A stretch of DNA of 64,000 nucleotides from Rhodococcus rhodochrous (GTDB lineage: Bacteria; Actinomycetota; Actinomycetes; Mycobacteriales; Mycobacteriaceae), in NCBI RefSeq assembly GCF_900187265.1, contig NZ_LT906450.1, positions 4,517,444-4,581,443 of the forward strand, given 5' to 3'. The position numbers were made by a program, and so were the translations under genes. Below the pieces are notes generated by a model. That model was not told the origin of the DNA and did no database searches. It saw nothing but the letters and a program-made list of their open reading frames with translations. This document shows, piece after piece, positions 1-64,000 of the stretch; the first letter of the stretch is position 1, and each line of letters opens with the position of its first letter.

Positions 1-1
1 G

Positions 2-2092
2 TTCGATCTCGCCGACGACCCCGCCCTGTTCGAACGCGAGGAGCAGCGGTTCCGCGCGTCGGTGGCGGCGCTCGACGACAGCGTCCCCTCCCCCAACCGC
101 ACGCAGAACCGGCAGGGGCCGCCGCCGGCGGTGCCGGCATCGACAACACCGCCCGGACCCCCGGTGTTCACGAACACGCCGGACACCGATCCGTCCCTGC
201 CGCAGAACCGGGAGTGGGGTCGCCGCATCCTCGAGCGGGTGCCGTCGTCGAAACTCGGTATCGACACCGTGCGCGCCCACACCCTCTCCTCCGAGGACGA
301 CCTCGAGCGCGTGCTGGTCGACGCGACCGCGGCCGGTCGTGCCTGGGGTGCCCGCAGCGGTGCCGAGCGCGCACGGATCCTCGAACAGGTGGCCGACGTG
401 CTCGAGGCGCGACGCGCCGATCTGCTCGAGGTGATGGCGGCCGAGGGCGGTAAGACGCTCGACCAGTCCGATCCGGAGGTCTCCGAAGCGATCGACTTCG
501 CGCGGTACTACGCCGAGCGGGCCCGCGCGCTCGACGAGATCGACGGTGCGCGGTTCGTGCCGTCGACCCTCACCGTCGTGACGCCGCCGTGGAACTTCCC
601 CGTCGCGATCCCGGCGGGGTCGACGCTCGGAGCGTTGGCGTCCGGTTCGGCGGTGGTCCTCAAGCCCGCGACACTCACGGCTCGGTGCGGGTCGGTGCTC
701 GCCGAGGCGATGTGGGATGCCGGTGTTCCCCGCGACGTCCTGCACCTCGTCCACGCCGACGAACGGTCACTGGGCACGAAGCTCGTCTCCGATCCCCGCG
801 TCGACCGGGTGGTGCTCACCGGCGCCTACGAGACCGCCGAACTGTTCCGCTCGCTGCGCCCCGGGATGCGGCTGCTGGCGGAGACGAGCGGCAAGAACGC
901 GATCGTCGTGACGCCGAGCGCCGATCCGGATCTGGCGGTGCGCGACGTCGTGCAGTCGGCGTTCGGGCATGCCGGGCAGAAGTGCTCGGCGGCGTCGCTC
1001 GTAATCCTCGTCGGCTCCGTGGCGAGCTCCCGCCGGTTCCGCGACCAGCTCGTCGACGCGGTGCGGTCGTTGCCGGTCGGTGCCGCACACGATCCGCGAA
1101 CACGTATGGGGCCGTTGATCGAACCGGCGCAGGGCAAACTGCTCACCGCGCTCACCGAACTCGACGACGGCGAGTCGTGGCTCGTCGAACCGCGCCGGCT
1201 CGACGAGGAGGGCCGGCTGTGGACGCCCGGTGTGCGCACCGGGGTGCGACGCGGGTCGCGCACGCATCTCGTCGAGTTCTTCGGTCCGGTGCTGGGGGTG
1301 ATGACCGCGGCCGACCTGGACGAGGCGATCGCGATCCAGAACGAGGTGGACTACGGGCTCACGGCGGGTCTGCATTCGCTGGACTCCGACGAGATCGCCC
1401 GCTGGCTCGATCGCGTGGAGGCCGGGAATGTGTACGTGAATCGCGGTATCACCGGTGCCATCGTGCGACGGCAGCCCTTCGGTGGTTGGAAGAAGTCGTC
1501 GGTGGGAGCGGGCTTCAAGTCGGGTGGGCCGAACTATCTCTTCGGCTTCGGATCCTGGGAACCGTACACCTGGGACGAGGACGCGCTGCGCCGGGCATTC
1601 GAGGACGACGAGCAAGCCTGGGCGTCGGAATTCTCTGTGGCGCAAGACGTCACGGGATTGACGGCGGAGCGGAACCTGTTCCGGTACCGGCCCGTTCGCA
1701 CACACGTACGCCTCGGCGAGGCGGGTCGGCCCGACGAACTCGTGCGCGTGCTCGGTGTCGCGGCCCGGGCGGGCGCGCCGGTGGAAATCTCTTCGGCTTT
1801 CGCCGTCGATCTCGTAAGATGCTCGAATACAGCACGTTTCGACGGTCGCGTGCGCGTGGAGAGTGATGCGGAATGGGAGGAACGGATCGTCGACACGGCC
1901 CCGGCGCGTGTCCGCCTGATCGGCGCAGCGCCACCCGCCGAATGGGGCACCCGATGCGACATCGCGGTGTTCGACCATCCGGTGACCGGATCCGGACGAA
2001 TCGAAATGTTGCCGTTCCTGGCCGAACAGTCCGTCACGATCACCGCTCATCGATTCGGCACACCGAACCGGCTCACCGACGAGATCATCTGA
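2..2092 (+). CDS. putA: Bifunctional proline dehydrogenase / L-glutamate gamma-semialdehyde dehydrogenase, C-terminal part (5' truncated)
   Basis: The frame is open from the window edge, so only the C-terminal part is present (about 696 codons). It carries an aldehyde dehydrogenase fold: a VTPPWNFPVAIPAG segment, the general-base Glu in LLAETSGKNA (Glu codon at 881-883) and the nucleophilic Cys in GQKCSA (Cys codon at 983-985). The FGGWKKSSVGAGFKSGGPNYL stretch is typical of P5C dehydrogenases. This domain oxidises glutamate-5-semialdehyde to glutamate with NAD+ in proline catabolism. About 180 further residues follow the ALDH domain, as in long PutA proteins. The proline dehydrogenase domain would lie upstream of the window, so the bifunctional assignment is inferred. 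Confidence 0.85.
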   Translation, partial: FDLADDPALFEREEQRFRASVAALDDSVPSPNRTQNRQGPPPAVPASTTPPGPPVFTNTPDTDPSLPQNREWGRRILERVPSSKLGIDTVRAHTLSSEDDLERVLVDATAAGRAWGARSGAERARILEQVADVLEARRADLLEVMAAEGGKTLDQSDPEVSEAIDFARYYAERARALDEIDGARFVPSTLTVVTPPWNFPVAIPAGSTLGALASGSAVVLKPATLTARCGSVLAEAMWDAGVPRDVLHLVHADERSLGTKLVSDPRVDRVVLTGAYETAELFRSLRPGMRLLAETSGKNAIVVTPSADPDLAVRDVVQSAFGHAGQKCSAASLVILVGSVASSRRFRDQLVDAVRSLPVGAAHDPRTRMGPLIEPAQGKLLTALTELDDGESWLVEPRRLDEEGRLWTPGVRTGVRRGSRTHLVEFFGPVLGVMTAADLDEAIAIQNEVDYGLTAGLHSLDSDEIARWLDRVEAGNVYVNRGITGAIVRRQPFGGWKKSSVGAGFKSGGPNYLFGFGSWEPYTWDEDALRRAFEDDEQAWASEFSVAQDVTGLTAERNLFRYRPVRTHVRLGEAGRPDELVRVLGVAARAGAPVEISSAFAVDLVRCSNTARFDGRVRVESDAEWEERIVDTAPARVRLIGAAPPAEWGTRCDIAVFDHPVTGSGRIEMLPFLAEQSVTITAHRFGTPNRLTDEII

Positions 2093-2158
2093 AAACAAAC
2101 CCCGAAGCGGTTCTGCCGAAGCCCTGTGAACCCCGACACTGTGAGGTGGAATAGGAAA

Positions 2159-2539
2159 ATGGATATCGCCACGACACCCCCTACCGAACGTCGCAAGCTC
2201 GCACTCGCCGCGGTGAAGGAACTCGGTCCCCAACGCACCGAGAAGGCCATCCTCAAGGTTCGTTGCCCCAAGGGCCACACCGTGGCGGCGGTGTACAACA
2301 CCACCGAGGGTCAGGTCGTGGTCTCCCGCAGCGGTCCCGGCGGCCGCGGCAACCGCGACCGCGAAGCGACACCGCACAACGGCACATCACTCAATTCGGA
2401 GTATGTGGACACCCTCGAGGTGACGCAGTTCGAGGACGACGCCATTCCGTCGGGATGCGCGTGCGGTCCGCGCTCACTGTCGCGGAAGAAGATGCAGGAC
2501 GCCGTGGCGACACACGCTCACGTCATCAACCTGACCTGA
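2159..2539 (+). CDS. Small conserved protein with Cys/His pairs, unknown function
   Basis: A basic protein of about 126 aa. ATG at 2159 is preferred because GAGGTGG lies about 9 bp upstream; an in-frame GTG at 2126 is also possible. Two Cys-containing patches, RCPKGH near residue 36 and GCACG near residue 106, could bind a metal as a split zinc ribbon, but this is inference. There are no membrane segments and no signal peptide. It follows the putA-type gene by 66 bp and may be co-transcribed with it. I do not recognise the family. Confidence 0.7.
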   Translation: MDIATTPPTERRKLALAAVKELGPQRTEKAILKVRCPKGHTVAAVYNTTEGQVVVSRSGPGGRGNRDREATPHNGTSLNSEYVDTLEVTQFEDDAIPSGCACGPRSLSRKKMQDAVATHAHVINLT

Positions 2540-2543
2540 TCCC

Positions 2544-4118
2544 TCACAGACCGAAACGCAACTGCACCCGGAACACGTCGAGCACCTCGTCGACCCACGC
2601 CAGGATCGACAGCGTCGAATCGATGTTCTGCGGTGGTGTGCGCACGAGGGTGTCGTGCCGGAGCAGACGCTCGAAATCCACGGCGACAGGACCGTTTCGC
2701 ACCGTTCCGTTCGGCGACCGGAATTCGACGCCGGCACGCACCATCACGTCGATGATCTCCTGGGCGAGGATCCCGTAGGCGACCGTCGTCGGGTGCACAC
2801 CGTCGAGGGAGAACAATCCCCCGCTGTCGCGACCGCCGTGACCGTCGGCCGACAGGAAACGCGTGTCCGGTACCGGGTCGAGCGCGGCGAGCGCCGGCGG
2901 TAGCGGGTACGGCTGCCACCATGCGGGTCGAGCATCGAGGTCGTCGACGTAGCGGCGCGCGGCCAGGCGGTCGAGGATGCCCGCGGTGTCGAGCAGATAC
3001 CAGTCCAGTCCGGCACGTCGCGCGTCGGCGACCGCTTCGGTGATCGTCTCGTCGAACAGGTCGATCGCGGCGTCGACCATGCGGGCCTGCGCACCGGTGA
3101 TGTGTTCGTCGCGGCTCGCGTCGAAGCGACGCGCGTCCACCCACGGCCGGGTGTAGTAGGGGAAGTACGGCGAGCCGTTCTTCGTCCCGATCCCCCGGGC
3201 GATCGGGGCGATGGTGACGTGCGGGACGGTGCACAGCACCATGTGCCGCGCGTCGATGTCGCGGAGCTTCGCGACGACCTCCGCGAACTCACTGTCGAAA
3301 TGTTCGGGCCGCCAGATCGTGTAGGCCTGTTTCGCGTCGAGGTCGCGGAAGTCGTCGCCGCTCCACACGACCTGCAGTTCGGTAACGGTCTGCAGTGCGT
3401 TGTTCGAACCGAGGAAGACGACGAGTGTCTCGATGCCGGCGTCGGTGTCGCCGTCGTGCTCGGCACCGAGTTCGGCCGCGACGTCGAACAGTGTCATCTC
3501 GCGGCGCCCGTCGTCGGTGCCGGGGTAGACGTACAGCGCCGCCCGCTCCCCGTTGTTCTCGACGAGTTGCCGCACGAGATCGTCGCGGGGTGTTGCGATG
3601 CGTTCGGCGCAGACGCGGGCGGTCCTCTGCAACGCGTCGCGCAGATCCCAGCCGAAACACGACAGGTTGTGGAGATACCCGACGAGCGGTGGTGTCGCGC
3701 CGGGTCCGCGTTCCCAGTAGTCCTCGACCTCGTCCATGAAGCCGCGCGCCGTGAACAGGGCCGTCGGCAGCTCCCACGGTTCGAGCGTCGATCCGTGCCG
3801 CTCCTCGATCCGGCGCAACAGCACTTCGACGTTCAGCGGCAGTCCGCCCGGTCCACCGAAGCGCGGGTATCGGAGATCGGCGCCGAGCTCGTGGGCGACG
3901 ATCGCCGGGACGGAGACGTCGGTGTTGTAGATCGCGCCGCTCTGGAAGCCCTGCAGCAGGGAGTCGCCGAGCGCCACCAACCGGTGTGGCGGTGTGCCGC
4001 GGAAGGACCGGGGAACGTCGATGCCGAGGGTCGGGTCGAACACCGGCACCCGCGGCGGCCGGGCAGCACGGGCCACGACCGTGTCGGGTGTGCCCTCCGG
4101 GATCTCATCGGCCGTCAT
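2544..4118 (-). CDS. SGNH/GDSL-type hydrolase, large actinobacterial form
   Basis: Predicted 524-aa cytoplasmic protein with no signal peptide. Block I is ALGDSLLQGF near residues 49-58, with a candidate Ser nucleophile. FLGSNNAL near the middle resembles the block III Gly/Asn. DGVHPTTVAYG near the C terminus supplies the Asp-x-x-His of the triad. The family hydrolyses ester bonds, but the substrate is unknown. At over 500 aa it is roughly twice the size of a minimal GDSL hydrolase. ATG 4118 follows GAGGAGG by 6 bp; a GTG lies directly before it. It converges with the small gene ending at 2539, leaving only 4 bp. Confidence 0.75.
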   Translation of the reverse strand: MTADEIPEGTPDTVVARAARPPRVPVFDPTLGIDVPRSFRGTPPHRLVALGDSLLQGFQSGAIYNTDVSVPAIVAHELGADLRYPRFGGPGGLPLNVEVLLRRIEERHGSTLEPWELPTALFTARGFMDEVEDYWERGPGATPPLVGYLHNLSCFGWDLRDALQRTARVCAERIATPRDDLVRQLVENNGERAALYVYPGTDDGRREMTLFDVAAELGAEHDGDTDAGIETLVVFLGSNNALQTVTELQVVWSGDDFRDLDAKQAYTIWRPEHFDSEFAEVVAKLRDIDARHMVLCTVPHVTIAPIARGIGTKNGSPYFPYYTRPWVDARRFDASRDEHITGAQARMVDAAIDLFDETITEAVADARRAGLDWYLLDTAGILDRLAARRYVDDLDARPAWWQPYPLPPALAALDPVPDTRFLSADGHGGRDSGGLFSLDGVHPTTVAYGILAQEIIDVMVRAGVEFRSPNGTVRNGPVAVDFERLLRHDTLVRTPPQNIDSTLSILAWVDEVLDVFRVQLRFGL

Positions 4119-4228
4119 CACGCCTCCTCGGCCCCCTCATCGAGGGTAGACAGACGGCAGCACCGTCGTGGCCGGATCCGGGATCGTCGACGGTGAACCC
4201 TGTCCGGGCCGACGCGTACCTTCGGAGC

Positions 4229-4552
4229 ATGAGCGACGCCGACTTCGCCCACACCGATCGCGCCGAGAAGAACCGGCGGGACAAGGCCGTGACCCTGGCC
4301 CGGTATGCATGGAACCGCGGCATCTCGGGAGCCGAACTGCTCGCCATGACCGACGAGACGCGACGCAAGCTGGCGCGGGCCGCGGATGCGCATCCGCCGC
4401 GCACGATGGAGACCTGGGAACTCGCCGCGAGATTGATGGACGAGAAGACGGCGTGGGCGCAGAAGCACCCCGAGCATCCCGCAGCGATCCGCACCGACGA
4501 GGACGAGAAGATCATGTGGGTCAAACCGCCCGTGCGGTCCTGGTTCGAGTGA
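4229..4552 (+). CDS. Conserved hypothetical protein, 107 aa
   Basis: The frame stays open far upstream, but ATG 4229 (MSDADFAHTDRAEKNRRDKA) gives a compact charged protein. The upstream residues translate the divergent promoter region and look non-coding. The protein is helical and rich in Lys, Arg and Glu, with no membrane segment. Phrases such as YAWNRGISGAELLAMT and RTMETWELAARLMDEK suggest a small helical domain. It is transcribed divergently from the SGNH hydrolase. Its function is unknown. Confidence 0.65.
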   Translation: MSDADFAHTDRAEKNRRDKAVTLARYAWNRGISGAELLAMTDETRRKLARAADAHPPRTMETWELAARLMDEKTAWAQKHPEHPAAIRTDEDEKIMWVKPPVRSWFE

Positions 4553-6331
<1,779 letters not shown>

Positions 6332-6373
6332 TCGAATAGGTCCGGCCATCGGACGAAGGAACGGAGACGGCAC

Positions 6374-7144
6374 GTGGGACGAACGATCACACCGGTTCGC
6401 GTCAAGGACGTGGTGATCGGTGAAGGCGCACCCACGATCCTCGTCCCCGTCACCGGCCGCACCCCCGAGGTGCTGCGCGAACAGATCGCGGCCGTCGCCG
6501 ATCGGGCCGACGTCGTCGAATGGCGCGTGGATTTCTTCCACACCGTCGACGACGTCGCCTCGGTGGTCGCGCAGGCCGGTGCCCTCGCCGAACAGTTGCA
6601 GGGCACTCCCCTGCTCGCGACCTGCCGCACCGCGAACGAGGGCGGGGAGATCGCGATCGACGACGAGGCGTACGCCGAGCTGACGGTCGCGCTCGCCGAG
6701 AGCGGCGCGGTGGATCTGGTGGACGTCGAGTACCGCCGCGACCGTGCCGCCGTCGAGCGGATCGTCGCGGCGGCGCACGCCCGCGGTGTCGCGGTGGTGG
6801 CGTCGAACCACGACTTCGACGCCACTCCGCCGAAGGACGAGATCGTCGCGCGGCTGCGCGAGATGCAGGAACTCGGCGCCGACATCTGCAAGATCGCCGT
6901 CATGCCGCGGTCGACAGCCGACGTGCTCACGCTGCTCGACGCGACCCGCACCATGCACGAGGACCACGCCGACCGCCCGTTGATCACCATGTCGATGGGC
7001 GGTCTCGGCGTGGTGTCGCGGATCGCCGGTCAGGTCTTCGGGTCGGCCGCGACGTTCGGGATGGTCGGCACCGCGTCGGCTCCCGGTCAGGTCGACGCCG
7101 GCGAACTGCGCTCGGCGCTCGACCTGATCGACCGCTCGCGCTGA
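6374..7144 (+). CDS. aroD: Type I 3-dehydroquinate dehydratase
   Basis: Class I (Schiff-base) dehydroquinase, 256 aa, converting 3-dehydroquinate to 3-dehydroshikimate. The EWRVDFF motif is near residues 49-55, the catalytic His146 is in SNHDFDATPP, and the Schiff-base Lys173 is in ICKIAVMP. ITMSMGGLGVVSR forms the closing substrate loop. Length and residue spacing match the family. GTG 6374 follows GGAACGGAG. Many actinobacteria use the unrelated type II enzyme (AroQ) for biosynthesis, so a type I copy could serve quinate or shikimate breakdown. The gene lies 42 bp after the exporter and abuts the convergent crcB gene with no gap. Confidence 0.9.
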   Translation: MGRTITPVRVKDVVIGEGAPTILVPVTGRTPEVLREQIAAVADRADVVEWRVDFFHTVDDVASVVAQAGALAEQLQGTPLLATCRTANEGGEIAIDDEAYAELTVALAESGAVDLVDVEYRRDRAAVERIVAAAHARGVAVVASNHDFDATPPKDEIVARLREMQELGADICKIAVMPRSTADVLTLLDATRTMHEDHADRPLITMSMGGLGVVSRIAGQVFGSAATFGMVGTASAPGQVDAGELRSALDLIDRSR

Positions 7145-7513
7145 TCACCACACGGCGGCGAGACCGAGCCCGGCGGCTACCGCGACGAGCGTGATCGCCA
7201 GGGTGCCCAGCGCGATCGCGCAGGCGGCACCGTAGCGGCGCGCCACGATCAGGCGGACGGAGTCGACGCTGGTCGTGCTGAAGGTGGTGAACCCGCCGCA
7301 GAACCCCACCCCGACGACGGTGAGCAACTCCGCGGGGGCGTCGTGGAACAGCACCGCACCGGTGAGCAGCCCCAGCAGTAACGAACCGACGACGTTGATC
7401 AGCACCGTCGGCCACGGCAGGGACGACCCGGAGCGGGCACGCAGCGCACTGTCGACGACGAAGCGGACGACCGCGCCGAGGCTGCCCGCCAATGCCACCC
7501 CCACCACGATCAC
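7145..7513 (-). CDS. crcB: Fluoride channel subunit CrcB/Fluc (first of pair)
   Basis: Small four-TM membrane protein of 122 aa. It has the Fluc signatures GAVVRFVVD near the N terminus, PWPTVLINVVGSLLLG in TM2, and GFCGGFTTFSTTSVD with the TM3 break and Phe-box residues. It passively exports fluoride. Its ORF overlaps the second crcB by 4 bp (7510-7513), indicating translational coupling. Paired genes of this kind probably form heterodimers in Gram-positive bacteria (family knowledge). No fluoride riboswitch is visible upstream of the operon. Confidence 0.92.
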   Translation of the reverse strand: MIVVGVALAGSLGAVVRFVVDSALRARSGSSLPWPTVLINVVGSLLLGLLTGAVLFHDAPAELLTVVGVGFCGGFTTFSTTSVDSVRLIVARRYGAACAIALGTLAITLVAVAAGLGLAAVW

Positions 7514-7956
7514 GACGTGCTCCGGCGTTCACCCAGGCGGGCGGCGAGCGCGATGCCGACGCCGGTCGCGAGCAATCCGGCGAGCACGGTGCCCAGCGCG
7601 TAGGTCGCCGCGGCGAGCAGGTACCCGTCGCGCAGCAGCAGGTCGGTGTCGACGGCGAGTGCGCTGTAGGTGGTGAACGAGCCCAGCGCACCGGTGCCCA
7701 CTCCGAGCCGGACCACCTGCCGCCAGGAGGTGTCGGGTCCGATGCGGATCAGCGCCTCGAGCAGGAAGCCGAGCAGCAGCGCCCCGAGGACGTTGATCGC
7801 GAAGGTCGTGACCGGCCAGCCGCCGGACTCGACGGGGAACCACCGACCGAGGCCGTAACGGGCACTCGTCCCGAGCAGGCCGCCCACGGCGACCGCTGCC
7901 AACGCCGACGGTCGCAGGTGCAGCGCTCTCGGCAGCGGGCGTTCGCCCTCGCTCAC
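7510..7956 (-). CDS. crcB: Fluoride channel subunit CrcB/Fluc (second of pair)
   Basis: About 148 aa, a longer partner of the neighbouring CrcB. Motifs are GGLLGTSARYGLGR, TTFAINVLGALLLGFLLE and GTGALGSFTTYSALAVD. I prefer GTG 7956 because it makes a GTGA 4-bp overlap with the stop of the upstream hydrolase. GTG 7968 would add four residues. The charged N-terminal extension is unusual for Fluc proteins. The order hydrolase-crcB-crcB with overlapping stops and starts makes a tightly coupled three-gene operon. Confidence 0.9.
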   Translation of the reverse strand: MSEGERPLPRALHLRPSALAAVAVGGLLGTSARYGLGRWFPVESGGWPVTTFAINVLGALLLGFLLEALIRIGPDTSWRQVVRLGVGTGALGSFTTYSALAVDTDLLLRDGYLLAAATYALGTVLAGLLATGVGIALAARLGERRSTS

Positions 7957-8852
7957 TCCTGGTCCCACAACTCCAGAACAGTAGTGAGGATCTCCTCCGA
8001 CTCACCGAGACCCCCGAGATGGCTCTCGCCGGGCAGGTGGTGGAACCGGGCGTCGGGCAGCAGGTCCACCATGTGCAGGCCGTGTTCGATCGGGATGATG
8101 TGGTCGGTGTCGCCGTGCCACCACCGCACGGGCACCTTCACGTCGGAGACGCGGAAACCCCAGTCGCGGGTGAACACGACGATGTCGGAGAACGGCGCGG
8201 AGATCTGGCGTCGGCTGCCGTTGAGCAGGTCGTCGAGGAACATCGCCTTGAACTCGGGACGGGCGAGCAGGCGGCGGTCGGCCTCGGGTGAGAGACGTCC
8301 GTACAGGTCGATGATCGGCGACGCGAACGGGCGCACTACGCGGATCGCCGCGCTCATCGCCACACCGATCGGGACACCCGCGGTCTGCAGTGCCGGCGCG
8401 ACGAAGGCACCCAGTTTCATCAGGTTGCTGTCGATCGCCTCGGGACCGACCACCGGTGCCACACCGCCGAGGACCGCGGCCGCGACGACCCGTTCGCGCA
8501 GCGCATAGGCAGCGGCGAGGGTGTAGGGACCGCCGCCGGACAGTCCGACGATCGCCATGCGGTCGACACCGAGGGTGTCCGCGACGATGCGCAGGTCGTC
8601 GCTGAACGCGAGGACGTTCTCGTAGATGTGCGGCGTCGACGAACCGATCCCCGGACGGTCGACCCCGATGAGGCGGATGTGGTTCCGTTCGGCGAAGGCG
8701 CGGGCCTCGATGGGGACCTGGCGGCGGGCACCCGGCGTGCCGTGCAGCCAGAACACCGTGCGGCCCTGGGCCGACCCGAACTCGGCGAAACCGAGCCGGC
8801 GGCCCTCCCCGACCGCGACGGTGCCTTCGAGCTTGGGTCGTTCGACGTCCAT
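7953..8852 (-). CDS. Alpha/beta hydrolase, Ser nucleophile, coupled to crcB pair
   Basis: Predicted 299-aa cytoplasmic alpha/beta-fold hydrolase. The oxyanion-hole motif is HGTPG at residues 38-42. The nucleophile elbow is VGLSGGGPY with Ser105. The acid is probably the Asp in WWHGDTDHIIP, and the His is in PGESHLGG near the C terminus. The family includes esterases and C-C hydrolases; the substrate is unknown. Its stop overlaps the start of the crcB pair, so it is the first gene of that operon. The Ser nucleophile argues against a haloacid or fluoroacetate dehalogenase, which would use Asp. Confidence 0.85.
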   Translation of the reverse strand: MDVERPKLEGTVAVGEGRRLGFAEFGSAQGRTVFWLHGTPGARRQVPIEARAFAERNHIRLIGVDRPGIGSSTPHIYENVLAFSDDLRIVADTLGVDRMAIVGLSGGGPYTLAAAYALRERVVAAAVLGGVAPVVGPEAIDSNLMKLGAFVAPALQTAGVPIGVAMSAAIRVVRPFASPIIDLYGRLSPEADRRLLARPEFKAMFLDDLLNGSRRQISAPFSDIVVFTRDWGFRVSDVKVPVRWWHGDTDHIIPIEHGLHMVDLLPDARFHHLPGESHLGGLGESEEILTTVLELWDQE

Positions 8853-8892
8853 GGCGCCAGCATGGCACGCACCCGCACGCCCGACCAGCGAC

Positions 8893-8906
8893 CGTCCCGT
8901 GGGACG
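8893..8906. promoter_or_regulatory. Palindrome in hydrolase/P450 intergenic region
   Basis: CGTCCC-GT-GGGACG is a perfect 6-bp dyad, 41 bp upstream of the hydrolase ATG in the divergent promoter. It is an operator candidate for the hydrolase-crcB operon. It is short enough that chance is possible in GC-rich DNA. Confidence 0.35.
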
Positions 8907-8943
8907 AATCGACGCAACCGAGATGTGATGCGCGCTACATTGG

Positions 8944-8967
8944 ATCTGACTACAGCCAGCGTCAGAT
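8944..8967. promoter_or_regulatory. TetR-like operator dyad upstream of cytochrome P450
   Basis: ATCTGAC and GTCAGAT are perfect inverted 7-bp arms around a 10-bp centre, 23 bp before the P450 GTG. A TACATT -10-like hexamer sits just upstream at 8936-8941, so a bound repressor would cover the start of transcription. No regulator gene is adjacent. Confidence 0.55.
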
Positions 8968-8990
8968 TCCGACCACCCGGAGATGCGCCC

Positions 8991-10337
8991 GTGACGAAGA
9001 TGCTCGCTCCCCCGCCTCCAGGCCTCGCTCCCGTCCCCGGCGACAACGGCCTCCCCTATGTCGGTTACGCGCTGAAGTACATGCGCGATCCCGTTGCGGC
9101 GTATACGCATCGGTACCACGAGCACGGCCCGGTCTCGTGGTTCCGCTTCGCCGGGCATCCCTGGGTGGTGCTGCTCGGCCCCGACGCCGTCGGCGCGGCC
9201 CTGCAGAACCGCGACCGCGCGCTGCTGAACGGACCGGGATGGCGGGCACTGATCGGACCGTTCTTCGACCGTGGGCTCATGCTGCTCGACGGCGACGAGC
9301 ACACCGCGCACCGTCGCATCATGTCGCAGGCGTTCACCCGCGACCGCCTGTCCCTCTACACCGACCGCATGCACCCGTCGATCGAACGGACCCTCGACGG
9401 GTGGACACCGCGCGACGATTTCCGCGTGTACCCGGCGCTCAAGGAACTGACCCTGGGTCTCGCGACGGAGATCTTCATGGGCGGCGCCGAGGGGTCGTCC
9501 GCACGCGAGATGGACGAGGTGAACCGGGCTTTCATCGGATGCGTGCAGGCGGCCACCGCCATCGTGCGCTACCCGCTTCCGGGCACGCGGTGGCGTCGCG
9601 GCATCGTGGGACGGGCACGCCTCGAGAAATTCTTCCGGCACTACCTCCCCGCGCGTCGTGCGGGGGACGGCGACGACATCTTCTCGGTGTTCTGTCACGT
9701 CGAATCCGAAGAAGGCGAACGATTCTCGGACGACGACGTGGTCAACCACATGATCTTCCTGATGATGGCCGCGCACGACACCTCGACGATCACACTGTCG
9801 ACGGCGATGCAGTATCTCGGCCAGTTCCCCGAATGGCAGCAGCGCTGCCGCGAGGAGTCCGACGCGCTCGGCACCACCACGCCGAGCTTCGACCGGCTCG
9901 ACGAACTGACCTCGCTGGACCTGGTGATCAAGGAATGCCAGCGGCTGGTGACCCCGGTGCCGGGTGTCGTGCGACGCGCGGCGAAGGACACCGAGATCCT
10001 CGGCCACTTCGTCCCGAAGGGAACCCTCCTCAATCTCGGGATGCACTTCTCCCACCACATGCCTGAATTGTGGCCCGACCCGGAGCGTTTCGATCCCGAG
10101 CGGTTCTCGCCGGAGCGCCGCGAGGACAAGGTGCACAAGTACGCGTGGGCGCCCTTCGGCGGTGGCGCGCACCGATGCCTGGGCATGCACTTCTCGGGAG
10201 CGGAGATCAAGACGGTGCTGCACCATCTGCTGCTGCGTTTCCGCTGGCACGTGCCGGCCGACTACGTCGCGCCGATGAACTTCACGTCGCTGCCGTTCCC
10301 GAACGACGGGGGTCCGATCCACCTCCTTCCGAGGTGA
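8991..10337 (+). CDS. Cytochrome P450 monooxygenase
   Basis: Predicted soluble 448-aa P450. The heme-binding loop is FGGGAHRCLGMHF with Cys396. The I-helix reads MAAHDTSTIT (residues 259-268), with Thr265-type proton-delivery residues but His in place of the usual Gly. The K-helix ExxR is E315-R318, and the PERF motif is WPDPERFDPERF. GTG 8991 follows GGAG by about 9 bp; ATG 8928 would place the start upstream of the operator dyad and is less likely. The stop is 20 bp before the fused E1 gene, so the two are probably co-transcribed. The substrate is unknown, and no dedicated ferredoxin gene is visible. Confidence 0.9.
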   Translation: MTKMLAPPPPGLAPVPGDNGLPYVGYALKYMRDPVAAYTHRYHEHGPVSWFRFAGHPWVVLLGPDAVGAALQNRDRALLNGPGWRALIGPFFDRGLMLLDGDEHTAHRRIMSQAFTRDRLSLYTDRMHPSIERTLDGWTPRDDFRVYPALKELTLGLATEIFMGGAEGSSAREMDEVNRAFIGCVQAATAIVRYPLPGTRWRRGIVGRARLEKFFRHYLPARRAGDGDDIFSVFCHVESEEGERFSDDDVVNHMIFLMMAAHDTSTITLSTAMQYLGQFPEWQQRCREESDALGTTTPSFDRLDELTSLDLVIKECQRLVTPVPGVVRRAAKDTEILGHFVPKGTLLNLGMHFSHHMPELWPDPERFDPERFSPERREDKVHKYAWAPFGGGAHRCLGMHFSGAEIKTVLHHLLLRFRWHVPADYVAPMNFTSLPFPNDGGPIHLLPR

Positions 10338-10357
10338 TCAGGGCGTAGAAAGAAGGG

Positions 10358-12478
10358 GTGACCGCCGCCGACGAACTCGACGAACGTTTCGTCACCGCGG
10401 TGCGCGCTCTGCCCGGGCACGCACCGCCGACGCGTCCGGTCGACCGGCGGGTCGACGACGATCTGCTGGTGCGATACTTCGACGCCCAGGTGCAGTCGCG
10501 GCACCTCGATGTCGCGGCCCGCACCCTGCAGGGACGCGGCGAGGGTTTCTACACCATCGCGTCGGCGGGCCACGAATCGAACGCCGCGTTGGGATTGTGC
10601 ACGCGGGTGACGGATCCCGCTCTGCTGCACTACCGTTCGGGCGGTTTCTACGCGGCTCGCGGGTCGTTCGTCGAGGGCAGCACCCCGATCCGCGACGTAC
10701 TCGCCGGATGCGCGGCGTCCACGCTCGATCCGATCTCGGCGGGCCGGCACAAGGTGTTCGGCAACGCCGACCTGAACATCCTGCCGCAGACGTCGACCAT
10801 CGCCTCGCACCTGCCGCGGGCCGTCGGTCTCGCCCTCGCGCTCCCGCGGATGCAGCGACTCGGGCTCGACGCGGCGTGGCCGTGGGATTCGGTGGTGGTG
10901 TGCAGTTTCGGTGACGCCTCGGCGAACCATTCGACGGCCGTCGGCGCCCTGAACGCGGCCGCCTACTGCCGTCACCGCGGGTTGCCGTTGCCGTTGCTGC
11001 TGGTGTGCGAGGACAACGGACTCGGCATCAGCGTGCCCACCCCGCCCGGCTGGCTCGAGCGGTCGCTGTCGTCGTATCCGGGGATCGAGTACCGGTCGGT
11101 GGACGGCGCCGATCCGGTGGAGATGCTCGCTGCCGCAACCGATGCCGTGGAGACGGTGCGCACGACCCGGGCTCCGGTCCTGTTGCACGTGCGGGTGGTG
11201 CGTTTCCTCGGTCATGCCGGTTCCGACGTCGAGTCGGCCTACCGCAGCCCGTCGGATCTCGCCGCCGATCACGAACGGGACCCTCTGGTGGGCACGGCCC
11301 GTGAACTCGTCGCACGCGGAGTGCTCGATGCCGCAGGGGTTCTCGACCGGTACGAGCGGATACGGGCCGAGGTCGACTCCGTCGCGGACTCACTGCGGCG
11401 ACCGCCGCGACTGGCGACCGCCGCCGAAGTGATGCGCCCGCTCGAATCCGGGCTCGTGCACGTCGACGACGATCCGCACCCTGCCGGTGAACCGCTCACG
11501 CTCGCCCGGGCCGTCACCCGCACGCTCGGGCAATTGCTCGAGGAGGATCCCCACGTCTGCGTCTTCGGTGAGGACGTCGGTCTCAAGGGCGGGGTCTACG
11601 GGGTCACCCGAGGACTGCAGGAACGCTTCGGGCGCCTGCGCGTGTTCGACACCCTGCTCGACGAACAGACGATCCTCGGCACCGCGCTGGGCTTCGCCGT
11701 CGCGGGCATGCTGCCGATCCCGGAGATCCAATACCTGGCCTATCTGCACAACGCCGAGGACCAGTTGCGCGGGGAGGCGGCGAGTCTGGCGTTCTTCTCC
11801 GACGGGCGGTACCGCAATCCGATGGTCGTGCGCATCGCGGGCCTGCCCTACCAGCGCGGCTTCGGCGGGCACTTCCACAACGACGATTCCGTCGCGGTGC
11901 TGCGCGACATCCCCGGTCTCGTGCTGGCCGTGCCGAGCTCACCCGCCACGGCCGGTGCCCTGCTGCGCACGTGCGTCGAGCTGGCCCGCCGGGAAGGCCG
12001 GGTCTGCGTGTACCTGGAACCGATCGCGCTGTACCACCGACGCGACCTCTACGACGAGGGCGACGGACTGTGGCAGCAGGTTCCCGACACCGCCGGACTC
12101 CCACCGGGATCGGTGTGCGTCTACGGAGACGGGCGCGACGTGCTGGTGGCGACCTTCGGGAACGGGGTGCCGATGAGTCTGCGGGCCGTCCGTCGCGCGG
12201 GAGTCGCAGCGACCGTCCTCGACCTGCAGTGGTTGTCGCCGCTGCCGACGACCGCGCTGCTCGAACACGTCCGCCGCTTCGAGCGCGTGGTGGTGGTCGA
12301 CGAGACACGGCGCAGCGGAGGGGTCGCGGAATCGGTCGTCGCGACCCTCGTCGACGATGCGTGGCAGGGCCGGATCACGCGGGTCACCTCCCACGACAGC
12401 TACGTGCCCCTCGGGCCGGCCGCGGCGCACGTGCTGATGTCGGAGGACGACATCGTGCGGGCCCTGCTGGAGGCGTGA
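10358..12478 (+). CDS. Fused E1 alpha/beta thiamine-diphosphate 2-oxo acid dehydrogenase
   Basis: A 706-aa protein joining E1-alpha and E1-beta modules that are normally separate. The alpha half (about 1-350) has the ThDP/Mg motif FGDASANHSTAVGALNAA and the substrate-side ASAGHESNAALG. The beta half (from about 370) has VFGEDVGLKGGVYGVT, DTLLDEQTILGTALGFA and EIQYLAYLHNAEDQL, typical of pyruvate or branched-chain dehydrogenase beta subunits. It would decarboxylate a 2-oxo acid, probably of the branched-chain type, and acylate an E2 lipoyl group. No E2 or E3 gene is nearby. The GTG start has a purine-rich AGAAAGAAGG very close to it. Confidence 0.85.
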   Translation: MTAADELDERFVTAVRALPGHAPPTRPVDRRVDDDLLVRYFDAQVQSRHLDVAARTLQGRGEGFYTIASAGHESNAALGLCTRVTDPALLHYRSGGFYAARGSFVEGSTPIRDVLAGCAASTLDPISAGRHKVFGNADLNILPQTSTIASHLPRAVGLALALPRMQRLGLDAAWPWDSVVVCSFGDASANHSTAVGALNAAAYCRHRGLPLPLLLVCEDNGLGISVPTPPGWLERSLSSYPGIEYRSVDGADPVEMLAAATDAVETVRTTRAPVLLHVRVVRFLGHAGSDVESAYRSPSDLAADHERDPLVGTARELVARGVLDAAGVLDRYERIRAEVDSVADSLRRPPRLATAAEVMRPLESGLVHVDDDPHPAGEPLTLARAVTRTLGQLLEEDPHVCVFGEDVGLKGGVYGVTRGLQERFGRLRVFDTLLDEQTILGTALGFAVAGMLPIPEIQYLAYLHNAEDQLRGEAASLAFFSDGRYRNPMVVRIAGLPYQRGFGGHFHNDDSVAVLRDIPGLVLAVPSSPATAGALLRTCVELARREGRVCVYLEPIALYHRRDLYDEGDGLWQQVPDTAGLPPGSVCVYGDGRDVLVATFGNGVPMSLRAVRRAGVAATVLDLQWLSPLPTTALLEHVRRFERVVVVDETRRSGGVAESVVATLVDDAWQGRITRVTSHDSYVPLGPAAAHVLMSEDDIVRALLEA

Positions 12479-13186
12479 TCAGCAGGAAGCGAGGACGCGC
12501 GCCATCGCGTCGTGTTCCGCCTGGGTGACCCACAGTTCGTAGACGGTCTTCACCTCGATCTGCCGCACGACGTACTCGCAGTGGTAGGCGGTGTTCGGCG
12601 GCAGCCACTCCGACGCGTCGGAGTCGCCCTTGCCCTGGTTGGTGGGGCCGTCGACGGCGATCAGGTTGCGCGGATCGTTCGCGAGGTTCCGCTTCGCCTG
12701 ATCGTCCAGATAGCGAGCGCCCTTCTTCCACGCATCGGACAGGGCCACGACATGGTCGATCTGCACGGCGGACGAGGTCTCGACCCCTCGACGGAAGGAG
12801 ATCGTCTTCCCCGTGTACGGGTCCTCGAGGGTGCCGGCGACGACCGTGCACTGCTTCTTCCCCGGCTCGAAGGAGACGTCGACGAGGTCGCGCCGGAGGA
12901 TGTCGTTACGGGTGTCGCAGCCGTTGCGCCCCAGGTCGACGGTCACCTCGTCGGTCCAGGCCGAACCGAACAGCGAACGGTCGTAGCCACTCTGCGGTTC
13001 GGCGGGCCGGACGGGCAGTGCCGCCAGCGCCTCGAGGGCTTCGGAGGGGTTCTCGACCGTGCCGCCGCCGGGACCGGCCGGTTCGTCGTCCCCCACGGGT
13101 TCGAGGAGGACGACGACCACGCTGACCACGATGAAGCACAGGATCCAGACCCAACGGGGAATGGACGACGTGCGAGTGCTCGCCAT
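12479..13186 (-). CDS. Secreted or membrane-anchored HNH-family endonuclease-like protein (DUF1524 type)
   Basis: A 235-aa protein with an N-terminal hydrophobic helix (WVWILCFIVVSVVVVLL, about residues 12-28) that anchors or exports it. An acidic, Gly/Pro-rich linker follows. The conserved core has GCDTRNDIL, the nuclease motif QIDHVVALSDAW, and NDPRNLIAVDGPTNQGKGD. This matches actinobacterial HNH/DUF1524 secreted nucleases, whose role may be nucleic-acid scavenging. The final Cys and internal Cys residues could form disulfides. Its stop directly abuts the convergent E1 gene. Confidence 0.85.
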   Translation of the reverse strand: MASTRTSSIPRWVWILCFIVVSVVVVLLEPVGDDEPAGPGGGTVENPSEALEALAALPVRPAEPQSGYDRSLFGSAWTDEVTVDLGRNGCDTRNDILRRDLVDVSFEPGKKQCTVVAGTLEDPYTGKTISFRRGVETSSAVQIDHVVALSDAWKKGARYLDDQAKRNLANDPRNLIAVDGPTNQGKGDSDASEWLPPNTAYHCEYVVRQIEVKTVYELWVTQAEHDAMARVLASC

Positions 13187-13224
13187 ATGTCGATACTGCT
13201 ACGAAGTCGTACTGCCGCTGCTTC

Positions 13225-14247
<1,023 letters not shown>

Positions 14248-14409
14248 CAGACGAACTCCTCCTCCTCGATGTACCTCGTGTCGGCACATCGCATCCGGTC
14301 AACGATATCGCAGGTCACGGTTTCGTCACAGCGCAGCCCCGACGATGCGCTTCCGTGACCGGTACCGCAAGCGGCCGTCCCGTCCACCGGACGAGGCTAG
14401 CGTCGCGGT

Positions 14410-15018
14410 ATGGATGCACGGGACTGGAACGAGAAGTATGCGGCGTCGGAACTGATCTGGGGCGCACCGCCCAATCCGGTGATCGTCGAACACGTGGCGT
14501 CGCTGCCGCACGGTCGCGCCCTCGATCTCGGGTGCGGTGAAGGTCGTCACTCCCTGTGGCTGGCGACGCGCGGATGGGAGGTCGTGGGCGTCGACTTCTC
14601 GGAGGTCGCCCTCGACAAGGCCCGCCGGATCGCAGCGCAGGCACCGTCGCGTTCGCGGGACCGGCTCCGTTACGTCCTCGCGGATGTGACGGCCGACTCG
14701 TTCGACGGCGGATATGACCTGATTCTCTTAGCCTTCCTGCATTTCCCTCCGCCACAGCGGAGGGCGCTTCTCGACCGTGCGATCAATTCGCTGAAACCTG
14801 AAGGAATCCTCATATTCCTGGGGCACGATGCGATAAATCCCGACGAGGGCGTGGGTGGACCGCAGGACAAGGAAATCCTCTACACACCAACCGATCTCGT
14901 CGAGGAAATCGACGGCAGATTGGAAATCAGGATTGCCGAACGGCGATATCGGGAAACCGATGCGGGAACCGCGATCGACGTGCTCGTCGTGGCGAGCAAA
15001 CCACCTCTTGGCAGTTAG
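14410..15018 (+). CDS. Class I SAM-dependent methyltransferase (TehB/TPMT-like)
   Basis: A 202-aa soluble methyltransferase. The SAM-binding motif I is ALDLGCGEGRHSLWLA (residues 37-52) and the acidic loop is VVGVDFSEVAL. The N-terminal WNEKYAASELIWGAPPNP is shared with small-molecule thiol, telluride and halide methyltransferases. The substrate is not known. Codon use in the 3' third, from about 14720, is less GC-rich than its neighbours, with ATT, TTA, ATA and AAA codons. The stop at 15018 is directly followed by the fadE5 operator region. Confidence 0.85.
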   Translation: MDARDWNEKYAASELIWGAPPNPVIVEHVASLPHGRALDLGCGEGRHSLWLATRGWEVVGVDFSEVALDKARRIAAQAPSRSRDRLRYVLADVTADSFDGGYDLILLAFLHFPPPQRRALLDRAINSLKPEGILIFLGHDAINPDEGVGGPQDKEILYTPTDLVEEIDGRLEIRIAERRYRETDAGTAIDVLVVASKPPLGS

Positions 15019-15057
15019 TTGCCTGACGAGTAACATGGAGATGTTACCGACGAGTAA
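15019..15057. promoter_or_regulatory. Tandem operator sites upstream of fadE5
   Basis: Two related 15-16-bp sites lie between the methyltransferase stop and fadE5. On the minus strand the proximal one reads TTACTCGTCGGTAAC (15043-15057). The distal one reads GTTACTCGTCAGGCAA (15019-15034) and is weaker on one side. The two sites also form a perfect GTAACAT-GGAG-ATGTTAC dyad (15030-15047). The proximal site matches sites before fadA2/fabG4 and tetR. Confidence 0.6.
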
Positions 15058-15115
15058 TAACTTGGGCGGTACTTGAAGCCAGCTGGACCGCACCACACTG
15101 GGAGACACCGACGAC

Positions 15116-16951
15116 ATGGGCCATTACAAGAGCAACCTCCGCGACCTCGAGTTCAACCTCTTCGAATTCCTGAAGATTCAGAAGGTCCTCGAAGCCGGCA
15201 AGTTCGGCGATCTGGACGAGGACACCGCACGCGGCATCCTCGCCGAGGTCAAGGCACTGGCCGAGGGGCCGGCCGCCGAAGGCTTCGCCGACGCCGACCG
15301 CAACCCGCCGGTCTTCGACCCCGAAACCCATTCGGTGTCGCTTCCCGAGCCGTTCAAGAAGTCGTTCCGCGCCTGGTGGGACGCCGGTTACTGGTCGATG
15401 GGCATCCCTGAGGAGATCGGCGGCACCGACGCACCCCGCAGCCTCCTGTGGGCCGTCAACGAGATGATGCTCGGCGCCCAGCCGGCGGCGTTCATGTACG
15501 CGGCCGGTCCGGCCTTCGCGGGCGTGCTGTACGACAACGGCACCGATGAGCAGAAGCAGTGGGCCGCCACCTGCGTCGAGCGCGGCTGGGGCGCCACCAT
15601 GGTCCTCACCGAGCCCGACGCCGGCTCCGATGTCGGCGCCGGTCGCACCAAGGCGATCAAGCAGGACGACGGCTCCTGGCACATCGAGGGCGTCAAGCGG
15701 TTCATCACCTCGGCCGACTCCGACGACCTGTTCGAGAACATCTTCCACCTCGTCCTCGCCCGCCCCGAGGGCGCCGGTCCGGGCACCAAGGGCCTGTCGC
15801 TGTTCTTCGTCCCGAAGTTCCACTTCGACTTCGAGAAGAACGAGATGGGCGAGCGCAACGGCGTGTTCGTCACCAACGTCGAGCACAAGATGGGCATCAA
15901 GGCCTCCGCGACCTGCGAGGTCACCTTCGGTGGCCACGGTGTTCCGGCCAAGGGCTGGCTCGTCGGTGAGGTCCACAACGGCATCGCGCAGATGTTCGAC
16001 GTCATCGAGCACGCTCGCATGATGGTCGGCACCAAGGCCATCGCGACCCTGTCGACCGGTTACCTCAACGCCCTCGACTACGCCAAGGAGCGCATCCAGG
16101 GCGCCGACCTGACCAAGATGTCCGACAAGACCGCCCCGCGCGTGTCGATCATGCACCACCCGGACGTCCGTCGTTCGCTCGCGATGCAGAAGGCCTACTC
16201 CGAGGGTCTGCGCGCCGTGTACCTGTACACCGCCGCCCACCAGGACGACTCCGTCGCCGAGCAGGTCTCGGGCGCCGACGCCGGTCTCGCGCACCGCATC
16301 AACGACCTGCTGCTGCCGGTCGTCAAGGGTTGCGGCTCCGAGCGCGCCTACCAGTACCTGAAGGATTCGCTCCAGACCCTCGGCGGTTCGGGCTTCCTGC
16401 AGGACTACCCGATCGAGCAGTACATCCGCGACTCGAAGATCGACTCGCTGTACGAGGGCACCACCGCCATCCAGGCGCAGGACTTCTTCTTCCGGAAGAT
16501 CGCCCGCGACCGCGGTGTGGCGCTCGCCCACGTCGCCGGTGAGATCAAGAAGTTCGTCGAGCGCGACGACGCCGACCAGCGTCTGAAGAAGGAGCGCACG
16601 CTCCTGGCCACCGCCCTCGGCGAGACCCAGACGATGGTCGCCACGCTCACCCAGTACCTCATGGGTGCGCAGGAGCAGCCCACCGAGCTGTACAAGGTCG
16701 GTCTCGGTTCGGTCCGCTTCCTCGAGGCGTTCGGCGATCTGATGATCGGCTGGCTGCTGCTCGAGCACGCCGAGATCGCGCTCTCCGCGCTCGACGACGG
16801 CGTCGACGCCTCGGACAAGGCGTTCTACGAGGGCAAGGTCGCGGCCGCGTCCTTCTTCGCCAAGAACGTCCTGCCGGAGCTGAGCGTCGCGCGTCAGATC
16901 ATCACCGACGTCGACCTCGACATCATGGAGCTCGACGAAGCGGCGTTCTGA
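15116..16951 (+). CDS. fadE5: Long-form acyl-CoA dehydrogenase, FadE5-like
   Basis: A 611-aa flavoprotein acyl-CoA dehydrogenase, the same length as M. tuberculosis FadE5 as I recall it. N-terminal [19 protein letters not shown], the FAD/substrate region [16 protein letters not shown], and [15 protein letters not shown] with the probable catalytic Glu near residue 447 are family hallmarks. An extra C-terminal helical domain makes it longer than classical ~390-aa dehydrogenases. It catalyses alpha,beta-dehydrogenation of acyl-CoA, with broad chain length in mycobacterial relatives. Highly biased codon use suggests strong expression. It carries the proposed TetR operators upstream. Confidence 0.92.
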
Positions 16952-16980
16952 TCGAACCGCTCACGGCGGTAGCGCGATAG

Positions 16981-17042
16981 ACGAGACCGACGTTGTGTGC
17001 GATGTCCCGACGGATTTCGCACACGACGTCGGTCTCGTCGTT
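16981..17042 (+). terminator. Long-stem hairpin terminator after fadE5
   Basis: A 21-bp stem with one T-G wobble (16981-17001 pairs with 17018-17038) closes a 16-nt loop and is followed by CGTTTT. The stem ends in TGTGCG/CGCACA, and the loop carries TCC-CGAC-GGA. It has the same architecture as the hairpins at 18312-18359 and 44983-45040. Confidence 0.8.
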
Positions 17043-17056
17043 TTCGGGAGCAGCGT

Positions 17057-17074
17057 TGACAACCTTTGTTGTCA
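17057..17074. promoter_or_regulatory. Operator dyad overlapping the -35 of the MpaB-like gene
   Basis: TGACAAC-CTTT-GTTGTCA is a perfect 7-bp inverted repeat, and TTGACA within it is an ideal -35 hexamer. Binding here would block RNA polymerase directly. The spacing and symmetry suit a TetR-type repressor. The position also argues that the downstream gene starts at or after 17092. Confidence 0.6.
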
Positions 17075-17091
17075 GTAGCACTCTGAGCTCT

Positions 17092-18303
17092 GTGACCATC
17101 ACCGGCACGTCGACGACGACTCGGTACATGCGCGACCGCGAGAAGGCCGCCCGCATCACCGCACCCCTGCGCCCCTTCGCGGGACGCGCTCCCGACGCCA
17201 CGCCCGAGGAAGCGGACGCCCTGCAGCGCGCCCTGCTCGAGCGCGACGAACCCAGCGCCGAACTGGTGCGGGCCATCCGGCGCGACCGCACCGTCACCCT
17301 CGCGCAGTTCCGCACTGCACTGGCCGAGGGCGTCGACGCCGTCCCCGACGCCCCTCCCGTGCTCCGGAAGTACTTCGAGATGCTCGAGGACACCCCCGAC
17401 TGGGTCGACCGCGACAGGATCGCCCTCGGCGCCCGCACGCTGCGCAGGGTCGGATCCGACGTCGGCGACGTCCTCGCCTACGGCTCGCTGCTCGGCGGAT
17501 ACAACAACTCCGGTCCACTGCCGGTGCTGACGTCGTCCGGTCGCCTCACCGGCGAGCGCACCCGCCGGCGCATCGCCGAGACCGGGACGTGGTGGAACGG
17601 GTGCGTCGCCGACGGCGGTCTCGAACGGTTCGGCGAGGGATTCACGCTCTCGGTGCACGTGCGACTGATGCACGCCTTCGTCGACTATCACCACGAGCAC
17701 GACGGCGAGTGGGACACCGAGTTCCGCGGACTACCGGTCAACCAGTTCGACCAGGCCGGCACCCTGGGCCTGTTCTCGATCACCTTCCTGCTCCACACCC
17801 GCGTCCTGGGTGTGCGATACACCCGGCGCGAGGCCGAGGCCGTCCTGCACCTGTGGGCGTACGTCGGGTGGCTGATGGGCGTCGACCCGAAGTGGCTCCG
17901 GTTCGAGGAGCGCGCGGGGCTCCGGATGATGTACCAGATCGGGTCGTCCTCGCCCGCTGCCGACGAGAACAGCCATATGCTCGCCCGGTCGCTCGTCGAA
18001 CTCCCGCTCCACACGCGGTATCCGCGTTTCCAGGCACTGCGTCGACGGTACGAATACGAACGCGGACTGTCGCTCGCGACAACGCTTCTCGGCCCGTCCG
18101 GGGTCCTCGCACTGAAGGTCCCGCTGCGTCCGCCGTGGTATCCGGTGGGTCGCTTCGCCGTGAACGTCGTCAAACACCATGTGGTCGGCCGCTTCCCGTC
18201 CGGGAAGGCGTGGTTGCAGCGGCACGGTGAGAAGCAACTGCGCGACGCGCAGCTCCGCATCCTCGACGGCGAGATCCCCGACGTGGTGGCGCTTCCCGAG
18301 TGA
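17092..18303 (+). CDS. Oxygenase MpaB family protein (DUF2236, latex-clearing-protein-like)
   Basis: About 403 aa from GTG 17092 (ATG 17128 is an alternative). RIAETGTWWNGCV, the conserved VHVRLMHAFVDYHHEH helix and the central LHLWAYVGWLMGVDPKWL segment match the DUF2236/MpaB group. The group contains heme or iron oxygenases, including rubber-cleaving Lcp; the His and Arg residues in the VRLMHAF helix are candidate ligands. There is no clear signal peptide. The gene is monocistronic between two hairpin terminators and has an operator dyad at its promoter, so it is probably substrate-induced. The substrate is unknown. Confidence 0.82.
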   Translation: MTITGTSTTTRYMRDREKAARITAPLRPFAGRAPDATPEEADALQRALLERDEPSAELVRAIRRDRTVTLAQFRTALAEGVDAVPDAPPVLRKYFEMLEDTPDWVDRDRIALGARTLRRVGSDVGDVLAYGSLLGGYNNSGPLPVLTSSGRLTGERTRRRIAETGTWWNGCVADGGLERFGEGFTLSVHVRLMHAFVDYHHEHDGEWDTEFRGLPVNQFDQAGTLGLFSITFLLHTRVLGVRYTRREAEAVLHLWAYVGWLMGVDPKWLRFEERAGLRMMYQIGSSSPAADENSHMLARSLVELPLHTRYPRFQALRRRYEYERGLSLATTLLGPSGVLALKVPLRPPWYPVGRFAVNVVKHHVVGRFPSGKAWLQRHGEKQLRDAQLRILDGEIPDVVALPE

Positions 18304-18311
18304 CGAAGTAA

Positions 18312-18359
18312 GGGGAGGTTGTGTGCGGTTTCCTCACCGGAGCCGCACACAACCTCCCC
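18312..18359. terminator. Long-stem bidirectional terminator between MpaB-like and VanW genes
   Basis: GGGGAGGTTGTGTGCGG pairs perfectly over 17 bp with its complement at 18343-18359 around a 14-nt loop. It is followed by GAAGTTTCG and sits between two convergent genes. Core TGTGCG/CGCACA and loop TCC/GGA are shared with two other hairpins in the window. Confidence 0.82.
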
Positions 18360-18378
18360 GAAGTTTCGAGGACGTCGG

Positions 18379-20910
18379 TTACTCCTCCTCGGTTCCACCC
18401 GCTGCCGGCGCCTCGGCCGCAGGCGATTCCGGCGCGGGTGCGTCCTCGGCCTCGGCGTCCTCCGATCCGGTGTCGCCGGAGGTCGCGTCGTCGCCACCAC
18501 CGGAGGGCTCGTCGCTCGGTTCCGGTTCGGGGCTGATGCACTTCACGATCGGGACCGGGTCGTACCGGACCGTGCGCGTCGCGTTCGAGATCTGCGCGCC
18601 CGTCCGTGCGTCGGTGACGATCCGGGTGTCGGTGACGGTGAAGCCCTGCGCGCCGCTCGACGGGATGCAGGCCGAACCGGCGGGCAACGTGATCGTGTTG
18701 GGCGAGGTGAAGTTCGTGCGGTTGCCGGTGACCGACTGGACGTCGACGGTCTTCGTGCCCCAGATGCGCACCGTGATGTCCGAACTCGTGCCGATCGTCT
18801 GGATCAGGACGCCCGTGTCGAACGGGTTGCGAAACTTCAGGTCGATGGCACCGTCGTAGATCGTGGCCTCGCGGGCCGCAGGGTACCGGGAGATGTAGTA
18901 GCTGTGCTCGGTATGCTCGACGTCCTCCATACCCGCGAAGTAGGTCGCGTTGTAGAGGGTGGTCGCGAGCTGGCTGATGCCACCGCCCACGGCCTTGCCG
19001 GGACGTCCGGACTCGATGATGCCCGACTCGATGTACCCCTGTGCCGCACCGCGCGGACCGGTGTAGTCGTTGAAGGAGAAGGTGTCCCCCGGCTTGACGA
19101 TGGCGCCGTTGATCTCCTGGGCGGCCAACCGGATGTTGACGCCTGACGCGTATTCGAAGCCGCTGGTGGTGAACTCCGAGACCACCTCCTTGATGCCGAG
19201 CTTCTCGGCGCCTTCGGTGGTGAGTTCCGGTTCGGCCTTCCTGTACACCGCGTCGGTGCTGCGGTCGCCCTCCTCCTTCAGCAGGTCGGGCAACCTCTCG
19301 AGGGTGACGGGCCAGTCGACCATCTCGCCGGTCTCGCTGGGCACGATCGTCGGGCGACCACCGTCGAGGACGATCCGCGCATCCTTCGGCTCGGTCTCCG
19401 ACGGCGCGAGCTGCGGCGCGAGGATGCCGATCGCGGCCTCTGGATTGTACTGCGGTTCGAGTCCTCCCGAACCGTTCGGCACGAACGACAGGACGGCGCC
19501 CACCGCATCGCGCGGAAGCACACCGACGGCCCCGTCGAGCCCCCGGACGACCAGATCCTGCGCCACGGCCGGAACCGCGACTTCCGCCAGCGCCCGGTCG
19601 AGGCCCTCGCGGGTGACGGTGACGTCGACGCTCTCGACGGGCAGCGAGACATCACCGTACGGCCAGCGCTCAGCGAAGACGTCGCCTGCGACGGCCACGT
19701 CGAGTTGCTGGCCGGGCTGCGGCGTCACCGGAACGGGAGTGCCGTCCTCGAAGACGATGTTGCCCTCGCGCGGCTCGTGCGCGGCGGCAGCGGCGGCCTT
19801 CTCGATGGCTGCGGACAGGGCGACCTCGTCGCGCGTGGAGACCACGCCGACCTCGTCGTTCCCGAAGAACGACGCGAGTCGCGTGAACGGATTGAGCGGC
19901 TGCGAACCCACCTGGTCGAGGGTCGCGGGCCAGTCGATCCCGATCCCGGCCTCCGACGGCACGATCTGCCCCTGCGTGTCGCCGGCGGTGACGTCGACGG
20001 GCATGTCGAGCCGCGGCGTCAGTTGCTCGGTGAGCTCTGCCTCGGCCGCATCGAGCGACATGCCGCCGATCTCGACACCTGCGACGGTGACACCGCGCGG
20101 CACCTTGCCCGACGACAACGCCAGATCGGCCACGTAGAACACGGCGAGCAGCGCGACGACGCCACCGACGACGAGCGCGATCGTGCGCCGGGGCAGATTC
20201 GATCCGGACCTGCCCGGTTCGTCGCCGTCTCCGCCGGAACCTCCCGGGCCGCCGGTGGGCGGAGGGGTGACGGGAGGCGGTCCCTGCGGCGGCGGACCCG
20301 CCTGCATCTGCTGGGTCGGCTGGTCGCCCTGCGGCGGATGGGCGGCCGACGGCATCGCCGTCGACGTGGGCGGGACGGGAGCCTCCGGCTGTTCGGGGCC
20401 GGGTTGTGCCGGGTTCTGTTCCCCCTGCGAACGGAGGAGCCGATCGGTGGCGGCGGACGATCCGTCGCCCGGTGCCCGGTTCCCCGGCGCGACGACCGGA
20501 ATGACCGCGGTGGGCGCCTCCGAGGGATGGACGTTCTCGGTCGGGGACTCGTCTGCGCCGGTGGGAGCCACCTGCTCCGGGTTCGTGGGAGCCGCCTGCT
20601 CCGTGTTCTCAGCGGCGGCCTGCGGGGCAGCCAGGTCTTCCGTCTTCGGCTCGTCGACCCGCGGCTCCGCCGCTCCACTCGCCTCCTGGGCCTCGGCAGC
20701 TTCCGGCTGCGGGGCTTCGACGTCGGCCTTCTGGTCGGTGGCACTGCCCGCCTGAGACTCGGTCACCTCCCGGTGAGGATCGACCGCTTCGAAACGCTCG
20801 GTAGGAGCCGACTCGGCCTCGCGAGCGGACTCCGCCGTCGAACCGACGTTCTCGGTTCGTGCGTCGTCGTGCTCGTGAGGGGACTCGTCGGTCCCGTTGC
20901 TGCCGCTCAC
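18379..20910 (-). CDS. VanW-family membrane-anchored cell-wall protein
   Basis: An 843-aa protein. Residues 1 to about 240 are a disordered Pro/Glu/Ala-rich cytoplasmic region. One TM helix follows (IALVVGGVVALLAVFYVADLAL). Extracellular repeats resemble the YoaR-type putative peptidoglycan-binding domain, with phrases such as VPSEAGIGIDWPATLDQV and VPSETGEMVDWPVTLERL. The VanW domain shows GDTFSFNDYTGPRG and GGGISQLATTLYNATYFAG. The C terminus is acidic and Pro-rich. VanW proteins are linked to the cell wall, but their biochemical role is unknown. GTG 20910 follows GAAGGGA. Confidence 0.87.
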   Translation of the reverse strand: MSGSNGTDESPHEHDDARTENVGSTAESAREAESAPTERFEAVDPHREVTESQAGSATDQKADVEAPQPEAAEAQEASGAAEPRVDEPKTEDLAAPQAAAENTEQAAPTNPEQVAPTGADESPTENVHPSEAPTAVIPVVAPGNRAPGDGSSAATDRLLRSQGEQNPAQPGPEQPEAPVPPTSTAMPSAAHPPQGDQPTQQMQAGPPPQGPPPVTPPPTGGPGGSGGDGDEPGRSGSNLPRRTIALVVGGVVALLAVFYVADLALSSGKVPRGVTVAGVEIGGMSLDAAEAELTEQLTPRLDMPVDVTAGDTQGQIVPSEAGIGIDWPATLDQVGSQPLNPFTRLASFFGNDEVGVVSTRDEVALSAAIEKAAAAAAHEPREGNIVFEDGTPVPVTPQPGQQLDVAVAGDVFAERWPYGDVSLPVESVDVTVTREGLDRALAEVAVPAVAQDLVVRGLDGAVGVLPRDAVGAVLSFVPNGSGGLEPQYNPEAAIGILAPQLAPSETEPKDARIVLDGGRPTIVPSETGEMVDWPVTLERLPDLLKEEGDRSTDAVYRKAEPELTTEGAEKLGIKEVVSEFTTSGFEYASGVNIRLAAQEINGAIVKPGDTFSFNDYTGPRGAAQGYIESGIIESGRPGKAVGGGISQLATTLYNATYFAGMEDVEHTEHSYYISRYPAAREATIYDGAIDLKFRNPFDTGVLIQTIGTSSDITVRIWGTKTVDVQSVTGNRTNFTSPNTITLPAGSACIPSSGAQGFTVTDTRIVTDARTGAQISNATRTVRYDPVPIVKCISPEPEPSDEPSGGGDDATSGDTGSEDAEAEDAPAPESPAAEAPAAGGTEEE

Positions 20911-21013
20911 CCGGATCCCTTCGCAAAGCTGGACGCGCTGTCGAATTCGCGCGCCGACTACCTGGTTTCAAGGGTAGTGCCCCAGCTTCGGTCGGCTTCG
21001 CCCGGAATGCGAA

Positions 21014-21060
21014 GACCCCGCGTTGCTACCAGGTCGGGGGTCAGGCAGCAGCGCGGGGTC
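21014..21060. terminator. GC-rich hairpin between fadA2 and the VanW gene
   Basis: GACCCCGCG (21014-21022) pairs with CGCGGGGTC (21052-21060), and the inner TTGCT/AGCAG extends the stem to about 14 bp around a 19-nt loop. It lies about 80 bp downstream of the fadA2 stop and upstream of the VanW gene on the same strand. It probably terminates fadA2, but there is no U-tract. Confidence 0.5.
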
Positions 21061-21140
21061 GCTGGGTCTATCGCTGTCCGTCGCGGAGCGTTACACACCG
21101 AACGGAACTTTTTTTCTCAACGACTTCCGAGGGGTGTCGA

Positions 21141-22454
21141 TCAGGCCTCGAGAATCGCCGTCACACCCTGTCCACCTGCGGCGCAGATGGAGATCAGGCC
21201 GCGGACGGGCTTGCCGGTCTCCTGCTTCTTCTCGTGCAGCATCTTGGCGAGCGAGGCCACGATCCGGCCGCCGGTCGCGGCGAACGGGTGGCCGGCCGCC
21301 AGCGACGAGCCGTTGACGTTGAGCTTGCTGCGGTCGATCGAGCCGAGCGGGGCGTCGAGGCCCAGCTTGCCCTTGCAGTACTCCTCCGACTCGAACGCCT
21401 GGAGGGTGGCGAGCACCACGGAGGCGAACGCCTCGTGGATCTCGTAGAAGTCGAAGTCCTGCAGGGTCAGGCCGTTGCGCTGCAGCAGGCGCGGGATGGC
21501 GTAGGTGGGCGCCATGAGCAACCCGTCTCCACCGTGGATGTAGTCGACCGCGGCGGTCTCGGAGTCCACGAGGTAGGCGAGCACGGGGAGCTTGCGCTCG
21601 GCGGCCCACTCCTCGCTCGCCAGCAACGCGGCCGATGCGCCGTCGGTGAGCGGCGTCGAGTTGCCGGCGGTCATGGTGGCGTCGCCCAGCTTGGTGCCGA
21701 AGACCGGCTTCAGCGTCGACAGCTTCTCGACCGACGAATCGGGACGCAGGTTGTCGTCGCGGGTCAGCCCGAGGAACGGGGTGACGAGGTCGTCGAAGAA
21801 GCCCCGGTCGTAGGCGGCGGCCATGTTGCGGTGGCTCGCGACGGCCAGTTCGTCCTGCGCCTCGCGGGAGACGCCGAACTCCTTGGCGGTGATCGCGGCG
21901 TGCTCACCCATCGACAGGCCGGTGCGCGGCTCGCCGTTGCGCGGGATCTCGATGCCGAGCATCGACGGGCGGACGTTGCCGAGCAGCTTGACCCGGTCGG
22001 CCGTGGTGCGGGCCCGGTTCAGGGAGAGCAGGAACTCGCGGAGCTGGTTGTTCACGGCGATCGGGGCGTCGGAGGTGGTGTCGACGCCGCCGCCGATACC
22101 CGCCTCGATCCGTCCGGCGGCGATGGCGTCGCCGACCGCGATGATCGACTGCAGGCCGGTACCGCAGGCCTGCTGCAGATCCCAGGCCGGGGTGTAGGGG
22201 CTCAACGCGCTGCCGAGCACGCTCTCGCGGACGAGGTTGAAGTCGCGGGCGTGCTTGAGGACCGCACCGCCGACGACGGCACCGAGGCGCTCACCCTGCA
22301 GGTTGAAACGGCCGACGAGACCGTCGAGGGTGGCGGTGAACATGTCCTGGTTGGACGCGCGGGCGTACTTGCGGTCGGACCGGGCGAACGGGATCCGGTT
22401 GCCTCCGAGAACGGCGACACGGCGCTGCTGCGTGGAACGGGCTTTGGTGGTCAC
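21141..22454 (-). CDS. fadA2: Acetyl-CoA acetyltransferase / thiolase, FadA2-like
   Basis: A 437-aa thiolase. The acyl-accepting Cys is in [13 protein letters not shown]. The catalytic His is in [20 protein letters not shown] and the second Cys is in [13 protein letters not shown]. It performs thiolytic cleavage or Claisen condensation of 3-ketoacyl-CoA. It is divergent from fabG4-htdX, as in M. tuberculosis Rv0243/Rv0242c. GTG 22454 follows GGGAG by 7 bp. The shared TetR-type operator lies 45 bp upstream, so it is probably co-regulated with fabG4, htdX and fadE5. Confidence 0.93.
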
Positions 22455-22499
22455 TGGTGTCTCCCGGTTTCGGACGGATTCGAATTCTGGCTACTATTC

Positions 22500-22513
22500 T
22501 TACTCACGGGTAA
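22500..22513. promoter_or_regulatory. TetR-type operator in the fadA2/fabG4 divergent promoter
   Basis: TTACTCACGGGTAA is flanked by C and G to give an 8-bp-per-side CTTAC...GTAAG dyad. It is central between the two divergent starts (22454 and 22579), so one repressor could control both directions. It matches the fadE5 and tetR upstream sites. Confidence 0.65.
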
Positions 22514-22578
22514 GTTTGTTGTCGAACACGCTTGCTGTCGAACACTGCACCGACGACCGAATCGAAGAAGGTGGAATC

Positions 22579-23925
22579 GTGGCCGAAGCCAAGGGCGCAC
22601 CCAAGCTCTACGCCCAGCTCATCTCGTCCGCACCCGGAGCGTTCCTCGCCAAGCAGTTCGGTCTGCCACAGCCCGAGAAGCTCCGGCGCTACCAGCCCGG
22701 CGAGCCCCCGCTCCCCGGCCCCGTCCTGCTCGGCGGCAACGGCCGCCTGGTCGAACCGATCCGCAACCTCCTGAGCGACTACACGTTCGCCGAGCCGTCC
22801 GACACGAAGTTCGGCGCACTCGTCTTCGACGCTACCGGCATCACCGACCCCGCGGGCCTCGAACAGCTCTTCACGTTCTTCCAGCCCACCCTGCGCAATC
22901 TCGCCCCGAGCGGCCGCGTCGTCGTCCTGGGCACCACGCCCGAGGAGGCCCGATCGGTCGACGAGCGCATCGCCCAGCGCGCCCTCGAGGGCTTCACGCG
23001 CAGCGTCGGCAAGGAACTGCGTCGCGGTGCCACCGTGCAGCTCGTCTACGTCTCCCCCAAGGCCGCGACCGGCCTGTCCGGTGTGGAGTCGACGCTGCGC
23101 TTCCTGCTCTCGGCGAAGTCGGCTTTCGTCGACGCCCAGGTGATCCGCATCGGTGAGGGCGACGCCACCGCCCCCGAGTCGTGGGAGCGTCCGCTCGCCG
23201 GCAAGGTCGCGGTCGTCACCGGCGCGGCCCGCGGCATCGGCGCGACGATCGCCGAGGTGCTCGCCCGCGACGGCGCGACCGTCGTCGCCGCCGACGTCCC
23301 CGCTGCGGGCGACGCGCTGACCCAGACCGCCAACAAGGTCGGCGGCACCGCCTTCGCGCTCGACGTCACCGCACCCGACGCCGGTGAGAAGCTCGCCGCG
23401 CACCTGCTCGAGCGTCACGGCGGCGCCGACATCATCGTCCACAACGCCGGCATCACCCGCGACAAGCTGCTCGTCAACATGGACGCCGCTCGCTGGAACG
23501 CCGTGATGGGCGTGAATCTGATCGCCCCGCAGAAGATCACCGACGTGCTCGTCGAGAAGGGCGCGCTGAAGGAGGGTGGCCGGGTCGTCGACGTGTCGTC
23601 GATCGCCGGTATCGCCGGTAACCGCGGCCAGACCAACTACGGCGCCTCGAAGGCCGGTGTCATCGGCCTCGTCCAGGCGACCAGCGAGGCGCTCGCCGAC
23701 AAGAAGATCACCGTCAACGCCGTCGCTCCGGGCTTCATCGAGACCGCCATGACGGCCGCGATCCCGGTCGCCACCCGCGAGGCCGGCCGCCTGATGAGCT
23801 CGCTGCAGCAGGGCGGCGAGACCGTCGACGTCGCCGAGACCGTCGCGTGGTTCGCGAACCCCGCGTCGAGCGCCGTGACCGGGCAGGTCGTGCGCGTGTG
23901 CGGCCAGTCCATGCTGGGGGCCTAG
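22579..23925 (+). CDS. fabG4: 3-oxoacyl-ACP/CoA reductase with N-terminal extension, FabG4-like
   Basis: A 448-aa high-molecular-weight SDR. About 210 N-terminal residues form an extra, Rossmann-like but degenerate domain seen in the FabG4 group. The catalytic domain has the cofactor motif [17 protein letters not shown] (Gly-rich, about residue 214), the [11 protein letters not shown] segment, and the Ser/Tyr/Lys catalytic set in [24 protein letters not shown]. It reduces 3-ketoacyl thioesters, probably of CoA. GTG 22579 follows AAGAAGG. The stop codon directly abuts the htdX ATG, so the two are one operon. Confidence 0.93.
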
Positions 23926-24783
23926 ATGGCACGGATCGAACTGCCCTCGCTGCCGTCGACCTTCGACATCTACAGCCGGGCCGTGCTCGGGGCGCTGCCC
24001 GTCGTGGGCGCGTCGGGCGACAGCCTGCCCGACGACGTCCTGGTCCTGCGGTCGCTGAAGGTCGATCCCGACAATCTCGCCGAGTACACCAAGGTGTGCG
24101 GGCTGCGGTTCGGCGACAGCCTGCCGCTGACCTATCCGTTCATCCTCACGTTCCCGCTCGTCATGAAACTGATGGTGTCGAAGGGCTTCCCGTTCGCTGC
24201 CGTCGGTTCGGTGCACGCCGAGAACGTGATCGAGCAGTTCCGGCCGATCTCGGTCACCGAGCCGCTCGACATCGCGGTGCACGCGGAGAACATGCGCGAA
24301 CACCGCAAGGGGCTGCTCGTCGATCTCGTCAGCGAGGTCAACGTCGGACGCGAGTTGGTCTGGCGGCAGACGTCGACCTTCCTGCACCAGCAGCGCACGT
24401 CGCTGTCGGGTCAGCCCAAGCCGGAGCCGAAGGAGGAGGAGGTTCCCCCGGTCCCCACCTCCACTCTGCGGGTCGACCAGAAGGTCATCGACCGCTACGC
24501 TGCGGTCTCCGGTGACCGCAACCCGATCCACGTCTCGACCCTGGGCGCCAAGGCCTTCGGATTCCCGAAGACCATCGCCCACGGCATGTGGAGCGCGGCG
24601 GCCACCCTGTCGGCCGTCGAAGGACGGATCCCCGGCAAGGTGACCTACGCGGTGCGGTTCGGGAAGCCGGTCCTGCTGCCGTCGTCGCTGAGCCTGTATG
24701 CGCAGCACGTCGCCGACGGATGGGATCTGGCACTGCGGCATCCGAAGAAGCAGTACCCGCACCTGACCGCCACGCTGCGGTAG
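23926..24783 (+). CDS. htdX: MaoC-family 3-hydroxyacyl-thioester dehydratase, HtdX-like
   Basis: A 285-aa double hot-dog dehydratase. The hydratase-2 motif is in the C-terminal half: RYAAVSGDRNPIHVS...FGFPKTIAHGMW, with Asp and His of the catalytic dyad. The N-terminal half is a degenerate hot-dog (LTYPFILTFPLVMKLMVSKGFPF). It interconverts 3-hydroxyacyl and trans-2-enoyl thioesters. With FabG4, FadE5 and FadA2 it gives all four steps of a beta-oxidation-like or reverse elongation cycle. The start immediately follows the fabG4 stop. Confidence 0.92.
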   Translation: MARIELPSLPSTFDIYSRAVLGALPVVGASGDSLPDDVLVLRSLKVDPDNLAEYTKVCGLRFGDSLPLTYPFILTFPLVMKLMVSKGFPFAAVGSVHAENVIEQFRPISVTEPLDIAVHAENMREHRKGLLVDLVSEVNVGRELVWRQTSTFLHQQRTSLSGQPKPEPKEEEVPPVPTSTLRVDQKVIDRYAAVSGDRNPIHVSTLGAKAFGFPKTIAHGMWSAAATLSAVEGRIPGKVTYAVRFGKPVLLPSSLSLYAQHVADGWDLALRHPKKQYPHLTATLR

Positions 24784-24802
24784 GGCGGGGAACCACCGAG
24801 AC

Positions 24803-24847
24803 TTCGGGCGGGGCGGGACGCGATGGGGGCGTTCCGCCCCGCCCGAA
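24803..24847. terminator. Terminator between htdX and the TetR gene
   Basis: TTCGGGCGGGGCGG pairs perfectly with CCGCCCCGCCCGAA (24834-24847). Inner GACGC/GCGTT pairing extends the stem to about 19 bp. It lies between convergent genes and probably works in both directions. It lacks the TGTGCG core of the other long hairpins. Confidence 0.75.
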
Positions 24848-24897
24848 CCCTCGTGTGGCGAATACCCTTGTGGCCGAGGCGTTCTCAGTGAGACGGT

Positions 24898-25506
24898 TCA
24901 GTGCATCTGATCGGAACGCTTGCGTCCCGCAAGACCACGCCAGGCGAGGTTCTCGAGCAGATCCGCTGCCTGCTGCACGTCGATCTCACCGCCGGCGATG
25001 CGGTCGGCGACGGCCTCACCCGCACCGACGAGTGCGACGGCCATGATCGTGAAGTTCGTGTCGGGTTCCGGATCGCGCGTGCTCGATTCGAGCAGGTGCG
25101 CGGTGAGTTCGATCAGCCGGTCGCGGCTGCCCTGCACCTGGGGTGCGAAGGCCTGCTGCGACAACGCCTGACGATAGAGGACCATCCACGACGGCCGGTG
25201 CTCGTCGACGAAGCCGAGGAACGACTCGAGCGCGACCCGCAGTTGTTCACGCGGGGCGAGGGTGGGGTCGCCTGCCGGTGTGAGCGCCTCGACGAACCGC
25301 TGCCCCTCGCGCGCGATGCACGCCGCGAACAACTCGTCCTTCGACCCGTAGTACAGGTAGAGCATCGGCTTGGAGATCGACGCCCGCGCCGCGATGGCGT
25401 CCATGGACGTGTTGTGGAAACCGTGCTCGGAGAACACTTCGACGGCGGCGTCCAGCATCTGTTGCTCGCGGACCGCACGCGGCAGTCGCTTGGTTCCGCC
25501 CGCCAT
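24898..25506 (-). CDS. TetR-family transcriptional regulator (Rv0238-like)
   Basis: A 202-aa one-domain regulator. The N-terminal helix-turn-helix spans about residues 16-60: MLDAAVEVFSEHGFHNTSMD, then IAARASISKPMLYLYYGSKDEL. The C-terminal ligand-binding region contains LESFLGFVDEHRPSWMVLYRQ. In M. tuberculosis the equivalent gene also lies between lpqI and the htdX-fabG4 genes. A TTACTC-CGGTAG dyad 31 bp upstream matches sites before fadE5 and fadA2/fabG4. Autoregulation and control of those genes is inferred. An acyl-CoA ligand would fit. Confidence 0.92.
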   Translation of the reverse strand: MAGGTKRLPRAVREQQMLDAAVEVFSEHGFHNTSMDAIAARASISKPMLYLYYGSKDELFAACIAREGQRFVEALTPAGDPTLAPREQLRVALESFLGFVDEHRPSWMVLYRQALSQQAFAPQVQGSRDRLIELTAHLLESSTRDPEPDTNFTIMAVALVGAGEAVADRIAGGEIDVQQAADLLENLAWRGLAGRKRSDQMH

Positions 25507-25536
25507 GACTCCTCCCAGACTCCTCGAATGAAGTTC

Positions 25537-25550
25537 TTACTCTACGGTAG
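25537..25550. promoter_or_regulatory. Putative autoregulatory operator upstream of the TetR gene
   Basis: TTACTCTACGGTAG is one base from a symmetrical TTAC...GTAA dyad and matches the consensus TTACTCNNSGGTAR of the fadE5 and fadA2/fabG4 sites. It lies 31-44 bp before the start codon. Confidence 0.6.
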
Positions 25551-25581
25551 GTAGCCTGCGGTCGAAGCAACCTGCGTCATT

Positions 25582-26760
25582 TCAGCAGTCCAGAGCGCCC
25601 TTCGCGCGTGTCACGGTCCGCACCGATTCGTCGACCCATTCGGGTGAGAGCGTGCCCTCCGCGACGACCTGCTCGAGATGGTCGAGCACGGCGGGCACCT
25701 CGTCGGTGGTCAGCCACAGCGCCTGGTTCACACCCGCCACCATCGCGGCCTCGACGGCCTCGGTGATGCCGTAGGTGTCGGTGATCGCGCGCATCCCCGA
25801 CAGGTCGTCGGTGAAGATCACGCCGCCGAAGGCGGGGCCGCCGTAGGCACCCGAGCGGAGCAGGTCCACCGCCGCCGGGCTGATGCTCGCGGGCAGTCCG
25901 CCGGTCAGTCCCGGCACGTCGAGGTGGCCGAGCATGACACCCACCTCGGGCGAGACCAGACTGCGGTACGGCACGAGATCGCTCTGCTGCAGTTGTTCGA
26001 TCGGCGGGGTGGTCACGGCACCGGTGTGCGAATCGCCGGAGGCCGAACCGTGGCCCGGAAAGTGCTTGAGCACCGGCATGATTCCGGCGTCGATCAGTCC
26101 CCGCGCGTAGGCGCCGGCGTACTGCGTGACGACCTCGGGATCGTCGGAGAACGAGCGGTCGCCGATGACGGAGTCGTCGGGCTGACTGCTCACGTCGACG
26201 TCCGGCGCGAAGTCGACGGTGATGCCCAGCGACTTCAGTTCCTGTCCGCGTTCGAACGCCATCCGGTAGGTCTCGTCGACCGTCATCGTCTGCGCCGTCT
26301 CCCGCGCGGACGGGTCGGGCCCGAACAGGTCGCCGACGCGCGACACGCGGCCGCCCTCCTCGTCGATCGTGACCATGAGCGGCAACGCGCTCTGCGCAGC
26401 GACCTGCGGCACGAGACGGTCGGTGAGCATCGACGCGTCGGTCCAGCTGCCGATGAAGATGCCGCCGATCTGCTCCGACTCGACGACGGCCTGCGCGTCG
26501 GCGGCGCTCGTGACCCCGACGTTGAGCAACTGGGCGAGCTTCTGCCGCAGCGTCAGCCGGGCGAGCAGATCGTCGCCGCAGGTCGCCGACGTCGCAGCTG
26601 CGGTCGCCTCGGTGGTCGTGGCGGTCGCGGTGGTGGACGGGGCGGTCGCCGAACTCGACGTCGCCTCGACCGGGTCGTCGCCGCCCGAATCGGACGAACC
26701 GCATCCCGCGGTGGTGAGGGCGACCGCGAGCACGGCGGCGACAGTGTGACGGATCCGCAT
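25582..26760 (-). CDS. lpqI: Lipoprotein beta-N-acetylhexosaminidase, GH3 (LpqI/NagZ-like)
   Basis: A 392-aa exported glycosidase. The signal peptide ends in a lipobox-like TTAGC with Cys20, and a Ser/Thr/Ala-rich linker follows to about residue 60. GH3 motifs are IDEEGGRVSR, the acid/base loop KHFPGHGSASGDSHTGA, and the nucleophile Asp in IFTDDLSGM. It releases GlcNAc from muropeptides during cell-wall recycling. ATG 26760 is chosen because it begins the signal peptide. It precedes tetR on the same strand with a 75-bp gap that holds the tetR operator. Confidence 0.92.
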   Translation of the reverse strand: MRIRHTVAAVLAVALTTAGCGSSDSGGDDPVEATSSSATAPSTTATATTTEATAAATSATCGDDLLARLTLRQKLAQLLNVGVTSAADAQAVVESEQIGGIFIGSWTDASMLTDRLVPQVAAQSALPLMVTIDEEGGRVSRVGDLFGPDPSARETAQTMTVDETYRMAFERGQELKSLGITVDFAPDVDVSSQPDDSVIGDRSFSDDPEVVTQYAGAYARGLIDAGIMPVLKHFPGHGSASGDSHTGAVTTPPIEQLQQSDLVPYRSLVSPEVGVMLGHLDVPGLTGGLPASISPAAVDLLRSGAYGGPAFGGVIFTDDLSGMRAITDTYGITEAVEAAMVAGVNQALWLTTDEVPAVLDHLEQVVAEGTLSPEWVDESVRTVTRAKGALDC

Positions 26761-26873
26761 GGTGCCGACGGTAGCGGACGAACCTCGGAGACCCACAGCT
26801 CGAACCTCCCCCAGGGACGCTCCGGCGGGTTAAGGTGCACCCGAGCATCCGAATCCGACCCAGGGGGTACGCG

Positions 26874-27341
26874 GTGGGCGCAGATCTGATCCTCATCGCC
26901 TACGACGGTTCCGAGAACTCGAAGCGTGCCGTGCAGTATGCGGGTCGTTTCCTTGAGTCCTGCCGCGCCGTCGTCGTCACCGCCTGGGAACCGATGGTCC
27001 GGCAGGCCGCCCGTATGTCCGGCCTGTCCGGCGTCATGCAACCCGACTGGGTGCCCGACGAGGACAGCGAGGACGTCGCATTGTCCGACGCGCGCATCAC
27101 CAACGACGAGGGCCTCGAGTTGGCCCGCTCGACGGGTCTGCACGCCGAGGGCCGCACCGTCGAGGTCGTCAACGCGGTGTGGTCGGCGATCATCGAGGCC
27201 GCCGACGAGCTCGACGTCGACATCATCGTCACCGGTACCCGCGGCACCACCGGTCTGCGGTCGCTGTTGCAGTCGTCGGTGGCCGATCATGTGCTCCGGC
27301 ACAGTCACAGACCGGTCCTGATCGTGCCGCCGGGTCGCTGA
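26874..27341 (+). CDS. Universal stress protein, single UspA domain
   Basis: A 155-aa cytoplasmic UspA-fold protein. The N-terminal strand and loop are LILIAYDGSENSKRAVQYA. The ATP-binding signature is GTRGTTGLRSLLQSSVADHVL (G-x2-G-x9-S), so it is probably the nucleotide-binding type. GTG 26874 follows AGGGGGT by about 6 bp. It is divergent from lpqI. I see no DosR box upstream. The isochorismate synthase follows 57 bp downstream on the same strand. Confidence 0.9.
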   Translation: MGADLILIAYDGSENSKRAVQYAGRFLESCRAVVVTAWEPMVRQAARMSGLSGVMQPDWVPDEDSEDVALSDARITNDEGLELARSTGLHAEGRTVEVVNAVWSAIIEAADELDVDIIVTGTRGTTGLRSLLQSSVADHVLRHSHRPVLIVPPGR

Positions 27342-27398
27342 CGCCCCGCACCGGGTCACCGGCGCGCCGGGTACAGGCAGGGATATTGTCGATCCACC

Positions 27399-28481
27399 AT
27401 GGACGGATTCCTGCTCTCGCGCGCCGAACGCTCGGTGCACGCCACCGGCACCCGCCGGTTCTTCGACGACGTCCACTCCGCCACGCAGGCACTCCGCAGC
27501 GGCAAGGCGACGATCGTCGTCGGTGCACTGCCGTTCTCGCGGCACCGTCCGGTGGCCCTCGCGCAGCCCGACGACGTCGAGATCACCGACGGCCCGTGGC
27601 AGGCCCCGTCCGACCTGTCGGACCTGCCACCGGTGCGGATCTCCGCCGAGCTGCCACTGCCCCGCGTGCACGTCGAGCGGGTGCGCCGGCTCGTCGAGCG
27701 GTTGTCCCTCGGGGAGATGGAGAAGGTCGTCGCCGCCCGGCGGGTCGCGCTCGAGGCCGACGACCCCCTCGACCCGCTCGCGCTCGCGGCCCGCATGATC
27801 GAACGCCATCCCGACGCGGCGACGTACGCGCTGGACCTGAGCGCGGCGGGTGAACGCTACTGGGGGCACACGCTGGTCGGCGCGACCCCCGAACTGCTCG
27901 TGAGCCGACGCGGTGACACCGTCACGTGCCGTCCCCTCGCCGGGACCGCCGCACGCCGGGCCGATCCGGACGAGGACCGTCGTGCCGGTGAGGAACTGCT
28001 GACCTCGGACAAGAACCTCACCGAGCACGGTTTCGTCGTCGACTGGATCCGCACGCGACTGGCCCCGTTGTGCAGCGACCTCGACATCCCCGACAAGCCC
28101 GAGCTCACCGCGACCCCCGATGTCTGGCATCTCGCCACGCCGATCACCGGCACCCTCCGCGACCCCGGTACCGACGCGCTCACCCTCGCCCACGTCCTGC
28201 ATCCCACCCCGGCCGTGGCGGGCACCCCGACCGAGGCCGCGCTGGACGTGATCTCCCGGGTCGAGGGCGACCGGCGCTTCTACGGCGGCGCGGTGGGCTG
28301 GTGCGACGAACAGGGCGACGGCGACTGGTTCGTCGCCATCCGGTGCGCGGAGCTCAGTTCCGACGGCCGACGCGCCGTGGCCTGGGCCGGAGGTGGCATC
28401 GTGGCCGATTCCGATCCCGTCGCCGAACTCGACGAGACCACCGCGAAACTGCGCACGCTGCTCGGCGCGCTGGGCGTGTAG
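27399..28481 (+). CDS. entC: Isochorismate synthase
   Basis: A 360-aa chorismate-utilising enzyme that isomerises chorismate to isochorismate. Conserved blocks are VGATPELLV, CRPLAGTAAR, KNLTEHGFVVDWIR, HLATPITGTL, HPTPAVAGTPTEAAL and the C-terminal WAGGGIVADSDPVAELDET. The length is normal. Isochorismate feeds menaquinone or siderophore synthesis. No IdeR/DmdR iron box is visible upstream and no siderophore genes are nearby, so a menaquinone role (MenF) is equally likely. Confidence 0.88.
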   Translation: MDGFLLSRAERSVHATGTRRFFDDVHSATQALRSGKATIVVGALPFSRHRPVALAQPDDVEITDGPWQAPSDLSDLPPVRISAELPLPRVHVERVRRLVERLSLGEMEKVVAARRVALEADDPLDPLALAARMIERHPDAATYALDLSAAGERYWGHTLVGATPELLVSRRGDTVTCRPLAGTAARRADPDEDRRAGEELLTSDKNLTEHGFVVDWIRTRLAPLCSDLDIPDKPELTATPDVWHLATPITGTLRDPGTDALTLAHVLHPTPAVAGTPTEAALDVISRVEGDRRFYGGAVGWCDEQGDGDWFVAIRCAELSSDGRRAVAWAGGGIVADSDPVAELDETTAKLRTLLGALGV

Positions 28482-28621
28482 CGCACCGCCGCGACGGTGA
28501 AGATCGACTCGGAGGCTCGCACCGTCCGCCGACGCCTTCCGGGGTGATAGTTTGGCGCGGACCGATAGACAGCGTGGCGGCCGGCGATGACTGCCTGCGT
28601 CACTGGAGATGGGGAGACGGA

Positions 28622-28795
28622 ATGGGGAAGTTCCTGGGACCGGGCCTGGGTAGCGTGGTCGTCGGTGCCGTACTCGGCGCCGTGGCGGTCTTCGGCGTGA
28701 CGGCCGCTGTACAGGAGAATTCGCGCCCTCAGATCGATCGCAGTGGCAACGCCGATTCGTCCCTCCTGAACCAGGTTGAGTACGGCAGCCGCTGA
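28622..28795 (+). CDS. DUF2613 small exported or membrane protein
   Basis: A 57-aa protein, the same length as M. tuberculosis Rv0236A as I recall it. One hydrophobic helix (VVVGAVLGAVAVFGVTAAV, about residues 12-30) is followed by a short polar tail. It is a single-span membrane or secreted peptide of unknown role. ATG 28622 follows a strong GGAGATGGGGAGACGG region. Its 3' end overlaps the proposed TTG start of aftD by 20 bp, so the two genes are probably translationally coupled. This conserved pairing suggests a function with arabinogalactan assembly. Confidence 0.85.
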   Translation: MGKFLGPGLGSVVVGAVLGAVAVFGVTAAVQENSRPQIDRSGNADSSLLNQVEYGSR

Positions 28796-31700
28796 CGGCG
28801 CCGGCAACGCTTCGAGTTCACGCACGTACCGAGGCGAGACGGAGCTCCCGTCCGCCGAACCGCTGTCCCGTCGGTGGCTGTACGCAGTCACCGCGGTGGC
28901 GGTGGTCCTGTCGTTCGCCCAGGTTCCGGGCCTGGTCGTCGCCGACACCAAGTACGACCTGACGCAGAACCCGATCGGCTTCCTCACGCGCGCCGCTCAC
29001 CAGTGGAGCAGTGTGGCGCCGCTCGGGCAGGTGCAGAACCAGGCGTACGGCTACTTCTTCCCGCACGGATCGTTCTTCGCCGCGGGACAACTGCTGCACA
29101 TCCCCCCGTGGATCACCCAGCGGGTGTGGTGGGTGCTGCTGCTCGTCGCCGGATTCTGGGGCCTCGTCCGCCTCGCCGAAGCTCTCGGCATCGGGAGCCG
29201 TAGCTCCCGCCTGATCGCGGCGACGGTGTTCGTGCTGTCCCCGCGCGTCCTCACGACCCTCGGTTCCATCTCGTCGGAAGCACATCCGATGATGCTGGCG
29301 CCGTGGGTGCTGCTGCCGTTGGTGCGGTATCTGAACACGCAGAACCCCGGCTCGGCCCGCCGGCTCGCTGCGCAGTCCGCCCTGGCGGTGGCGCTCATGG
29401 GCGCGATCAACGCCGTCGCGACCGCCGCGGCCTGTCTCGTCGCGGCCCTGTGGTGGGCCGCGCACCGCCCGAACCGGCGCTGGTGGCGCTTCACGCTGTG
29501 GTGGCTGCCCCTGTGCGTCGTCGCGGTGACCTGGTGGATGGTGCCGCTGCTGTTGCTCGGCCGCGTCAGTCCGCCCTTCCTCGACTTCATCGAATCGTCC
29601 GGTGTCACCACCGAGTGGACGTCGCTCACCGAGGTGCTGCGCGGCACCAGCAGCTGGACGCCCTTCGTCTCCCCCGAACGCATCGCGGGCGCCGTGCTCG
29701 TCACGCAGCCCGCCGCCGTCCTCGTCACCGGCGCCCTGGCCGCGGCCGGTCTCGCCGGTCTCGCGATGCGGTCGATGCCGGCGCGCGGTCGCCTCACCCT
29801 GATCCTCGTGGTGGGCCTCGTCGGCATGGGCGTCGGCTACGTCGGCCAGCTCGACTCGCCGTTCGCCGAGCAGGTCCGGTTGTTCCTCGACACCACCGGT
29901 GCGCCGCTGCGCAACGTCCACAAGCTCGAACCGCTCGTGCGACTGCCGATCGTGCTCGGGCTCGCGCATCTGCTGCGCGCCGTGCCGCTGCCCGGATCGG
30001 TGCCGTGGACGCGCGCCCGGAACGCCTTCGCACATCCAGAACGCAATCCGATGGTCGCGGTGACGACGTTGATCCTCGTCGCGATGACGCTCGCGACCTC
30101 GCTCGCGTGGACCGGCCGGCTCGCCCCGCGCGGCGCCTACGACGAGGTCCCCGAACACTGGCACGCCGCGGCTGCCTGGCTCGAGGACAACACGAGCGAG
30201 CGCGGCGAACGCGCCCTCATCGTTCCCGGCGCGCCGTTCGGCAGCCAGCTGTGGGGCCTCACCCGCGACGAACCACTGCAGGCCCTCGCGTCGACGCCGT
30301 GGGCCGTGCGCGACGCCGTGCCGCTCGTGCCGCCCGGCGCCATCCGCGCCCTCGACGCCGTGCAACGCGACATCGCCGACGGCCGCCCGTCCGACGGTCT
30401 CGCCGCCACCCTGCGCGGCCAGGGCATCGGATTCCTGGTGGTGCGCAACGACCTCGATCCCGACACCTCCCCCGCTGCGCGACCGGCCCTCGTGCATCGC
30501 GCGCTCGACGGTTCGCCGGGCATCGAGCGGGTCGCCGAGTTCGGTGACGACATCGTCTTCGACAACCCGGAGGATTTCGTCACCGACGCCGACCTGCGAC
30601 CGACCTATCCGGCCGTGGAGATCTACCGTGTCGCCGAACCGGCCGCGGCGCCCGTCGGTCCCTATGTCGTGGACGCCGCCGACGTGCCGGTCGTGCAGGG
30701 TGGCCCCGAGGCTCTGCTGCGCCGCAACACCGCGCAGCCCGATTTCGTCGGTCCCACACTCCTCGCGGCCGACGCGGCCCGCGCCGGTCTCCCCGTCGAC
30801 GAGGTGACGGTCACCGACACCCCGACGGACCGCGAGACGGACTACGGGCAGGTCGATCATCATTCGTCGACGATCCGCACGGCCGACGACCCGCGCCGCA
30901 CCCACAACGCCGTCCCCGACTATCCGGTGCCCGACACCGAACTCGTCCGGGCCGAATGGGAAGGCGCCCGTATCAGCGTGTCGAGCGCGGCGTCGGATGC
31001 CACCCAGCTCGGTGGCACGTCGGTGGCGAGCAGCCCGGCCGCGGTGGTCGACGGAGACCCGACGACCGGCTGGCACAGCAACGGACTCGAATCGGCGGTC
31101 GGCCAGTGGCTGCAGCTCGACCTCGACCGGCCTATCGAGGCGGGTCTGCTGCACCTGACGACGAGCTCCGGTGCTCTGGGCGATCCCGTCAAGTGGCTCG
31201 AGGTGTCCACCGACCGGGGCAGCACGGCGGTGCGCGTCGACAAGCCGGGACGCGAGCAGACGGTCGCGCTGCCGCTGGGCACCACCTCGTGGATCCGCAT
31301 CACGTCCGTGCACACCGAACGCGGCACGGTCGGCAACCAGTTCGGTCTCACCGAGGTGGTCGTCGAGGACTTCACCGACCGGAACGATCCGCGCCCGATC
31401 GACATCCGGCGCCGCATCGTGGTGCCGGGCCCTGCCGAGGACGCCGCGGTACGCGGATGGCAGCTCGGACAGGAGTTCCCCGGCCGCGGCAGCTGCGTCG
31501 ACACCGACGACCGCGTGCGCTGCGCGCGAGGGCTCGCCACCTCCGCGGAGGAACCCGGCGTGTTCACCCGCACCCTGGATGTGCCGCAGGAGACCTGGGT
31601 CCGCCCGGAACTGCTCCTGCGCGCACGTCCCGGGCCTGCACTCGAAGATCTCGTGGACCGCTCGGACCGGGTCGTCGCGCGCGGTGACGCCGACGTCGTC

Positions 31701-33062
31701 GACCTGCAGGGCTCGGCGTTCGCCCTCACCGACGGTGATCCCCGGACGTCGTGGACCGCGGAGGAGAGCTCGCTCGAAGCGGGTGCGCCGAGGCCGTCGC
31801 TCACGTTGGAACTGCCCGAGGAACGACGCGTCACGGGGTTGGACATCAGGGCCGCGCTGGGAGCGCTGCCGGTCGCGCCGTCGCGGGTCGCGGTGAATCT
31901 CGGCAACGGACCTCAGGTGCGCGAACTCGACGGTGACGACACGATCGTCGACCTGACCCCGCACGCCACGGACCGGATCGAACTCACCGTGGTGCGCTGG
32001 CGCGACACCCTCGACCGCACCGTGCTGGGTTTCTCGAAACTCACCCCTCCCGGGCTCGCCGAGGTGTCGGTGCTCGGCGACGACGGGCCGATCGGCGCAC
32101 AGGGATCCGTCTACGACGAGACCGTGACCGTCGACTGCGAGCGCGGACCCGTCGTGGAGATCGACGGGCGCAGTTACCGCACGTCGCTCACCGCGCGGGT
32201 CGCCGATCTCGCCGCGGGCGTGGAGGTTCCTGCGACGCTGTGCGACACCGACGTCGTCGGCATGAATCCGGGCCGGGTCGACATCGACGTCGATCCCGGC
32301 GCGGCCTTCGTCGTCTCGGGCCTGCGGCTCGACGTCCCCGGTTCCGATGCGCCCGTCGCGGAGCCGACGGAACTCGACAAGGGCCGCTGGACGGAGAACC
32401 TGCGCGAGGTGACGGTTCCGGCGGGCGACGAGGACCGGCTCGTGGTGGTGCCCGAGAGCACCAACGTCGGCTGGGTGGCCCGCACCCCGGACGGCACCGT
32501 GGCGACGCCGGTCGTCGTGGACGGCTGGCAGCAGGGCTGGATCGTGCCGGCCGGCCCGCAGCAGACGCTGACCCTCGAGTTCGCTACCGACCGCTGGTAC
32601 CGGCTCGGGATCTTCGGCGGGCTGTTGTTGCTCGTCCCGCTGTTCGCGGCGGCCGTGTGGCCCCGCAGGCGCGACGAGGATCCGGGTCCGACGCCGCGCA
32701 CCTGGGGTTCGTCGGCTCTCGCACTGGCCGGTGTGCTGGTCGCCGCGACGCTCCTCGCGGGATGGGTCGGTGCCGCCGTCGCGGTCGTCGGCGCGGTGGG
32801 GATCGGTGCGCTCGTGCTGCGCCGCGGCCCCGTCGTGACGTCACGTGTGCTCGTGGGCACCGCGGGCGGCGCAACGATGCTGGCGATGGCGCTGCTGTCC
32901 ACCGGGCCGTGGCGATCACCCGACGGATATGTCGGGCACTCGTTCCTGATTCAGTTCGCGGCGCTCGTCGGCGTGGTCGCGGTGGGCCTGGCCGCGGTGC
33001 CGCGCCGGGCCTTGTCCCAGCGGTGGAAGGCGGCGCGCGCCGGCTCCTCCACGAGGGCGTAA
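28776..33062 (+). CDS. aftD: Alpha-(1->3)-arabinofuranosyltransferase AftD
   Basis: A very large membrane glycosyltransferase of 1428 aa (the mycobacterial protein is about 1400). The N-terminal GT-C part has about 11 TM helices, with an early extracellular Asp in VVADTKYDLTQNP. The soluble C-terminal half has carbohydrate-binding discoidin-like modules (VDGDPTTGWHSNG near residue 760; LTDGDPRTSW near 985). Two more TM helices lie near the C terminus. It branches arabinan of arabinogalactan and lipoarabinomannan using decaprenyl-phospho-arabinose. The TTG start at 28776 overlaps the DUF2613 gene and is uncertain. Its 3' end overlaps the convergent acyltransferase by 112 bp. Confidence 0.93.
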   Translation: MSTAAADGAGNASSSRTYRGETELPSAEPLSRRWLYAVTAVAVVLSFAQVPGLVVADTKYDLTQNPIGFLTRAAHQWSSVAPLGQVQNQAYGYFFPHGSFFAAGQLLHIPPWITQRVWWVLLLVAGFWGLVRLAEALGIGSRSSRLIAATVFVLSPRVLTTLGSISSEAHPMMLAPWVLLPLVRYLNTQNPGSARRLAAQSALAVALMGAINAVATAAACLVAALWWAAHRPNRRWWRFTLWWLPLCVVAVTWWMVPLLLLGRVSPPFLDFIESSGVTTEWTSLTEVLRGTSSWTPFVSPERIAGAVLVTQPAAVLVTGALAAAGLAGLAMRSMPARGRLTLILVVGLVGMGVGYVGQLDSPFAEQVRLFLDTTGAPLRNVHKLEPLVRLPIVLGLAHLLRAVPLPGSVPWTRARNAFAHPERNPMVAVTTLILVAMTLATSLAWTGRLAPRGAYDEVPEHWHAAAAWLEDNTSERGERALIVPGAPFGSQLWGLTRDEPLQALASTPWAVRDAVPLVPPGAIRALDAVQRDIADGRPSDGLAATLRGQGIGFLVVRNDLDPDTSPAARPALVHRALDGSPGIERVAEFGDDIVFDNPEDFVTDADLRPTYPAVEIYRVAEPAAAPVGPYVVDAADVPVVQGGPEALLRRNTAQPDFVGPTLLAADAARAGLPVDEVTVTDTPTDRETDYGQVDHHSSTIRTADDPRRTHNAVPDYPVPDTELVRAEWEGARISVSSAASDATQLGGTSVASSPAAVVDGDPTTGWHSNGLESAVGQWLQLDLDRPIEAGLLHLTTSSGALGDPVKWLEVSTDRGSTAVRVDKPGREQTVALPLGTTSWIRITSVHTERGTVGNQFGLTEVVVEDFTDRNDPRPIDIRRRIVVPGPAEDAAVRGWQLGQEFPGRGSCVDTDDRVRCARGLATSAEEPGVFTRTLDVPQETWVRPELLLRARPGPALEDLVDRSDRVVARGDADVVDLQGSAFALTDGDPRTSWTAEESSLEAGAPRPSLTLELPEERRVTGLDIRAALGALPVAPSRVAVNLGNGPQVRELDGDDTIVDLTPHATDRIELTVVRWRDTLDRTVLGFSKLTPPGLAEVSVLGDDGPIGAQGSVYDETVTVDCERGPVVEIDGRSYRTSLTARVADLAAGVEVPATLCDTDVVGMNPGRVDIDVDPGAAFVVSGLRLDVPGSDAPVAEPTELDKGRWTENLREVTVPAGDEDRLVVVPESTNVGWVARTPDGTVATPVVVDGWQQGWIVPAGPQQTLTLEFATDRWYRLGIFGGLLLLVPLFAAAVWPRRRDEDPGPTPRTWGSSALALAGVLVAATLLAGWVGAAVAVVGAVGIGALVLRRGPVVTSRVLVGTAGGATMLAMALLSTGPWRSPDGYVGHSFLIQFAALVGVVAVGLAAVPRRALSQRWKAARAGSSTRA

Positions 33063-34123
33063 CTGACGGACGCGACCGCCAGGCTCAGCACGACCGTCAC
33101 CGTCAGCACGAACCAGAAGTGCCCCGCGAAGGCCAGGATCCCGAAGACGGGGAAGACGATCGACAGCACCGCGAGGTGCCAGATGAACAGGCCGTACGAC
33201 CAGCGCCCGACGGCCAGTGCGACCGGGCTCGCCAGAACGCGGTGCTGCCGGCGCGGCGCGAGGGTCAGCGGGGCGAGCAGCGCGAAGCTCATGATCGCGC
33301 CCAGGGCGATCTTGGCGAAGTACTCGGAGGGTGCGAGATCGGTCAGCGTCTCCGGTCCGGCCAGCGGGGTGGCCGCGGCCGCGAAGGCGCCCACCGCGAT
33401 CGCTCCCATCACCGCGCGTCGCGCCGCGAGCCGGTGGATCCATGTCTCCGGTCCGGTGACGAGTTCGGCGAGGATCATGCCCGCCGCAAACCAGGGCAGA
33501 TAGCCGGGCAGCCAGTTGGTGTGGTTGATGTGGTCGGGGGTGCCGACCGGAATCCACGCCCACAGCAACGACAGTCCGCTCACGGCGAGCAGCAGCGGGA
33601 CGCGGTATCGGGCGGCGTCCCCGCGCAGCCCGCTCACCGCCAGCGCCAGCAGTGGCAGCACGAGATAGAAGGCCACCTCCACCGACAGACTCCACATCTG
33701 GGTGAGGCCCTCGGTGAGAGTGAGTGGGACGAACACTTGCACGAGCGTGAGATTCGACCACCACACCTTCGCGCCGCCGCCCGCGCCGGGCAGCAACCAC
33801 AGCACCAGGATCACGACGGTCCAGTAGGCGGGGAGGATGCGGGTGGCGCGGGAGAGGAAGTAGCGGGTCGCCGAGGGGGACGGTCCGAATCCGCGGGCCG
33901 CAGCGGCGTGCGGACGCCACAGCAGGAAGCCGGACAGGGCGAAGAACAGGGCGACGGCGAGGTCGAACCGTGCCCACACCCGGCCGATCGGCGAGTCGTG
34001 CACTGCGCCGGTCTGGAACGCGACGTGGGTGATCAACACGCCCACTGCGGCGAAGCCGCGCATCCCTTCGAGTGCCGGAAGGAATCCGCTCACGCTGCGG
34101 TTCCGGTCGGTGGTGGTGGTCAT
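32951..34123 (-). CDS. Integral membrane acyltransferase (acyltransferase 3 / OafA type)
   Basis: A 390-aa protein with about 10 TM helices. The family signature begins LPALEGMRGFAAVGVLITHVAF, with the active-site His in ITHVAF. The RATRILPAYW motif and the LTQMWSLSVEVAFYLVLPL block follow. Family members transfer acyl groups onto exported sugars or lipids. It corresponds in position to Rv0228 in M. tuberculosis. The last 112 bp overlap the end of aftD on the other strand. ATG 34123 is chosen because upstream residues are promoter sequence. Confidence 0.9.
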   Translation of the reverse strand: MTTTTDRNRSVSGFLPALEGMRGFAAVGVLITHVAFQTGAVHDSPIGRVWARFDLAVALFFALSGFLLWRPHAAAARGFGPSPSATRYFLSRATRILPAYWTVVILVLWLLPGAGGGAKVWWSNLTLVQVFVPLTLTEGLTQMWSLSVEVAFYLVLPLLALAVSGLRGDAARYRVPLLLAVSGLSLLWAWIPVGTPDHINHTNWLPGYLPWFAAGMILAELVTGPETWIHRLAARRAVMGAIAVGAFAAAATPLAGPETLTDLAPSEYFAKIALGAIMSFALLAPLTLAPRRQHRVLASPVALAVGRWSYGLFIWHLAVLSIVFPVFGILAFAGHFWFVLTVTVVLSLAVASVSYALVEEPARAAFHRWDKARRGTAARPTATTPTSAAN

Positions 34124-34369
34124 CGCGCACCAGTGTGCCGTGTCGTCGGAGCGGCGGACAGAGCAGGATCGTCCGGAACAGGACGATCCCGGCAGCGACG
34201 AAGATCGACTACGGATCCGTCCCAGCGGTGAGCGGGCGCGCATATTGCCATACCGGGCTGTTAGTGTCTGAGCTCACGTGGTGTTCGCGGGCCGGATGCC
34301 AGGCGATCCGTGCAGCCCTGCTGCTGCCGGTGGGGGTACTCGATGACGACCGTTGAGTGAGGAGAAAGC

Positions 34370-35605
34370 ATGGCTGAGCGTTCGAGCTCCGGCCGGATAC
34401 TGGCAATGATTCTGGTGGGCCTGGGGGCCTTCCTCCTGGTGATCGCGATTCTCGTGCCGACGTACACGCTCGGGAAGCTGAGGACGACACCGCTCGATCT
34501 CGAGGTGACCACGGTCGCCGAGGGCACGGGCGACATCCTCAACTCCCGCCAGCTGCTCGCCGGCAACGCGCAGGTCGATCGCGACGTGCCGATCGTCGCG
34601 CAGCGCTTCGTCACCGTCGAGGATCCCTCGGATGCCGAGATCATGACGCTGCAGTCCGGTCAGACGGTGCGACGACTCGACATGCAGGGGGACACGGGTC
34701 TCGTCTCCGCCATCGTCGACCGCGTCACGGTGAACCGCAAGACGTCCATGCCCGTCTCGGCGGAGGAGTACCCGGATCGTGTGAGCACGGTCCAGGTGAG
34801 CGCCGACCAGCCGCCGGTGGAGATCGACAACCGCGAGGGACTGCAGTACAAGTTCCCGTTCGACGTCCAGCAGGAGTCGTACCCGTACTACGACATCAAC
34901 GCTCGCGAGAACTACCCCATCGACTTCGTCGGTGAGGAAGAGATCAACGGCATGAAGGTCTACCACTTCCATCAGGAGATCGGCCCCGTCGACCTGTCGA
35001 AGGCCGACCCCGAGGTCCAGACCTACAAGCTCAGCCTGCCCGCCTCCACCTGGGGTGTCGGTGAGGGCGACGAGCCGATCACGATGACCCGCTGGTACAA
35101 CAACATCCGCGACCTGTGGGTCGACCCGGTCACCGGTGTCGTCGTCAAGGGCCAGGAGCAGCAGGACCAGTACTACGCCCGCGAGGCCGACAAGCCCGAG
35201 GTAACGGTCCTCAACGTGACGTTGCCGTTCGACGAGGAGACGATCGAGTACCAGATCGGCCAGGCCAAGGACGGCCAGGACACCATCTCGCTGTTCGGCC
35301 GCACCCTGCCGATCATCCTCGGCATCCTCGGCGTCATCCTGCTGATCGTCGGCTTCGTGCTCGGCATCCGCGGCGGCGGCAACCGTCGTCCGGCCACCGC
35401 GACCGGCGGCCCCGCTCCGGCAGGCCCGGCCACGACCACGGTCGGCCCGGCGCATTCGGCCGGCGCGCAGCACGATCACACCGATGACCGCACCGAGGTC
35501 ATCCCGCGCCAGACCGACCCGAACGCGCAGCAGCGCGACTGGACGACCGATCAGACGCAGGAGATCCCGCGCACCGATCTGCGGAAGCCTCCGACGCAGG
35601 AGTGA
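34370..35605 (+). CDS. DUF3068 / PorA-family envelope protein
   Basis: A 411-aa protein with an N-terminal TM helix (ILAMILVGLGAFLLVIAILVPTY) and a second TM helix near residues 308-330 (LPIILGILGVILLIVGFVLGI). About 285 residues between them would lie outside the membrane, and a polar Thr/Gln/Pro tail lies inside. ETIEYQIGQAKDGQD and GMKVYHFHQEIGPVDLS fit DUF3068. In mycolate-producing bacteria the family is conserved beside arabinogalactan genes (Rv0227c position). Its role is unknown, although it is annotated as porin-like. It has a good GGAG-type site before ATG 34370. Confidence 0.85.
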   Translation: MAERSSSGRILAMILVGLGAFLLVIAILVPTYTLGKLRTTPLDLEVTTVAEGTGDILNSRQLLAGNAQVDRDVPIVAQRFVTVEDPSDAEIMTLQSGQTVRRLDMQGDTGLVSAIVDRVTVNRKTSMPVSAEEYPDRVSTVQVSADQPPVEIDNREGLQYKFPFDVQQESYPYYDINARENYPIDFVGEEEINGMKVYHFHQEIGPVDLSKADPEVQTYKLSLPASTWGVGEGDEPITMTRWYNNIRDLWVDPVTGVVVKGQEQQDQYYAREADKPEVTVLNVTLPFDEETIEYQIGQAKDGQDTISLFGRTLPIILGILGVILLIVGFVLGIRGGGNRRPATATGGPAPAGPATTTVGPAHSAGAQHDHTDDRTEVIPRQTDPNAQQRDWTTDQTQEIPRTDLRKPPTQE

Positions 35606-35625
35606 TCGTCCGTTGGACGAATCGA

Positions 35626-35657
35626 ACCGCCCCTCACCGATCCCGGTGGGGGGCGGT
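35626..35657. terminator. Terminator between DUF3068 and flippase genes
   Basis: ACCGCCCCTCACCG pairs with CGGTGGGGGGCGGT (35644-35657) with one wobble and a 4-nt loop. It lies 20 bp after the DUF3068 stop and overlaps the last codons of the convergent flippase gene. It probably acts on both strands. Confidence 0.75.
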
Positions 35658-36905
35658 CTCGTTCGTGGGTGACCCGTCGGTGGACGGGGCCGCTGCAGCC
35701 CCGCGCAGAGCGAGCACCGCGACCACCGCGGCCGTCGCCGCGGCCACACCGACGGCGACGGCGATGAACTGCCGCAGGGTCGACGCCACCGTGAACATCA
35801 GCACCGCCTCGAGGACGAGGCCCGCCCACGCGACGAGCGCGAGATGGGTGCGTTCCCCGGCGATCGCCGACAGCAGCGCGCCCTGCAGGACCGCCAGACA
35901 CGCACCCTGCAACGCGAACAGCCACAGCAGCGACTGCACCGGCCCGTAGGCGTCGCCGACCAGCATCGGGACGATCGGTGCGCAAATCGCCGCGCCGGCG
36001 ACGAGCACCGCGCCGATCGCGACGAGGACGGTGAGCGCCGACCGCACCGCCGCCGCCGACTGGGCGGGGTTCGCCATCCGCGGATAGAGCACCACACCGA
36101 CCGCCTGCGGCAACCAGAAGGCGACCTTCGTCGCCACCGCCCCCAGTGCGTACAGGCCGGCCGAGTCGGGGTCGAGCAGCATGCGGGCGAGCAGCAGGTC
36201 GAGCGACGTGAGGGCGATGAGGGCCAGCTGCACCTGGGAGGCACGCAGCACCGCCCCGGCGGTCGGGACCGGCTCCGTCCTCCCACCCGACGTCCGGCCC
36301 ACGAGCACGCTCGCGGCCAGCGCGACCACGCCCGTGCCGAGCGCCCCGGCGAACAGCGCGGCGCCGGGACCTCCTCCGACGGCGAGCACCGCCACGGCCG
36401 GCACCACCTTCGCGATGCCCGCGGCGGCCAGGACGACGCTGAGCGCCGCGAACCTGCCCCGCCCCTGCAGCAGACCCTGTTCGGCAGCGAGGAGGACGAG
36501 CAGCGGCGCGGTGACGAGCGATCCGAACGCTCCCCCGACGCTCGTGTCGAGCGCCCACGCCACGACGGGCACGAGAAGCATCGCGACGACGAAGGCGAGC
36601 ACGGCGCAGCGATAACCGAGACGGCGCAACGCCGCGGCACCGGTGCCGTGCACGGCCTCCCGGGCGACGACCGTCTGCAACGCCAGCGCCGGCACCGCGA
36701 GGACGAGCTGCGCGGCGAGCAGGCTCGCGAACTCGCCGTATCCGGCGGGCCCGAGCCAACGTCCCGCCGGCAGGTGCAACAGATAGGACGCGAGGTTCGC
36801 GGTCATCGCACCGACCGTCACCAGCGTCATGCCGGCGACGGCGGTACCCGTCGAACCACGGGTGGTCTCGGTGCCCTCCGACGCGGGTCGGGGTGTTCGC
36901 GGCAT
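35634..36905 (-). CDS. MOP-family polysaccharide flippase-like protein
   Basis: A 423-aa membrane protein with about 12 hydrophobic segments. The N-terminal block (GMTLVTVGAMTANLASYLLHL, then LGPAGYGEFASLLAA) is typical of Wzx/oligosaccharide flippases. SLDLLLARMLLDPDSAGLYALG is the family mid-motif. It would move lipid-linked sugars across the membrane. It lies in the envelope block and is divergent from the next gene with only 42 bp between starts. ATG 36905 has GGAGG upstream. The specific substrate is unknown. Confidence 0.85.
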   Translation of the reverse strand: MPRTPRPASEGTETTRGSTGTAVAGMTLVTVGAMTANLASYLLHLPAGRWLGPAGYGEFASLLAAQLVLAVPALALQTVVAREAVHGTGAAALRRLGYRCAVLAFVVAMLLVPVVAWALDTSVGGAFGSLVTAPLLVLLAAEQGLLQGRGRFAALSVVLAAAGIAKVVPAVAVLAVGGGPGAALFAGALGTGVVALAASVLVGRTSGGRTEPVPTAGAVLRASQVQLALIALTSLDLLLARMLLDPDSAGLYALGAVATKVAFWLPQAVGVVLYPRMANPAQSAAAVRSALTVLVAIGAVLVAGAAICAPIVPMLVGDAYGPVQSLLWLFALQGACLAVLQGALLSAIAGERTHLALVAWAGLVLEAVLMFTVASTLRQFIAVAVGVAAATAAVVAVLALRGAAAAPSTDGSPTNETAPHRDR

Positions 36906-36947
36906 CCGCTCATCCTCCCATCCGGAACGACACCGTATTCTGCCGCC

Positions 36948-38699
36948 ATGCCACGCCCGGAGTCGTCCCGCATCTCCACGACGGCGGCTCTCCCGGCGGT
37001 CTGGTCCCTCGTCCTGACGGTCGCGGTGCTCGGCCCGTTCCTCGTCTCCCCCGGCTACCTGCTCTTCCGCGACGCGGTGAGCACTCCCCGATCGTTCCCC
37101 ACCGACTCCGCACTCGGTCTGTCCGACGCCGCCGCCCGCGCGGTTCCGCAGGACGCCCTGCTGGCGTGGGTGAGCACCGTCGTCGACGGTGGTGTCGCGG
37201 TCACGGCGCTGCTCGTCGCGTCGTTGTGGGCGGCGGGGTGGGGTGCGGCGCGGCTGGTCGCGGTGGTGCTGCCGACGAGCGGAACCGGTGCCCGGCTCGT
37301 CGCGGCGACGGTCGCGATCTGGAATCCCTATGTCGCCGAGCGGTTGCTGCAGGGCCACTGGAGTCTGCTCGCCGGGTACGCCGCGCTGCCGTGGACGATC
37401 TGCGCGGCCGTCGCGATCCGGCGGCGGAGACGCGGCGGGTGGGCGTCGTCGGCGGTCTGCCTGGCCGCCGCGGGGCTGACCCCGACCGGGGCCCTGCTGG
37501 CGATCGTCACGGCCTGCGCCGTCCTCGTCGCCCCCGGCGGCCGGACGCGGGTACTGCCGCGCGTGGGCGGCACGCTCGCGCTGGGTGTCGCGGTGTCGTT
37601 GCCGTGGCTGGTCGCGACGGCACTCGCCGGTGGCGGCACCGAAGCCGACCCGGCCGGTGTGCGCGCCTTCGCCGCCCGGGCCGAACCGCTGCTCGGCACG
37701 ATCGGTTCGGTGGCGGGACTCGGCGGGATCTGGAACGCCGAATCCGTCCCCACCTCGCGCACCACCGCATGGGCGCTGATGGGCACCCTGCTGCTGCTCG
37801 CCGTGGTGGCGTGCGGGGTGCCGGCGCTGTGGCGGCGACGCAGGAATCCGGTGATCGTGGCGGTCGTGGTGCCCGCCGTCCTCGCGGTGCTCGTCGTCGC
37901 CCTCGCCGCGACCGGACCGGGACTCGCCGTCGGTGAATGGGCGATGGTGAACGTGCCCGGCGCGGGACTGCTGCGCGACACCCAGAAGTGGGTCGCGTGG
38001 GCGATGCCCGCCTACACGCTCGCCGCGGCGGCCGGCACGACCGTCCTCGCGCGGCGCTTCGCGGCGCCCGAACCGGTGTGGGCGCTGGCCGCGATCGCCG
38101 TCGTGCTGGTCGCGCTGCCCGACCTGGTGTGGGGTGTGGGCGGGCAACTGCAGCCCGTGCGCTATCCGCCGGGCTGGGAACGGGTGTCGCAGATCGTCAC
38201 GGTCGACGACGGCGACGTGGCGGTGCTGCCCGCCGGCATGTTCCGGGTCTTCGACTTCTCCGGGCCCGTGCCGGTGCTCGATCCGTCCCCGCGCATGCTG
38301 CGCGCCGACGTCCTGCAGACCGGAACCCTGATCGTCGCCGAGGGCAGTGTCGCCGGGGAGGGTCGCCGCGCGGAGGACGTCGAAGCCTTGCTGCTGTCCG
38401 GCGCGGACCCGAGTGCGCTCGCCGCGCGCGGGGTGGGCTGGGTGCTCGTCGAGCACGGCACGCCGGGCGAACTCGGCGACTCACAAAGCACACTCGACAC
38501 GCTCGAACCCGCCTACCGCGACGAGGATCTGAGCCTGTACCGGGTGGAGGGCGTCACCTCGACCCCGTCGCCCCACCGCGCCCTGGCGATCGGGGCGCAC
38601 GTGGCGTGGTTACTGGTACTGGCCGGCGGCGCTGGGTGCGCGCTCGGGCAGCGGGTCGGCGAGAGTCGACGGCTCGTCGGCGCGCGGGAACAGCCCTGA
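36948..38699 (+). CDS. Large polytopic membrane protein, GT-C-like (Rv0226c position)
   Basis: A 583-aa protein with about 10-12 TM helices. An early FRDAVSTPRSFPTDSALG extracellular loop has acidic residues placed as in GT-C glycosyltransferases, and WNPYVAERLLQGHWSLLAGYAAL resembles the AftD N-terminal region. A soluble segment before the final TM helix includes VTVDDGDVAVLPAGMFRVFDF. It is probably a lipid-linked sugar glycosyltransferase or partner of the envelope pathway; the exact role is unknown. The last 90 bp overlap the convergent GT4 gene. Confidence 0.8.
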   Translation: MPRPESSRISTTAALPAVWSLVLTVAVLGPFLVSPGYLLFRDAVSTPRSFPTDSALGLSDAAARAVPQDALLAWVSTVVDGGVAVTALLVASLWAAGWGAARLVAVVLPTSGTGARLVAATVAIWNPYVAERLLQGHWSLLAGYAALPWTICAAVAIRRRRRGGWASSAVCLAAAGLTPTGALLAIVTACAVLVAPGGRTRVLPRVGGTLALGVAVSLPWLVATALAGGGTEADPAGVRAFAARAEPLLGTIGSVAGLGGIWNAESVPTSRTTAWALMGTLLLLAVVACGVPALWRRRRNPVIVAVVVPAVLAVLVVALAATGPGLAVGEWAMVNVPGAGLLRDTQKWVAWAMPAYTLAAAAGTTVLARRFAAPEPVWALAAIAVVLVALPDLVWGVGGQLQPVRYPPGWERVSQIVTVDDGDVAVLPAGMFRVFDFSGPVPVLDPSPRMLRADVLQTGTLIVAEGSVAGEGRRAEDVEALLLSGADPSALAARGVGWVLVEHGTPGELGDSQSTLDTLEPAYRDEDLSLYRVEGVTSTPSPHRALAIGAHVAWLLVLAGGAGCALGQRVGESRRLVGAREQP

Positions 38700-39839
38700 G
38701 ACGGTGTGCCCGAAGGTCGTGACGGACAGGACCTCGTGCACGCCCTCCCCCGTGGCCTCCCACGAGAACTCGCCGGCGCGGATGCGGGCCTTGTTGCCGA
38801 GCTGACGACGACGGTCGGCGTCGGCGAGCAGATCGGCGACGGCGGCGGTCAGTTCGGCGGGTGAGTCCACGAGCACTCCGGTCACGCCGTCGATGATCGA
38901 ATCGGTCAGTCCCTTGGAACTGCGGTAACCGATGGTGGGCACACCGTGCTGGGCGGCCTCGACCACCGCGAGACCCCACCCCTCCTTGCGTGAGGGCATC
39001 ACGTGAACCCAGGCGCGGGCGAGCAATTCGTGCTTGCGCTGTTCGTCGACGTGGCCGTGGAAGGTGACGGCGTCGCCGATGCCCAGTTCTGCGGCCGCAT
39101 CGCGGAGGTTCTGCTCCCACCAGCCGCCGCCGATGACGTCGAGATGCAGACCGGGGACGGTGCCGCGCAGCGCCGCGACCGCGGCGAGGGCATCCTCGAT
39201 CTGCTTGTGCGGCACCAGCCGTGAGAGCACGCACACGCTCGGGTGGGCCGTGCGTGTGTCGTCGCCCCCCACTGCGACACCGGTGGGGACGGCGTCGACA
39301 CCATTGCGGACCACGGCGATCCGTTCCCGGTCGACGCCGAGAGCGCGCAGCTCGTCGGCGGACGGAAGGGAGACGGTGAGGTACTGGTTGCGGCGGTGCA
39401 CGCGCGGCGACAGGGACGACTCGATCCACCAGCCGAGCTTGGCCATCAGCCTGCCTGCGACCGGCCACTGCTCGCGATGACAGTGGTGCACGAGCACCGT
39501 GACGGGGGCACCGGCGACGAGCCGGGCGAAGAACGGGATGCCGTTCTGGGTGTCGATGACGGCGTCGGGACGGATACCGGCGAGGGGGCCGACACCGAAT
39601 CTGCCCGCGAGGATCGCGGCGAGCGCGCGCGGATAGACGGTGAGCCGTCCCCCACCGCGACTGACGGTGATGCCGTCGATCCGGTCCCGCTCGGGAGCTC
39701 CGGGATAGGAGGCGGTCCTCAGGACGACGCGGACGCCGCGCGCCGCGAGTTGCGCCCCGACCTGTTCGAGATACCGCTCGCTGCCACCGCCCTGCGGATG
39801 CCCGCTATCGCGCCAGCAGAGCAGCAGAACCTCCCGCAC
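38610..39839 (-). CDS. GT4-family glycosyltransferase
   Basis: A 409-aa cytosolic GT-B enzyme. The N-terminal acceptor domain has WRDSGHPQGGGSERYLEQVG. The donor domain has VLSRLVPHKQIEDAL, HGHVDEQRKHELLARA and the GT4 E-x7-E motif in PSRKEGWGLAVVEAAQHGVPTIGY. It transfers a nucleotide sugar to a lipid or polysaccharide acceptor; it matches the Rv0225 position. GTG 39839 is preceded by a GGGGGG run. It converges with the membrane protein, overlapping by 90 bp, and diverges from the methyltransferase. Confidence 0.9.
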   Translation of the reverse strand: MREVLLLCWRDSGHPQGGGSERYLEQVGAQLAARGVRVVLRTASYPGAPERDRIDGITVSRGGGRLTVYPRALAAILAGRFGVGPLAGIRPDAVIDTQNGIPFFARLVAGAPVTVLVHHCHREQWPVAGRLMAKLGWWIESSLSPRVHRRNQYLTVSLPSADELRALGVDRERIAVVRNGVDAVPTGVAVGGDDTRTAHPSVCVLSRLVPHKQIEDALAAVAALRGTVPGLHLDVIGGGWWEQNLRDAAAELGIGDAVTFHGHVDEQRKHELLARAWVHVMPSRKEGWGLAVVEAAQHGVPTIGYRSSKGLTDSIIDGVTGVLVDSPAELTAAVADLLADADRRRQLGNKARIRAGEFSWEATGEGVHEVLSVTTFGHTVSGLFPRADEPSTLADPLPERAPSAAGQYQ

Positions 39840-39975
39840 GCGGTGACCCCCCTGTATGTCGACTCGACCACCCGGCCGGGCAGATGTGACTCGGACGATG
39901 ACAAGGACACAGTAGCGGGTGCCGGTCGGCGACAGGTGAGGGACGAGCGCGGGGCCCGCACTAAGGTGACTGGAC

Positions 39976-40761
39976 GTGCCATCGACGACCCGACCCCGCA
40001 CCGACGTGACCCGGCTGTTCGCCCGCCGCGCCACACTGCGCCGTTCCGTGGGGTTGCTCGGCAGCTTCCGGTTCGAACAGACGGAACCGGAGAAGTTCTA
40101 CGGTGGTCTCGCGCGCGACACCGTCGACCTCATCGGCGATCTCTACACGGGGCTGACCGGCGCCGATCTGACGGGCACCACGGTCGTCGACGTCGGCGGT
40201 GGACCGGGTTACTTCGCGGATGCGTTCACCGAGGTGGGTTCGCGGTACGTGCCGATCGAGCCCGACCCGTCGGAGATGCACGCCGCCGGTCTGCAGGTGG
40301 GCGGTGCGATCCGCGGCTCGGGCCTGGCACTGCCGCTGCGTACCGGATCGGTGGACGTGTGCTTCTCGTCGAACGTCGCCGAACATGTTCCGACGCCGTG
40401 GGTGATGGCCGACGAGATGCTGCGCGTCACGCGTCCCGGCGGACTGATGGTGCTGTCGTACACCCTGTGGTGGGGGCCGTTCGGCGGGCACGAGACCGGT
40501 CCGTGGCACGCCTTCGGCGGCGAGTACGCGGCCCGGCGCTACGCCCGCAAACACGGCCGGGAACCGAAGAACCGGTACGGGGTGTCGCTGTTCGACGTCG
40601 GCGCGAGCGACGGTCTGCGCTGGGCACGTTCGACACCCGACGGTGAACTGCTCGCGGCGTTCCCCCGCTACCACCCGAACTGGGCGTGGTGGCTCGTGAA
40701 CGTGCCCGGTGTCCGAGAGTTCCTCGTCAGCAACCTGGTCCTGGTCCTGCGGCGACGCTGA
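39976..40761 (+). CDS. Class I SAM-dependent methyltransferase (Rv0224c-like)
   Basis: A 261-aa soluble methyltransferase. Motif I is VVDVGGGPGYFADAF near residues 69-83, followed by the acidic PIEPDPSEM and the SSNVAEHVPTPWVMADEMLRVTRPGG region. The partner is presumably the adjacent envelope glycosyltransferase, but the substrate is unknown. The gene order GT4/methyltransferase matches M. tuberculosis Rv0225-Rv0224c. The ROK gene follows 22 bp downstream and may be read through. Confidence 0.87.
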   Translation: MPSTTRPRTDVTRLFARRATLRRSVGLLGSFRFEQTEPEKFYGGLARDTVDLIGDLYTGLTGADLTGTTVVDVGGGPGYFADAFTEVGSRYVPIEPDPSEMHAAGLQVGGAIRGSGLALPLRTGSVDVCFSSNVAEHVPTPWVMADEMLRVTRPGGLMVLSYTLWWGPFGGHETGPWHAFGGEYAARRYARKHGREPKNRYGVSLFDVGASDGLRWARSTPDGELLAAFPRYHPNWAWWLVNVPGVREFLVSNLVLVLRRR

Positions 40762-40783
40762 CCCGTCGCTTAATGTCGTCGCC

Positions 40784-41686
40784 ATGACCGCACTGGCCCT
40801 GGACGTCGGCGGCACCAAGCTCGCCGCGGCCGTCGCCGCCGACGACGGCACCCCGCTCGAAGCCCGTTCCGTGCCGGTCCCCCGCAAGGACGTGTGGGAC
40901 GCGTGCGCGGGGCTGCTCCGGGAGGTCGCGGAGGTCGGTGAGGAACCGGTGACCGCCGTGGGTATCGCCGCGGCAGGACCGGTCGACACGAACGCCGGGA
41001 CGATCGGCCCGATCAACATCTCCGAGTGGAGTTCCGGCTTCGCACTCGTCGACGCCGTGCGTTCGGTGTTCCCCGAGGCGCGTGTCGATCTGGTGATGGA
41101 CGGTGCGGCCGCGACCCTCGCCGAACAGCGCTTCGGTGCCGGACGTGACGTCGCCGACCTGCTCGGGGTCGTGCTCGGCACCGGCATCGGCGGCGGTCTC
41201 GTGCTCGGCGGCCGGATCGTGCGCGGCCGCACCGGAAACGCCGGCCACATAGGGCACGTCGTCTCGCCCTACGGCACGACGGTGTGCGCGTGCGGAGGCG
41301 TCGGCTGCATCGAGACCGTGGCGAGCGGCCCGTCGGCGGTGCGCTGGGCCCGTGCCCACGGCTGGCAAGGCCCCGACGGTGTCGCACTGGCCGCGGACGC
41401 CGAGTCCGGGGTCGGCGTCGCCGCCGCGGCACTCGAACGGGCCGGGACGGCGCTGGGGCAGGTCATCGCGTCGGCAGCGGCACTGGTGGATGTGGGACGG
41501 GTGGTCGTCGGCGGAGGCTTCGCGCAATCGGGCGGGCACCTGTGGCGGCCGATGCTCGCGTCGGCGGCCCGGCACGCCCGCCTGCGGTTCGTACAGGACC
41601 TGCAGATCGTCCCCGCCGAACTCGGCGCACTGGGCACTCTCACCGGCGCATCGATCGTCGCCGCAGGTCACGACTGGATAACCTGA
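40784..41686 (+). CDS. ROK-family sugar kinase
   Basis: A 300-aa kinase. The phosphate loop is LDVGGTKLAAAV near the N terminus, a second ATP motif is VVLGTGIGGGLVL, and the ROK zinc signature is GHIGHVVSP...CACGGVGCIETVASG, with one His and three Cys. There is no N-terminal helix-turn-helix, so it is an enzyme, not a repressor. Glucose or another hexose/aminohexose is the likely substrate; glucokinase cannot be distinguished from NanK or NagK type by eye. Confidence 0.88.
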   Translation: MTALALDVGGTKLAAAVAADDGTPLEARSVPVPRKDVWDACAGLLREVAEVGEEPVTAVGIAAAGPVDTNAGTIGPINISEWSSGFALVDAVRSVFPEARVDLVMDGAAATLAEQRFGAGRDVADLLGVVLGTGIGGGLVLGGRIVRGRTGNAGHIGHVVSPYGTTVCACGGVGCIETVASGPSAVRWARAHGWQGPDGVALAADAESGVGVAAAALERAGTALGQVIASAAALVDVGRVVVGGGFAQSGGHLWRPMLASAARHARLRFVQDLQIVPAELGALGTLTGASIVAAGHDWIT

Positions 41687-41705
41687 CCCGGCACACCGGG
41701 CTTTC
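41687..41705 (+). terminator. Weak hairpin directly after the ROK gene
   Basis: CCCGG-CACA-CCGGG follows the stop codon at once and is followed by CTTTCC. The short 5-bp stem could be a weak terminator. Confidence 0.35.
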
Positions 41706-41792
41706 CGGCCTACCCTGAGGACCACATCGGAGTCCCGGCGGAAACCGGTAGCGGGCCGCCGGGATGCTCTGCGAGCAGATCGGCGGTACCGG

Positions 41793-42224
41793 ATGCGGAT
41801 TGCTGACATTTTGCGGAACAAGGGTTCGGCGGTGCACACGGTCGGGCCCGACACCACGGTATGCGAGCTCATCGGCGACTTCGCGCGGTTCAACATCGGC
41901 GCGATGGTGGTGTGCGAGGGCAGGAGCGTCGCCGGGATCGTCACCGAACGCGACGTCGTACGCGCCCTCCACGAACGGGGCCCCTCGATCCTCGCCGCGC
42001 CGGCACACGAACTGATGTCCCGGACGGTGACGACCTGCCTGCCCACCGATTCGGTCGACAGTCTCGCCGAGACCATGACCGAACAACGGATCCGGCACCT
42101 GCCGGTCGTGGTGGACTCTCAGCTGGTCGGGATCGTCAGTATCGGCGACGTGGTCAAGAGCCGCATCGACGAACTACAGACCGAACGCGACCAGCTCGCC
42201 TCGTACATCCACGACGGTGGCTGA
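41793..42224 (+). CDS. Tandem CBS-domain protein
   Basis: A 143-aa protein that is essentially two CBS motifs (residues 1-65 and 70-130). It has GAMVVCEGRSVAGIVTERDVVRAL and HLPVVVDSQLVGIVSIGDVVKSRI. Such Bateman modules bind AMP, ATP or S-adenosyl ligands and often sense energy or stress. The last residues, YIHDGG, are encoded by the first copy of a 25-bp repeat that then runs on for six more periods downstream. The gene stands alone; convergent to it is a small acidic protein. Confidence 0.9.
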   Translation: MRIADILRNKGSAVHTVGPDTTVCELIGDFARFNIGAMVVCEGRSVAGIVTERDVVRALHERGPSILAAPAHELMSRTVTTCLPTDSVDSLAETMTEQRIRHLPVVVDSQLVGIVSIGDVVKSRIDELQTERDQLASYIHDGG

Positions 42225-42370
42225 CTTGTCGTTCCACGACGGTGGCTGACTTGTCGTTCCACGACGGTGGCTGACTTGTCGTTCCACGACGGTGGCTGAC
42301 TTGTCGTTCCACGACGGTGGCTGACTTGTCGTTCCACGACGGTGGCCGATCTGTCGTTCCACGACGGTGG
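42211..42370. repeat. 25-bp tandem repeat array growing out of the CBS gene 3' end
   Basis: ACGACGGTGG recurs at 42211, 42236, 42261, 42286, 42311, 42336 and 42361, a period of exactly 25 bp. Five units are identical, the sixth has three changes and the seventh is partial. The first copy encodes the last residues and stop of the CBS protein. Each unit contains the small hairpin GTCGT-TCC-ACGAC. The array fills the gap between two convergent genes. Confidence 0.97.
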
Positions 42371-42381
42371 ATGAAGCCTGA

Positions 42382-42795
42382 TCAGTTCTCGCCGGTCGCA
42401 TCGTCGGGAGCCGTGTCCCCGGTGGCACTGTCCTCCGCGGCACTCTCGTCTGTGGCACTCGGGCGGTCGAGGATGCTCACGCTCATCCCGTAGGGCAGGA
42501 ACCGCACCGAACGTCGCGGGTCGGTGTTGCCCTTGAGCGTGCGCAGCGCGTCGAGTTCGGTGCGATGGACCTGGTCGACGCGGGCCACGCCGTCGTCGTC
42601 GGTGGTGTAGACGACCCAGACGCCGTCGCCCTTCTCACCGGTGGTCTCGGGCCGCGGCTGCGTGCGCGTCGGCGCTACCGGCGGCTCGAGGAACGAGAAG
42701 ATGCGGTCCTTCAGTTCCCGCAGTTCCTCACCGGCTTCCCGCACCACGCGGTCGAGATCGTCGGGGTCGAACCCGAACGGATTGTTCTCCGCCAT
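42382..42795 (-). CDS. Small acidic protein, unknown function
   Basis: A 137-aa cytosolic protein. The N-terminal MAENNPFGFDPDDLDRVVRE leads into a helical region. A middle domain has GVWVVYTTDDDGVARVDQVHRTELDALRTL and RSVRFLPYGMSV. The tail is disordered and acidic (Asp, Glu, Ala, Thr). ATG 42795 follows AGGAGA by about 9 bp. I do not recognise the family. The tandem repeat lies right after its stop on the other side. Confidence 0.7.
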   Translation of the reverse strand: MAENNPFGFDPDDLDRVVREAGEELRELKDRIFSFLEPPVAPTRTQPRPETTGEKGDGVWVVYTTDDDGVARVDQVHRTELDALRTLKGNTDPRRSVRFLPYGMSVSILDRPSATDESAAEDSATGDTAPDDATGEN

Positions 42796-42905
42796 GTCAT
42801 GTCTCCTGACCGTTGGGCACCCTCCAGTGTGGTGACGGTCGCCGATTCGCGCCACCCGGCTCCTCCCCCGCCCCTACTGTGCAGCCGAGGGAGGAAGAGA
42901 CATCG

Positions 42906-43385
42906 ATGGTGAACGACACGGATCTGCAGCATCTGCGGCGGTGCGTCGAACTCGCGGAGGAGGCGGTCGCGGCCGGCGACGAGCCGTTCGGGTCGGTGCT
43001 CGTCGATGCGGACGGCAAGGTCCTGGCCGAGGACCGCAACCGCGTCGCAGGCGGCGACAGCACCCGGCATCCCGAGTTCGAGCTCGCACGATGGGCCGCC
43101 GAACATCTCGAACCCGACCGGCGCGCCACCGCGACCGTCTACACCTCCGGTGAGCACTGCCCGATGTGTGCGGCCGCGCACGGCTGGGTCGGCCTGGGGC
43201 GGATCGTCTACGCGGCGTCCTCCGAGCAACTCGTCCGGTGGCTCGACGAGATGGGCGTGCCACCGGCACCGGTCCGTCCACTGCCGATCCGCGAGGTCGT
43301 GCCGGATGCCGTCGTCGACGGGCCCGTTCCCGAACTCGAACAGGAGATCCGCCTGCTGCACCGGCGCTGCCACCTCGGGGAGTGA
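42906..43385 (+). CDS. Nucleoside/cytidine deaminase-family zinc enzyme
   Basis: A 159-aa CDA-fold deaminase. The zinc ligand and proton shuttle are in STRHPEFELAR (His-x-Glu). The Cys pair is in SGEHCPMCAAAH, with His replacing the usual Pro of PCxxC. The early GDEPFGSVLVDADGKVLAE is typical of guanine deaminase or tRNA-adenosine-deaminase-like proteins. The substrate is probably a purine or pyrimidine base, but is not resolved. ATG 42906 follows GAGGAAGAGA. Confidence 0.85.
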   Translation: MVNDTDLQHLRRCVELAEEAVAAGDEPFGSVLVDADGKVLAEDRNRVAGGDSTRHPEFELARWAAEHLEPDRRATATVYTSGEHCPMCAAAHGWVGLGRIVYAASSEQLVRWLDEMGVPPAPVRPLPIREVVPDAVVDGPVPELEQEIRLLHRRCHLGE

Positions 43386-43429
43386 GGCCGTCCGGTCCCA
43401 TTCGATCTGGTGACCCTCTGGCCTCAGGC

Positions 43430-43443
43430 TGTAACGTGTTCTA
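43430..43443. promoter_or_regulatory. KstR-type operator upstream of aldehyde dehydrogenase
   Basis: TGTAACGTGTTCTA, read on the minus strand as TAGAACACGTTACA, matches every fixed base of the KstR consensus TNNAACNNGTTNNA. KstR represses cholesterol and steroid catabolism. In M. tuberculosis the orthologous Rv0223c is, as I recall, in the KstR regulon. The site is 81 bp before the ATG. Confidence 0.75.
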
Positions 43444-43524
43444 GTGTTCGGGGTCACAGCACCGCGGCGCGCTCGACGGCCGCGCGATCCGAGACGTGAG
43501 CACACAGCAACGGATGAGGAAGAC

Positions 43525-44973
43525 ATGACCGACTACGACAAGTTGTTCATCGGCGGCGAATGGGTGGCACCGTCGACCGACGAGAGACTCGAGGTGTTCT
43601 CCCCCGCCACCGAGGAGCGCGTCGGCTCCGTGCCGGTCGCGGGACCGAAGGACGTCGACGCCGCGGTCGCCGCCGCCCGGCGTGCCTTCGACGACGGGCC
43701 GTGGCCGCGCACGTCGCCGGCCGAACGCGCCCAGGTACTCGCCAAGGCCATCTCGCTCATCGAGCAGCGCAACGACGAGATCGCCGGCGTCATCGCCTCC
43801 GAACTCGGACAGCCGGGCCCCTCCGTCCAGATGGTGCAGATGACCCCGGCCCTGGGCACGCTGAACTACTATGCCGGACTGGCGGACTCGTTCAACTGGG
43901 TCGAGGAACGGACCGGGTCCTTCGGCCGCACCCGCGTCACCCGCGAACCGGTCGGCGTCGTCGCCGCCGTCATCGCGTGGAACGTGCCGCTGTTCCTGTG
44001 CGCCAACAAGATCGCACCCGCCCTGCTCGCCGGATGCTCGGTGGTGCTCAAGCCCGCACCCGAGGCTCCGCTGGCCGTGAACCTCATCGCCGAGATCTTC
44101 ACCGAGGCAGGTCTTCCCGAAGGCGTGCTGTCGGTGGTTCCGGGCGGCGCCGAGACCGGCGAGAACCTCGTGTCCCATCCCGACATCGACAAGATCACCT
44201 TCACCGGTTCGACCGCGGTGGGCAAGCACATCGGCGAGATCGCAGCACGCAACCTCAAGCGCTGCTCACTCGAACTCGGCGGCAAGTCCGCGGCCATCGT
44301 CCTCGAGGACGCCGACCTCGACTCCACCATCGCCATGCTCGTGATGTCGGGGCTCATCAACACCGGTCAGGCATGTGTCGGCCAGACACGCATCCTGGCT
44401 CCGCGCTCCCGCTACGACGAGGTCGTCGAGAAGGTCGCCGGCGCAACCGCATTCTTCCCCGTCGGCCCTCCCGGCGACGAGGCCGCGCAGATCGGTCCGC
44501 TGATCTCCGCCAAGCAGCGCGACCGCGTCGAGGGCTACATCGCCAAGGGCAAGGAAGAGGGTGCCCGCGTCGTGATCGGCGGCGGCCGTCCGGCGCACCT
44601 CGACAAGGGTTACTTCGTCGAGCCGACGATCTTCGCCGACGTCGACAACTCGATGACGATCGCCCGTGAGGAGATCTTCGGTCCCGTGCTGTGCGTGCTG
44701 CCCTACGACAGCGTCGACGAGGCCGTGAAGATCGCCAACGACTCCGACTACGGCCTCGCCGGTTCGGTGTACACCACCGACATCGAGAAGGGCCTCGAGA
44801 TCGCGTCGCGTGTGCGCACCGGAACGTACGGAATCAACTGGTACGCATTCGATCCCGGTTCGCCGTTCGGCGGCTTCAAGAACTCGGGCATCGGGCGTGA
44901 GAACGGCCCCGAAGGACTCGAGGCGTTCTGCGAACTGAAGTCCGTGCTCTACCCGCCCGGCTACGAGGGCTGA
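43525..44973 (+). CDS. NAD-dependent aldehyde dehydrogenase, Rv0223c-like
   Basis: A 482-aa ALDH-superfamily enzyme. The Rossmann motif is FTGSTAVGKHIGE, the general-base Glu is in SLELGGKSAAIV, and the catalytic Cys is in NTGQACVGQTR. The C-terminal FGGFKNSGIGRENGPEGL is standard. ATG 43525 follows GAGGAAG. The upstream KstR box suggests a role in steroid or cholesterol side-chain metabolism, oxidising an aldehyde intermediate. A long-stem terminator separates it from the convergent cysE. Confidence 0.92.
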   Translation: MTDYDKLFIGGEWVAPSTDERLEVFSPATEERVGSVPVAGPKDVDAAVAAARRAFDDGPWPRTSPAERAQVLAKAISLIEQRNDEIAGVIASELGQPGPSVQMVQMTPALGTLNYYAGLADSFNWVEERTGSFGRTRVTREPVGVVAAVIAWNVPLFLCANKIAPALLAGCSVVLKPAPEAPLAVNLIAEIFTEAGLPEGVLSVVPGGAETGENLVSHPDIDKITFTGSTAVGKHIGEIAARNLKRCSLELGGKSAAIVLEDADLDSTIAMLVMSGLINTGQACVGQTRILAPRSRYDEVVEKVAGATAFFPVGPPGDEAAQIGPLISAKQRDRVEGYIAKGKEEGARVVIGGGRPAHLDKGYFVEPTIFADVDNSMTIAREEIFGPVLCVLPYDSVDEAVKIANDSDYGLAGSVYTTDIEKGLEIASRVRTGTYGINWYAFDPGSPFGGFKNSGIGRENGPEGLEAFCELKSVLYPPGYEG

Positions 44974-44982
44974 TCCCCGACG

Positions 44983-45040
44983 ACGAGGGGGAGGATATGT
45001 GCGTTCTCGACGGAGAACTCGCACATATCCTCCCCCTCGT
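44983..45040. terminator. Long-stem bidirectional terminator between ALDH gene and cysE
   Basis: A perfect 21-bp stem (44983-45003 with 45020-45040) closes a 16-nt loop with an inner TTCTC-GACG-GAGAA. The stem ends in ATGTGCG/CGCACAT and is followed by TCGTGTTTCGGGAGG. It has the same core as the hairpins after fadE5 and the MpaB-like gene. Confidence 0.85.
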
Positions 45041-45063
45041 TCGTGTTTCGGGAGGACGCGACC

Positions 45064-45642
45064 TCAGATGTACATCGCGGGATCGATGTACGTCGTCGGA
45101 TCCACGAGCGGTTCGTGCTTCTTGCGGGACCGGACGGTCGCGGGGATACCAGTGGCGATCGAATCCTCCGGCACGTCGTGGGTGACCACGGCGTTGGCGC
45201 CGATCGCGCTGTCGTCGCCGATCACCACCGGGCCGAGGACCTTCGCCCCCGTCCCGACGGTGACACGGTTGCCCAGCGTCGGATGACGCTTCTCCTTCGC
45301 CAGCGACCGGCCGCCGAGCGTCACGCCGTGGTAGAGCATCACGTCGTCGCCGATCTCGGCCGTCTCACCGATGACCACGCCCATGCCGTGGTCGATGAAG
45401 AACCGCCGGCCGATGGTCGCGCCGGGGTGGATCTCGATGCCGGTGAGGAACCGGGTGAACTGCGCGAGGATCCGCGCAGGTCCCTTCAGGGCGGGCACCT
45501 GCCACATCCGGTGCGCGATGCGGTGCGACCAGATCGCGTGCAGCCCCGAATAGACGATGGCGTTCTCCGCGTCGCTGCGCGCGGCCGGATCGTGGCCGCG
45601 CGCCGACTGCAGATCCTCCCGGAGAGTGTGCAGGATACCCAC
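45064..45642 (-). CDS. cysE: Serine O-acetyltransferase
   Basis: A 192-aa left-handed beta-helix acetyltransferase. The hexapeptide repeat region is [27 protein letters not shown], followed by [11 protein letters not shown] and [18 protein letters not shown]. It makes O-acetylserine from serine and acetyl-CoA for cysteine synthesis. GTG 45642 ([14 protein letters not shown]) lies 8 bp after the cysK stop and gives the normal actinobacterial N terminus; the larger reading frame would run back into cysK. It forms an operon with cysK and is second in it. Confidence 0.92.
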
Positions 45643-45650
45643 GACGGCGA

Positions 45651-46586
45651 TCAGTCCCGGATGTGCTCGAAGAGCGGGGTGGAGATGTAGCGCTCGCCGA
45701 AGTCGGGAACGACGACGACGATCAGCTTGCCGGCGTTCTCCGGACGCTTCGCGATCTCGAGTGCGGCCCACACGTTGGCGCCGGCCGAGATGCCGCCGAG
45801 GATGCCCTCGTCGGTGCCCAGGCGACGGGCGACCTCGATGGCGTCGTCGAACTTCACGTCGACGATCTCGTCGTAGATCTCGCGGTCGAGAACCTCGGGC
45901 ACGAAGTTTGCGCCGATGCCCTGGATCTTGTGCGGTCCGGGCTCACCGCCGGTGAGGATCGGCGAGTCGGCGGGCTCGACACCGACGATCTTCACGTCGG
46001 GCTTGCGGGCCTTGAGGGTGCGGCCGACACCGGTGAGCGTGCCACCCGTGCCGATACCCGCGACGAAGATATCGACGGCACCGTCGGTGTCGTTCCAGAC
46101 CTCTTCACCGGTGGTGCGCTCGTGGATCTCCGGGTTCGCCGGGTTGCCGAACTGGCGGGCCAGGATGGCGTTCTCGGTGTTCGCGACGATCTCCTCGGCC
46201 TTCGCGACGGCGCCCTTCATGCCCTCGGAACCCGGGGTCAGGACGATCTCGGCACCGTAGGCGCGGAGCATGACGCGACGCTCGGTCGACATCGTCTCGG
46301 GCATCGTGAGGATGACCTTGTAGCCGCGGGCAGCGCCGACCATGGCGAGCGCGATACCGGTGTTGCCGGAGGTGCCCTCGACGATCGTGCCGCCGGGCTT
46401 CAGCTCACCGGACTTCTCGGCGGCGTCGATGATCGCGACACCGATGCGGTCCTTGACGCTGTTGGCCGGGTTGTAGAACTCGAGCTTCGCGGCGACGGTG
46501 GCGCCAGCGCCCTCGGTCAGACGGTTGAGCTTGACGATCGGGGTGCGCCCGACCAGCTCGGTGACGTTGTTGTAGATGCCGCTCAT
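45651..46586 (-). CDS. cysK: O-acetylserine sulfhydrylase (cysteine synthase A)
   Basis: A 311-aa PLP enzyme. The Schiff-base Lys is in [11 protein letters not shown], the substrate loop is [12 protein letters not shown], and the phosphate-binding loop is [13 protein letters not shown]. It combines O-acetylserine with sulfide to give cysteine. ATG 46586 has an AAGGAGG site about 12 bp upstream. It is the first gene of the cysK-cysE operon, and the pair can form the cysteine synthase complex. Confidence 0.94.
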
Positions 46587-46732
46587 ACTGGGCCGATCCC
46601 TCCTTGCGGTCGTCGCGACGACCGGGTCGTTTCCGTCACACCATTGCATCATCTGCTGGTACGTGCTGTGCAGCCGGGGAGCCGTGCGCTCACCCGGCCA
46701 CGCGCATGCGCGGGCACAGTGCAGCGGCGACG

Positions 46733-46759
46733 GTTTGTCGGTCCGGCGTACACGGGTAC
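46733..46759 (+). promoter_or_regulatory. SigF-like promoter for the SRPBCC/alcohol dehydrogenase operon
   Basis: GTTT, a 17-bp spacer, then GGGTAC fits the actinobacterial stress sigma factor SigF consensus (GTTT-N15-17-GGGTA). It points to the SRPBCC gene, with a leader of about 95 nt. Confidence 0.6.
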
Positions 46760-46862
46760 TCAACGTCATCGGCCGCCTCGATCTTCCCGACAGCCACTGT
46801 GGCGTACGTCCTCGATCCGGCGACCGGCAGATCTGTCCGTCCGTACCGGTGAGGAGACGACG

Positions 46863-47429
46863 GTGGTCGACTTCAGCAGGGTCGTGCAGAACGCGGGCCG
46901 AGTCGTGGAGAACGCTAACAGGGCGATCGACGACGCCGGCCGCTCGGTGGGTGGCTTCGTCCGGCGTGCCGTCGACCGGCCCGTCGACGCCCGGAGACCG
47001 CAGACGGTGACCGTCGCGGCTCCGCGCGCACAGGTCATGCAGTTCTGGCGTGATCCCGAGAACCTGAGCAGAGTCTTCGGCGACCACGTGCGGGTGGAGA
47101 CGGTCGAAGCGAACCGGCTGCGCTGGACATGGGAGGGCCCCGGCGGAACGACGACCTGGGACACCCGCGTCGACGTCACCTCGGAAGGGCTCGCATTCGT
47201 CGGTGAGGACGACGCGGACACCCCGGGTCCGCGCGTGGTGCTCGCGGTGTCCGACGCGCCCCGGGGCGGTACCGAGATGACCCTGCGCGCCGAGGTTCCC
47301 GTCCCCGATCTCGTCACCGGGGCCCTGACCTTCACCGCGCTCTACCGTGCGCGGGCCCTCATGCAGACCGGTGAGATCCCCACCCTGCAGGGCAGTCCGA
47401 GTGCCCGCGAATCGGAAGGAGACGCCTGA
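46863..47429 (+). CDS. SRPBCC-fold (START-like) protein
   Basis: A 188-aa protein from GTG 46863, with GAGGAGA about 7 bp before it. The N terminus is helical ([18 protein letters not shown]). The SRPBCC core begins at [33 protein letters not shown] and ends with a helix, [21 protein letters not shown]. The fold binds hydrophobic ligands. Its stop overlaps the next ATG by 1 bp (TGATG), so it acts with the dehydrogenase. The ligand is unknown; stress expression is suggested by the promoter. Confidence 0.8.
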
Positions 47430-48598
47430 TGCGAGCGCTGTGCTGGATGGGTGTGAACGAGTTGTCGGTGGAGACGGTCGACGATCCCGGCCTGGTCAAC
47501 CCGCACGACGTGATCGTGCGGGTCCGACTCACCACGACCTGCGGTTCCGACCTGCACTTCCTCGGCGGATACCTGCCGGGGATGCGGGAGGGCGATGTGA
47601 TCGGCCACGAGTTCATGGGCGAGATCGTCGACACCGGCCCGGAGGTGACCTCGGTGCGGGTCGGCGACCGGGTGGTCGTGCCGTCGTTCATCGGATGCGG
47701 GAAGTGCCCGTACTGCGCCGACGGCCTGCACGCGGTGTGCGACACCACCAACCCGAACGCGGCGATGCAGCAGCCCGTGCTGGGCTATCCCACCGGCGGA
47801 ATCTACGGCTACACCCACCCGTTCGGCGGGTACCAGGGTTCGCACGCCGAGTACATCCGCGTGCCCTTCGGCGACGTCAACTGTTTCCCGATCCCCGACG
47901 GAGTGGGCGACGAGCAGGCCCTGTTCCTGTCCGACGCGGTCCCGACGGGCTACATGGGCGCCGACTTCTGCGACATCTCCCCGGGCGACACGGTAGCGGT
48001 CTGGGGCGCCGGCGCCGTAGGCCTCATGGCCGCGGCGAGCGCGAGGATCATAGGCGCCGAACGGGTGATCGTGATCGACCGTTTCCGCGACCGGCTCGAC
48101 CGTGCCGCGAAGAGGATCGGCGCCGAAACCGTGGACTACACCGAGGTCGACAGCGTCTACGAGACGCTCCGCGAGAGCACCGGCGGACGCGGACCGGACG
48201 CGTGTATCGACGCGGTCGGCATGGAAGGTCACGGCACCGGCGTCATGCAGGCCTACGACAAGGTCAAGCAGGCATTGCGGATGGAGAGCGACCGCGCGAC
48301 CTCCCTGCGTGAGGCGATCCTGTCCTGCGGCAAGGGCGGAGTGGTGTCGGTGCTCGGCATCTACGGTGTCACCGACAAGTTCCCCATGGCGGTACTGACG
48401 AACAAGAGCCTGACCCTGCGGACGGCACAGCAACACGGCCAGCGGTACATGCCCACCCTGTTCGAGCACGTCCTCGAAAGCCGCCTGGATCCGAGTTGGC
48501 TCATGACGCACGACCTTCCACTCACCGAGGCGGTGCGCGGATACGAGATGTTCAAGAACAAGGAGGACGACTGCCTGCGCGCGGTCTTCCGTCCGTAG
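47429..48598 (+). CDS. Zinc-dependent alcohol dehydrogenase (glutathione-independent formaldehyde dehydrogenase-like)
   Basis: A 389-aa medium-chain dehydrogenase. Catalytic zinc ligands lie in [13 protein letters not shown] and GHEFMGEIV. The structural-zinc loop has [15 protein letters not shown] with four Cys. The NAD Rossmann loop is [15 protein letters not shown]. The inserted [19 protein letters not shown] segment is typical of formaldehyde dehydrogenase-like members. It is translationally coupled to the SRPBCC gene. The native substrate is uncertain. Confidence 0.9.
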
Positions 48599-48630
48599 AT
48601 CACTGCAATCGAGAGATCACTGCAATCGAG
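48597..48630. repeat. Two perfect 17-bp tandem copies at the 3' end of the dehydrogenase gene
   Basis: AGATCACTGCAATCGAG occurs twice in direct succession. The first copy begins inside the TAG stop codon of the dehydrogenase gene. A further partial CGATCGCAG follows and can fold back on CTGCAATCG. Confidence 0.9.
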
Positions 48631-48651
48631 CGATCGCAGAACACCTGACGG

Positions 48652-50553
48652 TCAGGGCGTCACGGGTGCGGCGGCCCCGACGAAGGCCACCATCTCGTAG
48701 CCGCCGGGGTTGGTCTGGATCGGGATCTCCTTCCAGTTGTTGGCCAACCACACGTTCCCTGCCTGGTCGATCGTGATTCCGGTGTTGCGGACGAGGCCGT
48801 CGAAGCCGTAGCCGGTGACGTCCGGGGAGATCGGTGCGCCCGTGGTGGTTCCGGGACGGCAGGCCACCGCCCTGCTGCCGCAGAACTGGGAGACGGCCCG
48901 GCCGGCGAAGTTCGCGACCCAGATGTTGTCGTTGCCGTCGACGACCACACCCCACGGAACCCGCAGACCGCCGCCGGTGATGGGGAACGGTGTGAGATTC
49001 CCGTCGATCATCGTGAGGCTGCCCTCGAGGGTGGGGGTCAGCGCGGGGTCCGGGCAGGGGATGCCGATGACCCGCGAGTTCGCGACCCACGCGGTTCCCG
49101 CGGAATCGACGGCCACCCCGAGGGGCTTCTCGAGACCGGCCCCACCGATGGCCGGAGCGATCGGAGCGCCGGAGGCATCGAGCACGGCGACGGTGTCGCT
49201 GCCGTTGCCGGTGACGAACACCCTGCCGTCGGTGCCCTCGGCGAGGGCGAAGGGCTTGGTCACGCCGAGGTCGGTGAGGTTGCGTGCGGCAGCCGGGTTT
49301 CCGCCCGGATAGATCGTGACGCTGTCGTTGCCGCAGTTGGCCGTCCAGATGTCGCCGCTGCTGTGGGAGATCAGGCCCTGCGGCCAGTCGATCCCGCCCT
49401 GCGTGAACCCGGTGTCGGGTGAGATCGGCTGCCCGTCCGCCGTGAACACCGACAGGCTGTTGTGCGGGGGTTGCCGGTCGTCCGGGCAGCCGGGGGCGGG
49501 AGCCGCGAACCCGAAGTTGGCCACCCACACGTTGCCGTCGCGGTCGATGTCGATACCGAAACCTGCCCCGCTCAGTCCGCCGCCGGTGTACGGCGATCCG
49601 GGATAGAACTCTCCTGTGGGAGTGAGGCGGATGAGGTTCTCCGCACCGCACACGGGAGTGTCGGTGCCGGGCGCATATTCGTAGTTGTTGGTCACCCAGA
49701 TGTTGCCGTCGCGGTCGACGGTCATGTTGCCCGGTCCGTCCATCGACACACCGTCGCCGACGAAGCGCAGCGCCAACGTCCATGCGCTCGGCGGGAGGAC
49801 GCGGTCGGGGACGATCGGGGACGGACCGGCCTTCGACACCGCGAACAACTCGACGACGTTCTGCCAGGGATGACGGGCGGTGTTCACCAGGGCCTGCCAG
49901 GTGTCGGAAGCCGGTGCCCCACCGGGCGTTCCGGCGAGCCGCACCAGCTGGTCGCACACCTGCTGCAGGGCGATGCAGTTGGCGACCATGTCGGCGAGAG
50001 AACCGAAGGTGGCCAGCGCTTCGGTGTCGGGGCCGTTCGGGGAAGTTCCGAGTACCGGGGCGATGTCGCCTGTGACGGGGTCGACGAGATTGTGTGCCAT
50101 TCGCGCCGCGTTCTGCAGACCGGGCGCCGGCCCGGCGACCCTCCCGCCCTCGGTGAACTGCGCCAGCGCGTAAGCCGCTGCCACCGTGGTCTTCTCGTCG
50201 AGGATGACGTCCGTCGGCGAATCCCCCACGCCCAGTACGCCGCTCAACACCACCGGAGAGCCCGGTTTCTCAGCCACCGCATAGATCACCGACGACGCCG
50301 GCTGCGGTGCGTATCCGATTGCGAAATCGCCCGCCGGCCCCGAGGTCCCGCGCCCCAGCAGGGCGGGACCGTCGTCCGACGTCGCGATCAGCGATATCTC
50401 GTAGCCGGGCAACGGAACCGCGGACGTGAGGACACGCCCACGGAGTTGCTCGTCGCTCTGTGCGACGGCGGGTCCCGCCAGGAGCCCCCAGGTCAGCGCC
50501 GTCGCTCCCACCAGTGCCGCACACTTCCGACCGATACGACCCGAACCACGCAC
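48652..50553 (-). CDS. Secreted NHL-repeat / virginiamycin B lyase-like beta-propeller protein
   Basis: A 633-aa exported protein. The Sec signal peptide (LVGATALTWGLLAGPAVAQ, cleaved near residue 32) is clear. Residues about 40-240 are a carboxypeptidase-regulatory-like (LTSAVPLPGYEISLIATSDDG) plus helical region. From about 260 there are repeats of the type VDRDGNIWVTNN, IDRDGNVWVANF, VDSAGTAWVANS, VDGNDNIWVANF and IDQAGNVWLANN, which form a six-bladed propeller. Catalytic lyase residues are not evident. It may bind carbohydrate or proteins in the envelope; the function is unknown. GTG 50553 follows GAGAGGG. Confidence 0.85.
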   Translation of the reverse strand: MRGSGRIGRKCAALVGATALTWGLLAGPAVAQSDEQLRGRVLTSAVPLPGYEISLIATSDDGPALLGRGTSGPAGDFAIGYAPQPASSVIYAVAEKPGSPVVLSGVLGVGDSPTDVILDEKTTVAAAYALAQFTEGGRVAGPAPGLQNAARMAHNLVDPVTGDIAPVLGTSPNGPDTEALATFGSLADMVANCIALQQVCDQLVRLAGTPGGAPASDTWQALVNTARHPWQNVVELFAVSKAGPSPIVPDRVLPPSAWTLALRFVGDGVSMDGPGNMTVDRDGNIWVTNNYEYAPGTDTPVCGAENLIRLTPTGEFYPGSPYTGGGLSGAGFGIDIDRDGNVWVANFGFAAPAPGCPDDRQPPHNSLSVFTADGQPISPDTGFTQGGIDWPQGLISHSSGDIWTANCGNDSVTIYPGGNPAAARNLTDLGVTKPFALAEGTDGRVFVTGNGSDTVAVLDASGAPIAPAIGGAGLEKPLGVAVDSAGTAWVANSRVIGIPCPDPALTPTLEGSLTMIDGNLTPFPITGGGLRVPWGVVVDGNDNIWVANFAGRAVSQFCGSRAVACRPGTTTGAPISPDVTGYGFDGLVRNTGITIDQAGNVWLANNWKEIPIQTNPGGYEMVAFVGAAAPVTP

Positions 50554-50713
50554 GAGACGACCCTCTCGCCGACGGAAAGCAGTTGCAGTGCATCGTCGAA
50601 CTACGTCATCGGTCAGCGTGGCACAACCGAGATGTCCGCTGTGGACGATTTCCCGGATTTCACCCCTGCGTCCCAGGACGGCTGCATCCCAGGACTGCGC
50701 ACCCCGCAGACGG

Positions 50714-50748
50714 CGAATGCCGCCCCCGGAAACCGGGAGCGGCATTCG
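50714..50748 (-). terminator. Terminator downstream of pckA
   Basis: CGAATGCCGCCCCCGG pairs with CCGGGAGCGGCATTCG with one mismatch and an AAA loop. It begins 16 bp after the pckA stop. The loop is tight and the stem very stable. Confidence 0.8.
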
Positions 50749-50763
50749 TCGTGGTGTAAGGGA

Positions 50764-52596
50764 TCAGCCCAGGCGCTGCTTGAGGGCCTCGAACTCGTCG
50801 CGGATACCCGAGGGCACCTTCTCGCCGAGGAACTCGAACCACTCGGCGATGCCGTCGATCTCGGACTTCCACTCCTCGACGTCGACCTTCAGGGCCTCGT
50901 CGACGTCGGCGGGATCGACATCGAGACCGTCGAGCGTGAGGTCGGCGGCGGTGGGCACGTAGCCGATCGGCGTGGACTGCGCGCCGGCCTTGTGCTCGAT
51001 GCGGTCGACGATCCACTTGAGCACGCGCGAGTTCTCGCCGAAGCCGGGCCACAGGAAGCGGCCGTCTTCGCCGCGACGGAACCAGTTGACGTAGAAGATC
51101 TTCGGCAGCTTGTCCTGGTCGGCGTTCTTGCCGAGCGTGATCCAGTGGTTCAGGTAGTCGCCGGCGTTGTAACCGAGGAAGGGCAGCATCGCCATCGGGT
51201 CGCGACGGACGTTACCGACCTTGCCCTCTGCCGCGGCGGTCTGCTCGGACGACAGGGTCGCGCCGAGGAAGGTGCCGTGCTGCCAGTCGAAGGACTCGCT
51301 GACGAGGGGAACCGTCGTCTTGCGGCGGCCACCGAACAGGATCGCGGAGATCGGCACACCCTGCGGGTCGTCCCACTCGGGGGCGAGGATCGGGCACTGC
51401 GACATCGGGGTGCAGTAGCGCGAGTTCGGGTGCGCGGCGTTGGTGCCGGACTCGGGGGTCCAGTCGTTGCCCAGCCAGTCGGTGAGGTGCGCCGGGGTCT
51501 CGCCGCCGATGCCCTCCCACCAGACGTCGCCGTCGTCGGTCTTCGCGACGTTGGTGTAGATGGTGTTGCCGGCCTCGATGGTCGCCATCGCGTTCGGGTT
51601 CGAGTCGGCGCTGGTGCCCGGCGCGACGCCGAAGAAACCGAACTCGGGGTTCACGGCGTAGAGGCGGCCGTCCTTGCCGAAACGCATCCACGCGATGTCG
51701 TCGCCGAGGGTCTCGGCACGCCAGCCCGGGATCGTCGGCTGGATCATCGCGAGGTTGGTCTTACCGCAGGCCGACGGGAACGCCGCGGCGATGTAGTACG
51801 CCTTGTCCTCGGGCGAGATCAGCTTGAGGATCAGCATGTGCTCGGCCAGCCAGCCCTCGTCGTGGGCCATGGCCGACGCGATACGCAGCGAGTAGCACTT
51901 CTTGCCGAGCAGCGCGTTGCCGCCGTAGCCGGAGCCGAAGCTCCAGATCTCACGGGTCTCGGGGAAGTGGGTGATGTACTTCGTGTCGTTGCACGGCCAC
52001 GGGACATCCTGCTGGCCGGCCTCGAGCGGCGCACCCACGGAGTGCAGTGCCTTGACGAACGGGCGGTCGGTGCCGAGCTTCTCGAGCGCCGCGGTGCCCA
52101 TGCGGGTCATGATGCGCATCGAGACGACGACGTACTCCGAGTCGGTCAGCTCGACGCCGAGCTTCGGGTCCTCCGCACCGAGCGGGCCCATGCAGAAGGG
52201 CACGACGTACAGGGTGCGTCCGCGCATGCTGCCGCGGTACAGCTCGGTCATCGTGGCGCGCATCTCGTCGGGCGCCATCCAGTTGTTGGTCGGGCCGGCG
52301 TCGATTTCGTTCTCGGTGCAGATGAAGGTGCGCGACTCGACACGTGCGACGTCCGACGGATCGGAGCTCGCCAGGAACGAGTTCGGCTTCTTCTCGTCGT
52401 TCAGACGCGTGAACGTGCCGGCCTCCACCAGCTGAGAGGTGAGACGGTCCCATTCCTCATCGGATCCGTCGGCCCATACGACGCGATCGGGCTGGGTGAG
52501 CTCGGCAATCTCCTGGACCCAGGCAAGCAACTCGGCATGCTGGGTCGGGAGCTTGTCGTCGGAACCGTTCAAACCGGGAATGGTCGCTGAGGTCAT
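50764..52596 (-). CDS. pckA: GTP-dependent phosphoenolpyruvate carboxykinase
   Basis: A 610-aa gluconeogenic enzyme converting oxaloacetate and GTP to phosphoenolpyruvate, CO2 and GDP. The P-loop is [13 protein letters not shown] with the hyper-reactive Cys. [27 protein letters not shown] and the guanine-binding region match GTP-type PEPCK and not the ATP type. ATG 52596 follows AGGAGAG. It is preceded by a 280-bp leader/promoter region that holds three inverted repeats, so catabolite or carbon-source control is likely. Confidence 0.95.
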
Positions 52597-52683
52597 CAAA
52601 ACTCTCCTGGGGTGTGCCCGGAACCGGATCCCGCCGCCGACCTGCACGTTCTTTCTGTGCGGACGATGGCAGACCCGGGCTTT

Positions 52684-52699
52684 CCCCTCTCGGCAGGGG
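52684..52699 (-). promoter_or_regulatory. Small hairpin in the pckA leader
   Basis: CCCCT-CTCGGC-AGGGG forms a 5-bp stem about 90 bp before the pckA start, next to a larger hairpin. Confidence 0.4.
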
Positions 52700-52704
52700 T
52701 ACCA

Positions 52705-52738
52705 CCTACTTCGTCCGTGGCCGGACAGACGAAGTAGG
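52705..52738 (-). promoter_or_regulatory. Hairpin with alternative inner fold in the pckA leader
   Basis: CCTACTTCGTC and GACGAAGTAGG are perfect 11-bp arms around a 12-nt loop. The inner GTCCG-TGGC-CGGAC dyad is an alternative pairing that shares bases with the outer stem. It could be an operator or a switching leader RNA. Confidence 0.55.
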
Positions 52739-52776
52739 CGCCGGATGTCCTTTTCATAGAGGTTAACGTCGGAATG

Positions 52777-52804
52777 CCGACCGGCGTCACTCGGGGCCGG
52801 TCGG
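52777..52804. promoter_or_regulatory. 9-bp inverted repeat upstream of pckA
   Basis: CCGACCGGC and GCCGGTCGG are perfect arms with a 10-bp centre, about 180 bp before the pckA start. It could be a regulator binding site upstream of the promoter. Confidence 0.5.
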
Positions 52805-52876
52805 AAATATCACAGAAACGATTCAGAACTTGCGCACAATACCGTCCCCTCCCCCTGCTGCGCAGCCGGATATGAA

Positions 52877-53254
52877 TCACTTCGACTCTTCTCCGTGGTG
52901 TACGTCGTATTCAAGGCTACCTGTGTCCAGTCGGCTCCACCGACCCGATCCGTCGAGCTCACGACAGTATTCCCACACCCCGTAGCGGCCGTCGTCCGCG
53001 ATCACCGACAGGCGGTCGCTGCTGCCGTCGAGATCGGTGTCGGTGGCCACTACCAGGCCGTCGCCCCAGTCGCCGCCGACTCCCCAGCGTTCGGTGTCGG
53101 CGACGACGGTCTCGGCGGCGCCGTCACCGTCGAGGTCCGTGGTCGGGCCGAGGGTGTCGGCCCAGGCGGCCACCTCGGACGGATCGAAGCCGGACGGATC
53201 GAACGGATCGGTGAACGGCTGGGGTGCACCACCCGAGCCGGCGAATTCGGCCAT
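52877..53254 (-). CDS. Small acidic protein with Ca-binding-like Asp loops (DUF6802-like)
   Basis: A 125-aa acidic protein with two loops resembling dockerin or FG-GAP calcium loops: TDLDGDGAAETVVAD near residue 40 and TDTDLDGSSDRLSVIAD near residue 72. WGDGLVVATDTD and the aromatic YGVWEYCRELDGSGRWSRL fit a small beta-propeller fragment. There is no signal peptide. ATG 53254 follows AAGGGGAG. It lies 39 bp before the P-loop-like pair on the same strand. The function is unknown. Confidence 0.7.
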   Translation of the reverse strand: MAEFAGSGGAPQPFTDPFDPSGFDPSEVAAWADTLGPTTDLDGDGAAETVVADTERWGVGGDWGDGLVVATDTDLDGSSDRLSVIADDGRYGVWEYCRELDGSGRWSRLDTGSLEYDVHHGEESK

Positions 53255-53293
53255 CGTCTCCCCTTTCCGACCCGGCCCCCCGCCGGATCGCTC

Positions 53294-54703
53294 CTATCCG
53301 GTTGGACGCACGCGGACGCCCCGTGGTTCCGGGATGTGGCCGAGTGCCGCCAGGTCGCGCTCGCACGCGGCGATGCGGGCGCGTCGTTCACCGCGCCGCC
53401 GGGTGATCTCCGCGTCGATCGCCGCGACGCGTTCCCGCACGCGGGTGGCGTGCCGGTCGCGGGTGGCGACCGCGAGCGCGGTGGACTGCAGTTCCGTCTC
53501 GTGGATGCGGGTGCGGATCCACGTGTCGAGTTCCGCGCGCACGGTCGCGAGCTCGTCGGCGATCCACCGCCGCATCCGGTCCCGATAGGCGATGCGCCTG
53601 CGGATCCGCATCAGCCATCCGGCTGCCGGGACCGCGCACGCGATCGCGACCACCAGCGACATCCAACCCGGCAGGTCGCCGAACGGGGTGACGAGCAGTC
53701 TGCCGAGACCGGCACCCGCCGACGCACCGAACACCACCGTCAGCGTGTCCTCCATCGACCGCGCGGTCTCCGGTGGGCGGGACGTGCGCGCGGGTTCCGG
53801 AGCCGGCGTGCCCGGTGCGATCCGGGCCGTCTCCTCGACGAGCCGCGCGCACATGTCGTCGACGTGGGCGTCGATCGTCGTGACCACCGCATCCGCGTCC
53901 GCGGTCTCGAGCACCTCCACCGCGGCGGTGGACGCCGACCGCACGCGCACCGCGACCTCCTGCAACAGCGTCACCTGCAACCGGCGCAGGTCGGGGCCGG
54001 AGGTTGCCGGTGGTGCCGCAGCGGTGAGGCGGGAGCGTTCCGCACGCAGGTCCCCTTCCTCGTCCTCCGCGCTCAGTCGCTCGATCTCCTCCGCGATCAT
54101 CGGCCGGGTGGCGGCAACGACCGCTGCGCGTGCTCGCCGCGGGTCGTGCGACGACCGGACCGTGGCGGCCAGGACGTCCCGCAGTTCGACGAGTCCGGAC
54201 GCCGTGAGCAGGGTCTGCCGGACCGCCTCGCTCGCGTCGTCCCGGAGTTCGCGTGCCCTCCGCGCGGCCGCGGCGCTCACGGGCAGGACCACGACGCACG
54301 GCAGCCAGGATGCGTGCCGTTGCAGGATCTCGACGTCGGCGTCGCGCACCGCACGCCAGTCGGGGAAACGGTCGATGCCCGTCAGCGCACAGACCACCTC
54401 GATCGACTCGGTCGCCACCGCGCGGACGAGGTCGAGTTCGGTGCGGCCGATCGTCGCCGACGGATCGAACACCACGAGGGTGACGGCGCGGCCGTCGTCC
54501 GTGAGACTCGTACTGCGGCCGTCGTCCGTGAGGTCGATCCCGCCCAGATGCCGTAACTCCGCTGCCAGCGTGCCGGCGCCGGAACCGGGCACTCCGACGA
54601 CCCGCACGCCGGTCGCGGCCGGCCGGTGCAGTCCCCTCCATCCTCGCGGGTTCCATCGGCGCAGGACGTCGTCGGCCGGATCCACGATTCCCGGCGGTGT
54701 CAC
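53294..54703 (-). CDS. Degenerate P-loop (GTPase-like) membrane-associated protein, Rv0210-like
   Basis: A 469-aa protein. GVRVVGVPGSGAGTLAAEL occupies the place of a Walker A loop, but the invariant Lys is missing (GVPGSGAGT). VVFDPSATIGRTELDLV and the ALTGIDRF segment resemble G-domain strands. Two hydrophobic segments (LTVVFGASAGAGLGRLLV and MSLVVAIACAVPAAGWLM) lie near residues 330-370. Long Arg/Glu-rich helices, probably coiled-coil, follow. The architecture recalls bacterial dynamin-like proteins, but nucleotide binding is doubtful. The GTG start overlaps the upstream stop by 4 bp (GTGA), so it is paired with the next protein. Confidence 0.75.
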   Translation of the reverse strand: MTPPGIVDPADDVLRRWNPRGWRGLHRPAATGVRVVGVPGSGAGTLAAELRHLGGIDLTDDGRSTSLTDDGRAVTLVVFDPSATIGRTELDLVRAVATESIEVVCALTGIDRFPDWRAVRDADVEILQRHASWLPCVVVLPVSAAAARRARELRDDASEAVRQTLLTASGLVELRDVLAATVRSSHDPRRARAAVVAATRPMIAEEIERLSAEDEEGDLRAERSRLTAAAPPATSGPDLRRLQVTLLQEVAVRVRSASTAAVEVLETADADAVVTTIDAHVDDMCARLVEETARIAPGTPAPEPARTSRPPETARSMEDTLTVVFGASAGAGLGRLLVTPFGDLPGWMSLVVAIACAVPAAGWLMRIRRRIAYRDRMRRWIADELATVRAELDTWIRTRIHETELQSTALAVATRDRHATRVRERVAAIDAEITRRRGERRARIAACERDLAALGHIPEPRGVRVRPTG

Positions 54704-55344
54704 CGCGGCCCTACGGCGACGAACTCCACCGGGTCGCGTTCCACCAGGTCGAGGGTCCGTTCGACGAGTTCGCGCACCTGCGGGGTGGCCGGAATACCCG
54801 CAACGACCCGGGCGAGTTCCTCGTCGCGCAGGCGGCGGGCCACCACCGCACGCATGGCGAGCGGTTCCGCGAGCCGCCCCTCGCCACGGACCGCGACCAC
54901 CTGATCCGGCGGCACCCCCATCGCCCGCCCGACGAGGGCACACCCCGCGTCATCCGTCTCGCCCGGCACCACGAGGACGACGCGACGCGGATCGACGGCC
55001 GTCGACGCGGCGCGGTCGGCCGGATGGACGACGGCCGGGTCGAGGCGACGCGGCACGACGTAGACGACGAGATCGCCGTCGAGAACCGCATCGGGACCGT
55101 CCGGGGTGTCCACTGCCACTCCGGCCACGGCCGCGTCTACTTCCCCACCCTCGATATCGAGCCTGTGGAGCAGTACTCGGCGCACCTGCGTCTCGACGCT
55201 CTCCCGGCCGGTCCCCGCCCGCCCCGCGACCTGCACCCGCAGCGCGGCCGTATGCTCGGCCAGCGCCCTGCGAATCAACCGCCCTGCCTGCGCATCGAGT
55301 TGTTCGACCTGCGCGGCGAGGTGGTGCCAAAACTCCCCCGTCAT
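54700..55344 (-). CDS. Companion P-loop-like protein, Rv0209-like
   Basis: A 214-aa protein translationally coupled to the larger partner (GTGA overlap). VQVAGRAGTGRESVE near residue 37 resembles a Walker A loop with Arg in place of Lys. LDGDLVVYVVPRRLDPAVVHPAD and RRVVLVVPGETDD look like following G-domain strands. A gene pair in the same place lies between pckA and trmB in M. tuberculosis (from memory). The pair may form a heteromeric, possibly inactive dynamin-like unit. ATG 55344 is accepted; it is divergent from trmB. Confidence 0.7.
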   Translation of the reverse strand: MTGEFWHHLAAQVEQLDAQAGRLIRRALAEHTAALRVQVAGRAGTGRESVETQVRRVLLHRLDIEGGEVDAAVAGVAVDTPDGPDAVLDGDLVVYVVPRRLDPAVVHPADRAASTAVDPRRVVLVVPGETDDAGCALVGRAMGVPPDQVVAVRGEGRLAEPLAMRAVVARRLRDEELARVVAGIPATPQVRELVERTLDLVERDPVEFVAVGPR

Positions 55345-55479
55345 GATCCCCCGATCGTCGGCGGAGATTGTCGCAGAGAGACCGCTGACGGGCAGCCGAA
55401 CGAATGCTTCCCTGAGAAAACACTGTGGCCACTCAGGTCACTCCCGCCACACACTCTCGGAATACGCGACAATGGACGG

Positions 55480-56226
55480 GTGAACGAAGCCGATCAGCAC
55501 ACCACCGAGACGCTCGACGAGCGCCCGACCCGCGGGAACCGCCTGTACCCCAGGGTGACGAGTTTCCGGTCCCGCCGTGGATCGCTGACCGACCCCCAGC
55601 AGCAGTGCTGGGACCGTCGTTGGCCCGAACTCGGCAAGGAGGTGGGCGACGAACCGCTCGACGTCGACGCATGGTTCGGCCGCTCCGCGCCGCTCGTCCT
55701 CGAGATCGGATCCGGAACGGGAACCGCCGCGGTCGCCATGGCCGCGGCCGAGCCCGAGGTGAACCTCATCGCCGTGGAGGTCTACAAGCCCGGCATCGCC
55801 CAGACACTGCAGGCCGTCGAACGCACCTATGACACCGACGCGCCGATCGAGAACCTGCGGATCCTGCGCGGCGACGCCGTCGAGGTGCTCGAGAAGATGC
55901 TGACCTCCGAGTCGCTCACCGGCGTGCGGGTGTTCTTCCCGGATCCGTGGCCCAAGGCCCGTCACCACAAGCGCCGGCTCCTGCAGACCCCGACGTTCGC
56001 CCTGATCGCCGACCGTTTGAAGCCCGGCGGAGTGCTGCACGTGGCCACCGACCACGCCGAATACGCCGAGGCCATCGCCGAGGTGGGCGACGCGGAACCG
56101 CGCCTTGCCCGCTTCACCGGCACCGCCCCGATCAGCCTCGAACGCCCCGTCACCAAGTTCGAGGACAAGGCACACCAGGTGGGTAGCGCGATCAACGAGT
56201 TCGTCTGGGGGAAGATCGGAGCATGA
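55480..56226 (+). CDS. trmB: tRNA (guanine-N7-)-methyltransferase
   Basis: A 248-aa SAM enzyme that makes m7G46 in tRNA. Motif I is LVLEIGSGTGTAAVAMA, with NLIAVEVYKPGIAQTL following. The signature FFPDPWPKARHHKRRLLQ and the C-terminal TKFEDKA are diagnostic of TrmB. The N-terminal 60 residues form the longer actinobacterial extension (YPRVTSFRSRRGSLTDPQQQ). GTG 55480 is preferred over upstream in-frame codons, which translate the divergent promoter. Its stop overlaps the NYN gene by ATGA. Confidence 0.95.
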   Translation: MNEADQHTTETLDERPTRGNRLYPRVTSFRSRRGSLTDPQQQCWDRRWPELGKEVGDEPLDVDAWFGRSAPLVLEIGSGTGTAAVAMAAAEPEVNLIAVEVYKPGIAQTLQAVERTYDTDAPIENLRILRGDAVEVLEKMLTSESLTGVRVFFPDPWPKARHHKRRLLQTPTFALIADRLKPGGVLHVATDHAEYAEAIAEVGDAEPRLARFTGTAPISLERPVTKFEDKAHQVGSAINEFVWGKIGA

Positions 56227-56915
56227 GTGTCCATGAAGAGCTTCCCGGCGTGACCGACTCCTCTGCTGTCGACGGCGTCGAGCCGGTCCGTAAGGTCCTG
56301 CTCGTCTGGGACGCCCCCAACCTCGACATGGGCCTCGGCGCGATCCTCGGCGGCCGGCCCACCGCCGCCTACCGTCCTCGCTTCGACGCTCTCGGCCGGT
56401 GGTTGCTCGGGCGCACCGCCGAACTGTCGCGTCTGCACTCCGCCACCCTCGAACCCGAGGCCACGGTGTTCACCAACATCGCACCCGGCAGCGCGGACGT
56501 CGTCCGCCCCTGGGTCGAGGCCCTGCGTAATGTGGGCTTCGCGGTGTTCGCCAAGCCGAAGATCGACGAGGACAGCGATGTCGACTCCGACATGCTGCGC
56601 CACATCGAGCTGAGGCACCGGGAGGGTCTCGCCGGTGTCATGGTGGCCTCCGCCGACGGGCAGGCGTTCCGTGAGCCCCTCGAACGGCTCGCTCAGGAGG
56701 GCATCGCGACCCAGGTGCTCGGTTTCCGCGAGCACGCCAGCTGGGCGGTGACCTCCGAGATCATCGAGTTCCTCGATCTCGAGGACATTCCCGGTGTGTT
56801 CCGCGAACCGCTGCCCCGCGTCAGCCTGGAATCGCTGCCCGACGAGGGTGCCTGGCTGCAGCCGTTCCGACCGCTTTCTGCTCTCCTGGTGGGGCGCAAG
56901 AGCGTCGCCGAATAG
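56223..56915 (+). CDS. NYN-domain (PIN-like nuclease) protein, Rv0207c-like
   Basis: A 230-aa protein. LLVWDAPNLDMGLGAILGG begins the NYN fold and supplies the first catalytic Asp. DSDVDSDMLRHIELRH and VMVASADGQAFREPLERL carry further acidic residues. The Asp set suggests a metal-dependent RNase. The 4-bp ATGA overlap with trmB hints at tRNA or RNA quality control. It lies 9 bp before mmpL3, and the trmB-NYN-mmpL3 order is conserved in mycobacteria. Confidence 0.88.
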   Translation: MSVHEELPGVTDSSAVDGVEPVRKVLLVWDAPNLDMGLGAILGGRPTAAYRPRFDALGRWLLGRTAELSRLHSATLEPEATVFTNIAPGSADVVRPWVEALRNVGFAVFAKPKIDEDSDVDSDMLRHIELRHREGLAGVMVASADGQAFREPLERLAQEGIATQVLGFREHASWAVTSEIIEFLDLEDIPGVFREPLPRVSLESLPDEGAWLQPFRPLSALLVGRKSVAE

Positions 56916-56924
56916 GAGACTTAC

Positions 56925-59900
56925 GTGTTCGACCGTTGGGGAGGGCTCGTCTACCGCGCGCGCTTCACCGTCATTGCGGTGATGGTCGCGGGGTTGCTCG
57001 CGCTCGCCGGGTACGGGCTGAGCCTGAACGATCACCTCAGCCAGAGCGGCTGGGACGATCCCGGTTCGGAGTCCGTCGCCGCTGCCAAGCTCGCCGACGG
57101 CACCTTCGGCCGCGACACCGCGGGCGACGTGCTGGTCCTGTACACGGCACCCGAGGGCAGCACGGTCGACGATCCCGCGTTCTCCGCGAAGATCACCGAC
57201 AGCCTGAACTCGTTGGTCGCCGAGCACCCCGACGAAATCCTCAAGATCAACGGCGCGTACTGGCCCACCGACAACGCACCGTCGCTGCCGACACTGGCCG
57301 ACCCGTCGCGCCAGCACGCGATCGCGTCGATCGCCATCGCCGGTGAGGACGACACGGAGCTGACCGGCAACTTCCGCGAGGTCAAGGACGCGTTCTACAT
57401 CGACGGCGTCGACGTGCAGCTCGCCGGTCTGCAGCCGATCTCCGGCGCGCTGAACGACACGATGGCCAACGACATCAAGCGCATGGAGATCCTCGCGATC
57501 CCCGCCGTCGGCATCCTGCTGTTCTTCGTCTTCGGCGGCGTCGTCGCGGCCGCTCTCCCGCTGATCACCGGTGGTCTCACGATCGTCGCGGCGAACGGCA
57601 TCGTCCGGTTGATCACCAACTTCACCGAGGTCAACTCGTTCGTCGCGCCGGTCGTCTCACTGATCGGCCTGGGTCTGGCGATCGACTACGGCCTGTTCAT
57701 GGTGTCGCGCTTCCGTGAGGAACTCGCCGAGGGCTACGACACCCCGGCGGCGGTGCGCCGCACCGTCGTCACCGCAGGTCGCACGGTGGTGTTCTCGGCA
57801 ACGATGGTGGTCACCAGCCTCGGTGGCCTCGTGCTGTTCCCGCAGGGCTTCCTCAAGTCGGTCGCCTACGGCGCGATCTCGGCGGTCTCGCTGGCCGCCC
57901 TGCTGTCGATCACGATCCTGCCCGCCATCCTGAGCATCCTCGGCAGGCGCATCGACATGTTCGGCATGAAGCGCTTCGGACAGATCCAGTCGAACGAGCA
58001 GGTCGAGAACAGTTTCCTCGGCCGCCTGTGCCGCTGGGTGATGGTCAATCCGATGAAGGTGACCATCCCGACGGTCATCGGCCTGCTGCTGCTCATCATG
58101 CCGCTGACCGGCATCAAGTTCGGCGGCATCAACGAGACCTACCTGCCGCCCGAGCACCCCACGCGCGTCGCGCAGGAGACCTTCGACGAGCTGTTCCCCG
58201 GCCAGCGCGCCGAGCCGGTCAAGCTCGTCGTCCGCGGCGCCGAGGGCGGCGATCTCAACAAGATCATCACGACGGCGAGCGAGGCCCCCGGTCTCGTCGA
58301 GAAGTTCACGATCACCGGCCCCGCCAAGGACGGCGTCCGCGTGCTCAAGGCCGGTCTGACCGACCGCAACGAGTCCGCCGACACCATCGAATACCTGCAC
58401 GCGGCCGACTGGCCCGAGGGTGTCGAAGTGCTCGTCGGCGGCACCCCGGCCATCGAGCAGGACTCCATCGCGGCCCTGCTCGACACCCTGCCGCTGATGG
58501 TCGTGGTCGTCGTGCTGCTGACGACGTTGCTGATGTTCCTGGCGTTCGGCTCGCTCGTGCTGCCGGTGAAGGCCGTATTGATGAGTGCCCTGGGTCTCGG
58601 CTCGACGCTGGGCATCCTCACCTGGATCTTCATCGACGGCAACGGCGCCGACCTGCTCAACTTCACCCCGGGGCCGATCATGTCGCCGGTGCTCGTGCTG
58701 ATCATCGCGATCGTGTACGGCCTGTCGACCGACTACGAGGTGTTCCTGCTCTCCAGAATGGTCGAGGCGAGATCGATGGGGGCGAGCACCACCGAGTCGA
58801 TCCGGATCGGTACCGCCCACACCGGTCGCATCATCACCGCGGCCGCCCTGATCCTCATCGTCGTCACCGGTGCCTTCGGGTTCTCCGACCTGGTGATGAT
58901 GAAGTACATCGCGTTCGGCATGATCGCCGCGCTGATCATCGACGCGACCGTCATCCGCATGTTCCTCGTGCCCGCCGTGATGAAGCTGCTCGGCGACGAC
59001 TGCTGGTGGGCTCCGGCGTGGATGAAGCGCATCCAGGAGAAGATCGGCCTGGGCGAGCCCATCCTCGCCGACGAACTGATGCCCGAGGACGTTCCCGAAC
59101 TCATCACCGTCGGCATGTTCGGCCCGGCGACCGTCGCGGCCACGGGCGCGCACCGCTTCCCGGCCGGTGCCTTCGAGGGTGGCTCCGACCTCACGCAGCC
59201 GCTGCCGAAGATCGCTCCGCCCAGGCCGGCCGCCGAACAGCGCAAACTCCGCGATCTCACGCCGCCGCCGGCGCGACGCCAGGTTCCGGGCCGTCCCCCG
59301 GTCCGTCCGGCCGCGCCCGCATCCGGACGTCCGCCTGCTGCTCCTCGCAACGGCGAACGGGTGCCGCCCGCAGCCGGGCGTCCGACGCCGGCGAGCCGTC
59401 CGGTGCAGCCCGGTACAGGTCCGGGACGTCCGTCGCGTCCGGTCCCGGAGCCGCGTCGTCGCCCGGAGGATCGGCCGCAGGTGGACGAGCGCAACGGCTC
59501 GGCTCTTCCCGAGCGTCGTGCCCCGGAGACGCCCGAACGTCGTGCCCCCGAGGTGCCGCAGCGCGATGCTGCACAGCGGGGTCCGCTCGATCCGACACAG
59601 CGGGGTCCGCTCGATGCCACACAGCGGGGAGCTTCCGACCCGTCGTCGCCTTCGTCGGTGCCGCCGCTCCCCCGCCGCCGGCGCGGCGAGGTTCCGCCGC
59701 CGCTGCCACAGTCGTTCGTCCGCCCGCCGGCCGTCCCCGGCGATGCGGAGGCTCTGCCCGGCACCCAGGCGTCGCGCCCGGGCGAATCCGGCACCGGTCG
59801 TGCACGGGATCCGCAGGCGATCGAGAACTGGCTGTCGCAGTTGCGCCGCACGTCGCCCGGCGGGGACTCGCCCGCGCAGCGTCCTCGGCCTGCATCCGAC

Positions 59901-60311
59901 GCACCGCGTCCGTCCGCATCCGACGCACCGCGTCCGCCGGCACCCGGAGCGCAACGATCCCCGGCACCGGAATCGCAGCGGCCCCAGGGACCGGAAGCGC
60001 AACGTCCCCCCGCGCAGGCACCTGCCCGTCCGCCCGCGCCGAGCACTCAGCAACCACCCACACAGGGCATGCAGCCTCCGGCTCAGGGCGTGCAGCCTCC
60101 GGCACAGGGCGGTCCTCGTCCACCTCTGCCCTCCCGATCCCGAGGTCAGGAGCAGCCGCCCCGTCCGGCCGGCGAGCGACCGGAAGCACCGGCGGACGAG
60201 TCGCAGCCGGAGCAGAACGACGCGGAGTCGCGGAGCCGTGGACGCCACGGCCCCGACAGCGGGCGTTCGATCAGCGTCAGTGAGCTGATCGCCCGACAGC
60301 GTCGCGACTGA
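56925..60311 (+). CDS. mmpL3: MmpL3-type trehalose monomycolate transporter with long proline-rich tail
   Basis: A 1128-aa RND transporter. Two TM repeats carry the proton-relay Asp-Tyr pairs: GLAIDYGLFMVSRFREE (D254/Y255) and YGLSTDYEVFLLSRM (D603/Y604). The porter domain is residues ~40-190 and ~410-560. The family exports trehalose monomycolate for mycolic acid assembly. The cytoplasmic tail from about residue 700 is over 400 aa, about twice the mycobacterial tail. It has Pro/Arg-rich repeats such as RAPETPERRAPEVPQRDAAQ and QRGPLDPTQRGPLDATQRG. GTG 56925 follows AGGAG. A strong terminator follows the gene. Confidence 0.94.
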   Translation: MFDRWGGLVYRARFTVIAVMVAGLLALAGYGLSLNDHLSQSGWDDPGSESVAAAKLADGTFGRDTAGDVLVLYTAPEGSTVDDPAFSAKITDSLNSLVAEHPDEILKINGAYWPTDNAPSLPTLADPSRQHAIASIAIAGEDDTELTGNFREVKDAFYIDGVDVQLAGLQPISGALNDTMANDIKRMEILAIPAVGILLFFVFGGVVAAALPLITGGLTIVAANGIVRLITNFTEVNSFVAPVVSLIGLGLAIDYGLFMVSRFREELAEGYDTPAAVRRTVVTAGRTVVFSATMVVTSLGGLVLFPQGFLKSVAYGAISAVSLAALLSITILPAILSILGRRIDMFGMKRFGQIQSNEQVENSFLGRLCRWVMVNPMKVTIPTVIGLLLLIMPLTGIKFGGINETYLPPEHPTRVAQETFDELFPGQRAEPVKLVVRGAEGGDLNKIITTASEAPGLVEKFTITGPAKDGVRVLKAGLTDRNESADTIEYLHAADWPEGVEVLVGGTPAIEQDSIAALLDTLPLMVVVVVLLTTLLMFLAFGSLVLPVKAVLMSALGLGSTLGILTWIFIDGNGADLLNFTPGPIMSPVLVLIIAIVYGLSTDYEVFLLSRMVEARSMGASTTESIRIGTAHTGRIITAAALILIVVTGAFGFSDLVMMKYIAFGMIAALIIDATVIRMFLVPAVMKLLGDDCWWAPAWMKRIQEKIGLGEPILADELMPEDVPELITVGMFGPATVAATGAHRFPAGAFEGGSDLTQPLPKIAPPRPAAEQRKLRDLTPPPARRQVPGRPPVRPAAPASGRPPAAPRNGERVPPAAGRPTPASRPVQPGTGPGRPSRPVPEPRRRPEDRPQVDERNGSALPERRAPETPERRAPEVPQRDAAQRGPLDPTQRGPLDATQRGASDPSSPSSVPPLPRRRRGEVPPPLPQSFVRPPAVPGDAEALPGTQASRPGESGTGRARDPQAIENWLSQLRRTSPGGDSPAQRPRPASDAPRPSASDAPRPPAPGAQRSPAPESQRPQGPEAQRPPAQAPARPPAPSTQQPPTQGMQPPAQGVQPPAQGGPRPPLPSRSRGQEQPPRPAGERPEAPADESQPEQNDAESRSRGRHGPDSGRSISVSELIARQRRD

Positions 60312-60324
60312 CCTCCCGAACGAA

Positions 60325-60357
60325 CTCGAGGCGACCCGCAGAGCGGGTCGCCTCGAG
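60325..60357. terminator. Terminator after mmpL3
   Basis: CTCGAGGCGACCCGC pairs perfectly with GCGGGTCGCCTCGAG around an AGA loop, then TGTTTCGGGG. Outer CCCGAAC and GTTTCGGG extend the pairing, so it should act on both convergent genes. Confidence 0.85.
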
Positions 60358-60368
60358 TGTTTCGGGGG

Positions 60369-61067
60369 TCAGTTGCCGTTGAAGAACTTCCGCAGACGCG
60401 TGGACAGCGGATGGGTGACGTTGAAGCTCCCGCCGCGGACCTTGCCCGTCACCACGACGTGCAACGGCCCGTACGGCGCTCCGCCGCGCACCTTCGACGT
60501 CACGCTCGACGCGACGTTCTCGACGCCGTTGACGTCGGCCGTGGCCTCTGCGGGGAGCACGATACTGATCGAGCTGAGGTAGTCGCTCACGTCGATCCGC
60601 ACGACCTGCGTCTGCATCACCGCCTCGGTGAAGTCGAGGGTCACGGAGGACGCGACGGTGTCGAGGACGATGGCGGGCGGCACGTGCCAGCGGCCCTTGC
60701 GTTCGATGCCGGAGACACGACCCTTGATCACGAGAGGAGCGCCCTGGCCGGTCGCGGGGTAGGCGGCTGCACTCGGCGCCGGGTAGCCGGCTGCGCTCGA
60801 CGCCGGGTAGCCGGTCGCGCTCGGCGCGGGGTAGCGCGACTGCGACATGCCCGGCAGGTTCTGTTCCTGGAACTCGGGTCGGATCTGGATGCCCGGCAGG
60901 TCGACGAGCACCTGGTTCAGGTCGCCCCGGGTCTTGGCCGCGAGGACGGTGTCCATCCGTTCGGTGAACTCCCCGAGCGAGAGCATTCCCTGCCCGACCG
61001 CCCGCTGCAGAAGTTCGCCGACGTGCTCGCGCTCGGCGTCCGACACCCGCAGATCCCTCGGTTCCAT
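60369..61067 (-). CDS. DUF1707 / LiaF-like protein
   Basis: A 232-aa protein. The N-terminal DUF1707 domain is RVSDAEREHVGELLQRAVGQGMLSLGEFTERMDTVLAAKTRGDL. A low-complexity linker has repeated YPAPSATGYPASSAAGYPAP units. The C-terminal half (LVIKGRVSGIERKGRW to the end) resembles the beta-helical LiaF/DUF2154 domain. The combination is found near envelope-stress two-component systems. There is no TM segment. The MacS/MacR-type pair lies 63 bp upstream on the same strand, so it may be part of that signalling unit. Confidence 0.85.
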   Translation of the reverse strand: MEPRDLRVSDAEREHVGELLQRAVGQGMLSLGEFTERMDTVLAAKTRGDLNQVLVDLPGIQIRPEFQEQNLPGMSQSRYPAPSATGYPASSAAGYPAPSAAAYPATGQGAPLVIKGRVSGIERKGRWHVPPAIVLDTVASSVTLDFTEAVMQTQVVRIDVSDYLSSISIVLPAEATADVNGVENVASSVTSKVRGGAPYGPLHVVVTGKVRGGSFNVTHPLSTRLRKFFNGN

Positions 61068-61129
61068 GCCCCCGAGCTTAACGGGACGATCGGTATGCCT
61101 CAGAAGTCGTCAGGGGTGTGAGCGGGACG

Positions 61130-61819
61130 CTATTCGAGGCCCTGTTCGATGACGTAGCGGGTGAGTTCGACGCGGTTGGCAAGTTGCAGTTTGCGCAGTG
61201 TCGCCTGGACGTGGTTCTCCACCGTGCGGTGGCTGAGCGTCAGCCGCGCGGCGATCTGTTTCGCCGACAGCCCTTTCGCGACGAGACGCAGCACTTCGGT
61301 CTCCCGACCGGTCAGGGTCGGTGGAGGTCGACGGTCGGCGACGTCGTTCGACATCCGGCGGTACTCGCCGAGCACGAGCCCGGCCAGTCCGGGGGTGAAG
61401 ACTGCCTGTCCCCGCGCGGTCGCGAGGACGGCGTCGACGAGTTCGTGCACCGAGGCGCTCTTCACGAGATAGCCGGACGCGCCGGCCTTCACCGCGCCGA
61501 GGACGTCGTCGCGTTCGGAGGACGCCGACAGGACCAGCACCCGGCTGTCCGGGGAGACCTCGAGCACCGCGCGGGTCGCCTCGGTGCCGGTGCCGTCGGG
61601 CATCGCCATGTCCATGAGCACGACGTCGGGGCGGACGACCGCGGCACGACGCGCGGCGCTCGCGACACCGTCGGCCTCCGCGACGACGATGAACCCGGCC
61701 TCCTCGAGGTCACGTCCGACGGCGTTGCGCCAGATCGGATGGTCGTCGACCACCATCACGCTGACGGTGCCGCGTTCCTCCGTGGTGTTCTCGTGTGCTT
61801 CCGCGTTGATCTCGGCCAC
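61130..61819 (-). CDS. LuxR/NarL-family response regulator
   Basis: A 229-aa regulator. The receiver domain has the acidic pair in VMVVDDHPIWR, the phosphorylation Asp in DVVLMDMAMPDGTG, the Thr/Ser switch LVLSASSERDD and the Lys in GASGYLVKSA. The C-terminal LuxR helix-turn-helix is LTGRETEVLRLVAKGLSAKQIAARLTLSHRTVENHVQATLRKL. The adjacent gene's stop directly abuts its start, so the kinase is the cognate partner. The order matches the MacS-MacR pairs of actinobacteria. Confidence 0.92.
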   Translation of the reverse strand: MAEINAEAHENTTEERGTVSVMVVDDHPIWRNAVGRDLEEAGFIVVAEADGVASAARRAAVVRPDVVLMDMAMPDGTGTEATRAVLEVSPDSRVLVLSASSERDDVLGAVKAGASGYLVKSASVHELVDAVLATARGQAVFTPGLAGLVLGEYRRMSNDVADRRPPPTLTGRETEVLRLVAKGLSAKQIAARLTLSHRTVENHVQATLRKLQLANRVELTRYVIEQGLE

Positions 61820-62959
61820 TCATTCCCCCTTCGGTACCCGGATCTCCCATTCGGTTCCTTCGCCTACGTCGCTGTCGAGCAGTGCGACACCGCCGAGCCA
61901 TTCCGCTCGCCCGACGATCGACTTGGACACCCCCATGCGTCCCTGTTCACGAGCTTCGTCGAGTCTGCCCGGCGCGATCCCGGCGCCGTCGTCCCGGATG
62001 CTGAGCACGATCTCGTCGCCGAGGTCCTCGAGGAGGATGTAGGCGGCGGCACCGTCACCGGCGTGCAGTTGCGTGTTCGACAGCGCCGCGGTCGTCAGCG
62101 CCGCGAGTTCCTCCGCGCGATCCCGCGGGATCATGATCGGATCGGCGGGCGCGGACACCGTCGCGGTCGTCCCGGCACGGGCCCGGACGAGCGCGGTGAG
62201 GTCGGCGTTCTCACCACCGCGGTCGACGCCGGTGTCCTGTTCGGAGATCAGCTGCCGCAGCGCGGTCTCCTGTTCGCGGGCCAGCTCCGCGAGCTCCGCC
62301 GCATCACCGCCCAGCTCGACTCCGCGCCGCTGCACGAGCGCGAGCACCTGCAGGACACCGTCGTGCACCTGGCGGGCGAGTCGGTCCCGTTCCTCGGTGG
62401 CCGCTGCCACGCGCACGGCCTGCTCGAGTTGCCGGTGCGCACTGCGCGCGGTGGTGGTGGCGAATCCCATCGCCACACCGCACGCGACGAGCACGGGTGC
62501 CGTCGCGTCCCGCCACAGGTCCAGATTGATCTGGTCGCGCACCACCGCGCTGACGACGGACATCAGCAGCGCCGAGCCGATGCCGGTGAGCGGACCACCG
62601 AGGATCGCAGCCGACAGCACGGCGTTGGCGACCCACAGCGTGGTGGGCATGGTCTGGTGGTTGCTGTACCAGTCGTGGTCGGCGACCAGCCGGGTCGCCG
62701 CCATCAACGCCACGGCGAGGATCTGATCCATCACGGTGACCGTGCGCCGCAGTCGTGCCTCGCGGGAGAGCAGCACCGCCGAGACGAGCGACCACGTCAC
62801 GAGCACCCCGACGAAGAACCACGACAGGCCCGGACGGGTGTAGTTCACGACGGTCGAGAACTGCGATCCCACCGCATATGCGACGGTCACGAGCCGGAAG
62901 ACCTGGGCGGCCCGCCACAGGGGCGCATCCGCATCGGGACCGGTCGGAGACGGCCTCAT
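61820..62959 (-). CDS. MacS-family sensor histidine kinase
   Basis: A 379-aa membrane kinase. About six TM helices occupy residues 15-175. The dimerisation box RDRLARQVHDGVLQVLALVQRRG supplies the phospho-accepting His, of the HisKA_3 type. The ATPase domain has the G1 box DDGAGIAPGRLDE and GRMGVSKSIVGRAEWLGG. ATG 62959 is chosen; GTG 62974 would add five residues. The signal sensed is unknown, but the flanking DUF1707 and mmpL3 genes suggest envelope status. It is divergent from the cyclase gene. Confidence 0.9.
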   Translation of the reverse strand: MRPSPTGPDADAPLWRAAQVFRLVTVAYAVGSQFSTVVNYTRPGLSWFFVGVLVTWSLVSAVLLSREARLRRTVTVMDQILAVALMAATRLVADHDWYSNHQTMPTTLWVANAVLSAAILGGPLTGIGSALLMSVVSAVVRDQINLDLWRDATAPVLVACGVAMGFATTTARSAHRQLEQAVRVAAATEERDRLARQVHDGVLQVLALVQRRGVELGGDAAELAELAREQETALRQLISEQDTGVDRGGENADLTALVRARAGTTATVSAPADPIMIPRDRAEELAALTTAALSNTQLHAGDGAAAYILLEDLGDEIVLSIRDDGAGIAPGRLDEAREQGRMGVSKSIVGRAEWLGGVALLDSDVGEGTEWEIRVPKGE

Positions 62960-63076
62960 GTGTACGTTTCGCACCTTTCGTCACCGTGGGTGGGGCGAGT
63001 GAATCCAACCACTCCACACCCCCAACGGTGACCGCCCCATCCTGTGACCGTCCGCACAGTGGTTTGATTTGAAGTC

Positions 63077-64000
63077 GTGCTGAGGTCGTACCGAGCTGTC
63101 GCCGCCACGTTGCGGAGTCGTTGGCCGCTCTACATGGTCTCGATGGGCGCGTCGAATCTGTTCGGGGCCCTGCTCGTGTTCGCCTTCGTCCGGTACGGCA
63201 TCCCCATCGCCGAGACCGACGCCATCATCGCGGATCGGGTCCGCAACTTCGCGGTGTTCGCCGTGTACCTGGTCTTCGCCGGCATCGTGAGCCTCAGCGC
63301 GGCGGCGATCATGCTGCGCTCGGTCGTCCGGTGGCAGCTCCGCGGCGGCCCACCCACCCGGGCCGAGCAGATGGCCGCCCTGCACGCCCCGCTGCGACAG
63401 GCGATCGTGCATCTCGGCCTGTGGCTGCTCGGCGGCGTGCTCTTCGTCTTCCTCACCGCCGAGGAGATGCCCTCGCTCGCGGTGGCGGTCTCGGTCACCG
63501 TCGCGATGGCCGCGACCAGCACTTTCGGTTTCACCTACATGCTCGGCGAACGTATCCTGCGACCGGTCGCCGCGCGGGCGCTGAGCGAGGGGAACTTCGA
63601 CCGGACGATGGCTCCCGGCGTCGGCACGCGCCTGGCCATGACGTGGGGGCTCGGCACGCTCATGCCGGTCGCCGGGATCGTGCTGCTGTGCGTGACGCAG
63701 CTGAGCGCCGACACCGACTTCGACGCCGACGCGCTCGCCCTGTCCGTGCTCGCGCTCGCGGTGACGTCGATCGGCCTCGCGCTCGTGTTGTCGCTGCTGA
63801 CGTCGGCGCAGATCTCCGACCCGATCAAGCAGCTCCGCTGGGCGATCGAACGCGTGCAGCGCGGCGCCTCGGGAGTGCAGGTCGAGGTGTTCGACGGTAG
63901 CGAGATCGGACGCCTGCAGGTCGGCTTCAACCGGATGATGGCGGAGTCCGACGAGCGTCGGCGTCTGCGGGAGTTGTTCGGTCAGCACGTCGGCGAGGAC
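63077..64000 (+). CDS. Membrane class III adenylate cyclase, N-terminal part (3' truncated)
   Basis: 308 codons are present, and the frame is open to the window end. About six TM helices cover residues 15-235, followed by a HAMP-like domain (ISDPIKQLRWAIERVQRGASGVQVEVFDGSEIGRLQVGFNRMMAE). The sequence stops at RRRLRELFGQHVGED, the linker that leads into the catalytic domain in mycobacterial Rv3645/Rv1318c-type cyclases. The catalytic domain is outside the window, so activity cannot be judged. GTG 63077 is the most likely start, with weak GAAGTC upstream. Confidence 0.85.
   Translation, partial: MLRSYRAVAATLRSRWPLYMVSMGASNLFGALLVFAFVRYGIPIAETDAIIADRVRNFAVFAVYLVFAGIVSLSAAAIMLRSVVRWQLRGGPPTRAEQMAALHAPLRQAIVHLGLWLLGGVLFVFLTAEEMPSLAVAVSVTVAMAATSTFGFTYMLGERILRPVAARALSEGNFDRTMAPGVGTRLAMTWGLGTLMPVAGIVLLCVTQLSADTDFDADALALSVLALAVTSIGLALVLSLLTSAQISDPIKQLRWAIERVQRGASGVQVEVFDGSEIGRLQVGFNRMMAESDERRRLRELFGQHVGED

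Follow-up and report, generated by a model that had tools for sequence, protein, structure and literature searches.

A TTAC-N6-GTAA palindrome as the likely operator of an FdmR-type regulon for fatty-acid catabolism in Rhodococcus rhodochrous

Described regulators and a published motif

In E. coli, a single FadR covers both the activation of fatty-acid synthesis and the repression of fatty-acid breakdown, while the Bacillus FadR (YsiA) is a TetR-type repressor of beta-oxidation. FasR (Rv3208) is likewise TetR-type, with fas-acpS as its target. For a further regulator, FdmR, the source cited is reportedly Dong et al. 2021 (doi 10.1073/pnas.2019305118). A passage of PMC12403877, a paper from 2025, identifies FdmR as Rv0238 and describes it as a repressor, responsive to long-chain acyl-CoA, of genes for degrading and modifying fatty acids, and in a table of PMC4928086, Rv0241c (HtdX) and Rv0243 (FadA) are entered with Rv0238 as their regulator; in conflict with this, a review has Rv0238 regulating efflux pumps and transporters (PMC6469627, in the part concerned). 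FasR is presented in PMC7382501 as a transcriptional activator. McGuire et al. 2012 (PMC3388012) placed a TAC-N6-GTA motif, linked there to growth on palmitate, at fas and at the Rv3229c/Rv3230c genes; its skeleton is identical to that of the operator described below. In the main text of that paper fadE5 occurs 0 times, and the passages on the motif name no regulator for it.

The core of our observation is already in print, and what we describe is the extension of a known system, not a new one. The first-pass annotation had hinted at novelty for the Rv0238 group, which is not supported: the regulator of that group has already been described as FdmR (PMC12403877). What may be new is the reach of the operator across the order and a TAC-N6-GTA code held in common with the paralogue FasR.

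Operator sites and the genes behind them

The window, by which we mean the whole 64-kb stretch analysed, contains three exact copies of TTACTCNNSGGTAR, the form taken in this genome by a palindrome of the general type TTAC-N6-GTAA. They lie at fadE5, between the divergent fadA2 and fabG4, and at tetR; 100 dinucleotide shuffles of the window gave 0 exact copies. The strong fadE5 operator (TTACTCGTCGGTAA, 15044..15057, minus strand) sits 59 bp upstream of the start codon, the fadA2/fabG4 operator (TTACTCACGGGTAA, 22500..22513, plus strand) lies in the divergent promoter, and the tetR operator (TTACTCTACGGTAG, 25537..25550, plus strand) is found 31 bp upstream of the tetR start codon. A symmetrised weight matrix derived from the eight exact sites of the own genome scores these at 21.5, 22.5 and 17.3 bits, respectively. 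The pattern search confirmed all three positions at which the first-pass annotation had seen the same dyad, as well as its statement that the window holds no further exact copy, but moved the start of the fadE5 site by one base (15044, not 15043). The weaker fourth copy that it had reported beside this site is TGCCTGACGAGTAA (read on the plus strand; the site is assigned to the minus strand, 15020..15033), 24 bp from the strong one and scoring 11.2 bits, and one other 11.2-bit matrix match occurs in the window, at 40720.

For the genes behind these sites, matches to solved structures support the names FadE5, FadA2, FabG4 and HtdX. The acyl-CoA dehydrogenase gene fadE5 (15116..16951, plus strand) encodes Pfam acyl-CoA dehydrogenase domains and matches over its full length PDB 6kse, titled 'Acyl-CoA dehydrogenase FadE5'. 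The 3-ketoacyl-CoA thiolase gene fadA2 (21141..22454, minus strand) is identified by domain and family models and by PDB 7xly (FadA2), and the 3-ketoacyl reductase gene fabG4 (22579..23925, plus strand) by a score above the cut-off of NF006110 and by PDB 5vp5 (FabG4). Immediately 3' of fabG4 follows htdX (23926..24783, plus strand), which encodes a MaoC-type hydratase with a MaoC domain and a match to PDB 4oob (HtdX).

Over the whole genome, TTACTCNNSGGTAR has eight exact matches, compared with 0 for the reversed pattern. Exact sites outside the window include those at two enoyl-CoA hydratase genes (echA), isocitrate dehydrogenase (icd) and an EtfD-like reductase, and looser copies are found at etfB, a second fadE, a fadD6-like ligase, a lipase and isocitrate lyase (icl). 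The ligase at 1422170 is truncated by the end of the locus; it scored 690.5 on the FadD6 model (cut-off 975) and passed a general one at 626.9 (cut-off 625). At one echA gene (L009) the operator and the start codon overlap by one base, and the remaining exact sites, together with those of etfB and the second fadE, lie 12–111 bp upstream of the starts, while the icl site (235 bp) and a site at sdh (more than 300 bp) are far from theirs. Positions at or near start codons fit a repressor.

Altogether, three patterns picked out 24 places in this genome, 13 of them at promoters of lipid or central-carbon genes, tetR included. The other 11 have no clear lipid or functional link: one lies upstream of an Lsr2-like gene (5027411), and the others are at 566717, 1301065, 1426989, 3445306, 3728406, 4405753, 853866, 1147623, 1621220 and 2740203.

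The window TetR and the conservation of the operator

The tetR gene (24898..25506, minus strand) encodes the putative operator binder and is a proposed fdmR orthologue. Its product belongs to the TetR family and to the TetR_C_46 subgroup, scoring 68.5 bits on the TetR_N model PF00440 (cut-off 24) and 105.9 bits on PF21943 (cut-off 27). Twelve same-family proteins, mycobacterial-type ones included, form one clade with it (support 100/100), and it is 60% identical to a protein that is itself 74–96% identical to 80 matches, whose titles almost all name Mycobacterium or closely allied genera. In relatives' loci L090, L095 and L104, tetR adjoins fabG4-htdX. By gene neighbourhood and clade, the window TetR is the predicted Rhodococcus counterpart of Rv0238, on a gene order that we take, in part, to be that of the mycobacterial locus; with Rv0238 being FdmR, this points to an FdmR-type regulon in Rhodococcus in place of the mycobacterial host. 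The orthologue from R. jostii has been solved (3f1b), deposited merely as a TetR-like regulator.

The window TetR is not FasR: it scores 95.8 bits on NF053731 (cut-off 330), the two fall into separate clades (99/96) and would act at different promoters, and the genome's own FasR is encoded elsewhere, with a score of 387. Nor does it reach the cut-offs of the KstR model NF033703 (30.9 bits, cut-off 280) or the Bacillus-type FadR model NF053878 (42.6 bits, cut-off 200); by model score it is not of the Bacillus FadR family. We also rejected MadR as the operator binder, as the consensus printed in the relevant part of PMC8872791, TCTGTG...GT, is unlike the motif. A TetR gene beside fadA2 in one genome of family f2 (L126; 33% identity over 116 residues) belongs, by eye, to another TetR group.

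Random scatter, which the first-pass annotation had named as an outcome that would speak against a regulon, is not what genome scans gave: in 150 genomes of the order, the motif matched 306 times and the control 20 times. Outside the order the excess is weak (80 sites and 27 controls in 107 genomes). In mycobacterial loci, a site was present upstream of fadE5 in 48 of 48, of fadA2 in 69 of 69 and of fabG4 in 70 of 70 scored cases, so that the expected conservation upstream of orthologues was borne out at all three, while directly upstream of htdX there was none in 58 scored mycobacterial loci. Two rearranged control matrices gave 0 or 1 match per gene in these upstream regions, and over all 1.5 Mb of mycobacterial loci they gave 11 and 22 matches compared with 171 for the true matrix. 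In an alignment built independently of the motif, mean column conservation over the motif was 1.00 at fadE5 (median column 0.79), 0.97 at fadA2 (median 0.48) and 0.89 at fabG4 (median 0.51). These upstream counts and this alignment refute a chance origin at the core promoters. In other families, all nine loci holding both fadA2 and fabG4 have a site between them. Gene names in part of the relatives' loci were assigned by eye, and two so named, L042 (lyase) and L088 (EtfB), had no model match at the threshold applied; the L030 site, which lies beyond the end of FadE5 and not at a promoter, was left out of the fadE5 counts.

The site at tetR itself is less uniform. At a threshold of 12 bits, a self-site was present in 16 of the 28 loci from the same family and 13 of the 16 from other families, but in only 23 of 80 mycobacterial ones; the lower scores of the remainder (12 of the 28 in the same family) suggest that many have only weak self-regulation or have lost it. 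Spacing of paired sites also varies: in 37 of 48 mycobacterial fadE5 promoters the best second site is located 23–27 bp further upstream than the strong one, and 33 of 43 site pairs in mycobacterial loci are 25–26 bp apart. A 16-bp spacing, seen in 14 of 16 close pairs, is confined to loci L148–L164, and the strict-site loci L088–L127 have seven pairs at 11–26 bp, none of them at 16.

Probable repression, a rival activation and a possible code shared with FasR

Observed directly here are the operator and the genes that follow it, along with its conservation and the self-site at tetR. They strongly support the proposal of one regulon with a common operator, which extends to sites outside the window. 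We consider it very probable that TTAC-N6-GTAA serves a regulon of fatty-acid catabolism as its operator and that the window TetR, as the FdmR orthologue, is its acyl-CoA-released repressor. For this genome we infer binding, repression and ligand alike: the TetR would most likely bind the operator as a dimer and repress both the machinery of beta-oxidation and tetR itself, and a long-chain acyl-CoA in the C-terminal pocket would release it. The likely target set comprises one acyl-CoA ligase, two acyl-CoA dehydrogenases, the hydratases encoded by two echA genes and htdX, the ketoreductase gene fabG4 and the thiolase gene fadA2, along with etfB and the EtfD-like reductase as an electron route from the dehydrogenases, and icd and icl for acetyl-CoA handling. 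Published statements of acyl-CoA-responsive repression concern the mycobacterial counterpart only, at second hand (PMC12403877); the acyl-CoA-responsive switch suggested by the first-pass annotation would agree with that description.

It is unlikely, in our estimate, that FasR is instead the main reader of these operators, or competes for them with the window TetR so that one code couples synthesis and breakdown, even though several observations lean that way. FasR was found in 148 of the 150 genomes; TAC-N6-GTA occurs in 17 of 18 fas upstream stretches (reversed pattern, 1 of 18), the exception being the own genome's fas promoter, where the best site is TTACCGACCAGTTA; the FasR-DNA oligonucleotide shown in PMC7382501 contains the same skeleton; and the recognition helices of the two paralogues are similar (SKPMLYLYY and SKPVLYQHF). 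Moreover, among 30 FasR-like loci scanned, a site of at least 9 bits lies upstream of the FasR gene itself in 10 of 10 from family f13 and in 4 of 20 others, and, at the threshold applied, no member of the TetR clade is present in those f13 genomes. Genomes without the clade have the motif upstream of fadE5 in families f13 and f2 and in two f12 genomes, of etfD in f13, f7 and f12, and of etfB (judged by eye) in f13 and f2, some f13 genomes among them. On the other side, the fatty-acid degradation repressor named in PMC12403877, in the passage concerned, is FdmR (Rv0238), and the inner bases of the usual fas sites differ from those of fad sites. Sites are also more numerous where the TetR clade is present (227, control 11, in 78 genomes, compared with 79, control 9, in 72 genomes without it, as raw counts that ignore kinship and genome size), and tetR carries a self-site in 29 of 44 loci; in other families, htdX or fabG4 is close to it in 11 of 16 loci. 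Still, FasR's overlapping code means that exclusive control by the window TetR is not a given.

That the window TetR activates its targets, as FasR does at fas, seems very improbable. Activation is the mode of the paralogue FasR (PMC7382501), but FdmR is described as a repressor (PMC12403877), and the operators are placed at or close to start codons. We regard as extremely improbable a repeat of chance or structural origin with no regulatory meaning; the 11 of 24 own-genome places lacking a clear functional link might suggest it, but against it stand the excess over controls across the 150 genomes and the conserved sites at fadE5 and fadA2/fabG4, together with their clear absence at htdX.

Alongside repression by the window TetR, we tentatively suggest a wider possibility, namely that FasR (an activator of synthesis) and the FdmR-type TetR (a repressor of breakdown) read one TAC-N6-GTA code and might jointly do the job of E. 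coli FadR in mycolic-acid bacteria; the fad regulon might then be the older target, run by FasR in families without the FdmR clade, with FAS I control added later.

Our results extend the FdmR type of regulon for fatty-acid catabolism to Rhodococcus, with a sharply defined predicted operator and candidate targets that take in electron-transfer, TCA and glyoxylate genes, and offer a function for 3f1b. The overlap with the FasR operator raises the question of whether one DNA code ties fat synthesis to breakdown, and in oil-storing Rhodococcus the regulon would provide a handle on lipid turnover.

Predicted operators in the window and the genome

A pattern scan for TTACTCNNSGGTAR returned three exact matches in the 64-kb window and none in 100 dinucleotide shuffles, bearing out the first-pass annotation's proposal that fadE5, fadA2/fabG4-htdX and tetR share an operator. 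The matches precede fadE5 (15044-15057, minus strand), the divergent fadA2 and fabG4-htdX (22500-22513, plus strand) and the TetR gene (25537-25550, plus strand), and the weaker copy described beside the strong fadE5 site is present at 15020, 24 bp away. The products match solved structures: FadE5 6kse, FabG4 5vp5, FadA2 7xly and HtdX 4oob. Elsewhere in the window, domain or model matches place a GmrSD C-terminal domain protein (12479-13186) next to a FabH-like gene (13225-14289).

The finding is real and bigger than first described. The genome, a single 5.27-Mb contig, holds eight exact sites (vs none for the reversed pattern), five of them outside the window: at an enoyl-CoA hydratase gene, whose start codon the site overlaps by one base; at monomeric NADP isocitrate dehydrogenase; at another enoyl-CoA hydratase, divergent from purine nucleoside phosphorylase; at an iron-sulfur protein matching PDB 9ojn ('Iron-sulfur-binding reductase'), for which the name EtfD is our own interpretation; and at an Lsr2-like nucleoid protein gene, 45 bp before it (G000:C1:5027411 on the genome's contig, L013:5412 in the fetched locus). 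Tolerating one mismatch gave 18 matches vs 4 for the control, adding a secretory lipase, a fadD6-like ligase, isocitrate lyase and, loosely, succinate dehydrogenase, while the bare palindrome TTACN6GTAA occurred at 14 places vs 4 and added etfB and a second acyl-CoA dehydrogenase. Over all patterns, we assign 13 of 24 places in the genome to lipid or central-carbon genes, tetR counted, and the other 11 to none. Because TTACTTTCCGGTAA (G000:C1:39248, locus L128) ends 74 bp before the secretory lipase gene, fat release may be part of the regulon. Site positions mostly fit repression, since the exact, etfB and second fadE sites range from the start codon itself to 111 bp ahead of it; the icl site (235 bp before the start) and the sdh site (more than 300 bp) lie farther away.

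Conservation in mycobacteria and across the order

We scored upstream regions in 80 named mycobacterial loci around the counterpart tetR, the best 80 of 486 confirmed, requiring the gene to be in the locus with an alignment starting near the gene start. In this set, sites of at least 12 bits preceded fadE5 in 48/48 loci, fadA2 in 69/69, fabG4 in 70/70, tetR in 23/80 and htdX in 0/58, and two rearranged-matrix controls gave 0 or 1 per gene. The fadE5 site read TTACTGGTGGGTAA in all 48 loci, with the best second site 23–27 bp upstream in 37 of them, and the fadA2 site read TTACTCCAGAGTAA in 52 of 69. In alignments built without use of the motif, mean column conservation was 1.00 at the fadE5 site (median column 0.79; window rank 4 of 147), 0.97 at fadA2 (0.48; 2 of 142) and 0.89 at fabG4 (0.51; 13 of 142), and at each gene the top five listed windows all overlap the site.

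Across 150 genomes of the order we counted 306 exact sites vs 20 controls: 227 vs 11 in the 78 genomes with the window TetR clade (called at E at most 1e-40) and 79 vs 9 in the 72 without it. Outside the order, 107 genomes gave 80 vs 27. Among 70 loci surrounding exact sites (with two of the places entered twice), the site precedes fadE5 orthologues in 8, etfB in 7 (assigned by eye), EtfD-like genes in 5 and a tetR adjoining fabG4-htdX in 3; in other families it lies between fadA2 and fabG4 in 9/9 loci holding both. Model-backed neighbours seen at single sites included 2-oxoglutarate dehydrogenase, 2-oxoacid:acceptor oxidoreductase and crotonyl-CoA carboxylase/reductase, as well as acyl-CoA mutase, 3-hydroxyacyl-CoA dehydrogenase and glycerol-3-phosphate dehydrogenase. 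Crotonyl-CoA carboxylase/reductase adjoins an exact site in loci L048 (model-backed) and L039 (by eye), acyl-CoA mutase in L038 and a CoA-ester lyase (by eye) in L042, as if the ethylmalonyl-CoA route in these loci shared the operator. In L105, from one g5 genome, glycerol-3-phosphate dehydrogenase (model-backed) and glycerol kinase (by eye) flank an exact site.

Identity of the regulator

The window TetR and the mycobacterial-type proteins form one clade (support 100/100), separate from FasR (99/96), and the nearest named relatives are from Rhodococcus. Its predicted fold (mean pLDDT 83.1) is closest to 3f1b, followed by a tied group that takes in Bacillus FadR and FasR along with unrelated TetRs such as EthR, a mixture that does not point to one ligand. 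A tetR self-site of at least 12 bits occurs in 16/28 same-family loci and 13/16 loci of other families. PMC12403877, citing Dong et al. 2021, gives the mycobacterial counterpart Rv0238 the name FdmR and describes it as a repressor of genes for fatty-acid degradation and modification that responds to long-chain acyl-CoA. According to the available text of PMC4928086, HtdX and FadA are regulated by Rv0238; that of PMC6469627, in contrast, ties Rv0238 to efflux pumps. We read the window system, with its predicted operators, as a Rhodococcus regulon of the FdmR type, a further case of a known regulon class.

An operator code shared with FasR

FasR was found in 148/150 genomes of the order. TAC-N6-GTA, a skeleton reported at fas in 2012 (PMC3388012, available text), is present in 17/18 fas upstream stretches vs 1/18 for the reversed pattern, the sole stretch of the 18 without it being that of our own genome. 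Besides the usual fas sites, some same-family genomes carry an extra strong site roughly 170 bp away, in loci L284, L288 and, on the other strand, L280 (TTACCGATCAGTAA, 20.5 bits; TTACCGGCTAGTAA, 17.3 bits). Scanned at a threshold of 9 bits, 30 FasR-like loci drawn from a selection of genomes showed a TTAC-N6-GTA-type site on the FasR upstream side in 10/10 loci of family f13 (L251, L257-L259, L261, L262, L264-L266 and L271) and, by our own count, in 4 of the other 20 loci, with no match in most of the remainder; the window TetR clade is absent from these f13 genomes at the threshold used. Given TAC-N6-GTA at fas and the sites upstream of FasR genes, the operator code, as predicted sites, is common to both paralogues, with possible cross-regulation. 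FAS I is absent from 4 of 22 genomes checked, all of family f11, and FasR is present in those four; together with the f13 sites, this suggests that the older role of FasR may have been other than fas activation. We do not present the operator itself as unpublished; the code shared with FasR could be the new part.
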